Origin: Morchella semilibera
Taxonomy: Eukaryota; Ascomycota; Pezizomycetes; Pezizales; Morchellaceae
Reading direction: 5' to 3'
DNA: 64,000 bases
NCBI GenBank assembly: GCA_009192285.1
Contig: WBVU01000009.1
Coordinates: 186,001 to 250,000, forward strand
Numbering within the stretch: position 1 is the first letter of the stretch; the number at the start of each line of letters is the position of its first letter. Positions 1-64,000 of this stretch are shown here, one piece after another. Under the pieces are notes generated by a model. The model had not been told where the DNA came from. It saw only the letters and a program-made list of their open reading frames with translations, and did not search any database. Made by a program: the position numbers and the translations under genes.

Positions 1-2085
1 GCAGCTCTGGAGGAGCAGTGTTCATTATTACACACACCTGTCCAAATGTCTCTGAAACTCCCTTGATTGAACCGTTACTAGTTGATCACATTAACTCTGA
101 TCGCTTCCTGACTGTGCCGCTGCCAGCCAGTGGGATAATCTGGGAGGTCTAGTGTTGTAAACACTGGTCGAATCCGAAAGAGCAGGTGAACCGCGTTCAT
201 CAATAAACCAGAACAGCTCCATAGCCTGTGCCAAGATTCAACCCCTCAGTTCGGGCTATAGTCGATAGCTCTGGCCCTATGGCTGGTAGTCAATCCCTGG
301 CAGTTTCCTAGGGCCGACTATAGCCCGTAGTCGATCTGCTCTTGATCCCCAGGACCGGGGGGCTGCCGCGTTGTCAGGGTTCTCAATGTTACGTCACAGT
401 AAAGATATTATGCGATATTGTACTCATTGATCACTCTCTAGGTAATTGAACTGTATGATCTTTTGCAGACTCTTTATTGTACTAACTTTAAACGAATGGT
501 GTCTTTTTAGGAAGGTGTTGTTTGTTTGTTTATATGATTGTTTATCCATCCTGCTGTACTTGCGAGAGCGAGTTTCCACCTATTTGTATGGGGAAACGCT
601 GTGACGGCCCAGAAAAGGCTTATTTTCCCGGCAGGTAGGTTATGGCAAATTCGAAGGCTGCTCCGTAAGGATAGGTCCAGCTTACAAAGGCAAAAAAAGG
701 TTTCGTGTTGTCGGTACACAAAATTATCATAGCACTGTTTCCAATGATTGTAACTGGTTCCTACCTCCGGCAAAGCTGGGCTGGATTTACCCGCCCACAA
801 CTGAACCTACCGAATAAGCATCAGTTCAAATTGCAACAGGGACCCGAGGCCCCGTCACTAGTCTGGCAGGAGGAACTCTACACCACAAGTGTTCCGGGCT
901 AGGGTTGGTCCTAAAAAGGTATTCGTGCTTTGTATGTGGGGTTCCACCCGCATGGAAACCAGTTAACCCCAAGCCACAACTGAACTGAACTAAATAGAGG
1001 ATAGTCAGAACTGAACTGAACTGTTTTCTTCAACGGTTCTAGAAATCGGTTTGGACTGATAAACTGACGAACCGTCGGCAGGCTTTTGATGAGCCACCAG
1101 GTATATGGGACGGACCGGTCCAATTATATGGGCGGTGGTCCTGTTTTTTATTTTCTCCCACGGGCTGGGCCAGTCCGGGTGGTTTTTTGGACCGGTCAAG
1201 CGGAGTAATATATGGGACGGTCTAAGACTATGTTTCTCCACCGATTGGGAGAAGGGTCTGCTTTCCAACGCCCTTTTAGCTCTTTCAATTTCAGTAATTA
1301 TCATTTTTGGGTCATATATATATTTTTCTGTGGTCGGTCCTGGCTCTGTATGGACCAGTCGGTCCGGGCCCACTCCTTAGTGGACTGGGCTGGGCCGGTC
1401 CAAGGTCAATTATAGACCGGTCCGGCCCATTAAAACACTACTGGCATACATTCGACTCTCGTTATAGTGATCCTGGATATAGTGATATTCTCGATATAAG
1501 GATTGTAATCAGTAGCCCCGACGCGCCGCTTTCTTAATCCCTGCGTGCTTCTTGTAGTGATGTTCGCCTTGTGATGCGTGTTTTCAATATCTACCGCACC
1601 CTTGTGTCGCGAGTCGATCGTACCAACTACAGTACCAAAAGGAGGGTGGGGCCACTGTGGTATTCCTGTTGATACGCTAGCAATGCGGTAATAATACGGC
1701 ATTGGTATAGTACCCTTCCTCTAATGCCGGTTTAATTCGGTATTTTGTTGTGATGGGTACAGGCCGGGCTGGCTCGGGCTTTGGGCTCGGGCTCTAGGCT
1801 CCAACAGGCAGTGATTTCAATGGTTGAAACTAGTTGTATTCGGAGGCTATACCATACCGAACTGAACTGAACTAAACTGAATATTGGTGCTCTAAACCGG
1901 TTAAAGAACTAGAAACCGTTCTTTTGTTTGATTTGCAGGTTCATAAACTAGGTGTGTTTTAGAGTCCGGTTCTTGATCTATTAAGCCCGCCCAAAACCGG
2001 TGAATGGTGGGAGTCGCGCCCTCTATGTGGCGGGTACCTGCGTAATAGAACCGTTTAGCAGACGGTTTGAAGTGATTTCTGACTA
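1..2085. other. Gene-free repeat debris left of the gap
   Basis: No convincing coding region is visible on either strand. The stretch holds GAACTGAACT-type short repeats near 977-1022 and 1856-1880, clustered ACCGGTCC motifs, and a 326-bp inverted-repeat element (1105-1430, listed separately). It ends at a run of 10 Ns. Its physical link to the sequence right of the gap is doubtful, because the array there is in telomere-end orientation. Confidence 0.6.
1105..1430. mobile_element. MITE-like inverted-repeat element, 326 bp
   Basis: Imperfect terminal inverted repeats of about 24 bp are seen at 1105-1128 and 1408-1430, both built around GGACCGGTC. Further copies of the same motif lie inside, near 1190-1200 and 1350. 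No coding capacity and no clear target-site duplication. It looks like a non-autonomous DNA element or a degenerate palindromic repeat. Confidence 0.4.
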
Positions 2086-2095
2086 NNNNNNNNNN
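2086..2095. other. Assembly gap (10 N)
   Basis: Ten Ns separate the repeat debris on the left from the telomere-type array on the right. The fixed, tiny size suggests a scaffolding placeholder of unknown true length. Confidence 0.95.
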
Positions 2096-2097
2096 AT

Positions 2098-2265
2098 CTA
2101 ACCCTAACTAACCCTAAACTAACCCTAACTAACCCTAACTAACCCTAACTAACCCTAACTAACCCTAACTAACCCTAACTAACCCTAACTAACCCTAACT
2201 AACCCTAACTAACCCTAACTAACCCTAACTAACCCTAACTAACCCTAACTAACGAACCCTAACGG
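2098..2265 (+). repeat. Telomere-type tandem array, 10-nt unit
   Basis: About 15 head-to-tail copies of AACCCTAACT, with one CTAAA variant near 2114 and two degenerate units at the right edge (2254-2265). The G-rich complement is AGTTAGGGTT, i.e. TTAGGG plus an extra TTAG. The C-rich strand reads 5' to 3' on the plus strand, the orientation of a left chromosome end. It abuts the gap on the left and the 3' end of a minus-strand gene on the right. Confidence 0.9.
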
Positions 2266-2908
2266 AGCCCCAATGCTCAGTGAACTTTGCCAATAGTTCA
2301 TCGGGACCTCTAGGTATCCTGCTGGGTTGGCCACCGCTTGAACGCTGATTATCACCTGTCTGTTCGCGTGCATCCCTGATCATGACGGACTCCGAGTACA
2401 TGTGCTGAAGTCTGCGAAACATTCTTTCGGCAACCTCCCTGGTCTCAGCTCTGAGGAAGATATTATCTTGACTGGATGGCTCTCCGTCTGAATTGAAGCG
2501 GATGTGAGGAATGAGGGCCCTTTCCATTGGCACCATAACAGAGGTATCCGGATTTCCCCCAACCGTTGACACAGATTGAGTGGAGGAGGTGCGAGTGACG
2601 GGTTGTGTCTGGGTGGTCTGCCTTCCACGTCTAACAGATCCTGCGGTTGACGTCAATGATTCACTGGATCTAGCGAATGTTTCGGCTGAGAATGTTCCTG
2701 GAGTTCTGTTGATATTGCGGCTTGCACTAACTCTCGAACCCGAAGCCAACATGGCCTGCCTGCCTCCGCGTTGCCCCCCTCCAGGCGCAATGAGGGTGGT
2801 GGACGGTTGCTGCATTGGATCTTTGCTCGCTGGGTTGGTTGGGACAGACTCGGATGGACTACGGCGCCCGCTGGTATCGGTATTGGACTGAATGTTGTTA
2901 TCAGGCAT
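2249..2908 (-). CDS. Unknown Ser/Thr-rich protein ending in telomere repeat
   Basis: 219-aa open frame, no recognised family. Residues 1-125 are low-complexity, rich in Ser, Thr, Pro, Gly and Gln, with RGRQ-type basic patches, and are probably disordered. Residues 130-180 look more structured, with a predicted amphipathic helix around AERMFRRLQHMYSE. The last codons and the stop come from the degenerate telomere units at 2249-2265, so the tail is telomere-encoded. Either the gene was cut and healed by telomere repeats or its native end abuts the array. It is transcribed toward the chromosome end and shares an upstream module with the gene at 4949-5974. Codon usage looks plausible, but I have no homology support. 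Confidence 0.55.
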   Translation of the reverse strand: MPDNNIQSNTDTSGRRSPSESVPTNPASKDPMQQPSTTLIAPGGGQRGGRQAMLASGSRVSASRNINRTPGTFSAETFARSSESLTSTAGSVRRGRQTTQTQPVTRTSSTQSVSTVGGNPDTSVMVPMERALIPHIRFNSDGEPSSQDNIFLRAETREVAERMFRRLQHMYSESVMIRDAREQTGDNQRSSGGQPSRIPRGPDELLAKFTEHWGSVRVR

Positions 2909-3972
2909 ATCTGGTATGGATTTGTATCGATTCTAGAAGAGGGGACCAGGACCACAAAATGTCAGTTAATTTTCTATCCATAAAGACCTTAATGTTTCGG
3001 TGGGCAAGTGAATATATGAATGTCTAGAATATAGTAATGATTGTAAGCTTTAACTTGGGTATCGACCACAATGACAAGCATGGATGGGTATATGGTATGT
3101 ATATGAAACCAGCATGTCATTGTGGTCAGGTTTCTTTATTAAATATCCCCTCCCCTTTGTATCTGATTGAAGGGGGTAGGGTATATGGTATGGTGATACC
3201 CCCTATCCAACTCTGATACTGACGGAAAGTCAGAGGAGGGTAATGCTGGGTTGGAATTTCCCCATTGTTCACTGATTTGAGGCCTCCACTTCTCCCCTCA
3301 TATAACACCGGCCGATTGACCCTCTTAGGGGTTGTTGATTTCTGCGGTGCAAAATGTTATGTTTATATTTGAATGTGTAGTTGTGTAACTCCGTGGTTGG
3401 TGCTATAGTATATACATCATACTGTCAGTACCTTTAACGGGGGCAAGGATAAAACCGTAGAAGGATATTTGATTGTTCTGCAGGTACCGCTTGTTGATTT
3501 GTTGCTCCAACAACTCTTGTAGTCCCCCCGATGATGACCAGGTAGTGGTAGTGTCCTCGACTTAATGAGGTTACTCTGGTAACCCGCATGCTATTAAATT
3601 GATAGGGTAACCTTTTGAGTGAAGGTAACCTTTGATCTTTGAACCGTTAATATGACGTAAGGTAGGATTAACTCATTAATCAGAGATTGCCCCCCCATTG
3701 ATTGCAAACCTTCCAATCCCGACTTGATCGAGCCGCTAATGCGAAAACCTTTATAGGTTCTTTATGAGATGTTAGAGGGGGGGAAGAGTTAAATTTGGGA
3801 TGGGGAAATTCAAATAAATGAATTCATTTTACGAGGTGCGAGCGTGTGCTCGACACAGTGTGGGTTTAGAAAATAGTGCGAGGTTTGGGGGGAGGGGGGG
3901 GGAGCTGAAAAAAAAAATGGTATGCGGTTCCCCACTATATGTAAGGTAGTGGGGAAAAATATTTTTGAAATA

Positions 3973-4325
3973 TGAAAAATTGTCAAGGGTTTCCCTTAAG
4001 TTTTTTTTTTTTCGTAGGTTGTATTAGTATTTTCTTCGTATCACCTGGTATGCCATACCAGTTGACCCAGAAAGGGAAGTGATTTACCTTAATGTTGTCG
4101 GAGGTGGCGGAGATGTTACCCTATTACTCGGGGGTGGGGATCGATATATATATTCCGTCACGTTACACGAAAGATTATGTAATGATTACTAATCTGGATT
4201 TTTCGTTACTAATTTAAATCTTTATTTGTAATGGATTACAAATAAACGATTATGTAATCGGTACATAACACATTGATTACGTAATCGATACATTAAAGCA
4301 TGTACTTTTTCCATATAAATTTTGT
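3973..4325 (-). repeat. Upstream module, copy A
   Basis: Direct repeat of 6313-6655, diverged but colinear. Shared blocks include a poly-T/GTAGGTTG stretch, the ~46-bp palindrome-centred motif, GGGAAGTGATTTACCTT, a TATATATATTCCG block, a GTTACACG block and GATTACGTAATC-type palindromes. Each copy sits upstream of a minus-strand gene, so it may be a shared promoter or a duplicated element part. Confidence 0.7.
4036..4081 (+). repeat. Palindrome-centred motif, copy 1
   Basis: Core TGGTATGCCATACCA at 4046-4060 has perfect 7-nt arms around one central base. It is flanked by CTTCGTATCAC on the left and a GTTGACCCAGAAAGGGAAG stretch on the right. Four other copies occur in the first 14 kb, two of them in inverted orientation inside a retrotransposon intron. 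Arms and spacing suit a dimeric DNA-binding protein site. Confidence 0.8.
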
Positions 4326-4948
4326 ATTGATAAACCTCCACTAACGAGTAACGTATACGATATGCTTGATATATCAAAAATAATTATTGGTTTATTCAAC
4401 TGCAATAACGTATGATTGTTACTTATATGTTGATTATTTACGTTTTCTCCTGAATTTGTTTGGTATGATAGGTGATAATCAAGGAATATTCAAACTATTG
4501 TTTTAAAAAGGGAATAGCTACTAATATCAACGGTGACCTTTCGGAAATATAGAGCTGCTTGAGATAAAGAAAATTTGCTAACTTGCTCCCAGAACCATCG
4601 TTGGACTTGATGCGCTCAGTATCTCGAGACTCATCATTCATCAAATCCATAATGACAACCTAGCGATAAAGGAAATCCTAATCGAATCCGTATCATACCA
4701 TAAATATTTCAATCTTTCCACCTACGTCTTTGGTGACGTTACCAATGCAAAGTTTAATTTCCTCATTGATCTCTCATTCATTCCTAACGTCTGATATCTC
4801 TATTATCAATGGTATTCGATTATTGTTTGCGTTGACATCGTCGTACATGATACGGAATCTATGTTATCAGAGAGACATTAATGTATTGGAACTCAGGCAA
4901 GATGTGGATCACATTTGTTAATGGGGAATATTCGATTGGACTCGTTAC

Positions 4949-5974
4949 CTAAATGATCATCCTAATAGCCGATACCACAATTGCGCATACCAGGTCGGGA
5001 GGTATTAGGGATCTGCACTCCATGCAGTCCACTGGAGTTATCGGGGATTCGTACGGGTCTACGAGGGAGAGCGATATATCCGAGTTCGAGAGAAGTTGGG
5101 TGTAGTATTCGGTGGCACGCATGATCCATGAGGCGGTGCAGGGGAATCTCGCCAGTTTCAACTGTTCCTCGGGTGATGGGCTGGAAAGGACTGGACCCGT
5201 CTCCCCCGCGATCCAGTACAGGTCGGGTGCGATCCTTGGTAGTATTTCCAGGAAGAACGCCCAGTTTGTTTCGCTGACTGTCACGAGGATGTGCGGCTGT
5301 ATGTCCAGATCCAACAGGAGCGGTAGCGAGAATCTGTGTTGTGATCCGTTCCTGGACTCGGCCAGCATGGACCAATAGTGACCTGCTTTGAGGAGGATTG
5401 CCAGTTGCGATCTCGACTGTATCAATGGATCATCGGGCCTGCAACGTCTGTATCGTGATAGGAGACGATCCATGAAGGCCTCTCTGGTCTCCTCGATCGT
5501 CCTGTCCGTGGGTAGTCTGTACTGTGTTGGGGCCAATTGAGCTAGAGCTCGGAGTACTACGTTGAACATCCCCTCAAATATCTCCGCCATCTTGATCAGG
5601 GCGACACGTCTGTAGAATCTGCCGTAGGAGGTGACCAGGTAATCGTCATCGCGGGTGTATAGCCACATCCAACGCAGGAATCTCCCTGAGACTTCACTGA
5701 TCGGAGGATCCTCCGGCCTGTTCGTATCCCATGCCTCGTCCGGAAAATCTGGATCGTCGTATTGGGTGACATCCTGCAGCCTTCGAAGATCGTTGGGAAG
5801 AGATTGCAGGTAGCTCTGATCTGTTGACCTGTGGACGATGGAGAGTAAAAATGACCAGGTCTGCGTACTGAGGGTGTCATCGTCATGACATGGTACGTAT
5901 AGATGCCTCAAAGAATATTCCCTGCGCATCCGCATCCTACTCCAGAAATGTGCGGCACTGATCGGGCTATTCAT
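4949..5974 (-). CDS. Unknown 341-aa protein, subtelomeric
   Basis: Single-exon open frame of normal amino-acid composition with many Trp, Tyr and Arg residues and predicted helices; no signal peptide or membrane segment. The N-terminus has MRMRREYSLRHLYVPCHDDD. The middle contains two predicted helical blocks around residues 125-150 and 160-200. I do not recognise a family. It runs toward the telomere, opposite to the retrotransposon that starts 1.25 kb upstream. It shares its upstream module with the gene at 2249-2908, which suggests the two are co-regulated or belong to the same composite element. Both length and lack of internal stops support a real gene; function unknown. Confidence 0.65.
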   Translation of the reverse strand: MNSPISAAHFWSRMRMRREYSLRHLYVPCHDDDTLSTQTWSFLLSIVHRSTDQSYLQSLPNDLRRLQDVTQYDDPDFPDEAWDTNRPEDPPISEVSGRFLRWMWLYTRDDDYLVTSYGRFYRRVALIKMAEIFEGMFNVVLRALAQLAPTQYRLPTDRTIEETREAFMDRLLSRYRRCRPDDPLIQSRSQLAILLKAGHYWSMLAESRNGSQHRFSLPLLLDLDIQPHILVTVSETNWAFFLEILPRIAPDLYWIAGETGPVLSSPSPEEQLKLARFPCTASWIMRATEYYTQLLSNSDISLSLVDPYESPITPVDCMECRSLIPPDLVCAIVVSAIRMII

Positions 5975-6312
5975 ATTGTGATACTAGTGTTATGGTTAGC
6001 CTTCTCCCGCCTTTTCATCTAAGCCCGTAGAGGAAATCCTCTGCTATTGAGTGAGTGCAGAGAAGTAGAGGAAGCAGGAATATAGGATGGTAAATATTGT
6101 GTCATTCATCTCGTTTCAAACCGACAGGTGAATACTTCAATCCACTCCAACATGGAAACGGAAGGAAGGCTTGTGTATAGGGGATACGTACCGTAATATT
6201 TGTGAAGTTGGGGGGGTAGCGCCGAAGGAACTTGATGGGAAGCGACAAACGGTTAGCATTCCACTAAGAAATATACTTTTGATATAAGTCGGGAAGGAAA
6301 TTCTTTTCAAAT

Positions 6313-6655
6313 GGGAAAAATTATAAAGGATTTCCCCTTGAATTTGATTTGATTGGTGGTTGCATTAGTATTTTTCTTCGCATCACCTGGTATGCCATAC
6401 CACTTGAACCAGAAAGGGAAGTGATTTACCTTGAGCTTGTCGTAGTCGGGTGTTGATGTTACCCTATCGCTCGGGGTGGACCTTCCATATATATATTCCG
6501 CGATAGTTACACGGATGATTACGTAATCTTCAATGGTATAGTTAATTAAATTTGTAACAATTGATGCTGATTACTAATCGCCTATACATATTTGATCTTG
6601 CATGATTATGTAATAGGTACATTTGAGCATGTATCTTCTCTATATAATGATGGCA
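6313..6655 (-). repeat. Upstream module, copy B
   Basis: Second copy of the module at 3973-4325. The blocks occur in the same order and orientation with many substitutions and small indels, so the duplication is not recent. It lies 340 bp upstream of the start of the 341-aa minus-strand gene. Confidence 0.7.
6377..6422 (+). repeat. Palindrome-centred motif, copy 2
   Basis: Core TGGTATGCCATACCA at 6388-6402 with the same flanks as copy 1, embedded at the equivalent place in module B. Confidence 0.8.
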
Positions 6656-6788
6656 TCGACCCCTAAAGACTTGCAAGTTTCTGAAACCTCGATCGATTAG
6701 TCAGCAATACTTCCTCTTCGGGTCTCCGAACATTATTGTTTTCTTTTTACTGGTGAGTGATAACATTTGTTTCTTTATTTGTTGATCG

Positions 6789-6834
6789 CTTCCCTTTTTG
6801 TATCAAGTGGTATGGCATACCAGGTGATACAAGA
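6789..6834 (-). repeat. Palindrome-centred motif, copy 3 (inverted)
   Basis: Core TGGTATGGCATACCA at 6808-6822, opposite in orientation to copies 1 and 2, with CTTCCCTTTTT to its left and GTGATAC to its right. It lies about 400 bp before the retrotransposon ORF1 start. Confidence 0.8.
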
Positions 6835-7222
6835 AAAAATACTAAAGCTACAATCGTTAAAAAAGACCTCCTGAGAGAACCTCTCCTAAATTTCCTACTT
6901 GCCCAAAGAAAAATTCTCCACATATAAAACGTTATATGGTCTGGTATATCGATTTTGTATTGGTGTGATATTCTTGCTTCACTGCTTTGTTCAGATTCTG
7001 TGCCCTTGCTAATTTTACCGTTTCCATCTTATCCTGTATTAGACGTTTACATACAATTCCTCCATTATTATATTCGCATTAGTCGAGTCTCCAATCTGTC
7101 CGAAACCCCATACGTACGGTTTGAGTCATATCCTACATAGGTCGCGTGGACTATCTGACGCGGACACCCATTTGTCCGAAGTGGTGTCGGGTGACTGTTG
7201 AAATATTATCTCGTGTGCAGTT

Positions 7223-8829
7223 ATGGATATGAGGTCTAGCCTTAAGCCTGCGAGGCTTGAGGATGGAAGGTTACAGCTATCGGAACGCCTCTATGATTTG
7301 TTTAACGAAAGATTGTATTGTCCGGCGTGTGGTAGGACTAGGAAACGGGGTACATTTAGGAAGAACAATGCGGGGAATGCCAACAAGCAAGGTGAAAGAT
7401 ATCGGCGTTATGTGTGTACGTGTGGCGACTTGCAGGTTTGGGGGAGTCGGAGTACTGTGGCTGAGGGGGATAACTATACACCCTGTGGTAAGACGCTTGG
7501 TACCAGGGATTTCATTCAACTCTGCTGTCAACATGAAGGCATCGGCAAGGAAAGGGTGGAAGCTGTTCGCATGGCCTTGGGGTCAAACCCCTCTATACAG
7601 GGCGTAAGCAACCGGAAACTCAAGCGTGGACATGAGATCACTTTTGGTCTCGACGATGACTATGACCGGGATGGAAGTAATGGCAAGGGTGGGAGGAACG
7701 ATACCACAACGAATCGACAAATACTGGAGGTCAGACCTAGCAAGAGGACACTTACAGTGAATGGTCCCATCTCTGTCGAGAATGATCCTATTGATGGTTC
7801 AGGTCAGTGTTTTTAATGATATCTATATTCCAATTAACCAACCTCTCACCCCTAATTCCCTCCCTCCCCCCACCCTCCCTCTCCCTGACTAACCACCTGT
7901 TCCCAATAATTCGTTTTACCGTTATTCATTCCTCCCCCCTCTGGAATCGATTGTTTGCCACCCACACCCCACCCCCCCTTGATCCAATACTGATTGTAAC
8001 CTCTCCTGGGGGTTGTAACTGATGATGATGTGTGGTTGAAATCAGATCAACCACCATTGAATGTTTTGGGAAGATCCATTCGTACAGAGATTGAGGACGT
8101 TCCAGCCACTGAGATTGATAGTCGATCCTCCACACTTACTGGCAAAGCCCAACTGATTGAATCCTTGAGGAACGATATCTGTGAGCTGCGAAAACATATT
8201 GATAGCGGTAAAGTACAGATAGATTTGGCGATTGAGCGTCTGGAATCATTGGAGAAGGGAATCACTTCTGGCTCCTATCACCGGGTTAGACATGGACCTT
8301 GGGATTATCTTCACTCCGATGATACCAACCGTTCCAAACCCAAGGTGGAGATGAAGACGATCACACCTCGATTGGACAAAGGGAAATCGGTTGCCACGAG
8401 GGCTGTTGGTTCATATGACGATAATAATCCTGTGGTTGTTCCACCTGTCATGGAACGTGCAAGAACGCTACCACAACGACCGTTATTTACAAACCTGAAG
8501 GCTTCTGAGCCAATGCCTTTATTACACACTCACTATCGCCACCTCTATGTTGTTGGTTTCAAACGACAAGCATTGGGATTGATCCGTCGTTGTCTAAAGG
8601 TGGACCTCAAGATACAACCGCGGCATGTGATAAACCTTAGCTGGGTCGATGATACTGTGTTGGAGATGATTGTATCCCTCAAGCACGTTGTTGGTATTCA
8701 GAATATCATTGCGGCTAGTTCGGAACTTACACTACTTAAAGCATTTGACCCGTTAGATCCGAGTAGTTACCGACAAACAAAGGATAGGTATGATATTCCC
8801 AGTGGCTCAAATACTACTACTACTACTAT

Positions 8830-8894
<65 letters not shown>

Positions 8895-9655
8895 ACACTA
8901 CTACTACCAGCACTGGTACCAACACTCCTCCATCTCTGGATATGGGTAGTTCGGATTCTCGGAGTCGCAATACTCTTCGTAGGATGTTTATCGGTCGTAT
9001 GGCTTTATCGGCGTCCAGTACAAAGAACGAGAAGACCAGATCCTATATCGAAGCTTGGATGAACAACCGGGGATGGGGAAGAGAATTCAATGGTATCCTT
9101 CAACGTACCGCTGGGTCGGGAAAGAACGACGATGGGAAGATTGTTGCTGTTGATGAAACGGGAATGGATTTGGATATGAATGTAGATGTCATATCTGATA
9201 TTGATATCGGTGATGGGAACTTCAAGTTGGATGCTAGTGTTTTGAGGTCGGCTATGGATCACACTTGGCCGTCGACACCGAAGGCGACTAGCTCACGTAC
9301 TGCTGCTTCTATTGTTGATCCGATTGCCACCGATACCATCACTACCACATCCACTACTGGCCAGATTGGGACCAAAACCAACGATACCTTTAACCACGAA
9401 ACCTCTCCTATTCCTGCACTGAATGCTAAGGTTCATTTTTCCGATCGGGACTTGGGACGTTTGGATGGTCGTTCATCGGGGGGTAAATCTGCTGATGGTG
9501 TGGGTGAGAAGAGTAGGGACTATATATCTGATTGGAATACCTGGAGAACCTTTGGCTCCAATGTCGATGGGATTCCTACTGGTGACATTAAACATGGTGA
9601 TGAACGTTCGCGCTCCGCATATATTTCTATGGAGCTATCGGACTCGGAATGTTGA
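7223..9655 (+). CDS. Non-LTR retrotransposon ORF1 protein (two exons)
   Basis: Exons 7223-7802 and 8046-9655 join in frame (phase 1, GTCAGT donor, ATCAG acceptor) to give 729 aa. Exon 1 has a zinc-ribbon-like set of cysteines: C33-x2-C36, C65-x-C67 and C88. Exon 2 begins with a short coiled coil (about residues 235-265). Then comes an RRM-like fold (DNA about 8527-8740; LYVVGFKRQALGLIRR then a VIELSW/EMIV-type strand pattern), as in the nucleic-acid-binding ORF1 of other fungal LINE elements. A poly-Thr stretch is encoded by an ACT microsatellite at 8812-8907. The C-terminal third is acidic and probably disordered. The protein would bind element RNA and form the RNP with ORF2p. The stop overlaps the ORF2 start (ATGTTGA). 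Frame continuity across the intron makes it unlikely to be a chance open frame. Confidence 0.85.
7803..8045 (+). other. Predicted intron 1 of retrotransposon (ORF1)
   Basis: 243 bp, GTCAGT donor and AAATCAG acceptor, with GTAACTGAT as a branch-like site about 25 nt before the acceptor. The interior is rich in CCCTCCC pyrimidine runs and has stops in the ORF1 frame. Removal restores one frame by completing a GAT codon across the junction. Confidence 0.75.
8812..8907 (+). repeat. ACT trinucleotide microsatellite in ORF1
   Basis: About 30 ACT units with a few interruptions (ATT, AAC, ACC). It encodes a poly-Thr linker and keeps the frame open. Confidence 0.95.
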
Positions 9656-12600
9656 GCGTTAATGGTCTCTTATCGAGGGGTGGGAATGAGGGTGAAGGGG
9701 ATGATGGGGGTTGTGGGGGGGGAACTTATAGGGGTGATACTGTTATGCTGGAGGGGAGTATGAATCATGTTTTCAAGTTACGTATAGGATATATAAATGT
9801 TCGAGGGTTGACTGATGCAAAATTTTACCGGTTGGTTTCTATGTTGGGACGGGTCTATGATTTTTTGTTTGTCGCGGAGACGTGGTATATCGATCATCGA
9901 AATAGGTTGGGTAATCCTGCTATTGTTGGATCGACGGTTCTTCCTGTTGGACATTCTCGACGGTACTCTAAGGGAAGGATGGGTGGTGGGGTCTATCTCT
10001 TGGCATCTGATGTTTGGCGTTCTTCGATCCTAGAGGTGAAGGGAGATCTGTATGGGATATTTGTACGACTGAAAGGGCTTACATTTGCGGGTGTCTATTA
10101 CCCACCGACCTCGCTGGCGATTGACTGTCTTGAGGATCACCTTTTACGACTGGCACCTGTTCAATTGCTACTTGGCGATATCAATACTAGGTTCCCTGGT
10201 CAGGAAAGAGCTGGACCCGGCGATAGGGTTCGTGTCTTCCATCGATGGCAGTCACTGCGTGGTATGAAGAGATTACTTCCTGATCCTAAGTCACCGGTAC
10301 TTCAGCTTGGTACGGATCATGCTTTTGTATCTGTCTCTTTGCAGGGTGACATGATACCGGTGTCTGATAGGGATGGCACGACGGATCTCAAACTGCTTCG
10401 TTGCTCCGATTTATGTATAGATACCGATCATCCGTACCTGTTGCTTGCCTCTGTTCTTGCTTCAAATATCCAGCGGAATGGATTGATGGCATCCGATGTT
10501 TCAACCGCAGCTAGTCCATCATATGATGATGCCTGTGATGTCCTAAGATTCAGAATCAATAAGCTCAGAGGCTGCTTGCATCGTAAGGGTACCGTAGGAG
10601 GGCCCTCAACTGTACTGGAGGAGAAGCGGGAGGAGGAGGAGGAGGATGATGATGACGACGATGATGATGATGATGATGATACTGGTGTGAGTGATTCTGG
10701 ATTACCGAATTGTGATATCGAGAGTGCTAGGAAGGGAAGAAAAAGAAAAAGAAGGAGGGGGAAATGGAGGGAGAGGATTGGGAAGGGGAAGGAGAAGGGG
10801 AAGGGGAGGGGAAATGAGAACGGGAAAGGGAACGGGAAAGAGAACGGGAAGGGGAACGGGAAACGAGGATTGCCAGTAGTGGACAAGGTATCAACTGATG
10901 GTGTTGATAATAATGATGATGGAACATGTGATCGATTTCGAGACTCTTGGAAGTTGATGGAAGAACTCAGCAGAATGGATGATGTCTCTGAGGAATTTGA
11001 TGTTGATATGCTTGATGCTTTGCTGATTGGTAAGGTTCAGGCGGTCTCGCAGGCGGTGCTGGGTATGATACGACCTAGGCGTGAAAGGGAGCGACCCGAT
11101 GGACATGCGATCAAACTGTCATGCGGGACCGATATGGGATCGACGATAGGTCTGTTCAAACGGGTACAGAGATCGTCTTTGGATGGGAGGTTTATTGCTT
11201 CCCAGAGTGCAAATCGGACGGCTATGGAGGAATGCTCCGAGAAGTATGAGAGGGTGTACAACCCATCTCGATCTTCATCGACTGCGGGTGGTGGTGGTGA
11301 TGGTGGTGGTGGTGGTGGTGGTGGTGGGGGTGGATATGTTGACACTGGTAATGGTGTTCCCTACTTTGATTGCGCTGGTCGGTACCCATTTGAGGCTGAT
11401 TATTACGACCATGATACCATGGAACGGCTGCTATCGCTTGTATCTGAAAGGAGGGTGGTGGAGTATATTAGGAAATTCCCGAGCACAAAGGCATGTGGTG
11501 AGGATGGTGTGCATATCTTGCAGATGAAGGCTCTCGTTGGCACCTCGTTTGTGACGGATCTTGCGTTGCTCTTTCAGGCTTGCGTCCGCTTCGGGGTGAC
11601 TCCTCGACGATGGAATGGGTCTCTACTCTTCCCCATTCATAAGGATCCTACTAAGCCCTATACCTCTGAGAATACGAGGCCGATTGCGATACTGGTCATG
11701 TTCCGACGGGTGTTTGAGGCTCTTATACTTCCCATGTTTGAGGATCCTTTCTTCCCCTACAACCGACTTGATGGTGCTCAGGCTGGGTTCCGTGCTGGGT
11801 ACTCTACGCTGACGCAGGCTGCGACCTTGCATCACTCGCTCTCCACCGGGATGCTACCGATAGCTGTGTTCCTCGATCTTCAGGCCGCCTATGATATGGT
11901 TGGTAGGGACAGGTTGGTGGCTGTGCTTGTATCGCAGGGGACGCCGCCGCTCCTGATCAGGATCTTGGTTGGATTGATGTTCACCGACATGTCCTACCGT
12001 TTGGTGGTCAATGGGGAGACATCTGGGGTGCTTCGTAGGAGTGTTGGTGTACCTCAGGGATCGCCTCTATCGCCGGCCATATTCAACAAGTTTATTGATT
12101 CCCTCATGCGATTGTTGAATGATCGATCGAGACTACACATTACTGCCAAGTCACCTACACCTACACCTACACCTACACTCACACCTACACCTACACCTAC
12201 ACCTACACCTATACCTACACCTCCCGCTCCACCTCCTACTACTGATTCGGTGCCTGAGATTGAGCTGCGAAGATCTCAACGTTTGATGGGAAGGACTATT
12301 GATAGGTATCGATATGTTCCTGTTGTTGATGTTGATGAGGATGGGGGGGGGGACTCTTCGATGATAGGATTTGATGTTGGCTCTGATGAATGCTCTGAAT
12401 GTGAGTTGACTCCTCTGGGTTACTTGATTAATTGACACTTGATTTGATATCCTGTTTTTTTTTTTTTTTTTTTTTTTGCTGATATGATTTCAGATTATGA
12501 TGATGGTTCCGGTACCGATTCTTCTACGGATTATCATGATGGTGTTGATGATGATGATCCCACGGTTTCCTCCGACGAGGATACGCCTCTGGTCCCTTCA

Positions 12601-14269
12601 CCTTCTGCGAGCTTGGTCATGCCTTCTGCTCTGTTCTTTGCCGACGATGGTGTTTTGATGTGTCGGGATTGGGCTGAGGCTTCCTCGTTGCTGGATATAT
12701 GTGAGCGTTGGGCTGATGATCATGATATGCGGTTCAAAGTGGGCAAGTGTGGGGTTATCGCGTCTGACTCCATGAAGGATCGTTGGCATGCACGCTTGAC
12801 TATGTATGGGCAGCCTATACCTGTGTTGGATACCTACAAGTACTTGGGTTTCCCTGTACGGAGTACCGGGATCGACTTTGAGGCTCATAGGGATAGGATT
12901 GTTGATAAGGCCCTGAAGATGAAGGGTTTCCTGCAGCTCAGCTCCGACCACTGGACTCCGCGTGTGAGGCTCAACATGTTCAAGCTCTTTATACGTCCGG
13001 TCATGGAGTATGGTCTACCGCTGTTTGAACCTTGGATACGTTCTGGGAGTGTGGCTACGTGTGGACGTGATAGGAGGAGGCGATTGCTTGCACCGCTTGA
13101 GGATGCTTGGAAGAGATGCATGATATGGGTGGCTGGTGGTACCTCCAAGCGGGCTCGATTGGCTGGTAACCTGTGTGGTGTCCTCGAGGTGAAGGATAGG
13201 ATGAGGCATCTCCGCTGCAGGTTCCAACATCATATCGATTCCATGCATGCCGATAACCCTCTACGTCGGATACTTGATGGTTTGAAGGGAAAGGTGTTGG
13301 CGAGGGATGTATCTTTGCGGAAACTATCCACGATGATGGCTTTGTATCTACGCAGGGATGACATGTATAGCCTCTTCCTTTCTCAACGGGATCGATTTCA
13401 TGGTCAAGGGTTGAAGGCCAAGCTGGATGACTTTATCTATTGGAGGAAGGCGGTGACTATTTGCGATAGGGAACGTGGGATTGCTGGAACTCTGTCTTAT
13501 ATTGTTGAACCTGATGCCAGACTGAAGGGTTTGGATGCTGTTGCGGTACTTGGTATGTTATGATTCAGTGTTTTGTTACTGCCCTCCCCTCCACCCCTCC
13601 ACCCCTCCACCCCTCCTCTCCCCCTCCCCCCTCCACCCCAATCCCCTTCTCACCCTCATTCGACGATCGACTTCCCTTTTTGGTTCAACTGGTATGGCAT
13701 ACCAAGTGATACGAAGTACTCCAATACCTTTTTCCCCTCTTCTGACAGCTCACTTCCCTTTTTGGTTCAACTGGTATGGCATACCGGGTGATACGAGGTT
13801 GACTCTTGCATGTGATTTTCTTTTTATATTAATCTCTTTTAATTTATTATACACACCTTATGCTCTGTTGATGTTTTTTTTTTTTTCTGTTGACTGATTT
13901 TTGATTGTATGATTTGTAGGTATATCTGATCCTGGTATGCAGACTATGCTGTGGGATTGGAGGAGGGGTCTTTACTGTTTTGGTCGGAAATGTCTCTGTG
14001 GTGAGAGGTGGGATAGGGGTCACACTAGATGTATGGCTCTGGAGCATGTATTGAACGATGAGGAGAGGGCTATGATGGAGTTTGATCGACTGTTCCACCC
14101 TCCCGACACCAAGTATACAGTTATCGATTACCTGTTGAACATCAAGGCTCACGATAGGGCCTACCGGATATTGACTGATTGGAATAAATGTCTTGCTGAT
14201 GCGTTCAGGGCGGAGGAGGCTGAAAGATTGTTGATGGTGGACGGGGGACTGGGAGGGTATGGAGGATAA
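9649..14269 (+). CDS. Non-LTR retrotransposon ORF2: APE endonuclease and RT
   Basis: Exons 9649-12400, 12494-13552 and 13920-14269 join in frame (both introns phase 1) to give 1386 aa. Residues 40-270 form an APE-type endonuclease with the expected INVRG, AETW, LLGDINTR and TDH motifs. Reverse transcriptase follows: AVFLDLQAAYD with catalytic Asp about 743, VPQGSPLSP about 801-809, and FADD about 966-969. Between the last two is about 100 extra residues of Pro/Thr repeat and acidic sequence, and intron 2 lies in that insertion. After the thumb (KYLGF; FIRPVMEYGLPLF) the last exon holds a Cys/His knuckle (C-x4-C-x-C-x7-H-x2-C). Low-complexity inserts (Asp, Gly/Lys/Asn, Gly runs) sit between domains. 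Endonuclease plus RT implies target-primed reverse transcription. All key catalytic residues are present, so it may be active. ATG overlaps the ORF1 stop. Confidence 0.88.
10630..10680 (+). repeat. GAG/GAT microsatellite coding acidic run
   Basis: GAGGAG then GATGAT units within ORF2 encode a Glu-Asp run, followed at 10735-10862 by a Gly/Lys/Asn-rich AGGGGAA-type repeat. Both fall in the linker between endonuclease and RT. Confidence 0.9.
11286..11333 (+). repeat. GGT microsatellite coding poly-Gly
   Basis: About 15 GGT-type units give a Gly run in the ORF2 linker just before the RT domain. Frame is preserved. Confidence 0.9.
12152..12222 (+). repeat. ACACCT hexamer repeat coding Pro-Thr
   Basis: Tandem CCTACA/ACACCT units encode alternating Pro-Thr within the insertion that separates the RT QGSPLSP and FADD motifs. 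Confidence 0.9.
12401..12493 (+). other. Predicted intron 2 of retrotransposon (ORF2)
   Basis: 93 bp, GTGAGT donor, a T-run of more than 20 bases as polypyrimidine tract, GCTGAT branch-like site and TTTCAG acceptor. Read through, the frame stops at 12433-12435, before the FADD motif; removal restores it by completing a TAT codon. Without splicing the RT would lack its second pair of catalytic aspartates. Confidence 0.82.
13553..13919 (+). other. Predicted intron 3 of retrotransposon (ORF2)
   Basis: 367 bp, GTATGT donor, a T-rich stretch, TTGACTGAT branch-like site and TTTGTAG acceptor. Removal joins the thumb region to the Cys/His exon in frame (GGT codon across the junction). It contains two copies of the palindrome-centred motif. 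Confidence 0.82.
13671..13798 (-). repeat. Palindrome-centred motif, copies 4 and 5 in tandem
   Basis: Cores at 13690-13704 (perfect) and 13772-13786 (one end mismatch) lie 82 bp apart inside intron 3. Both have CTTCCCTTTTTGGTTCAAC on the left and GTGATACGA on the right, the same orientation as copy 3. Confidence 0.85.
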
Positions 14270-14887
14270 TGATTAGTTAGGGTTCTTTCTTTTGTTTTTT
14301 TTGTTTCTTTTGATCGTATATCTCTGCTCCTTATCTTCCTTTTGTCTCTATCATGTGTTCCTTTTTCCTTTTTTTCCATCGATTGTTTCCGCTGGTCTAT
14401 ATATGGTTGGCGGTTTACTTTGGGGTGGTTTGTGGTAGGTCTGGGGCCGCTAAGTTGGGATGCAGGTCTTGTACTGGTGTCTTGGCTTGAGGTATGCGTT
14501 TGTCATGCCTCTTTTCGCTTGGTGTGTTGTTTTTCTGGAGGTGTCGCTTCTGTGCTTCTGGTTAGTCCTGGTCTTGGGGTTGCGCCTCTTTGTGGCTGGG
14601 CTGTTGAGGTTTCTGGAAGTGTTTTGGTCTTCGCTGGACTGTTTGTAAGTACCTGACTGTTGGGGGATTGCGTCTCTCTGTTTGGTTGGGCTGCGGTTCG
14701 GGTGGGGGCTCTCCTCCCTCGCATGGGTTTCTAGTTGTGGGTCTCTTGTGTCCTCCCTTCTGATCTTCCTGCACTGATCCGGAAAGGCGGTGTTGGGGGC
14801 TTGAGGAATGTGGTAGTTTGATCGGGGCTCCTGGGATTCCCCTTAGCTTGAGTAGATAGTAAATAAACTTGATCACTAACCCTAACT
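14270..14887 (+). mobile_element. Retrotransposon 3' UTR ending in telomere unit
   Basis: About 620 bp between the ORF2 stop and the end of the element, GT-rich, no gene. AGTTAGGGTT at 14275-14284, directly after the stop, is the exact reverse complement of the telomere unit. AATAAA lies at 14862-14867. The last 19 bases, TTGATCACTAACCCTAACT (14869-14887), finish with one full telomere unit, and unrelated sequence follows. The same 19 bases recur at 22969-22987. Confidence 0.7.
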
Positions 14888-15992
14888 GATATGCAGGGCG
14901 CAAATCACGAATTACGGGTCCCATTGACAGTTAGCACTCACTACACCAAATGCAAAGCTCTTTGATTCGGGCAAGGCGGTTTAAATTCCTCCGCCTTGCC
15001 CAACCCCCACTATTTCCGTATTGAGTCCAGACCGAGGCGAATTAGCGGCATCAAGCTTCACTTGTCTACCCCAGAGCTAACCCTTAACTAGGAGGACCGG
15101 CAATCAGTTTAGCGTGATATACTACAGGGGTTGGATATACTACAGGGGTTGACAGTGAGAACTGTTGCAACCACGGCTAGCACTGTCAAACCCGAGATAT
15201 CATATACGGGAGAGGGCAAGCATGCGCCTTGACTCAGGTAGAGGCTACAGTGGATAGGACGAGTCTGAATCTTTTCAATCCTGTCTAGTTGGCAAATAGG
15301 GATTATCTTAATATGTAGGTACAAGTATTTCCCCGCCTTTGGCTGGAGTAGGAGCTGGTGATACAGCTAAAACAGCACGTATCTATTTACCAACTTAAGC
15401 TTATATTAAGATTACAGAAACCCTAGATACCCTGTGCGCACATCTAAATTGTTTTATTGACCTAAGAGGTGTTGGAATATCACTACCTATCTACTGATCA
15501 TAAGTCCATGACTAACTAAAACATATCTTTCCTGAAAGAGACCCGATCTACGCCCTTCAACCAATCTTGAAGCCAGTTTTTCGAGTTTTTGTGGTAGTAT
15601 TATAAGCAGGATATTGTCTCATGTTAGGTTCTTTCTTATTTGAGTGTAGCACTCTTGCACAAAATAAAAAGAAAAACCAGTCATGTGCTAAGGTGTACTG
15701 GAGTTTCGAAAAGTCGGCGACTGGGGTGGAGGGGGGGGGCATCGATGGAAGTAGTTCTCAAACTGGGACCGGCACACCTTCTTTAATATCAACCAAAGAA
15801 AGAAGAAGCTATTTAAGGTAGACCATCACCGTGCCCTCCTACCTCTTCACCCAGACTCAACAATCAATCAACTTCACACTTCAACAATCAACTTCACCCT
15901 CCAACAATTTGCAAAGGTGCGGAATTGATAACCCTTCCTTGAGTTTTATAATCTCTCAAAACACGTTTAACTAATGCTTTTAATTTTCCTAG
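14888..15992. other. Intergenic, no gene seen
   Basis: Begins at the retroelement junction. A short tandem duplication of ATATACTACAGGGGTTG lies at 15116-15151, and a CTTCAC/CAATCAA-rich leader at 15850-15915 precedes the next gene. Nothing else recognisable. Confidence 0.5.
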
Positions 15993-16605
15993 ATGAGGCC
16001 TTTTCCCCGATATAGTCTTGCGCTTGGAGATACTTTACGCTTTAAATTGGCCTTGTCATTGGAAGGGGGCAACGTGGTTCTTAGGCGGGACCGCCATCCG
16101 TTCTGGGAATTTGAATCATGTGGAGAGCAGAGGTACCTCATTAGGCCGCCAAGAACGCAGATGTCGGTATTGAGCCTTGCCGTCACAAATGGCAACCCCC
16201 CAGTTGATTGGGCCAATGCCATGCTTGACCCCCTCATCCGCGACGAAAGCCAGCAGTGGAAGAAAGTTGAATTGGAAGGATCAAAGTATGTAACTTTGCC
16301 AAACTTTTATAATTAGTTGTTTTACTAACGCCCCGCCTTCCTAATCGTTTAGTAGATTCCTACTCCAGAACGTGAAATACGATACATTCTACCTAGCTGC
16401 TAATGACCCCGATTTCAACAGTGAGGATACTGACAAAGACGAGATCAATGTCGGAGTATTGCGCCTCTCGGATATCAGTGACGCATCCCCAGCGTTCAAA
16501 TGGGACATTTCGCCCCTAACGGAGGCTCAGAGGCGTGAGGAGGAGGAGGCGGATAGGGCGTTCAGAGTTGGGTGGGAGGCTGACGCGGCTGAGCAGAATG
16601 CATAG
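15993..16605 (+). CDS. Small protein, possible beta-trefoil fold (two exons)
   Basis: Exons 15993-16285 and 16353-16605 (67-bp intron, GTATGT donor, TTTAG acceptor, phase 2) give 181 aa. The ATG follows a TTTTCCTAG acceptor-like sequence, so a 5'-UTR intron starting near 15917 is possible. The sequence alternates short strands and turns (LRFKLALSLEGGNVVLRR, RFLLQNVKYDTFYLAAND), resembling fungal ricin-like beta-trefoil proteins, but the QxW motifs are weak. The C-terminal 30 residues are Glu/Arg-rich, probably helical. No signal peptide, so a cytosolic location is likely. The CT-rich leader with CAATCAACTTCAC repeats and a TATTTAAG box near 15809 look like a genuine fungal promoter. Function unknown; carbohydrate binding would be a guess. 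Confidence 0.6.
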
Positions 16606-18094
16606 AGCAGGGTGTTCTTGGGAACCCCGCTCCGTGGTACTTGAATGACTAGCTACTGGTTATGTTTCTCTCTTTTGGTGTTGATGTATCATTTCTTCTG
16701 GATGCCCGATGGGGCTTGTAGTTTAAAGAAAGAGATTGGGGATTGAAGTTTAGTTTAGCAAATGGAAAAAATTGAGGAGAAATTAATGGTGTTCCTTGGG
16801 CTCAACCTGTGATAAATTGTGCTGGTCGGCTGGCAGATCATCCTATCCACCCAACAATATGAGCCGGCCGCGCAATCTATCGGGAACTTGCTATATGGTA
16901 GCTCTGTGATAACACATCCCATTCGTAGGCTATGCAGAGATGTTTCGAAGGAAGCCACCTTTGTCGTTGGATTATGATGTCTGTTTGCTAGATGCAGGGT
17001 GCAATATACCCTCTGCGGCGTTTCCCCAATCCGTAGTAACGTACTACTTACTAGGGGTAGCCACCTCGCGATCGGGAGAGGATTCTATTTATGTCAGTAT
17101 CAAGTCCTTCAGGGCATCTATGTATTGCACGGTGCCACAAGTAGTTGAACATGAGGGTAGTAACCATACAAACCACCTAACAACATCAAAATTTCAAAGT
17201 CGCACTCCCGAGCTGACATTTTGGTTGTAGGTACTATCACAGCTGGAGAATCTTTATCTAAGGTTCTTTTGCTCCATCTCCTTGCGCTTGTGGAGAAATA
17301 CGTCTTTGAAGTTGCATTCCCATACAAATTTTGTTGCAAGGTGAATGTTCGCTTACTTGTGGAAACCCACCATACATGAGTTGTTTTTAGGGCCTACGGC
17401 CCCCTCCCTTCCCCCCCCCCCCCAACCTCGCTCTAACTCCCCCCCATTCTTCCGCTCCCCCTTGTCCTACCTTATGATATCAGTAGTTCTAGTTAGTAGT
17501 TGAATTAACTCCAACTCCGGTACTGGGGCTGGTTGCCATGCTGGGTTAGGGTTTCTCACTCCCGGTCACCCAGCTTTCGAGAAAGTGGTAAGCTAGTACT
17601 TTACATAATAGATAGGTAATGGACTGCAGGCAAGTAGGTATCAGATTTTGATGGCCTATATCCCAGTAAAACACTGTCCCAAGAGAGGTGAATTTTGTGT
17701 TTCTTTACCAACAGATCTTGTTTTCTCTCTTATCAAATGATAGATCACGATCACCGATACAAATTTAACCCGCCTATTAGCAGCACCGACGGACGTACCA
17801 TGGGATAACACCCCCAGCTCTCACTATATTTCCGAAAGCAAACTTGTATGTGTTACTGGCAAGTAAGCGAATATGAGTAGAGTAACCAAAATCACCCACC
17901 AAGACGAAAGTATCTTTGATGTTGCATATTGGCTAAAACTACTATCACTACCAGGGTCCATGTACTATTTTTCAAAAAGTTCTTCTATTACATATACGTA
18001 CTACAACCCCCTCTCTCCCCATACCAGAGCTCGCACCACAACCGCAACCCACCCCTAGTTCTGCCTCAGGTTGTCCATCCCATTCCTCCGACAG

Positions 18095-18305
18095 TCAGCA
18101 GCGAGGCCGTACCAAAAACAGCCCGCCAGGGACTGGATGGCCAGCAGCCAGCAGAGAGCCCAGACAAATAAAAACCAGGTAGGAGCTGGATGGCAGTCAG
18201 CAGCGAGGCCAAACCAAAAAAACCCGCCAGAACTAGATGGCCAACAGGCAGTAGCGATGCCAAACAAAAAGAAAACCCGCCAGGAACTAGATATCCAGAG
18301 CCCAG
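18095..18305 (+). repeat. Degenerate minisatellite
   Basis: Three to four imperfect copies of a 55-70 bp unit whose common core is GCCAAACCAAAAA...CCCGCCAGGAACTGGATGGCCA, with CAGCAGC runs between. Indels between copies disrupt all frames. Confidence 0.6.
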
Positions 18306-18348
18306 TGCTGATAGAAGTGAAGTTCTAAAGATGGTTAGTCACATATGG

Positions 18349-18471
18349 TACCGCAAAATCTTGAGTTATTCCTGACAATCTTCATCGTTAGAGGAAAACA
18401 GCTCTCTTTTACTGAATGTAGTTTAGTAGGTGGCCTTGGCAACCCCCCGAATAACTCGAGATTTTGCGGTA
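18349..18471. mobile_element. MITE-like hairpin, 123 bp
   Basis: Inverted repeats of about 23 bp: TACCGCAAAATCTTGAGTTA at the left and the matching GATTTTGCGGTA arm ending at 18471. TA at both outer edges could be a target-site duplication. No coding capacity. Confidence 0.6.
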
Positions 18472-18642
18472 CTAGAATGCACCAGAAAGCCCTTTGATCT
18501 AGACATCAAAACTAATGCTAATTCGGTTTGAACTGACGTGGTAACGTTTCTAGGAGGGCTGGTTGGTATGATTTGCTGTGGAGGTTATATATATGTGACA
18601 GATATAGTCGCTTTCGAAAAGCTGTGGAATAAGCCAGGGTAG

Positions 18643-18761
18643 TCTGTTGCAACGAACTATGGGTAGGGTACAGGACTATCGCCTGGCTGGTCGCGAATTT
18701 GACAATTTGATCTTTCCATGCGATAGTCCTGTACCCTATCGATAGTCCGTTGCAATAGGCC
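18643..18761. mobile_element. MITE-like hairpin, about 119 bp
   Basis: Inverted arms of about 40 bp (18643-18682 and 18720-18761) sharing GGGTACAGGACTATCGC and a TTGCAAC block, with about 37 bp of loop. No open frame. Confidence 0.65.
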
Positions 18762-18905
18762 ATTTTCACACACTACCCCAACCAACCCTGCCTTAATCCA
18801 CAGGTTTTCGCAAGCGACTGTAAGAGTGAAGTCGCTTAGTCACTCACCCATATCCCCTCTCCCTCAGGCCAACTCCAACAAAAGCATCAACCACCACCAC
18901 CCACT

Positions 18906-19736
18906 ATGTCCGCCCAAGAGACCACTGACAAAAAGGTTAAAGACCTCACGGAGGCTGTCTCGACTAACCTCGCTAGCCTCTTCACTGAGCTTATCCGCGT
19001 CAGTGTCCCACAGGCACCACCACACGCACCACCACAGGAACCACCCAATACCAACATCAACAAAAAGGTTTTGCGCAAGCTCGAGTCCATGAGCTTGCAA
19101 ATAGGATCCATTCGTTCAGATCTCCGAACCGTCAAAGCACAAGCCGACTACGAGAGGCAAGCGGCGCAGGAGGAGTTGATCGAGGAGACCAACTTGATAG
19201 ATCTTCTAGACCTAAGCGATACAGAGGAGATCTCCGAACCCGCTCCAGTAGAGTACGTAGCACTAGATCTACAGCCAATCAAACCCTTACTTAAGAAGCT
19301 TAGCTGAAGAGGTTGAAAAGGAAATATAACGAGCTTGCCCGTGCTCACAACCGCAAGCTTGTCCACGTCCACGACCTTATCGCCCCACTGCACAACCCCC
19401 GCGGCAATCCTGTGTTTGGTTTCCCCGCGACTATTGGTGATCTCATCCACCTTCGTTTGTCTCCCACACCTAGCTACTACGAATAAGGCTAATAGGACCG
19501 TAGACCCCACCGCCGAAAAGCTCCTCTGTGGGGCCTTCGGACTCAAGTACGAGGAAGACAGTGACACATTCACGAAATTCTGCGGCTTCGATCCCGAATA
19601 TGTAGGCGACCTTTATGTGGGATACTCAGATTGCAGCGGAGTTCCCTCGACACGCGTGGAGAATTGCTACAAACGCCAAACCGACATTGAGGCTACTGGC
19701 AAGCCAACGGTGAGCACCAGGAAAGCCGCGGCGTAA
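18906..19736 (+). CDS. Fungal coiled-coil protein of unknown function
   Basis: Exons 18906-19247, 19304-19454 and 19504-19736 join to 241 aa. Intron 1 (56 bp) uses a weak GTAGAG donor and CTTAG acceptor. Intron 2 (49 bp) has GTTTGT, a GGCTAATAG branch site and a CCGTAG acceptor. Residues 1-45 are a predicted helix, then a Pro-rich linker (QAPPHAPPQEPP). A second coiled coil of about 45 residues (NKKVLRKLESMSLQIGSIRS onward) is followed by an acidic stretch. Exon 2 carries LKRLKRKYNELARAHNRK and GNPVFGFPATIGDLI, a pattern seen in small fungal proteins of unknown function. The C-terminus is Cys- and Tyr-containing and ends in basic residues. The first intron boundary is less certain than the second. 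No targeting signal seen. Function unknown. Confidence 0.6.
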
Positions 19737-20146
19737 ATACCCCCACCCTTTCTCTTCCAAACGGGACCCCCGTTGAGTAAACACGCTGATTAGCCACCAC
19801 CCGGGAGATAGGGACCATAATGCCGATGCGCGCAGACATAACGCTCGTGCGGACTCCGATAGCTATTCGATCGTGCCGATCCACGATGGGCGAAACCTGG
19901 CGGTGCCAGGGTTTCCCTCGCGGTATGGGTGGTTCATGACGCCACGTCGTAAGTGTTAATCCCGATGTTGAGGGGCGGGCGCAGCTAACAGGCAAAAAGA
20001 GAAGGATGTGCTGTACTTGCTGGGCGAGTATGGGCTGAGTACAGAGCCTGAGGGGTGTATGCAGCGTTTTGAAGACTTTGTTGGGGTTCCAAAATCCGAG
20101 GATCGCGATAAAGGGGTAGAATGGTACTTGTAGCAGATAGAATGAA

Positions 20147-20168
20147 GTTAGGGTTAGGGTTAGGGTTA
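20147..20168 (-). repeat. Interstitial TTAGGG run
   Basis: Three TTAGGG units on the plus strand, opposite in orientation to the telomere array at 2098. The unit is the plain hexamer, not the 10-nt variant. Confidence 0.85.
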
Positions 20169-21599
20169 CTTGATTCTGTGAGAAGGTTGGGCAATGCAAG
20201 ATCTATTGTAAAATGGGAGGTGGCGCTCAGTGGTATGGGTCTTGGTCACTACTACTAAAAAATTGCCTTACCCGACTGACCGGCTTCGTTAATCACTAAG
20301 AAAAAAAAAAGGCAAGAAAGGATAGATTGAAGGAAAGAGGTATTAGTTGCATGCACCCGAAGATGTCCCAACCCCCAATTGCATAGTTAGGCATGCCTTG
20401 AACCAGACCTCATTTTCTACTATTACAAGAATCCGGCAAACCAGAGAGGCTTAAAAAAAATACTAGTACCAAATCGTGAACATCTACTACTAGGGGGTAG
20501 GGGTGTCTTTGATCCGTGCAAGAAACGCCTAGGAAGCGCCCGATATAGATAGAATTTACTATTCCTGTCCGGCTCGGCCCTAAGATGTTCCTACACCCCG
20601 ACCACAGAACTCACAGCAACTGACCAATATAGCATGGCGTACAAAAAGTAGCCTTGGCGGGTTTTTTCAAAAACGCTACGTGCTCGCCGTCGGGGTCATG
20701 CCGGCACAAAGACTCTCTCGGTGCTCTCCCACTGCCGCACCTTCCATGCGCTCCTCGAACACGAACCGCACAAGAGATCCGCTGCCCATATCCCCAGTTG
20801 AGGCTGATCATTGCTATCCCGGCAGGGTTAGGGGTCCCCGCCACCCCGCACTTCATGCAGGTACAACCACCTATCGATAAGGCATCCCCGCACGGCGAAC
20901 GTAACCAGGGACAGGGCCAGGGCTGGATACCAACCCCACTCGTCTAAACCGTATTACAAATGCTGTGCGGCTATCCTGGCCCACAATGACTACCATAACA
21001 CTTATCTCTCATGATACTCACATGCAGCCCGATCTCAAACGCTCTCAGCTCCTCCGCACCCCCGCCAACTTTCCCTATATATTGAGAGTCCCTATGGGGA
21101 AGGGAAGTGTCAAATCTCGTTGTGGTTAGTAAACGGATGGCGACCCTGTTATAAGCGACGGTCACCATGCTTATATAGCACAGGATCCCAACTCTACTAC
21201 TCATGAAGCTCAAAATGGGTATTAGGACTCTCGTCAGGTCTAACTACACAATCTCTCAAGTAAACCACAGCCTGTGAGGGGCCAGTGGCACGCGGTACAT
21301 AATTGGGAGCCTCGGAGATGCGTCATATTGCCCAGGCAAGATGGGTAGCCGTCTTGCCACGGAGGCAGAGGTTTGTCTGATTGCCGTATCGTGGATTTGT
21401 TCCTCTGTTAGTAAGGCGTAAGACTCTAGCTATTTATCCAAATTAGCCCAACTCCACATTATAGCGGAAGCCGATGCCAATGATTTGTACAAATCGGGTG
21501 ACCTTCCATAATGCGATCAGTATCAAGAGCTGTCTTACTTATGCCATACATTACGCAGGAACTTATTCATTCGGTCACTCTCTCACTCTGGCCTATGGC

Positions 21600-22050
21600 A
21601 CTCTTGCACCCACCGAGGAGCCCTGTCAGCGCCTGTAGGTACCCCAGGTACCCTACTGACCGACCACGAGCTCTATCACTTACCCATGGCTCTACCACTT
21701 ACTAGTGAGCTCCATCAGTATCTATAGTCACGCAAGTATATTACGACCCGTCAGGGAGCTCTCCCAGCGCCTGTGGGTACCCTAGGTACCCTGCCAATCA
21801 CCTAGGAGTTCTAGCACTCGCTAAAGTGCCCTGCCAACACCTCTATTCGACCTAAGAGTTTTCAGCTCGCTTTTCCTGCTCTGTGAGTATCTATACATGC
21901 CACAGGAGGTCTAGACCCACCCCAGCAACAGTCTAGGCTCTGCACCCGCCTCAACAGCTCTAGACCCTACCCATTAGCTATGCTGGCATCTAAAGCCGCT
22001 CCAATGGTCCTAGCGCCGCAACAGTAGTTATACAAGCATCTATAGCTACG
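21600..22050 (+). repeat. Degenerate repeat around GGTACC motifs
   Basis: Two clear imperfect copies about 134 bp apart (near 21625 and 21759) share CAGCGCCTGT, GGTACCC and AGGTACCCT blocks. Many further CTCTAxCACTxxC fragments follow to 22050. No frame is conserved. Probably an old tandem array. Confidence 0.45.
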
Positions 22051-22068
22051 TCAGCAGCCATACTAGTA

Positions 22069-22167
22069 CAGCGGTGGGTAATAAGTCATCGGATGACCTA
22101 AACAGAATTTTGCCTGCAAACGCGCATTCTGGTGGCGTTTCGTCCGATGACTTATTACCCACCGCTG
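22069..22167. mobile_element. Tc1/mariner (pogo-like) MITE, 99 bp
   Basis: Near-perfect 26-bp terminal inverted repeats starting CAGCGGTGGGTAATAAGTCA, flanked on both sides by TA, the target-site duplication of Tc1/mariner elements. The CAG start is typical of pogo/Fot1 ends. No coding capacity, so a transposase in trans would be needed. Confidence 0.85.
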
Positions 22168-22968
22168 TACATAGATATGTCCATTGAATAACTCTAGTGA
22201 CTATAGATATGCAACAGTAGGCATGGAGTTTCTCCTATAGCTGTAATTTACCCCAGGGCTTGCAGCACGTATCCATCACTAACCTTGCAACCACTACGTA
22301 TGGAATATATTTGTATGCTCAATCGAGGCCAGTTTGGTTAGACCAAGAACATCCTCCAAAAGAACCATACTGCCTAATCAGAACTGTAGAACACAATAAT
22401 GCCGGTCTTTGCATTGTTTTGCAATGTTTGCCGCAAAGTGCCTCCTGAGGAAATCATCGCCAATTTCGATGATTATATGCAATGAAACAACATGTGTAGA
22501 ATAAGTGCTAATACCATTAACCCTACTCATAATGGCTATTACAATCACAGGATGGACACCCGGCGCATAGTGCATGTCATAGGGGAGCAGCAGTTGACAG
22601 ATGAAACAAGGGATACCGGCACGCCCCATTCGCCGCCGGGAGTCACTTGGCCTTCCGTTTCGTCATAATAAATCACTCCCCTTTCTAGAACTCAGATAAA
22701 TTAACCCGCTGTTGACCCAAGGCAATATTTGAGACCAACTCGTAGCCTAGATAGAATCATGTGGGGTCTTACCGTCAAGACACCGCATAAGCTATGGTAG
22801 TCGACTGGCATTGCAGCAATTCCTGAGAAACAAGGAAATTAACCCTATATGGAGACTATGGCGGGGACACTTCCGAGTTCTCTTGGCTTAAATCCAGCTC
22901 TTTGAGGTTCTCTACACTTCCTTTCTTCTTCGTTTTTTCGCTACTAATCCTACACACATAAGTAGAGT

Positions 22969-22987
22969 TTGATCACTAACCCTAACT
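22969..22987 (+). repeat. Second copy of the retroelement terminal 19-mer
   Basis: TTGATCACTAACCCTAACT is identical to the last 19 bases of the retrotransposon at 14869-14887, including one telomere unit. Upstream sequence shares only a short AGTAGA block, so it is either a severely truncated or unrelated-family insertion, or an old telomere junction. Confidence 0.6.
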
Positions 22988-25519
22988 CCATAGGCATTCA
23001 CTACCACTGCCGTCTGACCTAGTGGAGTCCGTCCGTCCCTCGGCCTCTAAATATTTGTTACTGGTTAATTTCTACATTGGGATCAAATAATGGAGTTTAT
23101 TGAATCTCTGGTTGTAGTTATGGTGCACCGATGGTATGCGTTACTGTCTGAAAAATTGAGTGTGGCAGCGGGACAAGTTCTTGCCATGTCTAATATATTC
23201 CCTAACTAACAAAGTCTTTTTGGTAAAGAAGACAGAAATTATGACCCAGGCCCCGCCACAATATAATTACAGCCGCGATACATTTTTCCAAAGCTGGTAC
23301 ATAAACCCCAACAGTAACCCCAACCCTAGATGCGAGTGATTGATGATGATGACATTTATTAGGGATGGATGGGGAGTGGGTAAGAAGTTCTGATATACAA
23401 GCCACATATATTTGAGGGTTAGAGATAGTGGGATAGCTCCACCCGGTAGATAATATAAGTACGTATGTATTATTCATTAAGGTATTGAACTAACTGTGAC
23501 TCAACACTACTACTTTGGCGACCCCCGTATAATTATGCCCACCTCCGAGGGCCAAGCATACACCCATTACACCGCAACTCCCCCCCGCCCGCCGCAAAAC
23601 CAGCCCCCCCCCCCCCCCAAGGCCCACCCTGGCCATAACAAATATCGCAAGATCCGGGCTGCCGTCCCCCACCAGACCAGACCTTCCCCGTTATCGTCGT
23701 TTGGGCTTGGGCTGCTGGCACCCTCGAGAACGTCTAGCCCTCCCTCGGCGATGCCCGGTAGGCTACCAGCACCACCAGCTTGCTGCCCTCGCTGATTATT
23801 GGTAGATACTGGTCGTGGATGTCTCGGAGGAATACGAGCGGGCCTGTCGCGCTCGTAGTCAACGAGAGTCTGGTGGTAGATGAGGGATGCCTCCTCCACC
23901 TTGGAGGGTGAAGACGGTGCCTAGCTTAAGATGATAAAGTTGAGAATAGGCCTTTTTAAGGCAACAGAAAAAAGATTGGCAATAAAAAGATAAGTATCTA
24001 CTAGCCGTAGGCAGGAGGTATGATATTTTTCTATGCCACTCACAGAGGTCACTATAATGTTATCATAGGTGCAACCGTATTAACCGCGTTAACCTATACC
24101 AAACTAGTATCATGGCTAGTAGAGGATTATCTTTTTTTTGCCGATCCCTTTTCCTGCAAACGACGGTGGCTTAGAAGGTCTTATGTGCTCGAGCGACTCC
24201 TCCTAGCAACGGAGGGTGGGTGTCGGCGCCTGGGGACCGACATCGGAGGTGGACGTGTATGAGGTGGTGGTGTTTCCGTTGTCGAAGGGTGATGTCAAAG
24301 GACAGGCAGGGCTCGTCTAAGCTCGTCTAAGCTCGCTATTTCATCTCCAACTTGTGATATGTTACTACAACGCCAGTCCCGTCCGACTGCAGTCAACTGT
24401 AGTCGAATTAGACAGTAGAAGGAAATCGGACGGACTATTTGGACTATAGGACCGCAATAGACTGTGAGGTCCGTCTGGCCAAGACAGTCCGTACAAGATT
24501 TGGATGGACTGGATGGACTGTGGACTGCATAAGAGCCAAAAGTAGTTGAGTTTTTCTCAGAATAGAACAAAATAAGGATTATATAATATTAGGCAAACAG
24601 ATGCCGTGAGTTCACCACTTGGGCAGCCCATAGTCCTGGACTAAGGCTGAAGTTCTAGTCTACCCTAGTCTACAACCCCGCTGCAGGCTCCTTTGTCTGT
24701 CTAAACTGGACCGTTTCTGGTGTTAAAATAGTAATGTTAGCAGAAAAGTGATATGCCAGTAGAGGCTAATCGGGACTATTGCTCTGTCGTGAGTCTTGGC
24801 GCGAGTGATATGCTGTGACTAACTACACGAACCCCAGGACGGCATGGTGAGGTGTAATAGATTGCGTTAGGGCCCTACCTGGCACAGCGTTTGAGGGGGA
24901 CGGGGCGGCTTTGTGTTACATATTAGATTAAGAGTGAGGGCGGTTTGGTGGGAGGTGGCCTCTTTGGGTCGTGCTGCGGCTTACCCGGTGTGGTGTTGAG
25001 ATCGTCATACCGTTAAATAATTCAATTTATAACTCGTCAGTACTAGCTGTACAGATTATTTATAATTTCTATGTATTATTTCTTTTACATAGCTTCTTAA
25101 GCCACGCCTATACTCCCCAGCTCTCGGATACACATATTTCCTACTCCCGTAATTTTTCATGTGATACCAGAGACAGTCTATCACTGGACACGACTACTAG
25201 AGGAATATAAGAGTCTAATCTCGCAGTTCCCATATTATGCTCAGAGCAACCACAAGCTCCATGATAAAACAAACCGAGTATCCATTAAGTATTTGTGTCT
25301 ACGTCTATGATATTACTATGCTCGCGGCCACAAACCACCACAAAGTTCCATGACCGCTAGCTTCAAGGTCCACTGGATTTACCTTAAATTAACTAGGCAT
25401 ATATATATCTGCAGCCATGCGTAGATCTTATCCAGCTCAGTGCTTTATCCTCTAAACCATGTTAGCAACCGTCCATAAGTCAAGTGTTTATGCCGGTCTC
25501 AGTAAGCTTCAGTTCGTGC

Positions 25520-25660
25520 TACATCAGCAAACTCAACTTGTGACTGGAGTCTCCCAGCAGTCTCCCGGGTCTCCCGAGAGTCTCCTGAGACTCCTGGATA
25601 TTTTTTGAGTCTCCTGAGGCTCAGGAGACATCAGGAGACAAATCAAGTCTTGCTGATGTA
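25520..25660. mobile_element. MITE-like element with TACATCAGCAA ends
   Basis: Ends TACATCAGCAA and TTGCTGATGTA form an inverted repeat with TA at both edges. The interior is a dense cluster of GTCTCC/GGAGAC palindromes (25550-25645), so the whole can fold into a long hairpin. About 141 bp, no open frame. Confidence 0.6.
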
Positions 25661-28600
25661 CTCCTGCATGGAATGGGCGTTTTTATAGATAACATTGCAC
25701 TTGTTGGATAACGGCTGCAAAGCAACCTTCTCTTATGGCTTCAATATACTTGTCCCGTATTAATGATTGTTAACTTCCGAAGGTCTCAAGTCCCCACGCC
25801 TTGGGAGTTTTGGACCATATCGATTTCACTCAATGCCTCCAGTCTTTCCAAGTGGTTTTATATTGCACGGCTATCGTGGTGCCCCTTTCCCTAGCCCCAA
25901 TATAGAGCGGTAGCGAGAGTCCTCTATCGAGCAACTGCAAAGCGACAATTAACTTTGCGTGGCATCCGATTCTTAATGGCAGTTGAACCGAAGGAGCAAC
26001 AAGTCCCCAGAGCTGACCCAAAATAGAAAGGATCTACTATTTTGGATAGATATTAGGGTCAAGAGAAAGGTCTTGTTCACGCCATGACGCTAGCTATATG
26101 CGATATTCCTGTGCCTAGAAAGGAATGAAATTATGATTGAAAAAAAACTAGGATCAAGAGTGACCAAAGAATACTTCATACTGCATTTCAGAATATTTAC
26201 CTTTCGATTCGGGGTGATCATGACACCAGTTGTTGCTTTGCGGTTGCTCAACACAGCCCGAGAAACAGAGCTGTTCTACCGTGTTCTATTACACATATAC
26301 TTCCTTATAGTAGAACTACAAGCCTGCAGCTGCACCCCGTACACATCCGACTTTCAAGTTACCTCGCCCCTATTCCTTTGCTCCCAGCTTTTCGGTGACA
26401 TACTGTATATACCTGACGACTGAGCAAGCAATAAAACCCCTTATCATTAGTCATAGCCGTTAGCACTTATCAGAAGCGATAATATCCCAGAGATGAACGC
26501 AAGTGAACCTAATCATATAATGTCACTCGTTATCCGAGTGATATTTGATGATCCTGTTCTTGCTCAATACGGCAATCTAGTATTCGCCTAACTTATTCTC
26601 AATCAAAATGCTTTGATTTGATTTGCATCTTGACATCAAGCCTATACTTTGCCATTGTGTACCCTGATTATCATACTACCGTGGGAGTAACAGGCAAAAC
26701 CAGTTACTCTTACCAATGCTTTGAAGACCAGTCATTATTGCCTAGCTCTCTGCCCGTTTTTGTCATTTTTCCAATCTTATTACTAGCAGTATACTACAGA
26801 ACTGCCACCACACACCTCATTCCATCAATACTAAAGACACCCCCACTACAAATACCTGGATTGTTAGCAAATCTAAAAGTGAGGAATTCAAAATTTAGAG
26901 AAAACCAGCACCAGACCCGAGCAAGTGAATAATCTAACAAAAGTTTTAACGTTCCCTCGCCTACATGTATGTTTCCGTGTTATCCACTTTTGCAACCCTG
27001 GAAGCACCCAGCTTAGATATATTGTGTTATCTGAATACCTTTGACTGATGGTCTCAGAAGATGGAGATAATATGCATAAGAAACTGCTCAGGCCGTAGGG
27101 TTGACACCCGCTTGTGACCGTGTAGGTTCAAGACCTTCCTCATCTGGAACGAGGCAACACCCAATCCCCCATGCGATGACAGAGGCCCTGGTTCCATATA
27201 ATTATAACAGTCGGTTCCCCACAAGTTAGCCGTCTCCACGTGACCAAGGGGTACGTATATTGCCTCAGATATCCGCCCAGGAATGTTTCTGAGCCCGGGA
27301 ATGTTTCTGAGCCCGTAACATTCAGAAGCCTCGGTAGATTCAAGGTTTGTAAAAAGATCGAGACCATTTCGATCTAGCCGCAACTAATCATAACCCGGGG
27401 AAAGTGCGTTTTGGCTTAAGGACATTAGTGCGCCGAGCGCAACTAAGGACATCCGATAGTATAATTAATAAAGTAAGTACTAACAGAACAGACTTCTTCT
27501 TTCCTAATTTCATAAAGCACCAAATTGAACTAGATATGCTTGCTTGTTGTCATACTCTTTAGCCATTGCTCTAGAGCCTCCCATGTGCGCTGTCTTCTGT
27601 TTAGTGAGATGGTATAAGGACGGCCATGCCAGGCGTGGGTACAAAGACTTACCACTGTTACCTCGAGAATCATTGTATGGATATAGGAAGTAATAAAAAC
27701 AACACCTTTGAGCGAAAAATTGATAGAAATCACCGGAGAAAGCCCTGGCTAGGAGCGTTACCTTACTGGCAAGTTAAGCATCACAAAAGGGTAAATTTAG
27801 GTCATTACCATCATATTAATGCTCACCCATGGCTCTGTAATACAATCTGGCTCCCGATTGGACATAGCTCCCGCCGAATTGCTTTTATCACAGGACCTGT
27901 ACCTTTCAATAACCTAACCTGCTATCGCTGTTTGTTTTTAACAAGTACCTTTACGACTTTCTCTGGGCTCTACCCCGATCTATTGGGGGGAAACGTAAAA
28001 GGGTTGGGTCCCCTTACATCGCGACCCTTTACTGAAGCAATGAGTTGATCCACCATCAATCTCACAGTAGCGGCCCTAGATGTAGTCTACTAAGAGGCAA
28101 GAGGGCAAAGAAATCAAATATAGTACTGCCTATAAGCTCCTTCACCAGATGATCTTAATAACAGCGAAGACTTCGGCCCCATACCCCTATTAAGAACTTG
28201 GGATTTAGTGTCGCTACGTACTACAACGTTTTATAGACCGAGCTCGAATATCAGACAACATTGCCAACGTCAACATTTTCAAGGGTTGAAGAGAACGTCC
28301 TTTTAGCCAGATTTATTGGATCCAACATATTTTTTATTACCCCTAATTAAACCAATGCTGGAAGTCGTTTGCGCCTGAGGCTCACATCAGATGTGAATTG
28401 AGACCTCATCTTTAAGTCTACTCGACAGCCTTTAAGGAGGATATCAGTTTTTTAAAGTGTCTGTCATACCTCCGCCCTGACCTACCCCTGGCCCCGGAGG
28501 TAAGTCGACTTCTAGCACCCCTTAAAAGCCAAAGGTGCTCTTACTAAAACCTACAAACTCAACCTTATTCTCAATGTAGGTGATATTTCTGATCGTTTGG

Positions 28601-29640
28601 GTGAAGTTAAAAAAATACCCGCGTGATATGTTTCGACCTTACATCTACTACAGATTCAACATCTTGAACCAGTAGCGAGGTCCACAAAAGAGGCTGTCGG
28701 TTCGCAATGGGTGGTAAATTCAAATAGATATAATATGCAGATCCTTTGACCGTGGAGCAATTTCCGATAAATTCGGTACACGATTAATAATAGCCTATGA
28801 CCCACAATATCGAAATTAATGTCCCTTAATCTGCGACCAGACAGTGCCTTTGATACCCAGACTATAACCACATCCTTCGGTGCTAAGGTTTGCAAGACAG
28901 TTATTTCAACCATTCTCCATTTAGTATTCTTGAAAGAGCATCTTGAGCCCTCTACACTAAAGATCAGACTCATAAAGAGTTGTTTCACGGCATTGTTCAG
29001 CCCCATTTCCCTTATCCGGAGGTGCTAATTGAAATGGCAAGATTATACACTGTGTTGTGGTATAGCCTGATAAGTTCAGTTGGCGTGCCCCATAGATACC
29101 CGCAAATAGGCGATATGTGAGATGAGCATAACTAAAGTTGTTCATGATGGTGTGTTGAGTTATAGGTACTGGGTTCCGTGTATTCTGTAGATTTAGTAGC
29201 TCGTAGCTTCAGCAGACTGCATGGCCTCTGTAGTTTGAGTCGATCCCTTGGACCCGGGTTGCATTCCGATCCTGGACTCCATTCAATATGCGGTTCTGGG
29301 CTCAGAGATGGGCTCAAAGGCGGGTCCCCTTGATACCCTTTATTTAGTTTTTCCCGTGGTTCCCTTGCGTTCGGGAGATCCTATGACTTCCCTATATCCC
29401 GTGGAGCCTTTGGGGCCCTCCGTGGATTTTGTAGAATCGGTGGCTTTAGTAAAGTTATGAAACGGATTTAGTGGATTTATAGATTCAGTGGTTATGCCTT
29501 ACATTTGTGGGTGATACCCATTCACCGGATAGATATATTACCCTATAACTACATGTACGTACCGTAGAGAGAGGATTAGTTTACCGCTGTTAAAATCTAC
29601 ACAACCCGCGGCCGCGAGGTGGTAACCCCTAGTATGTGCT

Positions 29641-29910
29641 GTACTAGGACATAAATTTTGGTAGATTACACCTTTTACAGATGCTTAGCGACCTAAATCA
29701 ACCACTCAGTGTTAGACAAAAAATTTCACCACTTAAAGAGGTATCAGGAACTATCTCAAGATAGAGCTCAGGGGATTCTAGAATTTTAAGACCACTTTCC
29801 AGATGTGTGTCATGTGTTTTCCGAGGTGGTCTTCCAAGTGTTTCTGATTTTGTATGGTGTTCCTATACAAAAACTACCAAAACTTCTGTACACCAACTGT
29901 ATGTACGAGT
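29641..29910 (+). repeat. Dispersed ~270-bp repeat, copy 1
   Basis: Starts GTACTAGGACATAAATTTTG and ends near ACTACCAAAACTTCTGTACA. Colinear with 42897-43150, diverged by many substitutions and small indels. Non-coding; class unknown (SINE-like or solo-end remnant). Confidence 0.75.
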
Positions 29911-30164
29911 ATGTACTTGTATGCAAATCAAAAAAACAAAGATCATGGTGGAAACGGAGAAGAGGGTGGATGGGTAGCCTCACGTTCGTCCCCCACTTGA
30001 GGCTACGCCACTGCTTTCGCTTCGCTCAATGGGTCCCCCCTCTTCATAAATAAATTATGAATAGGGATGTAAATCAATTAATAATTAATTATATTTCCTT
30101 TTCACCATTTTTTTAGTACTAAAAAAAACTTTTAACAAAACAAGTAAAGCCCCAAACTACCTGT

Positions 30165-31060
30165 CTCAGTCTAGAAGACAGCTCCAACTCAAACCTTGCC
30201 TGCGCCAATGGCACTTCTCAGACCTCTCTCATCATATCCGTTCCTGGTGGGAAGTCATGCTCAAAGACCGGCTCCCCCGCTCCTCTCATATTTGCTAGGA
30301 CCGACTGTCTAAAGTGCCACCAAAGAAGCCGATCCGACACTCGGTGAGGATCCCCCGGATTGCGACAGACGGGATCGAGGGTCCTCCCATCCACGCCAAC
30401 GGTATCAATACCAAACTCGGTGATCTTGTAATTGTCCTTTTACCAGTCAGTGTAGATAAATAACGAATCTCGGGGAAGCACTCACATCCGGGTCCACCGA
30501 TATGAGGTATTGATTAAACATCTGGTGGATATTTGATTGAAGTAGAAGCCCGTTCTGCAGTGAGTTGATCTTCGAAACTCCATTAGCATCATCCATGTCT
30601 GTAATCCAACGACTGTGACCGGACTGAACCTAGGAATCCTCTTTCCCAAGCGGAAAGTGAGCCGCCTCAAATGACGTCTAGATATTCGGGTCCCTGTGCA
30701 CTCTGCCTGAGATGAGACATTTCTTATCGCGAGCGCGAATCCCAATACGAAAGGCATCCTCCCGGCTGGACGCACTGTGCGAGATGATGCGGTGGACCCA
30801 CGGTTCGTCACCGGCTTGGATTTCACCTTACCAATTAGCTCGGAAAGACTTGAACAAGCACGTACTTAGCTTACCTTCACAGCTAACCAAATAGTCCCCT
30901 GTACCGAGACGAGTATCAACCATCAGGTAACCCTCCCGGTATCCTTCACAGAGACGCGAATCGGGGCAGGGCTGACAAGGACGATGTCAAGCATCTGGAG
31001 AAAGTTCTTCTCCGTAATGAACCCGCTCCGCACTAAGCCTCCCAGGCCTGCAGGACGACA
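30165..31060 (-). pseudogene. Degraded fungal HNH endonuclease-domain gene
   Basis: Reading the minus strand, several long blocks match the fungal HNH_2-type endonuclease family: a DEPWVHRIISHSASSREDAF block, CLISGR, EAAH, a WITDMDDANGVSKINSLQNG block, IHQMFNQYLISVDPD, then after a canonical intron (GTGAGT donor, about 30437-30485) KITEFGIDTVGVDGR and DRLLWWHFRQSVLANM. In-frame stops occur at 30678-30680 and 30630-30632, and a TGA at 30218-30220. The 5' part (about 30900-31060) has another TGA and a frame change. The nuclease core is therefore interrupted and the gene is dead, although the HNH His in EAAH and the splice sites survive. No poly-A tail, so it is an in-place decayed gene and not a retrocopy. 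Confidence 0.8.
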
Positions 31061-35382
<4,322 letters not shown>

Positions 35383-38300
35383 CTAGGCGCCCGTGTGAAT
35401 GAATGATGCCCAGATAAGCGGCTGCTTCAAATATCGCCCCCATAAACTCTTGACCGCTCTGTGAAATGAAATAGCAACTTTCGCATGATCTATGACACCC
35501 TCACTCTCGAAGAGAAACCTGTAAAACTCGACCGCTACCTCCTTACAAGCCTCATCATTCGATTCCCATAGAGATGCAAGAACATGGCTGAAACCGGCCA
35601 GCTGGAATCCGCTGGCAATATGAAGTGACTCGTTTTCTAGCTTGCCTGAACTGTTCACTGCAGTGGAGCAGGCCGATAGGTATGCTATCTGGCCGCCTCG
35701 AATTCTTTTGCTGGCTACAGCATCAACAGTCAAGCGGTCAATGCTTTCTTCCCCTGTCTCATTGGTCTTGAGGAGCTGTAGGTGGCTGTTGGAGGGGGAC
35801 TTTTCATCAGTGACGCCATGGCAGGCAAAATGCACGAGCTTGCGACTTTCTAGCTCCCTAGAGACACGACCGGCACTTGGCCTCTCTAACAACGTACAAT
35901 TAGCTCCGACAATTACACTAGAAATCATTGCAACCTCCTCGCTCACTCCCGGAAGAGAGTTCTTTCCCGGTGTCGTGGGCATTGTAATTAAAAGAACGCT
36001 GGTATCATCCTCACTAAAGTCCAGCCGCTTCTCCCGGGCATATAACAGAGACTTGATCGTCGGAATATAGGATGAGACGGCCCGGCACATGGCGTAGTTA
36101 CCGCTTGAAGTGTCCGAGTAATCGCCTGCCGCATGGAAAGGCGCCTGAGCCAATGCGCCAACACCAATCCACCAAATACGAGGAAGAGAGCTACCTTCCA
36201 CGTGGGGTAAAAACTTGAGCTCTTGAAATACTGGTTCCACCGTTGTGGTCCAAAGCCATAGTAAGACGTCGCTGAGCCTTTGATTTCTGGCCCTATAAGT
36301 CTTTTTCGAACCACGGATGATTTCTCGATTGAACCCCCCCAAGTATCTTTTCACATCGTTAATTAATAATAAAGGTAATGAGAGTGCTTTAATCGCAGTC
36401 CTTGTCACGATGATTGCATTACTCTGCAGTACTGGCGAGCAGGTGATGGTGATTATCGGGCCTTCGCCGGCAACTCTCATAAGCTCTTCCTCGCTTGGGG
36501 GAAGTTGAAACCTTGTGAATCCGGGCAGCTCTCTGATGTACACTAGCATTTCTTCAAATTGCTCGATTGTTTTGATTCTTTTAGCCCGGACCTCCTCATA
36601 ATTGCTGCCGTCATATACCATGGCAGAGTCGATCTCCATTCGATGTTGGTTAAACGATTGAAAGACGTCGGGATGCTGGGCTTCCAAGACCGAGAGATCA
36701 TTCCGGCAGTTGATCGAATTTCCAATGATGAGCCCTCTCGTCAACTCTAGCATCTTCAGACAATAGCCAGCTGACCTGCCTGCTTTAAGTGCTGCTGAAC
36801 AACATAGTCCAGAGATATCAGGCACACCAGAAAGCCGATACTCTAAATCGTTTCGTTGGAGATGATATGAAGTCAACTGTGGTAAAAGATCGATGGCCCT
36901 TTCAAAAAGCCTGAGTGCTTCATGAAACCTGTCCGCAGATAAGAGCATAGTACAGGTGTGTAATGCGCTTTGAATTCGTATCGAAGGATGTGAAACGATG
37001 CAATCAAAGGCCTCCAATCCCTTCTCAACTACCAAGTGGTGATCAGGCATGCATCCGAGTTCTGAAGTGAATTTGAGGGACACGGAAGTGACAAGGTTCA
37101 GCAGAAGACCACCACGTCGTGGGCTATTTGGGGGCGTGCATGCAATCGCATCTTCAAGCAAGCTTATAGTGGAATCAAGATCCTTAATATCCCCTTTAGA
37201 TTTGTATCTGGCCTTAAACAGCATAGCCCGTGAGTTCAAAGCAGTTAGCCTGTATAAATCACCGATAGGGACTTTCTCTAATATACCCGAAGAATATCCG
37301 AAGGCAATTTCGAGGTCCTTGGCTTCACCGAGAAGGCAATATCTTTCATTAAGATAGTTTACGAGATTGTTCAACACGGGTGGCGCCCAATGATGCTCAG
37401 GAGGTACGCTCTGTAATGCCTCTGAGCTATAGGTGATAGCCAGGTGAAGGTCATTGATGTCGCCTAGACGTTGAAATCGGCTGTCAATCAAGGCCCCGAG
37501 ATTGTTCAACCTTGACGGCTTGTCCGCATGCCCCTGAGGGGTGGCCTGAACTGCCTCTGAACCATAGGTGATAGAAAGGTGAAGGTCATCGATATCGCCT
37601 AGACGCTCATATCTCTCCTGTATATATGTCGAGAGGTTATTCAAGATCTTCACCCTGTCACTATGTTCTCGTGGTATGGTCTTGAGGGCCTCTGAAGTAT
37701 GGGTGATAGCCAGGTGAAGGTCATTGATGTCGCCTAGACGTTCAAGTCGGCTGTGAATCTTGGTCCCGAGATTGCTCAACATTGACGGCTTGTCCGCATG
37801 CCCCTGAGGGGTGGCCTGAACTGCCTCTGAACTATAGGTGATAGAAAGGTGAAGGTCATCGATATCGCCTAGACGCTCATATCTCCCCTGTATATATGTC
37901 GAGAGGTTATTCAAGATACCCGCCCTGTCACTATGTTCTCGTGGTATGGTCTTGAGGGCCTCTGAAGTATGGGTGATAGCCAGGTGAAGGTCATTGATGT
38001 CGCCTAGACGTTGAAATCGGCTGTCAATCAAGTTCCCGAGATTGTTCAACATTGACGGCTTGTCCGCATGCCCCTGAGGGGTGGCCTGAACTGCCTCTGA
38101 AGCATGGGTGATAGCCAGGTGAAGGTCATTGATGTCGCCTAGACGTTGAAATCGGCTGTCAATCAAGTTCCCGAGATTGTTCAACATTGACGGCTTGTCC
38201 GCATGCCCCTGAGGGGTGGCCTGAACTGCCTCTGAAGCATGGGTGATAGCCAGGTGAAGGTCATTGATGTCGCCTAGACGTTCAAGTCGGCTGTGAATAA

Positions 38301-39630
38301 AGTCCCCGATATTGCTCAACCTTGACGGCTTGTCCGCATGCCCCTGAGGGGTGGCCTGAACTGCCTCTGAACTATAGGTGATAGAAAGGTGAAGGTCATC
38401 GATATCGCCTAGACGCTCATATCTCTCCTGTATATATGTCGAGAGGTTATTCAAGATACCCGCCCTGTCACTATGTTCTCGTGGTATGGTCTTGAGGGCC
38501 TCTGAAGTATGGGTGATAGCCAGGTGAAGGTCATTGATGTCGCCTAGACGTTGAAATCGGCTGTCAATCAAGTTCCCGAGATTGTTCAACATTGACGGCT
38601 TGTCCGCATGCCCCTGAGGGGTGGCCTGAACTGCCTCTGAAGCATGGGTGATAGCCAGGTGAAGGTCATTGATGTCGCCTAGACGTTCAAATCGGCTGTG
38701 AATCAAGTTCCCGAGATTGCTCAACCTTGACGGCTTGTCCGCATGCCCCTGAGGGGTGGCCTGAACTGCCTCTGAACCATAGGTGATAGAAAGGTGAAGG
38801 TCATCGATATCGCCTAGACGCTTATACCTCTCCTGTATATATACCGAGAGGTTACTCAAGATACCCGCCCTGCCACTATGTTCTCGTGGTATGGTCTTGA
38901 GGGCCTCTGAAGTATGGGTGATAGCCAGGTGAAGGTCATTGATGTCGCCTAGATTTTCAAACCTGATGTTGATGGAGTTTGCCAGACCCTGCAACCTGCT
39001 TGCCATGTCCTCGTCCCCCTGAGGGGTGTTTTGCACTGCCTCTGAAACCTGGGAGATGCAAAGGTGGAGGTCATTAATGTCACCTAGATGCTTAAATCTT
39101 TCACAAATACGGCATGCGAGGTTGTTCAAAGCTTTCAACCTATTCACCTCACTTATGCCGGGTACCTCCATCAGTTCAGTGGTGTACCTGATGGAGGCTT
39201 CGAGGTCGTCCAAGTTGCTGCCAAAACGCTTATATCTCTCGTGCAGAAGCCTGGAGAGCGAAAATCCGATAGCAAGAGCGCCCTCGGAGGTTTCAGGAGC
39301 CATGATTTGAATTTGGGTAATTGCCTGGGTAAGTTCTCTCTCTCCCTTGGTTCGGTCGTACTCTTCAACAAGACTGTCACACCGTAGAATTAAAGAGCCC
39401 TCAGCAGAACTAGACTGATCGCGCATCCCAATGAGCATACCCAAGAGTTGGTTAGCCATGCTACCAGACTCCGCTGCCTGTGACATTTCAACAGCGATAT
39501 CAAGAATGGTGTTGTCTTGCGTTGCTTCAAAGGCCCCGAGTAAAAGCATTATACTGTTCGCGACTTCATCGCGTTGGGTTTGCGCTTGCAAATCAGGCAA
39601 CGACGCGATGGTTATTCTGGCTCCCGACAT
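35383..39630 (-). CDS. TPR-CHAT caspase-like protease, 1415 aa
   Basis: Single-exon gene. Residues 1-180 are helical with TPR-like character. Residues about 182-766 are 13 tandem 45-aa TPR-type units (LGDINDLHLAITHxSEAxxx), many 90-100% identical to one another; two or three diverged units follow. Residues about 1130-1415 form a CHAT domain: KxLVHFACHG with catalytic His about 1271 and AYLSACSTA with catalytic Cys about 1321, the usual 50-residue spacing of caspase-like CHAT proteases. A WWIGVGALAQAPFHAAG block and a C-terminal GFQLAGFSHVLASLW block complete the fold. No NACHT or other NTPase domain and no signal peptide. Expected role: a cytosolic receptor-protease whose TPR array senses a ligand and whose protease cleaves a partner. 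It is divergently placed 1.5 kb from a gasdermin-like gene. Repeat homogeneity resembles fungal incompatibility receptors. Confidence 0.92.
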   Translation of the reverse strand: MSGARITIASLPDLQAQTQRDEVANSIMLLLGAFEATQDNTILDIAVEMSQAAESGSMANQLLGMLIGMRDQSSSAEGSLILRCDSLVEEYDRTKGERELTQAITQIQIMAPETSEGALAIGFSLSRLLHERYKRFGSNLDDLEASIRYTTELMEVPGISEVNRLKALNNLACRICERFKHLGDINDLHLCISQVSEAVQNTPQGDEDMASRLQGLANSINIRFENLGDINDLHLAITHTSEALKTIPREHSGRAGILSNLSVYIQERYKRLGDIDDLHLSITYGSEAVQATPQGHADKPSRLSNLGNLIHSRFERLGDINDLHLAITHASEAVQATPQGHADKPSMLNNLGNLIDSRFQRLGDINDLHLAITHTSEALKTIPREHSDRAGILNNLSTYIQERYERLGDIDDLHLSITYSSEAVQATPQGHADKPSRLSNIGDFIHSRLERLGDINDLHLAITHASEAVQATPQGHADKPSMLNNLGNLIDSRFQRLGDINDLHLAITHASEAVQATPQGHADKPSMLNNLGNLIDSRFQRLGDINDLHLAITHTSEALKTIPREHSDRAGILNNLSTYIQGRYERLGDIDDLHLSITYSSEAVQATPQGHADKPSMLSNLGTKIHSRLERLGDINDLHLAITHTSEALKTIPREHSDRVKILNNLSTYIQERYERLGDIDDLHLSITYGSEAVQATPQGHADKPSRLNNLGALIDSRFQRLGDINDLHLAITYSSEALQSVPPEHHWAPPVLNNLVNYLNERYCLLGEAKDLEIAFGYSSGILEKVPIGDLYRLTALNSRAMLFKARYKSKGDIKDLDSTISLLEDAIACTPPNSPRRGGLLLNLVTSVSLKFTSELGCMPDHHLVVEKGLEAFDCIVSHPSIRIQSALHTCTMLLSADRFHEALRLFERAIDLLPQLTSYHLQRNDLEYRLSGVPDISGLCCSAALKAGRSAGYCLKMLELTRGLIIGNSINCRNDLSVLEAQHPDVFQSFNQHRMEIDSAMVYDGSNYEEVRAKRIKTIEQFEEMLVYIRELPGFTRFQLPPSEEELMRVAGEGPIITITCSPVLQSNAIIVTRTAIKALSLPLLLINDVKRYLGGFNREIIRGSKKTYRARNQRLSDVLLWLWTTTVEPVFQELKFLPHVEGSSLPRIWWIGVGALAQAPFHAAGDYSDTSSGNYAMCRAVSSYIPTIKSLLYAREKRLDFSEDDTSVLLITMPTTPGKNSLPGVSEEVAMISSVIVGANCTLLERPSAGRVSRELESRKLVHFACHGVTDEKSPSNSHLQLLKTNETGEESIDRLTVDAVASKRIRGGQIAYLSACSTAVNSSGKLENESLHIASGFQLAGFSHVLASLWESNDEACKEVAVEFYRFLFESEGVIDHAKVAISFHRAVKSLWGRYLKQPLIWASFIHTGA
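37333..39087 (-). repeat. 135-bp tandem coding repeats (TPR units)
   Basis: Thirteen 135-bp units in register within the TPR-CHAT gene. Three unit types can be told apart: THASEAVQATPQGHADKPS, THTSEALKTIPREHSDRAG and TYxSEAVQATPQGHADKPS. They alternate in blocks (about units 2-4, 5-7/8, 9-10, 11-12), so expansion happened by duplication of multi-unit blocks. Units 7 and 8 are identical in protein sequence. Confidence 0.9.
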
Positions 39631-41117
39631 TGCTGGCTTGTGGATCTTTGATGTGTTAGCGCTGTCGCATATTATATAATGTATCCAAGAGTTAGTTGAT
39701 TAGTTTACCTACCCACGCGAGAAATAGTACTGCCTTATGCTTTAACTGAATATATGGGGTCGTGTAGGTGATTTATATATATATATATATGTGTGTCGAT
39801 GATCGAGGACGTTGGGAGGTAGGTATGGATAAGTATGTAGTTATGGGAACGGTTGACCTAATGTCGTTCTGATGTAGGATCGAGTACAAAGGCTGTAATG
39901 TATCTTGACCTCCTTTACCGGCCCTTTTGAGAAGACGATATCTTAAAGCTGACCCCTATAATACGGAACATTAAGTGTACGTGAGGCTCTGCTGGCAAAC
40001 ACCGACAAATGGTATCGCCTCGTGGGGCGCGGCACCGATACCTTAAGAATGTGGTACACGGGGCGATATCGTCTGGCTGGTCTTTCCGGGTTTCAAATCA
40101 CTCCAGCCCGGGCCCGGGCCCGGTCTGGGGGAGGATGCAAGTCCCTGTAGGGGCTCAGGCGTGGATGGTCGCGTCGGGCGCAATGAATGTAAGCCCTGCC
40201 AACGGCTCCAACAGCTACGACCGGATCTCCGAAACCGCATTATTTCCTCCTTTAGTCCAATAGCTATATAGCAATTATATCTCTCACTTGTATATTCGGG
40301 TACCCCCTACCTGGCGCGAGTAGCAAATAAAACCCACAGGTTTACTACAGTAAAGGTTCAAGGCTGAGTCCATAATATGTTAGTTTTTGCCTCAAACCTC
40401 ACCTCTAGACCGATCCCACAAGGCAGCTACAGCGCGGTAGAGTGGGTGTTATCGTGATACCTACACTGAGTGAATGTCAAGCACACCCGCCTTCATGCAG
40501 GTCCCGGGATACCTGGCCCTCCTTAAACAAAAAGCCAGAAGGTCCTGCACCTCTTATTGGCTGCATCCTTACTAAAACTCTCTATTAAATATTGCCGGAA
40601 TTTGCCAAGTCCGGTCGGCCTTGTAGTGTTTTGCGCCTGATGGCAATCGGCGAATAAAACCAAGGGGCCCGGGGGGTTGTGTTCACTGAGGCAGAGATTA
40701 TGGATGTTGCCAATGGCATCACTCCCGGTATCAAGTCGTTCTAGGTGAGCCTCATCCAGTCCTCTTCACAAATCATTACCAACTCACTTCTGTCTGGTAT
40801 GTATAAAAGACAAAAACATACACGTATGCTACTATGGCAGCCTCGTTCGGTCACTCAGCCTCGTAAGGCCTAGGGGCGGTATAGACTGCATGCATTTGAA
40901 GCCTACAGTACTATGTACCGGAACCTCAAACACAAAGGAGGCCTGAGAGTATCGGTCTCGGCCAATGCACCAGCTGAGATATATAACTACGGCAGTCGTG
41001 CACCTGAAATCCTCATATCTTCTTGGAAATTCCCTAGCATCCGTTTCTCCAGTATAAAATCTACAAACGAAACCCTCCACTTCGCTCACATCGCTGATCA
41101 GCAATGTCGTCCCGGCG
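39631..41117. promoter_or_regulatory. Divergent intergenic region between CHAT and partner gene
   Basis: Holds the upstream regions of both the minus-strand TPR-CHAT gene and the plus-strand 414-aa gene. A TA microsatellite lies at 39775-39790 and a GC-rich CCCGGGCCCGGG palindrome near 40106-40122. No other gene supported. Confidence 0.5.
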
Positions 41118-42362
41118 ATGCTTCCCCCCCCGATCTGCTCGGTCGACTCTGTCAGACCCGGTCTTCTGGTCAAGAACTACCGCGACCCTCAACAATCCTC
41201 TCTCGATCCATTAGAAAACTCGGATGCTGCGGACAGTTATTACACAACACGTCCCATGAAAGACTTCCTTCATTCAACAGACTACAACAGATCGTCACGC
41301 CTCCGTTCCTACTTGACCGACATTATCTGCCTGAAGTACGGTTCTTCTCGCAGCCTCTCTGCAACGATTAAGGCAGTTGAGGCTACATATTGTGTTCTTA
41401 AGGATATTACGAATTACTACCAGAATGCGTGCGGACATGAGAAGACAAAGAAATGGATAGAGGAGGCGGAGAGGAATGACGAAAATGTTTATCTAATTAC
41501 TCGAACATTTATCCTGAAAGATGCCATAGTTCGGCAGGGAGGGAGCACAGAAGGGACACAATTAGCCGGTTCCAGTCTTCCGATAGCCAACTTTGGCGCC
41601 GCAACGTCGACGCCAATATTAATGTCAGCGGGTATATCGATGGAAAGCTTCAGCACGCATAATAACCTCTATACCTTTAAGACGCCGGGAGACAACGTGT
41701 TCGGGATTGAGTATCGGAAGGTCAAGTTTAGATGGCTTTCCAGCAAAGAAGTTGTCAATTCGTTTCTAGGACCAGCGGTGCAATGGAAGCCATATGGCAC
41801 CGATTGGAGAGGAGCGGACGATGAAGAAGATGATGATGAAATATTTGAGGCTAGTCTTGAAGAACTTGAGGAAGACGAGATTCAACTACAGCGTTCCAAC
41901 GTGGATAGTGACGAAATGGAGGAAGATACAGAAAGGTCATCATTGGAGGCAAGTCATTGTATATGTACACATGAGGAGGAGGAAGATGAAATATTGGACT
42001 CCAGTCTTGAAGAACTTGAGGAAGGCAAGTTTCAACTACCCCAGGACGCCGACATGGAGAGTGATGAAATGGAGGATGATACTGAGGGATCATCGGTGAC
42101 AAGCCATCGTACACGCACGGGTAAGGAGGAAGAGATGAAAAATCGGAGGGCACCCCTAAAGGGCTCGGGGAAGACAATTCCCAACCACCTCAGGGTCTCG
42201 ACGGGGAGAGTAATGAAAGGGAGCACGATACCGAATGATCACCGGAGGCAAGCCACTGTGCCTGTACACAAGAAGAGGAGAAAGACGAAATGTTGGAGCC
42301 CAGCCTTGAAGGACTTGAGGGAGAGAAGTCTCGGCTACCTCAGGGTCCCGAAGCGGAGGTGA
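41118..42362 (+). CDS. Candidate fungal gasdermin-like pore-forming protein
   Basis: 414-aa frame. Residues 1-235 are globular and carry a pattern I associate with a fungal gasdermin-type N-domain: a VRPGxLVKNYRDP start, ICLKYGSSRSLSATIKAVE, a strand pair around ENVYLITRTFILKDAIV, and a closing TPGDNVFGIEYRKVKFRWLS strand. Residues 240-350 are an acidic tail with repeats of about 50 aa (SLEELEEDE and SDEMEEDTE). From about residue 340 the composition flips to basic: the acidic repeat continues in another frame from about 42138, so a frameshift altered the tail. The frame upstream of 41118 is open for a few codons, so an earlier start is possible. The divergent neighbour is a CHAT protease; fungal gasdermins are known to pair with protease genes and to be activated by cleavage. 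Family call is by pattern only. Confidence 0.7.
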   Translation: MLPPPICSVDSVRPGLLVKNYRDPQQSSLDPLENSDAADSYYTTRPMKDFLHSTDYNRSSRLRSYLTDIICLKYGSSRSLSATIKAVEATYCVLKDITNYYQNACGHEKTKKWIEEAERNDENVYLITRTFILKDAIVRQGGSTEGTQLAGSSLPIANFGAATSTPILMSAGISMESFSTHNNLYTFKTPGDNVFGIEYRKVKFRWLSSKEVVNSFLGPAVQWKPYGTDWRGADDEEDDDEIFEASLEELEEDEIQLQRSNVDSDEMEEDTERSSLEASHCICTHEEEEDEILDSSLEELEEGKFQLPQDADMESDEMEDDTEGSSVTSHRTRTGKEEEMKNRRAPLKGSGKTIPNHLRVSTGRVMKGSTIPNDHRRQATVPVHKKRRKTKCWSPALKDLRERSLGYLRVPKRR

Positions 42363-42420
42363 TGGAAGTGGTGGGTTCCGAGAGGGTGATAGATGCCGAT
42401 ATCGATGACAAAATATCGGG
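41830..42420 (+). repeat. Acidic-tail repeats spanning a frameshift
   Basis: About four diverged copies of a 140-170 bp unit (SLEELEE...SDEMEEDTE type). Copies 1 and 2 are in the gene frame. Copy 3 has shifted near 42138 and also contains a TGA near 42237 in the ancestral frame. Copy 4 (about 42290-42426) is again an intact acidic open stretch in that second frame, ending TAA at 42425-42427. Confidence 0.7.
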
Positions 42421-42896
42421 CGAATAATGTGTGTTAGCGCGACGGGACAAAGTTTGGGATGATGATATGTGCGATAGTACGACGGAACATGATTAGACGA
42501 GTGCTTTCGGACCTAAACGAAGAAAGTCGACCAAGCAGGCGTACGAATGAGGGGATATGGGGATGAGAACTTCGAAGGATTCGAAGAAGGAGCACGATAG
42601 ATGTAAGAAAGCCAAAAGTGAGCTAGGCGACCAGTGTTGTGAGAAATAGTTCGGGGAAATTATGTTACCGGTGTCGATCTCCATCTTATTATTTTGTTTC
42701 TTCTATTTTCTTTGGATTTTTTTACTCTTCCCCTCTATGTTTCTCTGAATGTTTTCTTTCGGAATCAGCACGTGAGCTTTATTGGCGTTTAACTTCAAAT
42801 ACGAGTAGATTACATGCTTCCAAACGAGAATTTGCGTTCAAATGAGAATGGCATATAATCCTACAAAGACTGGTGTTGAACCCATTCATATATATA

Positions 42897-43150
42897 GTAC
42901 TAGGACATAAATTTTGGTAGATTACACCTTTTACAGCCAAAGTAGCCGTGTTTAGCGATCTAAACCAACCACTCAGTGTTGGACAAAAATTCTATCACTT
43001 AAGAAGACCTTAGAAATTATCTCAAGATGGAGCTCAGAGAGTTCTAGAATTTTGAGCCCACTTTCCAGGTGTGTGTGATGTGTTTTTCAAGATGGTCTTG
43101 TTGCAAAGGCCATCAAAAACTACCAAAACTTCTGTACCCCGACTGTATGT
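42897..43150 (+). repeat. Dispersed ~270-bp repeat, copy 2
   Basis: Same orientation and block order as 29641-29910: GTACTAGGACATAAATTTTG, AACCACTCAGTGTT, ATCTCAAGATxGAGCTC, TTCTAGAATTTT and ACTACCAAAACTTCTGTAC. Confidence 0.75.
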
Positions 43151-46100
43151 ATATTTATATCGAATAAAACCAAATAAATCTGCTGGAAAGCCCTTAGTGA
43201 TGCCACCCGCCCTCACCTTTAAGATCGGGCGCACCAATCGCTCAGGGTGTCCGAGTACCTAATTAACGTGCACACCCGGTACAAACGATGATATAGAGTG
43301 CCCGCCGATGAAACAAAGATCACACATTCTAGGATCGAACCCCCATTTGTAGCTAGGGTGTGAGTAGTTAGATATAAAATAGACCTGCTTGACTTGAAAC
43401 CTGTCTGCTGGCAACATGCATATTTTTCTTTTAGGATGACCAGTAACGGTTGGAAGGAGATACTCCATTACTTATGCGCAAAATCTCCTGCTGTCCCGTA
43501 TGAGATCGCCCCAAACGCCGGCCCTTGACCGAAGATGCCATATGCTATCCCGGAATTTATCTGCTATGCCGTGTGAAATCATTGGAATCTCGATTTGACT
43601 AGTACTGTAAGTATGCATACCGTCCATCCAACGCCGCCTGGGCCAAATCTCGTCCCCCTTGCTCAACTAAAGGGGAATTACATATACCGGATGGATGCTA
43701 AAGATTTCCGCACACTCAAGTCTCCAACATATATACCACATCGATTCCCTACGTGACCGGATTAAATAACATAGGTGGGTCTTAGAGCGGGGGAAATCTG
43801 GTGATTGCCGCTAGTAGGGCGAAACCTCCTCGCCCACTCTGGTAGATTCTAATCTATGACGCTGTTACCTATTCAATTTAAAGGCGTCGACCCTCGCATC
43901 AAGAGCTCCATTTACCCCTATCCTATACAGTAACAACTATGCTCATCCCAATAGGCGACTGTTGGTATAGGCACTAGTTCATACCTCTCCCTGCCGACTC
44001 GAAGATGTAAGCTCCATAGATCTATTCCTTATCTACTTGTGCCTCCCTGATAGGTACCCCCCTCTTTGACTACACCTCTCAGGTATTACGTACACAATCA
44101 TGAGCTGGGTGAGCCCTGTATGGTCCGGGTTAACAGCATCAGGTGAGGACAGGCTCATGGGTAGCCAACGCACGTCTCTTGCGAATTTATCTCATCCTCA
44201 TCCACTGAGATGTCTGAATTGTGTAACCTGTGGTCCCCGAGACATTTGTGCTAGATTTGCACGACAAGAGGCATGGAACTCTAGTAATGACACCCCCAAC
44301 CCCGTTGATCACTCCAAGTAATGGCGTAGGTCACGGTGAACGTGTGTTTATATGGTCCAGCTTTTCCCTATAAACCTCTAATTATATATTAATTGCATTA
44401 TTTGTGCCCGTATTGCACATGTCTAACCAAAATATCCGCGCGGAGATACAATGTGGGGCTCCGCACAATTCTCTTCCGCAAATTTCTACCTCTCCTTTCG
44501 AAGTATCCCCGCCCGGCCCAATGGATTGGAGGCCCAGGGAGACAAAACCCTCCCGTACTTAGCTCCGCCAGGTGCCCTGATATTTCTCTCCAAATAAACC
44601 CCTAGTCCGTTTTTGCAAGAGCCTTGGATGCGGGGTACAGCCATATCTTCTCAGATACCAATGAAATAATCTTCTGAAATCGTATCCCATTCACGGACCG
44701 CGCCCCGTCTTTACCAGTGGTGCTCGGAGTCTATGTCTCATCAGCAGTGTATTCAATCAATGGATATCACTTACTGAATTTTCCTCCTTTTGTATTGCTA
44801 TATCCCCCGGACCGTAGCCCCTGACTAACTGGTGCCAATAAATTAAATCCGAAAGATCGTGATCGGTAAACCTTGAGGGATTTAGTCGGGGCCCCAACTC
44901 CAACTAAAGCGGTATAATTTCTACCTCATATAATCCCATCGGCAAGAAACATGTCTGAAATCGACATAGGCGAATCTGTCACCGGGTAAAGCCTTTGTTA
45001 AAGGTGATTCGCTGACTCGAGTCAGCCAAGTCAGCAAACTTCGAACCACGGGATAGCTATATAGAGCTCTCACTCGCTCCAGAAACTAAGGATTCTCTTT
45101 TCAGCCATGGAGATCACTAGGCAAAAGTAACGGCATATCCCTGGGCATGAGATTCAGCGATTCACACCCTCGAATACCTCTATATATGTTCCCTCCAATT
45201 CCCTTTTCAACACCATAGATCTTTTGCCCATCTCTTGATGTAAATAATCCGGAGGGCTGTGGATGTATGGAAGTCCCGCGCAGTCGTACGTAGCCGTTCT
45301 AACAACCAGAGGCCCTAGATCAACTCCATTGTATAAGCCCTGTGCGCTGGTACCGCTGGAGTGGAAAATCCACCCCTCAATTTCTCTATCCTGTTTTATT
45401 GCAGCATTCTCCTATCCACTGTCAGAGAGAACATCTCACAGACCACCGGGCCTCGTTGTGCCTGCTATTCTGTCCACTCTTCATGATCTGCTATGGGGAA
45501 GATATCTGTTGACGGATGAGGGAGTGAGGATGAGGAAGTGAAAGCAGAAGTGCACGTAGAGATTATGATCGTTGAAATAAAGGTTTAGCTCCACATAACC
45601 ACACTACATGCATGTACTTAATGAGGCTCAAGCCAGAGATACGATCTGGCCTTTACTACATGTACATGTACTTTAGACTTATACATACATGCACTTATGT
45701 ATATACATGTATGTATGTTTTTGTGTCCTGGGTAGGCGGGAAAGACCAATTTTCTCTTCACTGTCCAGCATACTGCATTTCCGGGGAAAACCTGAATATA
45801 ATTGATGATACAAATTAAAAGTGGGAATCCTCGCAGCACGTCCTTTGTAGGTCTAACAGAAAATCAACCAGACACCTGTATGACATTCCAATATCTCCAA
45901 CCCCATAAACGCGGCCCGACACTACATGCAAATATTCCTAAAGAAAAAGAATGAAAAAAAACGAATGCCAGGCTTCATGCTTTCCAGATAAATAAACCCT
46001 TTCTAACCCGATTCGATCTTTGCCAAGGCCGAGTGATAGTCTATGATCGACCTCCCCGCCCCAAACAATGCCTGGCTCATCATCCCGAGAGAGCTTTAGG

Positions 46101-46390
46101 TATCAGTGGAATTTAAATGGCTGTCATTGGGGGGGTTTGCAATTGGGTGAGTGTAGCTAGAACCAGTCATTCCCATGTGCATGATAAGAGTTCACACTCA
46201 GTGTTTCACATACCGCTTCCCACCCGTCAATAACCGCACCTCCACACAGAATCTTCCACCGTCTGCACAATTGCCTACGCAAACCACCTCAGATTTTCTA
46301 CGACCCCAATCTCACCAACCCTAACCCACCACAACCCCACCCCCCAGCACCACCACCCTCTCCCCAACCCAAAATCTAATACCGCAAACA

Positions 46391-46512
46391 CACCGGTCCC
46401 GCCCCCACCGCTATCGACAAATCTACAGAAGTACGCGAGGCTTTTGCCCCTCGCACTTCTGTAGATTTGCCAATAGACGGTGGATTTTCTACATATCACG
46501 ACGGGACCGGTG
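46391..46512. mobile_element. MITE-like nested hairpin, 122 bp
   Basis: Outer arms CACCGGTCCCG and CGGGACCGGTG, then an inner near-perfect stem of about 23 bp around AATCTACAGAAGT and GCGAGG. No open frame. Nested arms suggest one element with internal asymmetry loops. Confidence 0.65.
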
Positions 46513-49443
46513 CGAGCTGCGGGGAATATATATTTTCTATTCTATTTTGGCAGCTTGGGGAGAAGGTGGTGGTGGTGAGAAAGGGAAGGAGAGAAAGTAG
46601 AGGTGCGGAGGAGGTAGGGGGTTTATAAAGGGTGTGTATGAGCGTGTGTGGGAGTAGTTATTTAGGTAGGTACAAATTGGCAGCCTTAAATGTAGTCAGC
46701 AGTGAACTGGCCAATGAATCAATGGGCGCAGGAGGTGATCTTCTTTGTTGACTCTTTGGTTCGGGCCGAGTGAGAGTAGTAATTGGTCCTCGGCTCCGTT
46801 TGATTCGGCTTACTCTGCATGTGTTCTCGTACCGGGTATTGGTCGGACAGAACACTGCGTAAATCCATGCACCGTTGAGGCAGTGTTTCGGTCAGAGCTG
46901 GATCGGCACGACCTTACCGTCGGAGAAGGAAGTCTACTGCAAATTTCGGTAGACCGGTGTCTGTATGTTTTTATTGCATGACAATCTCACTCGCTCCTAC
47001 CAACGGGTTACAATCGTCGACAATATCGAGTCCCAATTCCACCGTGTCTTGTATACATGTACATATATGTAGCTGAAGGGACATGATCACCTCAACCACT
47101 CCACCTCAACCCGATCATCAATCATATTGCAGCGCGGCAGACTAATTATAATCAATCCGTCCCCTATTTCAGGATCCATACACCACCCCACTTTGCCAGG
47201 CGCTACAGATTATAGAGTATATTGCGGGGGAGAGAATATCAAAACTATTTCAAGATGTCACATTTCCCCGGATTGTGGAGCTAAGTAGATAGACGCGGGA
47301 GTAACGTGAAGCCAGCCCGCTTGTCACGGCTATGAGTTAATTATATATCAAAGCACGAGATGTCTGATATGATTCTCATGCAGTGTATCTCACGATATAC
47401 TACTGTAAATACCTCCAAGTGATCAACTAGCTAGAGCGCCCTAAATATGGTCAATAGTCATCTCTGTAAGTAAATACCAAAGAAGGGAAAGAAACCCACC
47501 CCCCCCCCCTCTGGCACGACAATCGACGTGATGCGAGCTCTATAACTAAATATAGCGGGTCAGGGCTCGGGACAGAGCAGTACTAGCGACTATCTCCAGT
47601 TTACGATCGATACCCGCATGTAACCAAGTCTGAAATCACGTCTCAAATCCACTTTTTTTTTTTTTATCTGGGCGCTCAAGTTTATTATATACGCCGCAGT
47701 ATGTACGTACCTACACACTATATATAGAAAAGTCACCTCGCTACCTGCCTTTCCAGCGATCGCGCAATATTATTCACGCCCCAACAAGACAAGCGAAAGA
47801 TGTCGAATCCGGGGCTCAAGGTTTATATACATACATACTGTAGATAGGTTCTCTACCCCTCTCCTTCTTTTTCCACGTGTGAATGTGTGTGGGCTGGGCG
47901 TGGGTGTGTCTTGATTCTATTTTTGGTGTGCAGGCAGCGGATCCAAGTTGCCGGAAGGAAGGAAAGACAGCCTTACCCGGGTGATCGATCATCCATGACT
48001 GACTGACGTTGAAAAGAGAAGAGATGAAAAGAAAAAATAAAATAAATAAAAAAAAAAAAAAAGAAAGAAAGAAAGAAAGGAGATGATGATGCTATCTAGA
48101 GGTCAATTCTTAATGTCGCAATTGCACGTTTCTCCATTGCAGGAAGAAATCTCTAATTTCTCGCGTGGCTTAAGCCTCTGGGTTAGGGTTCGCTTAGATG
48201 CTATTTTTACTACGGGCGCTTGTTTGAGATTTTTGAGTTGTTAATAGCAACAGAATGAACGGAAGCGAGAATTCCCCCCCTTCTTGTTGATATGATGGTA
48301 TTCTTAGAATTAATGAGAGTGAATAGCCACGCCAGGAATATCATTTATTACTACTATCCATGTTGTGTATGTAGAATAGAGAGGGAGTATGTATGTAGTA
48401 TTGATTGATTGATTGATTGTTTGTTTGTTTGTGTTGACTGGCACCACGTAGCATTCATCTTTTTTTCTTTCTTTCTTTACGTCTTGCCTTCGAGTTCACT
48501 TCCCCTTCCCCTTCCCTTCTCCACCCCCCCCCCCTCCCCCCATTTGCACTTCCCCCCAAATAGCTCTGAGTGAGTTTAAAGGACAAGAATAGTATCATGT
48601 AATTATTTTTACTATTGCTACCATACTACTCTACTGCTACTACCACTACTGCTACTACCACTATACTACTTCTCTTTCTCTACTACTCTTCTATAATTAA
48701 TATCTGAAGCGATATAACACCTAACACACCTAAACTGGGCCATGATTGGACAACTACACACACAGCCCGTGCACCCTCCCCCTGGAATTAAGGTGATGTT
48801 AGACATTGAAGCTTGATGGGTAGGGATGTGCACTCTCTCTGCATATCCCCCCAAACCTCCTTGCATCCTGCATCAAACAAATGCAATCATCATGATCAAT
48901 CATCACCATACCCTGCCTCTACCTCTCCGGCGTCCACCCCCCCCCCCCCCACCCCCTGCACCTCTACCGCATTGCCGGTAGAGTAGACACTCTACCTGCT
49001 GCTCTCAACTCCGGTACCGTCTGTGGAACATTCTCCACTCTTACCCCATTGGGCTGTACAGACGACCTTAATCAAAGGCAGCCTGGCAGAGCACCACCGA
49101 GAAACAGCAATGGAGGGAAATACTTAAAGAGTACCCAGGGGACCCTCCCCCTCTGGCCTCCAGCTCTACTATTCCAGTGTTGAGATATATATATATACAT
49201 ACGACTACCCGTTTTAAAGACTTGATATATACACACATACAGACATCGATTGATATATATATTGACTGATTGATTGATACAACTAGACAACTATCTACAG
49301 AAGGATATGTATGAAGCCACGATATCATCTACTATCTATCTGTCTTCTTCTTTATAACTAACATTTTCCTCTTTAGACTCTCTCTCTCTCTTTCTCTCCA
49401 CCATCACTATCACTATCACTACTACTCTAGAGTATCATCGATA

Positions 49444-50677
49444 ATGTCGCTCTCAAGCCTTCCCACGGAGCTTCTCTACATGATCACCGACGCTCTCCCC
49501 CTCCCGGATACCGTCTCTCTCGCCCAGACATCCCTCCAACTCTACCTCACACTCTCCCCAATCATCCGCACCGCTGCCCTGCAGCCCCGTCACTCCCTAT
49601 CGGCCCTCTTCTGTGCGGCCGCTCACAAAAATGCCCCTATGGCGCGTTACCTCCTCACCCACGCCTCCCATCTCACCGTCGCCAGTGCCACACCCTCAGA
49701 GGTCATCCCCACGGACCCAGAGTCCCTCCTCACCCATGTCCTAACCGCCGGCCCTAACCTCGTCCTACACAAGACCGACGGCTCCCACCACCCCATCCCC
49801 GCCCTCCACCACGCGATTCACAACTCCCACCGACCCCTTTTCCGCCTCCTGCTCGCCGCCGGTGCGGACCCAACGGCAGTCTACGGCGCCTACATCCCCA
49901 CGGGGCCCACCGCCCTCCACGAGGCCGCCCGCCGCCGCGACGGCGACATGATCCGACAGCTCCTCAAGCTCGGCGCCTCCCCCAACGTCCGTTCCCACCG
50001 TTCCTTGACCCCCCTACACATCGCGGCCACAAAGGACCACGTGGCCGGCGCGCGCCTCCTCCTCCAGTACGGCGCCGACACCCACGTCGTCGACGCATAC
50101 GGCTTCACGCCGATGCTCGAGGCGGAGCGCCACGGCGCCAAGGCCGTTCGCGCGTCTACTGCTCGCCGCCGAGGACCCCAGGGCCTTTACAGACCAATAT
50201 GGACGCAACGTGCTGCACCTAGCGGCCATCTATGGGCATGCCGAGCTTGTGCGCGGCCTGCTTAGCCACGAGGACGTCGACGTGGATAGTCGTGACGGGG
50301 CGGGGCGCAGCGCGGCGCACTACGCGGCGAGGGAGGGGGACGCCGCCGTGTTGAAGATGCTAGTGGACGCTGGCGCGGACGTGAAGCTGAGGGACTATGC
50401 AAAGGCCGCGCCGCTGCACTATGCGGCGAGGCGCGACCGCGTGGGTGCTGCTGGCGTTTTGCTTCAGGCCGGAGCGGACGTCGAGGCAAAGGACAAGTAT
50501 GGGAAGACTGCGCTCCATTTGGCGGCCGGGACGGGGGCGAGGGCCGTGGCGGGAATGTTGTTGAAGGGCGGCGCAAATATTTTGAAGGCCGATGAGCAAG
50601 GGAAGAGCGCACTGCATATGGTCGGGGAGTATTACCTGAAGCTGGTTCAGGAGAAGACGGCTGTGGCGTGCCGGTAA
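49444..50677 (+). pseudogene. F-box and ankyrin-repeat gene with one frameshift
   Basis: Starts with an F-box-like segment (LSSLPTELLYMITDALPLPD, residues 4-40). After about residue 55 come ankyrin repeats: APMARYLLTHA, HRPLFRLLLAAGADP, TALHEAARRRDGDMIRQLLKLGA, TPLHIAATKDHVAGARLLLQYGADTHVVDAYGFTP. The frame is lost in a GCGCG run at about 50148-50154. The ankyrin series continues without decay in the next frame (NVLHLAAIYGHAELVRGLL to ALHMVGEYYLKLVQEKTA) up to 50677. One-base indel; all other sequence is intact, so this is either a very recent mutation or a sequencing error in a GC repeat. Expected role: substrate adaptor of an SCF ubiquitin ligase. Very GC-rich coding, unlike its AT-rich flanks; CT-rich leader upstream. 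Confidence 0.8.
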
Positions 50678-51621
50678 ATGGGGATCTATCGGGCCGATAG
50701 TTGGTAATGTTGTAATATCAATCATTACCTTTGTTTGATATTTCCATTCCCGGGAAGCATTCCCTCGGCCGGTGACTTTAACATTTTTCTTTTTCTTTTT
50801 CTTTTTCTTTCTTTTCTTTTTCTTTTTTTTTATACCGTACATGCCCGTCCGAGCTTAAGGGAGAGACAAACAGACTACCGCTCGCCGAAGTGCTCGGGAG
50901 TGAGTATCTGTTTTGAAACATTGGCGTTCTTTTTTTTTCACTTTTTTTTTTACTTTTTTTTCATCTGCTACTTTTTGCTTTTTTCAGAGACTGGATGGTC
51001 TCGGTGGGGGAAAACACGCTTTGTGAATACTTTTACAATCTCTCATTTGTTGCATGCACACGGAGTTTCTGGATTCGGGGGAGAGGATTGGGGCATAAAA
51101 AACGGGGCGTACATCATACATGAACTAGAATTTTGCTTTGTCACTTTTTGTAACTTGAGGGGGGGGGGGGGGGGAGAAAAGAATAAAAGGAATTTCTTAG
51201 TTACCTACCCTAGAGATGATCAAACATCATATCAATATGCAGGAGGGGGAAAAAAAGAAATAAAAGAAATAAAGTAGTAAAAAAGAAATAAAAAAATAAA
51301 AAAGAAAACAATAATTGAACTAGTTGTCCTTGCTCCAACTTGGAACTTAATCCCGACCTCGACCTTGACATCGACCTCAACGAACAATTGGTTATGAAAT
51401 ATAAATTATTTCATGTTGATCGAAGTGTGCCTGGCTAGGGAGCCGATGGTCCGGAGCTGTTTTCATATTCTGGTGGTGCCTTTTTGTGTCGTCAGACATG
51501 CCTCACGTTAATCTTCCGTCTTTACATGCACACTTACCTCCGCCTCAGTGCTCTCCACAACCGGGGACCTAAATCTTCAGTTCCTATATCTGTCAAGGCC
51601 GGGGGGGGGGGGGGTTTCTAC
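50678..51621. other. Intergenic between convergent genes
   Basis: Low-complexity TTTTCT runs (50780-50830 and 50930-50990), a G-run at 51160-51173, A-rich AAAGAAATAAA tracts (51250-51310) and a G-run at 51600-51614. No gene. Confidence 0.6.
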
Positions 51622-52820
51622 TCACATCAACAGCCAGATCTTGTCCCTGTTCCCCCTAGTAAGCTTCTTATCTACGCACGCCACCTGCATCCCGCCTTGC
51701 AGAACCTGACTCGTTCGCTGCAGCAGGAATCCCGTCTGATGGTGTATCAGCTTCCAGTTCATCGTGCAGCTCGGATCAATCTCCAACTTCCAAGTATGCG
51801 CCGCAATATCCTCCTCTGTCAGACCCCAGTCATTCGCCGACACTGTGCGGCCGCCAATGAACGGGTGGCGGTCTCCATATATGTTCCCCAGATATCCGCC
51901 GGTGAGGCGGTTCCTGATGCACCATGTGTTCGGCCCTGTCGTGACCTTAAAGTCAGGGAAGACATAGCTGGTGTGCGCGAGGGCCCACTGGCTCCCCCAG
52001 CTTTCGCGGAACTGGGACTGCGGCACCGCCGTCCCTGTCGAGGGCTTGAGCAGGACGGGAGGGTTGGCTAGGTATGCCTGCACGAGGTGGTAGAGGGTCT
52101 CACAATTCTGGATGCGGCAGTAGCCAGGAGGGAAGGCGACGATTGGGACGATGAGCTCCCAGTTCTTAGCTGGGGTAGACTCGGTTTTATTTATATTGCA
52201 GCGGGGACCAGATTCGTTAGGGCTGGGAACGCCGCGGGCGATAGAGAGGAGCTCATTGTTCCAAACGTTGACGATCTTGTAGTATGGACTGGCTGTAGGC
52301 ATTAGTGGTGCTCGAGGGAAAGTATGGCAATGCATGTTTCAGCTTTTCATGTCACCTACTCGTCCTTATCCTCAGAGACATTCTCGATCCGCCATTTCTG
52401 CCATGGAGCTCCACAGTTCCTATAAGCCACCAGGCGCCACTCCCCCTTCGTGGTTTCTATATAATTGTATCAGTGCTAGAGCTTCATCTAAGCTAAAGTA
52501 AGCTCCACCGCTCGTAACACACCTTGTCTAGTTGTGTTATAACTATTAGCACCCCCCAGGTTTCCATCCAGACACCGACCAGTCGCAGCATTAGTGATAG
52601 AGTATGTCACAACGTCGTCACCATCATCGTCGTAGCTCGGCGTGGGCTCGATCCACCAGACCTGCTGCTCAGGATACCTGGATTCCTCCTGTTCGCAGGT
52701 CACAACGCTCCATTTCTTTTTCAGGGCCACGTTAGTAGTCCTTGGATTATCGACGTGGAGAACAGTCGAGGTTTGTCTATTGCGGATGACATAAGCACCA
52801 GTGGGGATCTGGTCCTTCAT
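51622..52820 (-). CDS. Ricin-type beta-trefoil lectin-like protein
   Basis: Best model: exons 52820-52523, 52456-52360 and 52288-51622, giving 353 aa. Intron 1 (66 bp, GTGTGT donor, ATATAG acceptor) joins in frame. Residues 1-130 form one trefoil: IPTGAYVIRNRQTSTVLHVD, CLDGNLGGAN, and PWQKWRIENV with the QxW motif. The remaining 220 residues show four further subdomain-like repeats (YKIVNVWNNELLSIARG, TWCIRNRLTGGYLGN, TWKLEI, NWKLIHHQTGFLLQR). Intron 2 (71 bp, GTAGGT donor, CACTAATG branch, CCAG acceptor) is less certain; if unspliced the first trefoil stops at 52356 and the second part would be a separate gene starting at 52335 or 52302. No signal peptide; likely a cytosolic sugar-binding protein. 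A His-rich open stretch upstream (52830-52931) comes from a microsatellite and is probably leader. Confidence 0.75.
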
Positions 52821-53402
52821 GATTTTTGATGGGTGGTGGGTGATGTTGATGGTATTGTGGCGGTGGTGATGGTGGTGATGGTGGTGATGGTGGTGATGGG
52901 GTGGTGGTTGGTAGTGGTGGGGACTGGTCAAGTTAACTGGATGCTCCTGAGATCAGGCTTGCATAAGATGTAGTTGGGGAGACCTGGGAACGAGTCATAA
53001 TATTTAGGAAAAAGTGGATATAAATCTAGAGTATATACATTAACTGTAGATAGGTACATGTATTTACCTAAAGTAGATGGTCGGAAGTGCCAAGACTCGT
53101 CTAATGCTGCGGCCTGAAAGCAGAGAATTGGCGGGGTAATAAAACCCATTCGTTGAAGTTGAAGTTAAGATCCAATCAACATTCATCTACGCCGGGGAAT
53201 TGAGATTCTTCTCCCTTAAGGCCTTATAAACATGGTAAACACACTGTGGTATTTATATATACAGCTAAAGCTAGCAAATTATACATTGCTCTACACGAAA
53301 TCAGAGAAAAAGAAAGGGGAGGGGAAAAAAGAAAGGGAAAAAAAACAATAAGCTCTAATCAACGCGCTATGGGTTACTCAAGAAAGATGACTTTTACAAA
53401 GT
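52821..53402. other. Intergenic between lectin and ArgRS genes
   Basis: Microsatellite leader of the lectin, then AT-rich sequence with an A/G-rich block at 53297-53350. No further gene. Confidence 0.6.
52855..52918. repeat. GGTGAT-type microsatellite in lectin leader
   Basis: GGTGATGGT units, about 60 bp, just upstream of the predicted lectin ATG on the minus strand. Confidence 0.9.
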
Positions 53403-55866
53403 CTACATCCTCTCAACCGGTGATAATCCCAACAGCTTCATACCATTATTCAGTACTTGCCTAGCGCTCTCGTAAAGTGCAAGCCTAGCTGCGGCCTTCT
53501 TAGGGTCTTCTCCGACAACCCTGAGAACATCATAGCTGGAACTCAAAAGATGGGTCATCTTGAACAACCAGGTCACGACTGTTGTGGGCTCCAAGGTCTT
53601 GAGGGTATTCTGCAAGACATCTGGGTACTGGGCAAGGCAACGGAGAAGGTTGGTAGCGTGAGTCTCGGTCAAAAGGCTCAGGTCTGCGTTCAGGACATCC
53701 GCCTCGGGAATTGCGGCCTTTCGGGAGATTGAGCAAAGACGAGAGTGGGCGTACTGTAGGTATGGCCCGGTGTCGCCCTCGAAGGAGGTCATGCGGTCCA
53801 GATCAAAGTTATAGTTGTTGATCCTATTAAATGTCAGTGATAAGCGCGGCTTGGCACGATAACTCATTTGTACGAACCGCTTTCCGGACATGTCCTGAAT
53901 CATTACGCCGGTTCTACCGACGGTATCGGCAATGGCATCAGGGTCCTCAACCTGCTTGTATTTCTCCTCGTTCTTCTTCATCACCTCGTGCATTCTCTCT
54001 TTTGCCTCGGCAAGAATGTCGTCCAGGAAAACGACAGTTCCCTTCCTGGTGCTCATTCCCAGGACCATACCAAAGTTGATGTGCTGAACCCTATCCGCCC
54101 AGTCAAATCCCAGAAGGCTCAAGATTTTGAACAATTGCTGGAGATGCAAGTCCTGTTGTGAAGCGACAACATAGATCATCTTGTCAAACTTATACTGTTC
54201 GTAACGCTCCATAGCCGCGCCGATATCCCTGGTAAGATAGAGCGTAGTGCCATCCTTTTTCTGCACAATAGCCTTTCCGAGCTTCTTGCTGTGTTTTGTG
54301 AGATCTACAATAACAGCTCCCTCGGACTCTTCGGAGATGTTCTTCTCCTTGAGCATCTGAGCAACCTTTTGCATGGTTTCCTTGGAAACCTGGGATTCGC
54401 CAGAGTAGACGTCATATTGAATGTTGAGACGGGCATATGTGGCGATGTATTTCTCGATACTGAGCTCCCTGAATCTCTTCCACAGAGCAACAGCCTCCTC
54501 ATCGCCTGCGATTTATCAGTCCCGGCATCCCAACTTGAATGGAAATCTCGGAAAAATACCGTTCTCCATCTTGACGAAGAAGTTCTTGGCTTCATCGTCT
54601 GTAGGTCCATTGTTTGTCTATCAAGACGAAAAATCAGCACCCCCGCCTGGTGGAGACATCCCCGGACCGCCCAACATCAACTCTACAAGTAATGGGAGAC
54701 TAACCTGTTTTACCCCAGCAGCTTCGGCAGCCTTTTTCTCGGCCTCCTTCTCTTCCTCAATTACCCGGTTAATTTGGACGTAGACCTCAAACAAGTGATG
54801 GATGGGATCAGCCAAGAGCTTCTCCTCCGAACCAAAGCGCTTGAATCCGACACTAAGAATACCTATAAAAGGACAGTACCAGTGTCAGTTATAGCCCATT
54901 TAAAGACACACAAATCTGTTCCAAGGGATAGCTGCGGGGGATCCAGATAACGTACCAAATTGTTTTCCCCAATCTCCGAGGTAGTTCATCCTAACGACGT
55001 CCCATCCGCAGCTCTCATGCAGGTTCGACAAGAAACCACCAATGATAGTGCTTCTAAGATGGCCAGCATGGAAAGGCTTGGCGATATTGGGGCTTGAGAA
55101 TTCGACAATGACACGCTTGCCCTTGCCGGTATTGACGGGTCCATACGCCGCCTTCCTCTTGAGGATAGTTGGGAGCACGATCTTTTTCAAAAGCTCGATA
55201 TTGAAGAAAAACTGGAGAAAGGTTCCAGCGACCTTGATAGGTTGTGTGTATGGGTTTTCTGGCCACTACGGAGACCAAAGGTTACTTTTGCCCCTTAGGG
55301 AGAAATTGTTTTTTTTTGTCACTGGGGATTATTTCCAGGGAGGGGAAGGTGCATACCTTCTCAGCCCATTCTTTCGCGATTTCGTCTGGCTTTTTGCCCT
55401 TGAGCCTCAGCCTTGGAATCGCAAGAATCAAATCTCCTTTTTCAAAGCTTTGAGTCCATTCCAGCGCATCATAAATCAATTTCTGGTCAACGCCGGAAAT
55501 GCCGGCCAGTGTCTCGGAGATGTAGCATCTGAAGATGTCGACTGGGTTGGTGGTTGGGTTGGAATACGAGAATACAGGAAGGGCATCAGAGACCCCCAGT
55601 GAGTTGAGCTGCTCCTGGAGCGACTCGATGGACGGCGGGGTGGGAAAGTGGCTCATATTGTTGAGATTATTTGTCGATTCGCCGATTTTTGTAGTTGTTT
55701 GTGAGTGGTTGTAGCGGGGTAGCAGGTAGGACTGAAGCGGGGCAACTTTGCGATCACGGATGGGTCGGAGGTGGGGGAACTGTGGGTTTTGACGATAAAT
55801 GTGAGTCACCGGCCCACGAGCAGCTGAGACAGAAGATAAAGGAAGTCGAGACACTCGCTTAAACAT
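53403..55866 (-). CDS. Arginyl-tRNA synthetase (class I), six exons
   Basis: Charges tRNA-Arg with arginine. Exons: 55866-55357, 55265-54956, 54862-54705, 54617-54560, 54505-53878 and 53823-53403, all joins in frame, giving 694 aa. HIGH motif as HAGHLRSTI, the KMSKS-equivalent as GMSTRKG, the [16 protein letters not shown] block typical of ArgRS, and the family-typical C-terminus [10 protein letters not shown]. The last intron (53824-53877, 54 bp, GTTCGT to AATAG) has no stop and is a multiple of three, so unspliced mRNA would insert 18 residues. Two plausible starts: 55866 gives an Arg/Ser-rich amphipathic leader like a mitochondrial presequence; 55656 (MSHFPTPP) gives a 624-aa cytosolic form. 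Likely one gene serves both compartments. Upstream on the same strand is the CorA-like gene. Confidence 0.95.
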
Positions 55867-55920
55867 CCAAAGATCCTCTGTTCGGGGGAGACTCTCGATG
55901 AGCTGTTCTATTGAGCGCAA

Positions 55921-56350
55921 TTACTCGCCTCGCGAGAAGAACTTTTTTTTTTTTATGGTGGGGGAAATGTGGGACGGAATATTCCGCATGGGGCAAGCCG
56001 GGTAATAAAACCATGGGTTATCACTCGATAGCTGCCAGTCTACATAAGCTTAAGACGTCAGGTCACCAGCGGCTAGCTATGCGCAGAAAATTCATCCACC
56101 CAAGTACGACATCCATCATAAAGTAGCTCCGGATCCTCACGACCAGAATAATAAATGTTTTATGCTAATACAAATCAGTCTCGACGTCGTTATATCCACC
56201 AATCTGATTAAGCCTTGTGCTTCTTGAATATCATAAATAATCCCCCATCCATCCACAAACGGGAAAGGAAGAAGAAAAAAAAGGAATACAAACTCTCCCA
56301 GTGAGTGTTTACTTGCAATAATAAATAAATAAACAAAAATGGCATATACC
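55921..56350. other. ArgRS upstream region
   Basis: Short intergenic stretch with a T-run (55940-55951); presumably ArgRS promoter plus the 3' UTR of the CorA-like gene. No gene. Confidence 0.5.
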
Positions 56351-59300
56351 TTACTCAGAGATGACAGAACCCCCTGCCTCCCCCCTCTCCGGATCAACCT
56401 CCTGATCCTGGCTCCTACTCGTTGACCGACCCAGGCGCGGCAATTCCCATGAGTAACCATGGGTAAGAGTCAGAAGAGTTTCCAATTCGACTGATTCTGG
56501 CAGAGTTGAAAAGGTGTCAGAATTCTCCTCCTCCTCCTCAGGGAATGCTGCTGGCTGTAATTGTTGCTTTAATCGCGTCGGACTTGTAAAACCTGATCGC
56601 AGACCTGTAGCGATGCTATTTTCATTTCCACCCACAACAAACATTTCGATTGGCCCTGACCTTCTTATAGCGCCGAAGGTGGTGGTTGATGCATCTAAGC
56701 CTCTTGCGCTTGAGCTTGGGCGAGTCGCTCTTTCACCCGCCACAATATTTCTAAGAAGCAAGTCCATTGAGCTTTGGGTGTATTCCCCATTTTGCGGGAG
56801 GTTGCAGGGAGTTTCTCGCTGATTTGGCGCTTGGTCCTCAATTTCCGAGCCTCTTCTAGTTCCACGAACCGGTACCCCCTTCAAGATGATTATAGGGTCC
56901 CAAAACCGCTGCTTCCATGACGGTCTGATATTTCCGTTTGAGTCGAGACCCCCCTTCAGCGAGCCGTTTCTCGGCCTCGTCGTCTTCCCTGAGGCGGGAG
57001 TGAAAGCTCCAGGCGAGCAATCCCATCCGAGAAGTGTCTTTGAAAAGATCGTTAACATGAAATAATCTATAATGATCATCAGAAAATGTAACGGCAACAA
57101 TGCAATCCTTAAGGGGATCATTGCTATGGCCCAGAGAGGTTCTGAGTGGTCCGATCGATTGGCCTGAGTCCTGTTGGTGGTTATCTTTACATATCCAGTA
57201 CTCATGAGACCCCTCAAGCCCCCGATTTTATAAAGTTCGGTTGCTGGAAGAAGAAAGAACATCCAAACAGTGCAATACCATGTGTACCAAAGCCCAGAAG
57301 GTACCCGCTCCCCCCTCCGCACAAGATCCTCTGCTTCATCGGTATCTTGCAAAAGCTTCCCCTTTTCCGCCCAGGAGTCTCCAACCCTCAGCATTGAGGA
57401 TTGTAGATACGTACCGAATCTTTGAGAGTGATTCGCAAATATCAAGATGAAGCTCCCGAGGTTGAGTCCAAGGAGTAAGGTGGTCACGGTAATGGCCCCT
57501 ATAGTTCCTGCAAAGGCACTGAGAGTCTGATATGTTTTGGGCATAAACGGCATGCTGAACAGGCTCTAGAAGGAAAGCCATGTGTCCATTAGATTCCAAT
57601 TCCCATAATGAGTACTATCGTTAGGTGGATACATACAATTACCAGAGTAAGAGGAAGAAATATGATCATTAATACTGTGAGTGTGTGCATACTTTCAGCC
57701 TGAGGATTTTGGAGTTAGCGATTTTGTGGCAGATTATCAAAAAAGTCAGACAGAGGTTTATACCTGAGAAACTGCTGCTCTTGATTCTAAAACCCCAGAG
57801 GCGCTAACCAGAGCATCTCTCTAAAGGTGCAGAGGTTAGTTATCTTCTTTCCTATCATACTTTATTCAACTTCTTCCGCGTCACTTACAAAATCCTTGAT
57901 CTCAGAATATTTCGTGTCAATCTTCCCCCTCAGCTTCTTAGCCCTTTCAACCTTCCTCTCGAATACTTTCTCTGAGCCGAGCTCGGCTTTTCCGGTTTTC
58001 ACTCTCGACCGCATCCTGTGTGCCTGCGCGTTTCTGCGTAGATTGGGCAGAGATATCTTTTCGAACTCTTCAATAGCGGTAACGAATTCATTTATGCTAT
58101 CGGACATCTTCTTAAGCCACTGCAGAGCCCAATGGTAGCGCTTTGTCCTGGAGAAGTTATGATCATCGAATAGTAACTTCTCATTCTCTTTCGTAAAAAA
58201 GAGTGCGTCGGCCTGTGGGAATATTAGCTTTAATATTCATACCCAAAGGAGATAGATCTGAGCACCCGATCTCCCAGCTCAACCTCAAGCTGATCCAAAA
58301 CTTTCCACATCCCCTCATCGACCGCCCAATCTATCATTCTTGCTAGCTTATCGAGAAACACTTCCTCCGGTGCGGTATATTTCTCCACATCCTTCACATT
58401 CCGAGGTTTTTCAAAAGCCTTTTCATCAGAATACTCGCCTATTGATATCACTGTCCAGTTTGTTCCGGTCTCTGTGGCCATGGAGTCAAATATAAGTGAA
58501 AGTGTTGTTTGGCGGATTTTTTTAGGCTTAGAGTGACGATTTATGTTTTTAGGTGCAAACACACCCTCCCACTGGGACCCAAACTTCTTGCCTCTGTGCG
58601 GTTGGGGGGCTGAAACTGTTTCCTGGCGTTTGTTGCTCTGTTCGTCAAAAAGTTCGAAGAAAACTACGTTGAACGCGAACGTATCATGATTCATATATCC
58701 CTGAGGCACAAATCTCAGTAATGGTTTTTTGTTTTAGAAAATCTTCTCAAGGGTTATACCACGAAATCTTGCAGTGAGTGCGGCTCCGGAGAAAGCGCGA
58801 TTGTCATGATAGTTAATAGGGATTCCAGTGGCTCTGCGTACTCCAATCTCAGGCCACTGTAGGCGGAGGAGATCAACAGCGCTATTGCGACGTTCGGAGT
58901 CAATTGTTTCACCACACTGCATCACTTGAATTAGTCGGTGCTCAGTCAATCAATTCACATCTTCACGGGGAAAATCTGACATCTCACGGCCGTATGTACG
59001 ATTGTTCTCTCCATCTTCATTTTTTGCCTCGTAGGCCGAAATCTTTTTGTGATGAGAGTTAGCAAAAGACTAATATATAATGGACAAAGATAAATCTCAA
59101 ATACATACCTTATTCCAGGCAGGATGCGCCTTGGTATTTTTGATTTTCATCCCCAGTTTTCTCTGCCGGTAAAGTAATTGAATCAGCATTGGCTCTAAAT
59201 CGAGAAACGGAAGCCGGGATATATCTGACAGGTCTAGCCAATGCCTTCCATAATCCCTCAAAATCCGTCGCTTCATAGTACATCACTTTCTCGCAAGACC

Positions 59301-60102
59301 TATCTGTAAAGTCACGCAAGTTTACGTGGACTGGCTGATGCCCCCGACCGACAAGACTCAGGAATTCGGGGAGTCGTAAGGTATCTGGCTTGTCTTCTTC
59401 CTCATTACCTTCTCTAGGGACCCAGGAAAAATTGAATCCCTCCTGTTTCAGCTCATCACTGGCTGTTTTCGGGTCTGGGAGTGATGTGTTGATGAATCTA
59501 TCCTCGAGCGTTTCCACTGATAGAGCTTAGCTGGATTCTGCAACTCCAACTAGTGGTTAAGGACAATACTACATACAATGTGACTTCAGGACGTCTTCAT
59601 CAATCCCACTTAGTTCTGCCCACACACTAACATCTTGTTCAAAGGTTTGCAGAGTACTGGGTCCCAAGTAAGGTGCCGCTTTGCTGATAGTTTTACCGCG
59701 AGAAAGAGTCTGAGTATTTTGCTTTTGTGCAGAAATAAGTGCTTCTCGCTGAGCTTGCAGGTACTCCGCACTCGCCGAGCTCTTTTGGGCCACATTCGTA
59801 TTGGTATTGGCGTTGGTATTGTTGTTGGCGCTGGTGGCTATACTGAAACCAGTATTCTTATTAACACTCACATCATTGCTTGTATCCGTCTTCACGTTGG
59901 TGTTTATGCTAGAATTGATATTAACAGCAGGGAGGTTAATTATTTTGCCACCCCTAAGCTGCGATACAAAAGCTGCAAGTGTCTGAGTTTGCTCTAACTG
60001 GTTAGTGTGAAGGGCCTGGAGCAGGTTTTCGAATCCTACAATCTTCTCCTCGAGTCGTTTAATTTCCTCTAATTTAGGATCGTTGAGTTGTTCTTCGCTC
60101 AT
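56351..60102 (-). CDS. CorA-like fungal membrane protein, about ten exons
   Basis: Exons read as 60102-59577, 59516-59209, 59162-59109, 59042-58959, 58916-58760, about 58663-58260, 58212-57889, 57820-57764, 57699-57637 and 57565-56351. The acceptor of exon 6 and its donor are ambiguous; other joins are in frame with GT-AG and branch sites. The N-terminus has a coiled coil and an Asn/Thr repeat. Next come LRDFTDRSCEKVMYYEATDF, AHPAWNK, ISAYEAKNEDGENNRTYGRE, and LLRLQWPEIGVRRATGIPIN. A long helical stalk leads to ASGVLESRAAVSQAESMHTL and two membrane helices (TVLMIIFLPLTLVISLF and IGAITVTTLLLGLNLGSFIL), the layout of CorA-type Mg2+ channels and their fungal relatives. No GMN motif is seen; SMPFM occupies that place, so ion transport is not assured. 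More hydrophobic segments and a long disordered tail follow. Confidence 0.75.
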
Positions 60103-63100
60103 CGTGTTCGGCTTTCGATCTGTACTGGAAATGGGGTTTGTTTGAAGATAACACTTGCGCCAGGTTACTTGTTAATTAAGGATACAGAAAATGTTTGTGG
60201 GAATCGACTGTTTACTATATCACCAAGTATATCTACTCTTCTTGCCCATAGATATACGCTCTGGTACATTTCAAGCTTCAATCACAAGCACCGCCTGCTG
60301 ATCGCGCACTATTCAGGCTAGCATTATGATAAATACTAACCCCTGTCCAATATTGGAGGGACAGTATGGGCAGTAGATTGGCTAGCTTCTAGATATCGCG
60401 GTTAATTCACGAATGGGGGAAGGCTTGTGGATTCTTTCAGTCACTTTGAAAATGTTCCACAATGCACCTCTCACCGGAGGTGACTCAGGTGGTTGAAGAT
60501 CGAGAATTCTAAGTGCCTTGGCCATATGTCCGCCGGCCTGAGCCTGCCCACCACTTGATAATTACACGTACTTATGATTAAGGTCTCCCAGGACGGTTAT
60601 AATAGCGCGGAAATCGACCTTCCAGTGCAAATATTTACAGAAAAAATCTAACAATCGCAACATCCTGGGTCCCTCGAGACAAATGGATATGTGTCGGCCC
60701 AGGGTCTGTCATAGATCTATATTCAACTAGTCTTGGGGACAGTTTTGATCCCCATCTGTGTCCTGATCAGGTTACCGAGTACTGGTGTAGCTATAGGACT
60801 GTGGGTCCAGAAGCGCAACTCAAAAAAAAAAAAAAAAAAAAAAAAAGCAATTCCCTATGTAGTACATCCTCTAAAACTACATGCAGTAAATACATTTATA
60901 CATGACATACGTCTCGTACATGACCCCAAGTGGAACCCCGCCCGCAATCAGAAACTAACCTACGAAGCCCGTAGAACAAATTTTCAGCTCGTTTTATCTG
61001 CTATATATAGCTATCCTAACCGCATTTGCCTATTTTACCAGCTCTAAGACAACCGGGTGAACAATATTCTCCGGGACAATGGCAGGCCTGACCCAACGAC
61101 GAATTACCAATCGCCCTGGTATAAATCAGCCATAGTAAAGGGGCCGGTGCGGGTTTTCCGGTTCTGTTTAGCTAATTAGTGTGAATTCACCACTTAGCCA
61201 ACCTCGGAATTGGCTTAAGAAAGATTTATATGTTTTTTTTTACCAGAAACTGTGCCACTTAACCCAGGCTTTAAAGGTCACACATGTCTGAAGCCCAACG
61301 GTCCATGCGCAGTAACAACTCCACCAGCTTACTTTGCGTAGACCAAGAAAGCTTAAATCAACTCTATCTCCATCAGATATTTCTGTCATCAACATAGGAG
61401 CTACGTGAAATGTCTTGGCGCTGATTGTAACTCATAGCTGAACATACTGTAGTGGGCTGTAACCTTAATTAGTGTAATACATGTAGGTAAGTATCTCTAT
61501 GCAACTGAGGCCTAATAATTGTACCCTATCTAGTACCTGGCTATTTGTGAGATTTTTTAGGCAGGAAGCATATATATATCAAGGCTCATACATGAAAACT
61601 AGATATCACTAATTCTTTACAATCAATACTTTGCAATTTGTCAATGGAATCACCTACATCTATAAAATACTGGCCGGTATTTCTTGGTTACAGGACATTC
61701 TGAGCTCGAGGGACTATATATATACCTAACGGGTACGTATCTAAATAAATTTTTTCTAGCCAGTTACCTTACGATACAGTACCAAAAAAGCGGGTGTATC
61801 TAGTACCTTATCTGTCAGAATACCATGACACTCCGGTATTGCTACAGCATTGCTATGGTATAATGGCCGAAACTCCGATCTAATTCGGAAGTTTTTCACG
61901 ATACCGTATTGCTATGGTATCTATTACATCCCCTTTTTTGGTACTGTATACCTAAACGCCCTCGGGATTTCTACGTAAGTGACCAGATCTGCTACATTCA
62001 GTTAGTGCGCCAGGATCGAGTGCCTCCCCGCCTCAAATCGTGCCAGATCACTTGTATAGTATATCGTTGAATTTAGCGCAGGCAGAGAGAAGATATATTC
62101 TCAGCTATTCATATATCTATTGACCGCTGCGCTCCATTCACGAACTCGATACTTCCGGTCTACGTTTACGATGTACGAAATACATCTTAACAGCACAGAG
62201 CTCATTTCCGTTTGCATTCATGATGGCTAAATATTCCAAATGCGAGTTTTGTCAAAGATCTGCAGGTTTCGGCATCATGTCATATCACTGATGTTTCTTC
62301 AACCGGACTTGGCATCTATATAGATCTACATGTCTCGGTTTATTCCTGTCTACAATATGGTTACGTAATATTACTAATGAAATCCAATGTGGATTTACTA
62401 CATCTGTTTATTTCGACACACACATACTCAAAAGGAATCATACATAGAAATTTATTGTTCCAGTGCAAGCTGTTTACAATCACGTAGTTTCAATAGTTCC
62501 TCGCTAGCTTAAACTTTGAACTCTGTATTTAGGACTTGTGGCGGGCAATCTGTGGCTCACCATACAAAAACTAGATCTAGAGTAGACTTCGATCTACATG
62601 TAGTAGCTAAGAACGGCTATCGACGGCGGTGCAAGAGAGACCCACTTATCACGTAAAATTAAAGAGTACAAAATAGTCATAGTGTATGATATGTAAATTA
62701 TTAACTACTCCAGTGCATTGTTAATCTTCGGTTTCGGGTAATACTTTGATACTAAAACTATGGTTGGTCAATTTCAAGTTTCAGGTCACAGGTACATATG
62801 CGCGTTGTAAAAGATCTCTTGTCGGCGGGCGCGCTAAGTAAATGTGAGTTGTGGGAAGTTTCCACCAGAAGGCCGGTGGCCGAGTGGATATAACACTTGG
62901 GTTGCCGGTCCAAACACCGTGATACTATACTACGGAGATCCATTTTCTCGGCAACGCCCAGAGAGAGAAGAAAGCGGAGGACAATGCAATTCCCAAGCCG
63001 AACACTACATAATGTAGTTCTACTAGTCGTGATCTCTCATTTTATATGAACAATACTTGCATTGAAGTATTTCTATTTATCCTGGCTAGATTACTCACGG

Positions 63101-63192
63101 CATGGCTAAAAACTTCTACGAAAGGCACCCCGGAAAGAGAACGCTGGGCAAGGATCCCCGGTTATTTACTCCAATCAATAGGGAGATTCTAT
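60103..63192. other. AT-rich gene-free stretch
   Basis: A-run of about 25 bases at 60822-60846, a T-run near 61231-61240, and a pogo-like MITE at 61777-61946. A fragment at 62866-62885 resembles a tRNA D-arm but no full cloverleaf is present. No gene supported. Confidence 0.5.
61777..61946. mobile_element. Pogo-like MITE, 170 bp
   Basis: Terminal inverted repeats CAGTACCAAAAAAG and CTTTTTTGGTACTG with TA on both sides as target-site duplication. Interior subterminal repeats TACCATAGCAATACGG/GGTATTGCTA are also inverted. Non-coding. Confidence 0.85.
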
Positions 63193-64000
63193 CTAAACTG
63201 CATAATAGACATCGATTTCCATTCTCTCCACATAATTCTCCCACCCCGGATACTACAACGGTAAGCATCTTCCTGAGTAAATTTCCAAAATAGGATGAGT
63301 AGCTACTTACCATAGCTCTTGCTACAACCGAGACCCTATCTCCCGCTCCCATGCTCCTAACCAAATCACCTCCATACCCGGCACCATCCCCACTGCATGA
63401 TCCAGGAAGATCATCCCAGCGCCATACAACTGTGTGTTTCTTAGTTTCCCACTCGGCGTGGAGATTCACTTGAACATCCCACCTCTGAGCTGTTTCTTTT
63501 GTATCTTTCTTAGGTACAGCAACAGTTTTCAACTCAAGTGCTTCTTGACGCAAAGTAAGTGCATCCCCTCTTATATCGGCGGGACCTGCGTGCGGGATTT
63601 CTCTCCTAGCTGCTTCGATGGTGAGTGGACGCTCTAGAAACGCTTCGAACCAGGAAAACGACCCGTTATAGGTTCCTAGACACAGTCAGTAAAACAAGCA
63701 ACAAGACTGAGACACCGATAGATTTCCCACCCGTTCCAGGGTTCGAACTCCATCCCTGGTCATGACTCCATATTCTAAACACCACCTTCCTCCCTGGTGT
63801 GAGTGTTCTTGCAGAAACACTTCCAATCTCCACTCCCTCCGTCCCACCCTCTGGGATAAAATTTCCCGGCAACGGGATACTCTGCAGATACAACAATTGT
63901 CCGTCGCTCTGGACCGAAGCTTCCACTGCAGTCTCGACAGTATTGTGAGGCCAGTACTCTGAAAAGTCGATAATCTGATCGACCAGTTCGATTGGGATCA
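63193..64000 (-). CDS. Fungal unknown-function protein, 3' part (runs off edge)
   Basis: Minus-strand exons: (off right edge)-63731, 63675-63311 and 63252-63193. Introns of 55 and 58 bp have GTGGGA and GTAAGT donors and TCTAG and TTGTAG acceptors; both joins are in frame. Visible sequence starts IPIELVDQIIDFSEYWPH, an F-box-like opening. RKVVFRIWSHDQGWSSNPGTG runs across the first junction into TYNGSFSWFEAFLE. Then follow WDVQVNLHAEWETKKHTVVW and VRSMGAGDRVSVVARAM, and the protein ends YPGWENYVERMEIDVYYAV. This block order matches a widespread fungal family of unknown function, possibly lectin-like beta sandwich. About 260 residues seen; the true start is outside the window. Confidence 0.82.

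What the first reader, a model, noticed from the sequence alone, without database searches (positions are those of the whole stretch)
7803..13919. Three frame-preserving phase-1 introns in a retrotransposon
Introns 7803-8045, 12401-12493 and 13553-13919 each have good GT-AG signals, and each removal restores one frame across a phase-1 junction. LINEs move through their own RNA and should lose introns. Retention means unspliced RNA is the template, the element was domesticated, or introns were gained very recently. Only Penelope-like elements are well known for keeping introns. Intron 2 decides whether the RT has its FADD box, so splicing could switch the enzyme on.
Basis: partly seen in the sequence, partly recalled or inferred. 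Interest (0 to 1): 0.88.

Follow-up and report, generated by a model that had tools for sequence, protein, structure and literature searches.

The report
Intron-keeping retrotransposon at morel chromosome ends
A jumping gene that sits at the chromosome ends of an edible morel carries ordinary-looking gene introns in every copy that could be checked, although elements that copy themselves through RNA are expected to lose introns, so it is probably copied from unspliced RNA or else spreads as DNA between chromosome ends.

Summary
The genome is Morchella crassipes (assembly size and longest scaffold match). The element (7223-14887) is a two-ORF LINE whose RT frame needs introns 2 and 3 removed. 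Of 20 places found that encode its last exon, 16 could be read at that exon's 5' edge: 14 carry intron 3, 2 start inside it, none lacks it. Searches for spliced junctions found nothing. Intron 3 varies from 295 to 500 nt in all three length classes, while dN/dS between two old subfamilies is 0.06-0.15. So introns 2 and 3 are real and old; intron 1 has no sibling to test it. The copies form a chromosome-end family: 36 copies of the 3' tail TTGATCA-CTAACCCTAACT, 27 different flanks at 29 places read; 18 of 36 lie within 5 kb of a scaffold end, all pointing inward. Best reading: unspliced RNA is reverse-transcribed onto chromosome ends, while spliced RNA makes the enzyme. Main rival: break-induced DNA copying between ends, which keeps introns for free; one mosaic copy speaks for recombination. 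Recent intron gain is rejected; domestication is unlikely. No RNA data were available.

The parts
2098..2253 (+). telomere array, 15.5 copies of CTAACCCTAA, right after a 10-N scaffold gap (2086-2095): probably the real chromosome end
   Evidence: unit TTAGGGTTAG named for this fungus in PMC7014384 (passages)
7223..7802 (+). ORF1 exon 1 (cysteine pairs CPACG..CTCG)
   Evidence: one match in the genome; no Pfam family above its cut-off
7803..8045 (+). intron 1, 243 nt, phase 1, GTCAGT..CAG; no sibling available
8046..9655 (+). ORF1 exon 2, stop TGA 9653-9655
9649..12400 (+). ORF2 exon 1; start overlaps the ORF1 stop (ATGTTGA); endonuclease-like motifs within 9775-10485; first part of the RT
   Evidence: RVT_1 E 1.5e-16; R2 and LINE-1 proteins best in PDB; six EN-like motifs in order, 0 of 200000 shuffles, but no profile support
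12401..12493 (+). intron 2, 93 nt, phase 1, in the linker between RT motifs PQGSPLSP and FADD
   Evidence: same site in 7 of 7 covering copies; no spliced B junction in the genome
12494..13552 (+). ORF2 exon 2 with FFADD at 12634-12648
   Evidence: RVT_1 remainder E 0.0014, below the curated cut-off
13553..13919 (+). intron 3, 367 nt, phase 1; holds two tandem palindrome repeats (GGTATGGCATACC)
13920..14269 (+). last ORF2 exon (exon 4 in the text) with a CCHC-like motif KCLCGERWDRGHTRC (by eye)
14869..14887 (+). 3' end TTGATCA-CTAACCCTAACT, followed by non-telomeric flank
   Evidence: 36 genome matches, reversed control 0; flanks

Best explanation
An intron-bearing LINE family that lives at the chromosome ends of Morchella crassipes. 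Splicing of the primary transcript gives the mRNA for ORF1 and an intact RT. Unspliced RNA, whose 3' end carries CUAACCCUAACU (complementary to the telomere G-strand), is the template: the 3'-OH of an exposed or short chromosome end primes reverse transcription, copies are usually 5'-truncated, and telomerase or a further copy caps them. Because unspliced RNA cannot encode a complete RT (stop at 12435, before FADD), the enzyme must work in trans on RNA that it was not translated from. Shown: introns 2 and 3 conserved in site and phase; no intronless copy among those readable; constraint on ORF2; shared 3' tail with different flanks; inward orientation near scaffold ends; 5' truncation with telomere caps. 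Inferred: splicing itself, the unspliced template, end priming, action in trans.
For: Intron 3 complete in 14 of 16 readable copies, the other 2 start inside it; no spliced junction. The 13 copies have 12 different 3' flanks. dN/dS between A and B 0.11 (RT), 0.15 (exon 3), 0.06 (exon 4) with pS about 0.7, so RT function was needed while the introns stayed. L033 differs from L035 and from L063 by one residue in 373 each, with no synonymous change: recent spread. Tail register fixed in 18 of 19 B ends found with an anchor that leaves the telomere part open (the nineteenth, C6:224, was not read). 14 of the 29 places read (13 different flanks) show only 12-14 nt of telomere sequence, short for homologous recombination, enough to prime an RT (recalled rule of thumb). 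18 of 36 tails lie within 5 kb of a scaffold end, on 13 scaffold ends, all 18 pointing inward (lengths). 5' ends capped by telomere repeats (L033, L035, second copy of L064, L067, L080) or by the tail of the next element (L066, L061, L067, L064).
Against: No RNA data. Such structures can also arise by break-induced replication, named for the fungal telomeric element MoTeR (passages). L065 is a mosaic: against L033 it has no synonymous difference in 194 codons of exon 3 but 18% in exon 4, which speaks for recombination or template switching between copies. No target-site duplication was seen. L065 and L081 join non-telomeric DNA at their 5' ends. The B 5' splice site GTTGGT is not a strong consensus. 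The two A copies have dN/dS 0.42 in exon 3 (few changes; 0 in exon 4). The fixed tail register would also follow from copying one donor structure.
Confidence: 0.52

Rival explanations
1. The copies spread as DNA. A short or broken chromosome end with a little telomere sequence invades the telomere stretch beside another copy's 3' end and copies the element by break-induced replication; erosion and telomerase make the 5' truncations. Introns persist simply because no RNA step is involved. The RT may act rarely or only in the past.
For: Every readable copy keeps intron 3; the junctions read lie in telomere sequence (which asked for it); MoTeR arrays change by recombination, BIR and truncation with new telomeres (passages); L065 is a mosaic of B sequence.
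Against: ORF2 stayed constrained over the A-B divergence, which copying as DNA does not explain; 14 of 29 places hold only 12-14 nt of telomere sequence; tails with otherwise different upstream sequence (A, B, L075, L079, window 22969) share the last 19 nt (only 20-45 nt upstream seen).
Confidence: 0.33
2. The template is antisense RNA, in which introns cannot be recognised, as proposed for Penelope-like elements.
For: Proposed for Penelope in PMC3846280 (passage); would explain total retention.
Against: The tail with CTAACCC at the 3' end of the sense strand pairs with the telomere G-overhang only as sense RNA (inference). Antisense promoters were not looked for.
Confidence: 0.07
3. A domesticated host gene that kept the RT for chromosome-end upkeep, with the other copies as debris.
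For: Only one copy with ORF1 exon 1 and the endonuclease region was found; purifying selection.
Against: Two subfamilies with truncated copies at different sites, some nearly identical; LINE layout with a shared 3' tail. Full-length B copies must have existed and may just not be assembled.
Confidence: 0.05
4. The intervals are not introns but insertions or frame damage in dead copies.
For: No RNA evidence.
Against: Same site and phase in two subfamilies with GT..AG kept while the interior turned over; constraint on both sides.
Confidence: 0.03

Closest known systems
MoTeR (Magnaporthe), FoTeR (Fusarium), CNL1 (Cryptococcus): fungal telomeric non-LTR elements
   Same: Located at chromosome ends; FoTeR 3' ends are followed by telomere repeats and truncated copies keep them; CNL1 and MoTeR form arrays; MoTeR relics are 3' ends with a short telomere stretch.
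   Different: They group with CRE/SLACS and have a restriction-like endonuclease after the RT; this element has two ORFs, APE-like motifs before the RT and no REL motif seen by eye in its last exon. The word intron has 0 occurrences in the main text of the FoTeR, MoTeR and fungal-telomere papers; for CNL1 the occurrences shown concern the reporter gene.
Penelope-like elements, with the telomeric Athena group
   Same: Retroelements known for introns (Pen5 of Adineta has one; title of the 2003 paper); EN-deficient Athena elements sit at telomeres with telomere repeats added to the truncated 5' end (passages). That Athena itself has introns is recalled, not seen.
   Different: PLE reverse transcriptases form another class, with GIY-YIG endonuclease or none; here R2 and LINE-1 proteins are the best PDB matches.
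HeT-A/TART of Drosophila; GilT/GilM of Giardia
   Same: Head-to-tail chromosome-end arrays of non-LTR elements, some Giardia copies 5'-truncated (passages).
   Different: No introns named for them in the passages seen; Drosophila lacks telomerase repeats.
Other LINE family in the same genome (L010, L019, L022, L023; Tad1-like by layout, label recalled)
   Same: EN and RT of a LINE (Pfam, on L010).
   Different: EN-RT-RNase H in one uninterrupted frame in L010 (1184 aa within the fetched piece), no intron needed; open frames of 921-1186 aa in L019, L022, L023; RT about 26% identical. Other copies of that family are broken.

Membership tests
non-LTR retrotransposon (LINE) | RT of the R2/LINE type | tested here: met
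   RVT_1 E 1.5e-16; R2 1.3e-09 and LINE-1 ORF2p 1.2e-07 in PDB
non-LTR retrotransposon (LINE) | multiple copies with a common 3' end and variable 5' truncation | tested here: met
non-LTR retrotransposon (LINE) | target-site duplications | tested here: inconclusive
   none seen by eye at L065 and L081; other copies are at ends, in arrays or next to gaps
APE-endonuclease LINE clades | APE-like endonuclease before the RT | tested here: inconclusive
   motifs in order (0 of 200000 shuffles, with a pattern set after looking at both proteins), but no Pfam or PDB match, profile comparison not above shuffles (14.4 against up to 19.2 in 100), and the structure model was of no use (pLDDT 29.6)
CRE/MoTeR/FoTeR group | restriction-like endonuclease after the RT, CCHC-RHD-E-PD pattern | tested here: not met
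   last exon read by eye against the pattern given: CCHC-like motif present, RHD..PD not seen; no profile of the REL domain was run
Penelope-like elements | PLE-type RT, GIY-YIG endonuclease | tested here: not met
   best PDB matches are R2 and LINE-1; no GIY-YIG family among the Pfam matches
Tad1 clade | RNase H after the RT and support in an RT tree | tested here: inconclusive
   no RNase H match in the exons after the RT; no reference RTs were available for a tree

The most novel reading that the evidence does not exclude
A LINE with a two-RNA life cycle like that of a retrovirus: spliced RNA is only messenger, unspliced RNA is only template and carries one telomere unit at its 3' end that pairs with chromosome ends; the RT must therefore act in trans, against the usual cis preference of LINEs, and the element lengthens or heals chromosome ends beside telomerase.
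Probability: 0.43. Interest if true: 0.86.

Novelty: new variant of a known kind. Interest (0 to 1): 0.72.

Why it matters
Intron loss is the textbook mark of copying through RNA. A LINE family that keeps conserved introns through divergence near synonymous saturation and through recent spread shows that this mark can fail outside Penelope-like elements, and here at chromosome ends. That makes a question testable in a cultivable fungus: is intron retention a property of the template RNA, or a sign that chromosome-end elements spread as DNA?

Tried and rejected
Recent intron gain: rejected for introns 2 and 3, shared by two old subfamilies. Plain segmental duplication with the neighbourhood: rejected for most copies, 27 different 3' flanks at 29 places read, compared by eye. 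Truly internal copies: three looked internal, but the window copy's telomere array follows a 10-N gap, L033's follows an N, and L063 starts at an N run; the published assembly is 97 contigs joined to 23 scaffolds (passages). Structure prediction of the endonuclease region failed, so no fold search was made. Endonuclease by profile: no support. Clade by RT tree: not possible without reference sequences.

Papers: 10 searches, of open-licence PMC only. In the listings I saw no intron-bearing LINE family at telomeres, but several lists were capped (25 of 86, 15 of 615, 20 of 271, 12 of 13, 15 of 33, 15 of 17 papers) and asked other questions. Of papers I saw listings, abstract starts and passages, plus three sections of PMC12857005. 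Passages on introns in PMC7175516 (DNA transposons, a cryptic intron of the LTR element Tf2), PMC13148404 and PMC5014426 concern other elements or host genes; PMC8226300 was searched for Zepp, Dualen and one phrase only.

Caveats on counts: one search is a capped search (counts are lower bounds); its 21 rows include two of one frameshifted copy, hence 20 places; 2 were not fetched (C22:316, C12:1575517, perhaps allelic twins of C21:316 and C13:1574359) and 2 start inside exon 4 (C4:68, C16:1009434). L034+ and L034- share one 3' flank and may be one insertion mirrored. 7 of the 36 tail sites were not read. One search asks for the telomere part and is biased to it; one search is the less biased one for B. 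One tail, C11:2004746, lies 9 kb from a scaffold end and points outward. Tandem and possibly allelic sites are counted apart in '18 of 36' (13 scaffold ends). On rechecking I added the L065 mosaic and lowered the best explanation from 0.55 to 0.52, raised the DNA rival from 0.30 to 0.33 and lowered the novel case from 0.45 to 0.43.

Full report
Where it is. The window is C23:186001-250000 of an assembly of 56,756,124 bases in 23 contigs. Size, number and longest scaffold (7,341,407, our C1) equal those of Morchella crassipes M10M26 in PMC7014384 (passages), a yellow morel whose telomere unit is given as TTAGGGTTAG. The window has a 10-N gap at 2086-2095, followed at once by 15.5 telomere units at 2098-2253. 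So the element probably lies about 5 kb from a real chromosome end, and the first 2.1 kb of the window probably belong to another contig.

Anatomy. ORF1 (7223-7802, 8046-9655) and ORF2 (9649-12400, 12494-13552, 13920-14269) overlap at ATGTTGA. ORF2 holds endonuclease-like motifs, the RT (RVT_1; R2 and LINE-1 best in PDB) and a CCHC-like motif near its end. The linker between RT motifs PQGSPLSP and FADD is long, of simple sequence and acidic, and intron 2 lies in it. Unspliced RNA stops at 12435, before FADD (12637-12648).

Are they introns? The decisive evidence is comparative. The genome holds two main subfamilies: A (window; C19:2196265, 97% identical over part of exon 3) and B (73% identical in the RT). 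Of 20 places found with the last exon, 16 could be read at its 5' edge: 14 have intron 3 (13; one, with a noisy 5' edge) and 2 begin inside it (L081, L082). None joins exon to exon. Interval lengths are 295 to 500 nt in all three classes mod 3. Intron 2 is present in 7 of 7 covering copies at the same phase-1 site, and B has one more phase-1 intron of 84 nt in the same linker, seen in the 4 B copies with clean sequence there. A and B introns align only just above shuffles, exon 4 far above. Whole-genome searches with up to 3 mismatches for spliced edges found none. Intron 1 rests on its signals, its in-frame stop and its pyrimidine-rich make-up alone, since ORF1 exon 1 has no second copy.

How old? 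Between A and B pS is 0.69 to 0.72 and dN/dS 0.11, 0.15 and 0.06 for RT, exon 3 and exon 4 (Nei-Gojobori, near saturation, so rough). The two A copies differ at about 4% of synonymous sites, with dN/dS 0.42 in exon 3 and no amino-acid change in exon 4; L033 differs from L035 and from L063 by one residue in 373. The introns are thus old and have survived both long divergence and recent spread. Against a simple tree of copies, L065 matches L033 at every synonymous site of 194 exon-3 codons but differs at 18% of them in exon 4: a mosaic, so copies do exchange sequence. Another LINE family of this genome has EN-RT-RNase H in one open frame (L010; open frames also in L019, L022, L023), so intron-bearing LINEs are not the rule here.

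Chromosome ends. The tail TTGATCACTAACCCTAACT occurs 36 times, its reversed control never. 29 of these places were read; they show 27 different downstream flanks. 18 of 36 lie within 5 kb of a scaffold end and all 18 point inward. With an anchor that leaves the telomere part open, 18 of 19 B ends continue into CTAACCCTAACT in the same register. 5' ends are cut at many points and capped by telomere repeats or by the tail of the next element, while L065 and L081 join other DNA. C19:2.194-2.201 Mb shows B on A on B, each joined through short telomere sequence.

Mechanism. Two readings fit: reverse transcription of unspliced RNA primed by the chromosome end, or break-induced replication between ends. 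Long constraint on the RT and the very short telomere stretches at 14 of 29 places favour the first; BIR and recombination in MoTeR arrays (passages of PMC7367193), the L065 mosaic and the absence of any spliced copy keep the second alive. Both may act. If the first is right, template and messenger are different RNAs, and the RT must act in trans.

Compared with what is known. Telomeric LINEs are known in fungi (MoTeR, FoTeR, CNL1), grouped with restriction-like-endonuclease elements. Introns are known in Penelope-like elements, a class that also has telomeric members (passages of PMC3846280). A LINE-type element that combines conserved introns with a chromosome-end habit was not seen in the ten paper searches listed, whose lists were partly capped; this is not proof of absence. 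Hence: a new variant of a known kind.

Noticed in passing
window 2086-2253: A 10-N gap followed at once by a telomere array: scaffold C23 may be two chromosomes joined at a telomere. L033 (single N) and L063 (N run) show the same kind of join.
   Followed up: partly
window 22969-22987: A second copy of the 19-nt tail with quite different sequence upstream, followed by non-telomeric flank; perhaps a further subfamily or a short relic.
   Followed up: no
window 13670-13799; also 4034-4080, 6376-6424, 6785-6838: Intron 3 of A holds two tandem palindromic repeats (GGTATGGCATACC) that also occur in the subtelomere upstream; 9 genome places with up to 1 mismatch. Intron 3 of B holds two copies of a different palindrome (GGTCCACC..GGTGGACC) in most copies.
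   Followed up: partly
L033, L035, L063, L034 (intron of 84 nt): B has an additional phase-1 intron in the RT linker that A lacks, so introns were gained or lost inside this element family.
   Followed up: partly
L065 (C21:3440500-3450400): Mosaic B copy: exon 3 like L033, exon 4 diverged at 18% of synonymous sites.
   Followed up: partly
L081 (C7:1090-1500): A copy that begins inside intron 3, joined to non-telomeric DNA.
   Followed up: partly
L034/L064 (C22:1.660-1.675 Mb): Two B arrays head to head with noisy sequence between them; perhaps an inverted duplication or an assembly artefact.
   Followed up: no
scaffolds C21/C22 and C12/C13: Matches at nearly equal coordinates suggest that these scaffolds are partly allelic duplicates.
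   Followed up: no
window 35383-39699, minus strand: One uninterrupted 1438-aa frame with many tandem repeats of about 50 aa and a C-terminal part that resembles a CHAT domain (label recalled, no search run).
   Followed up: no
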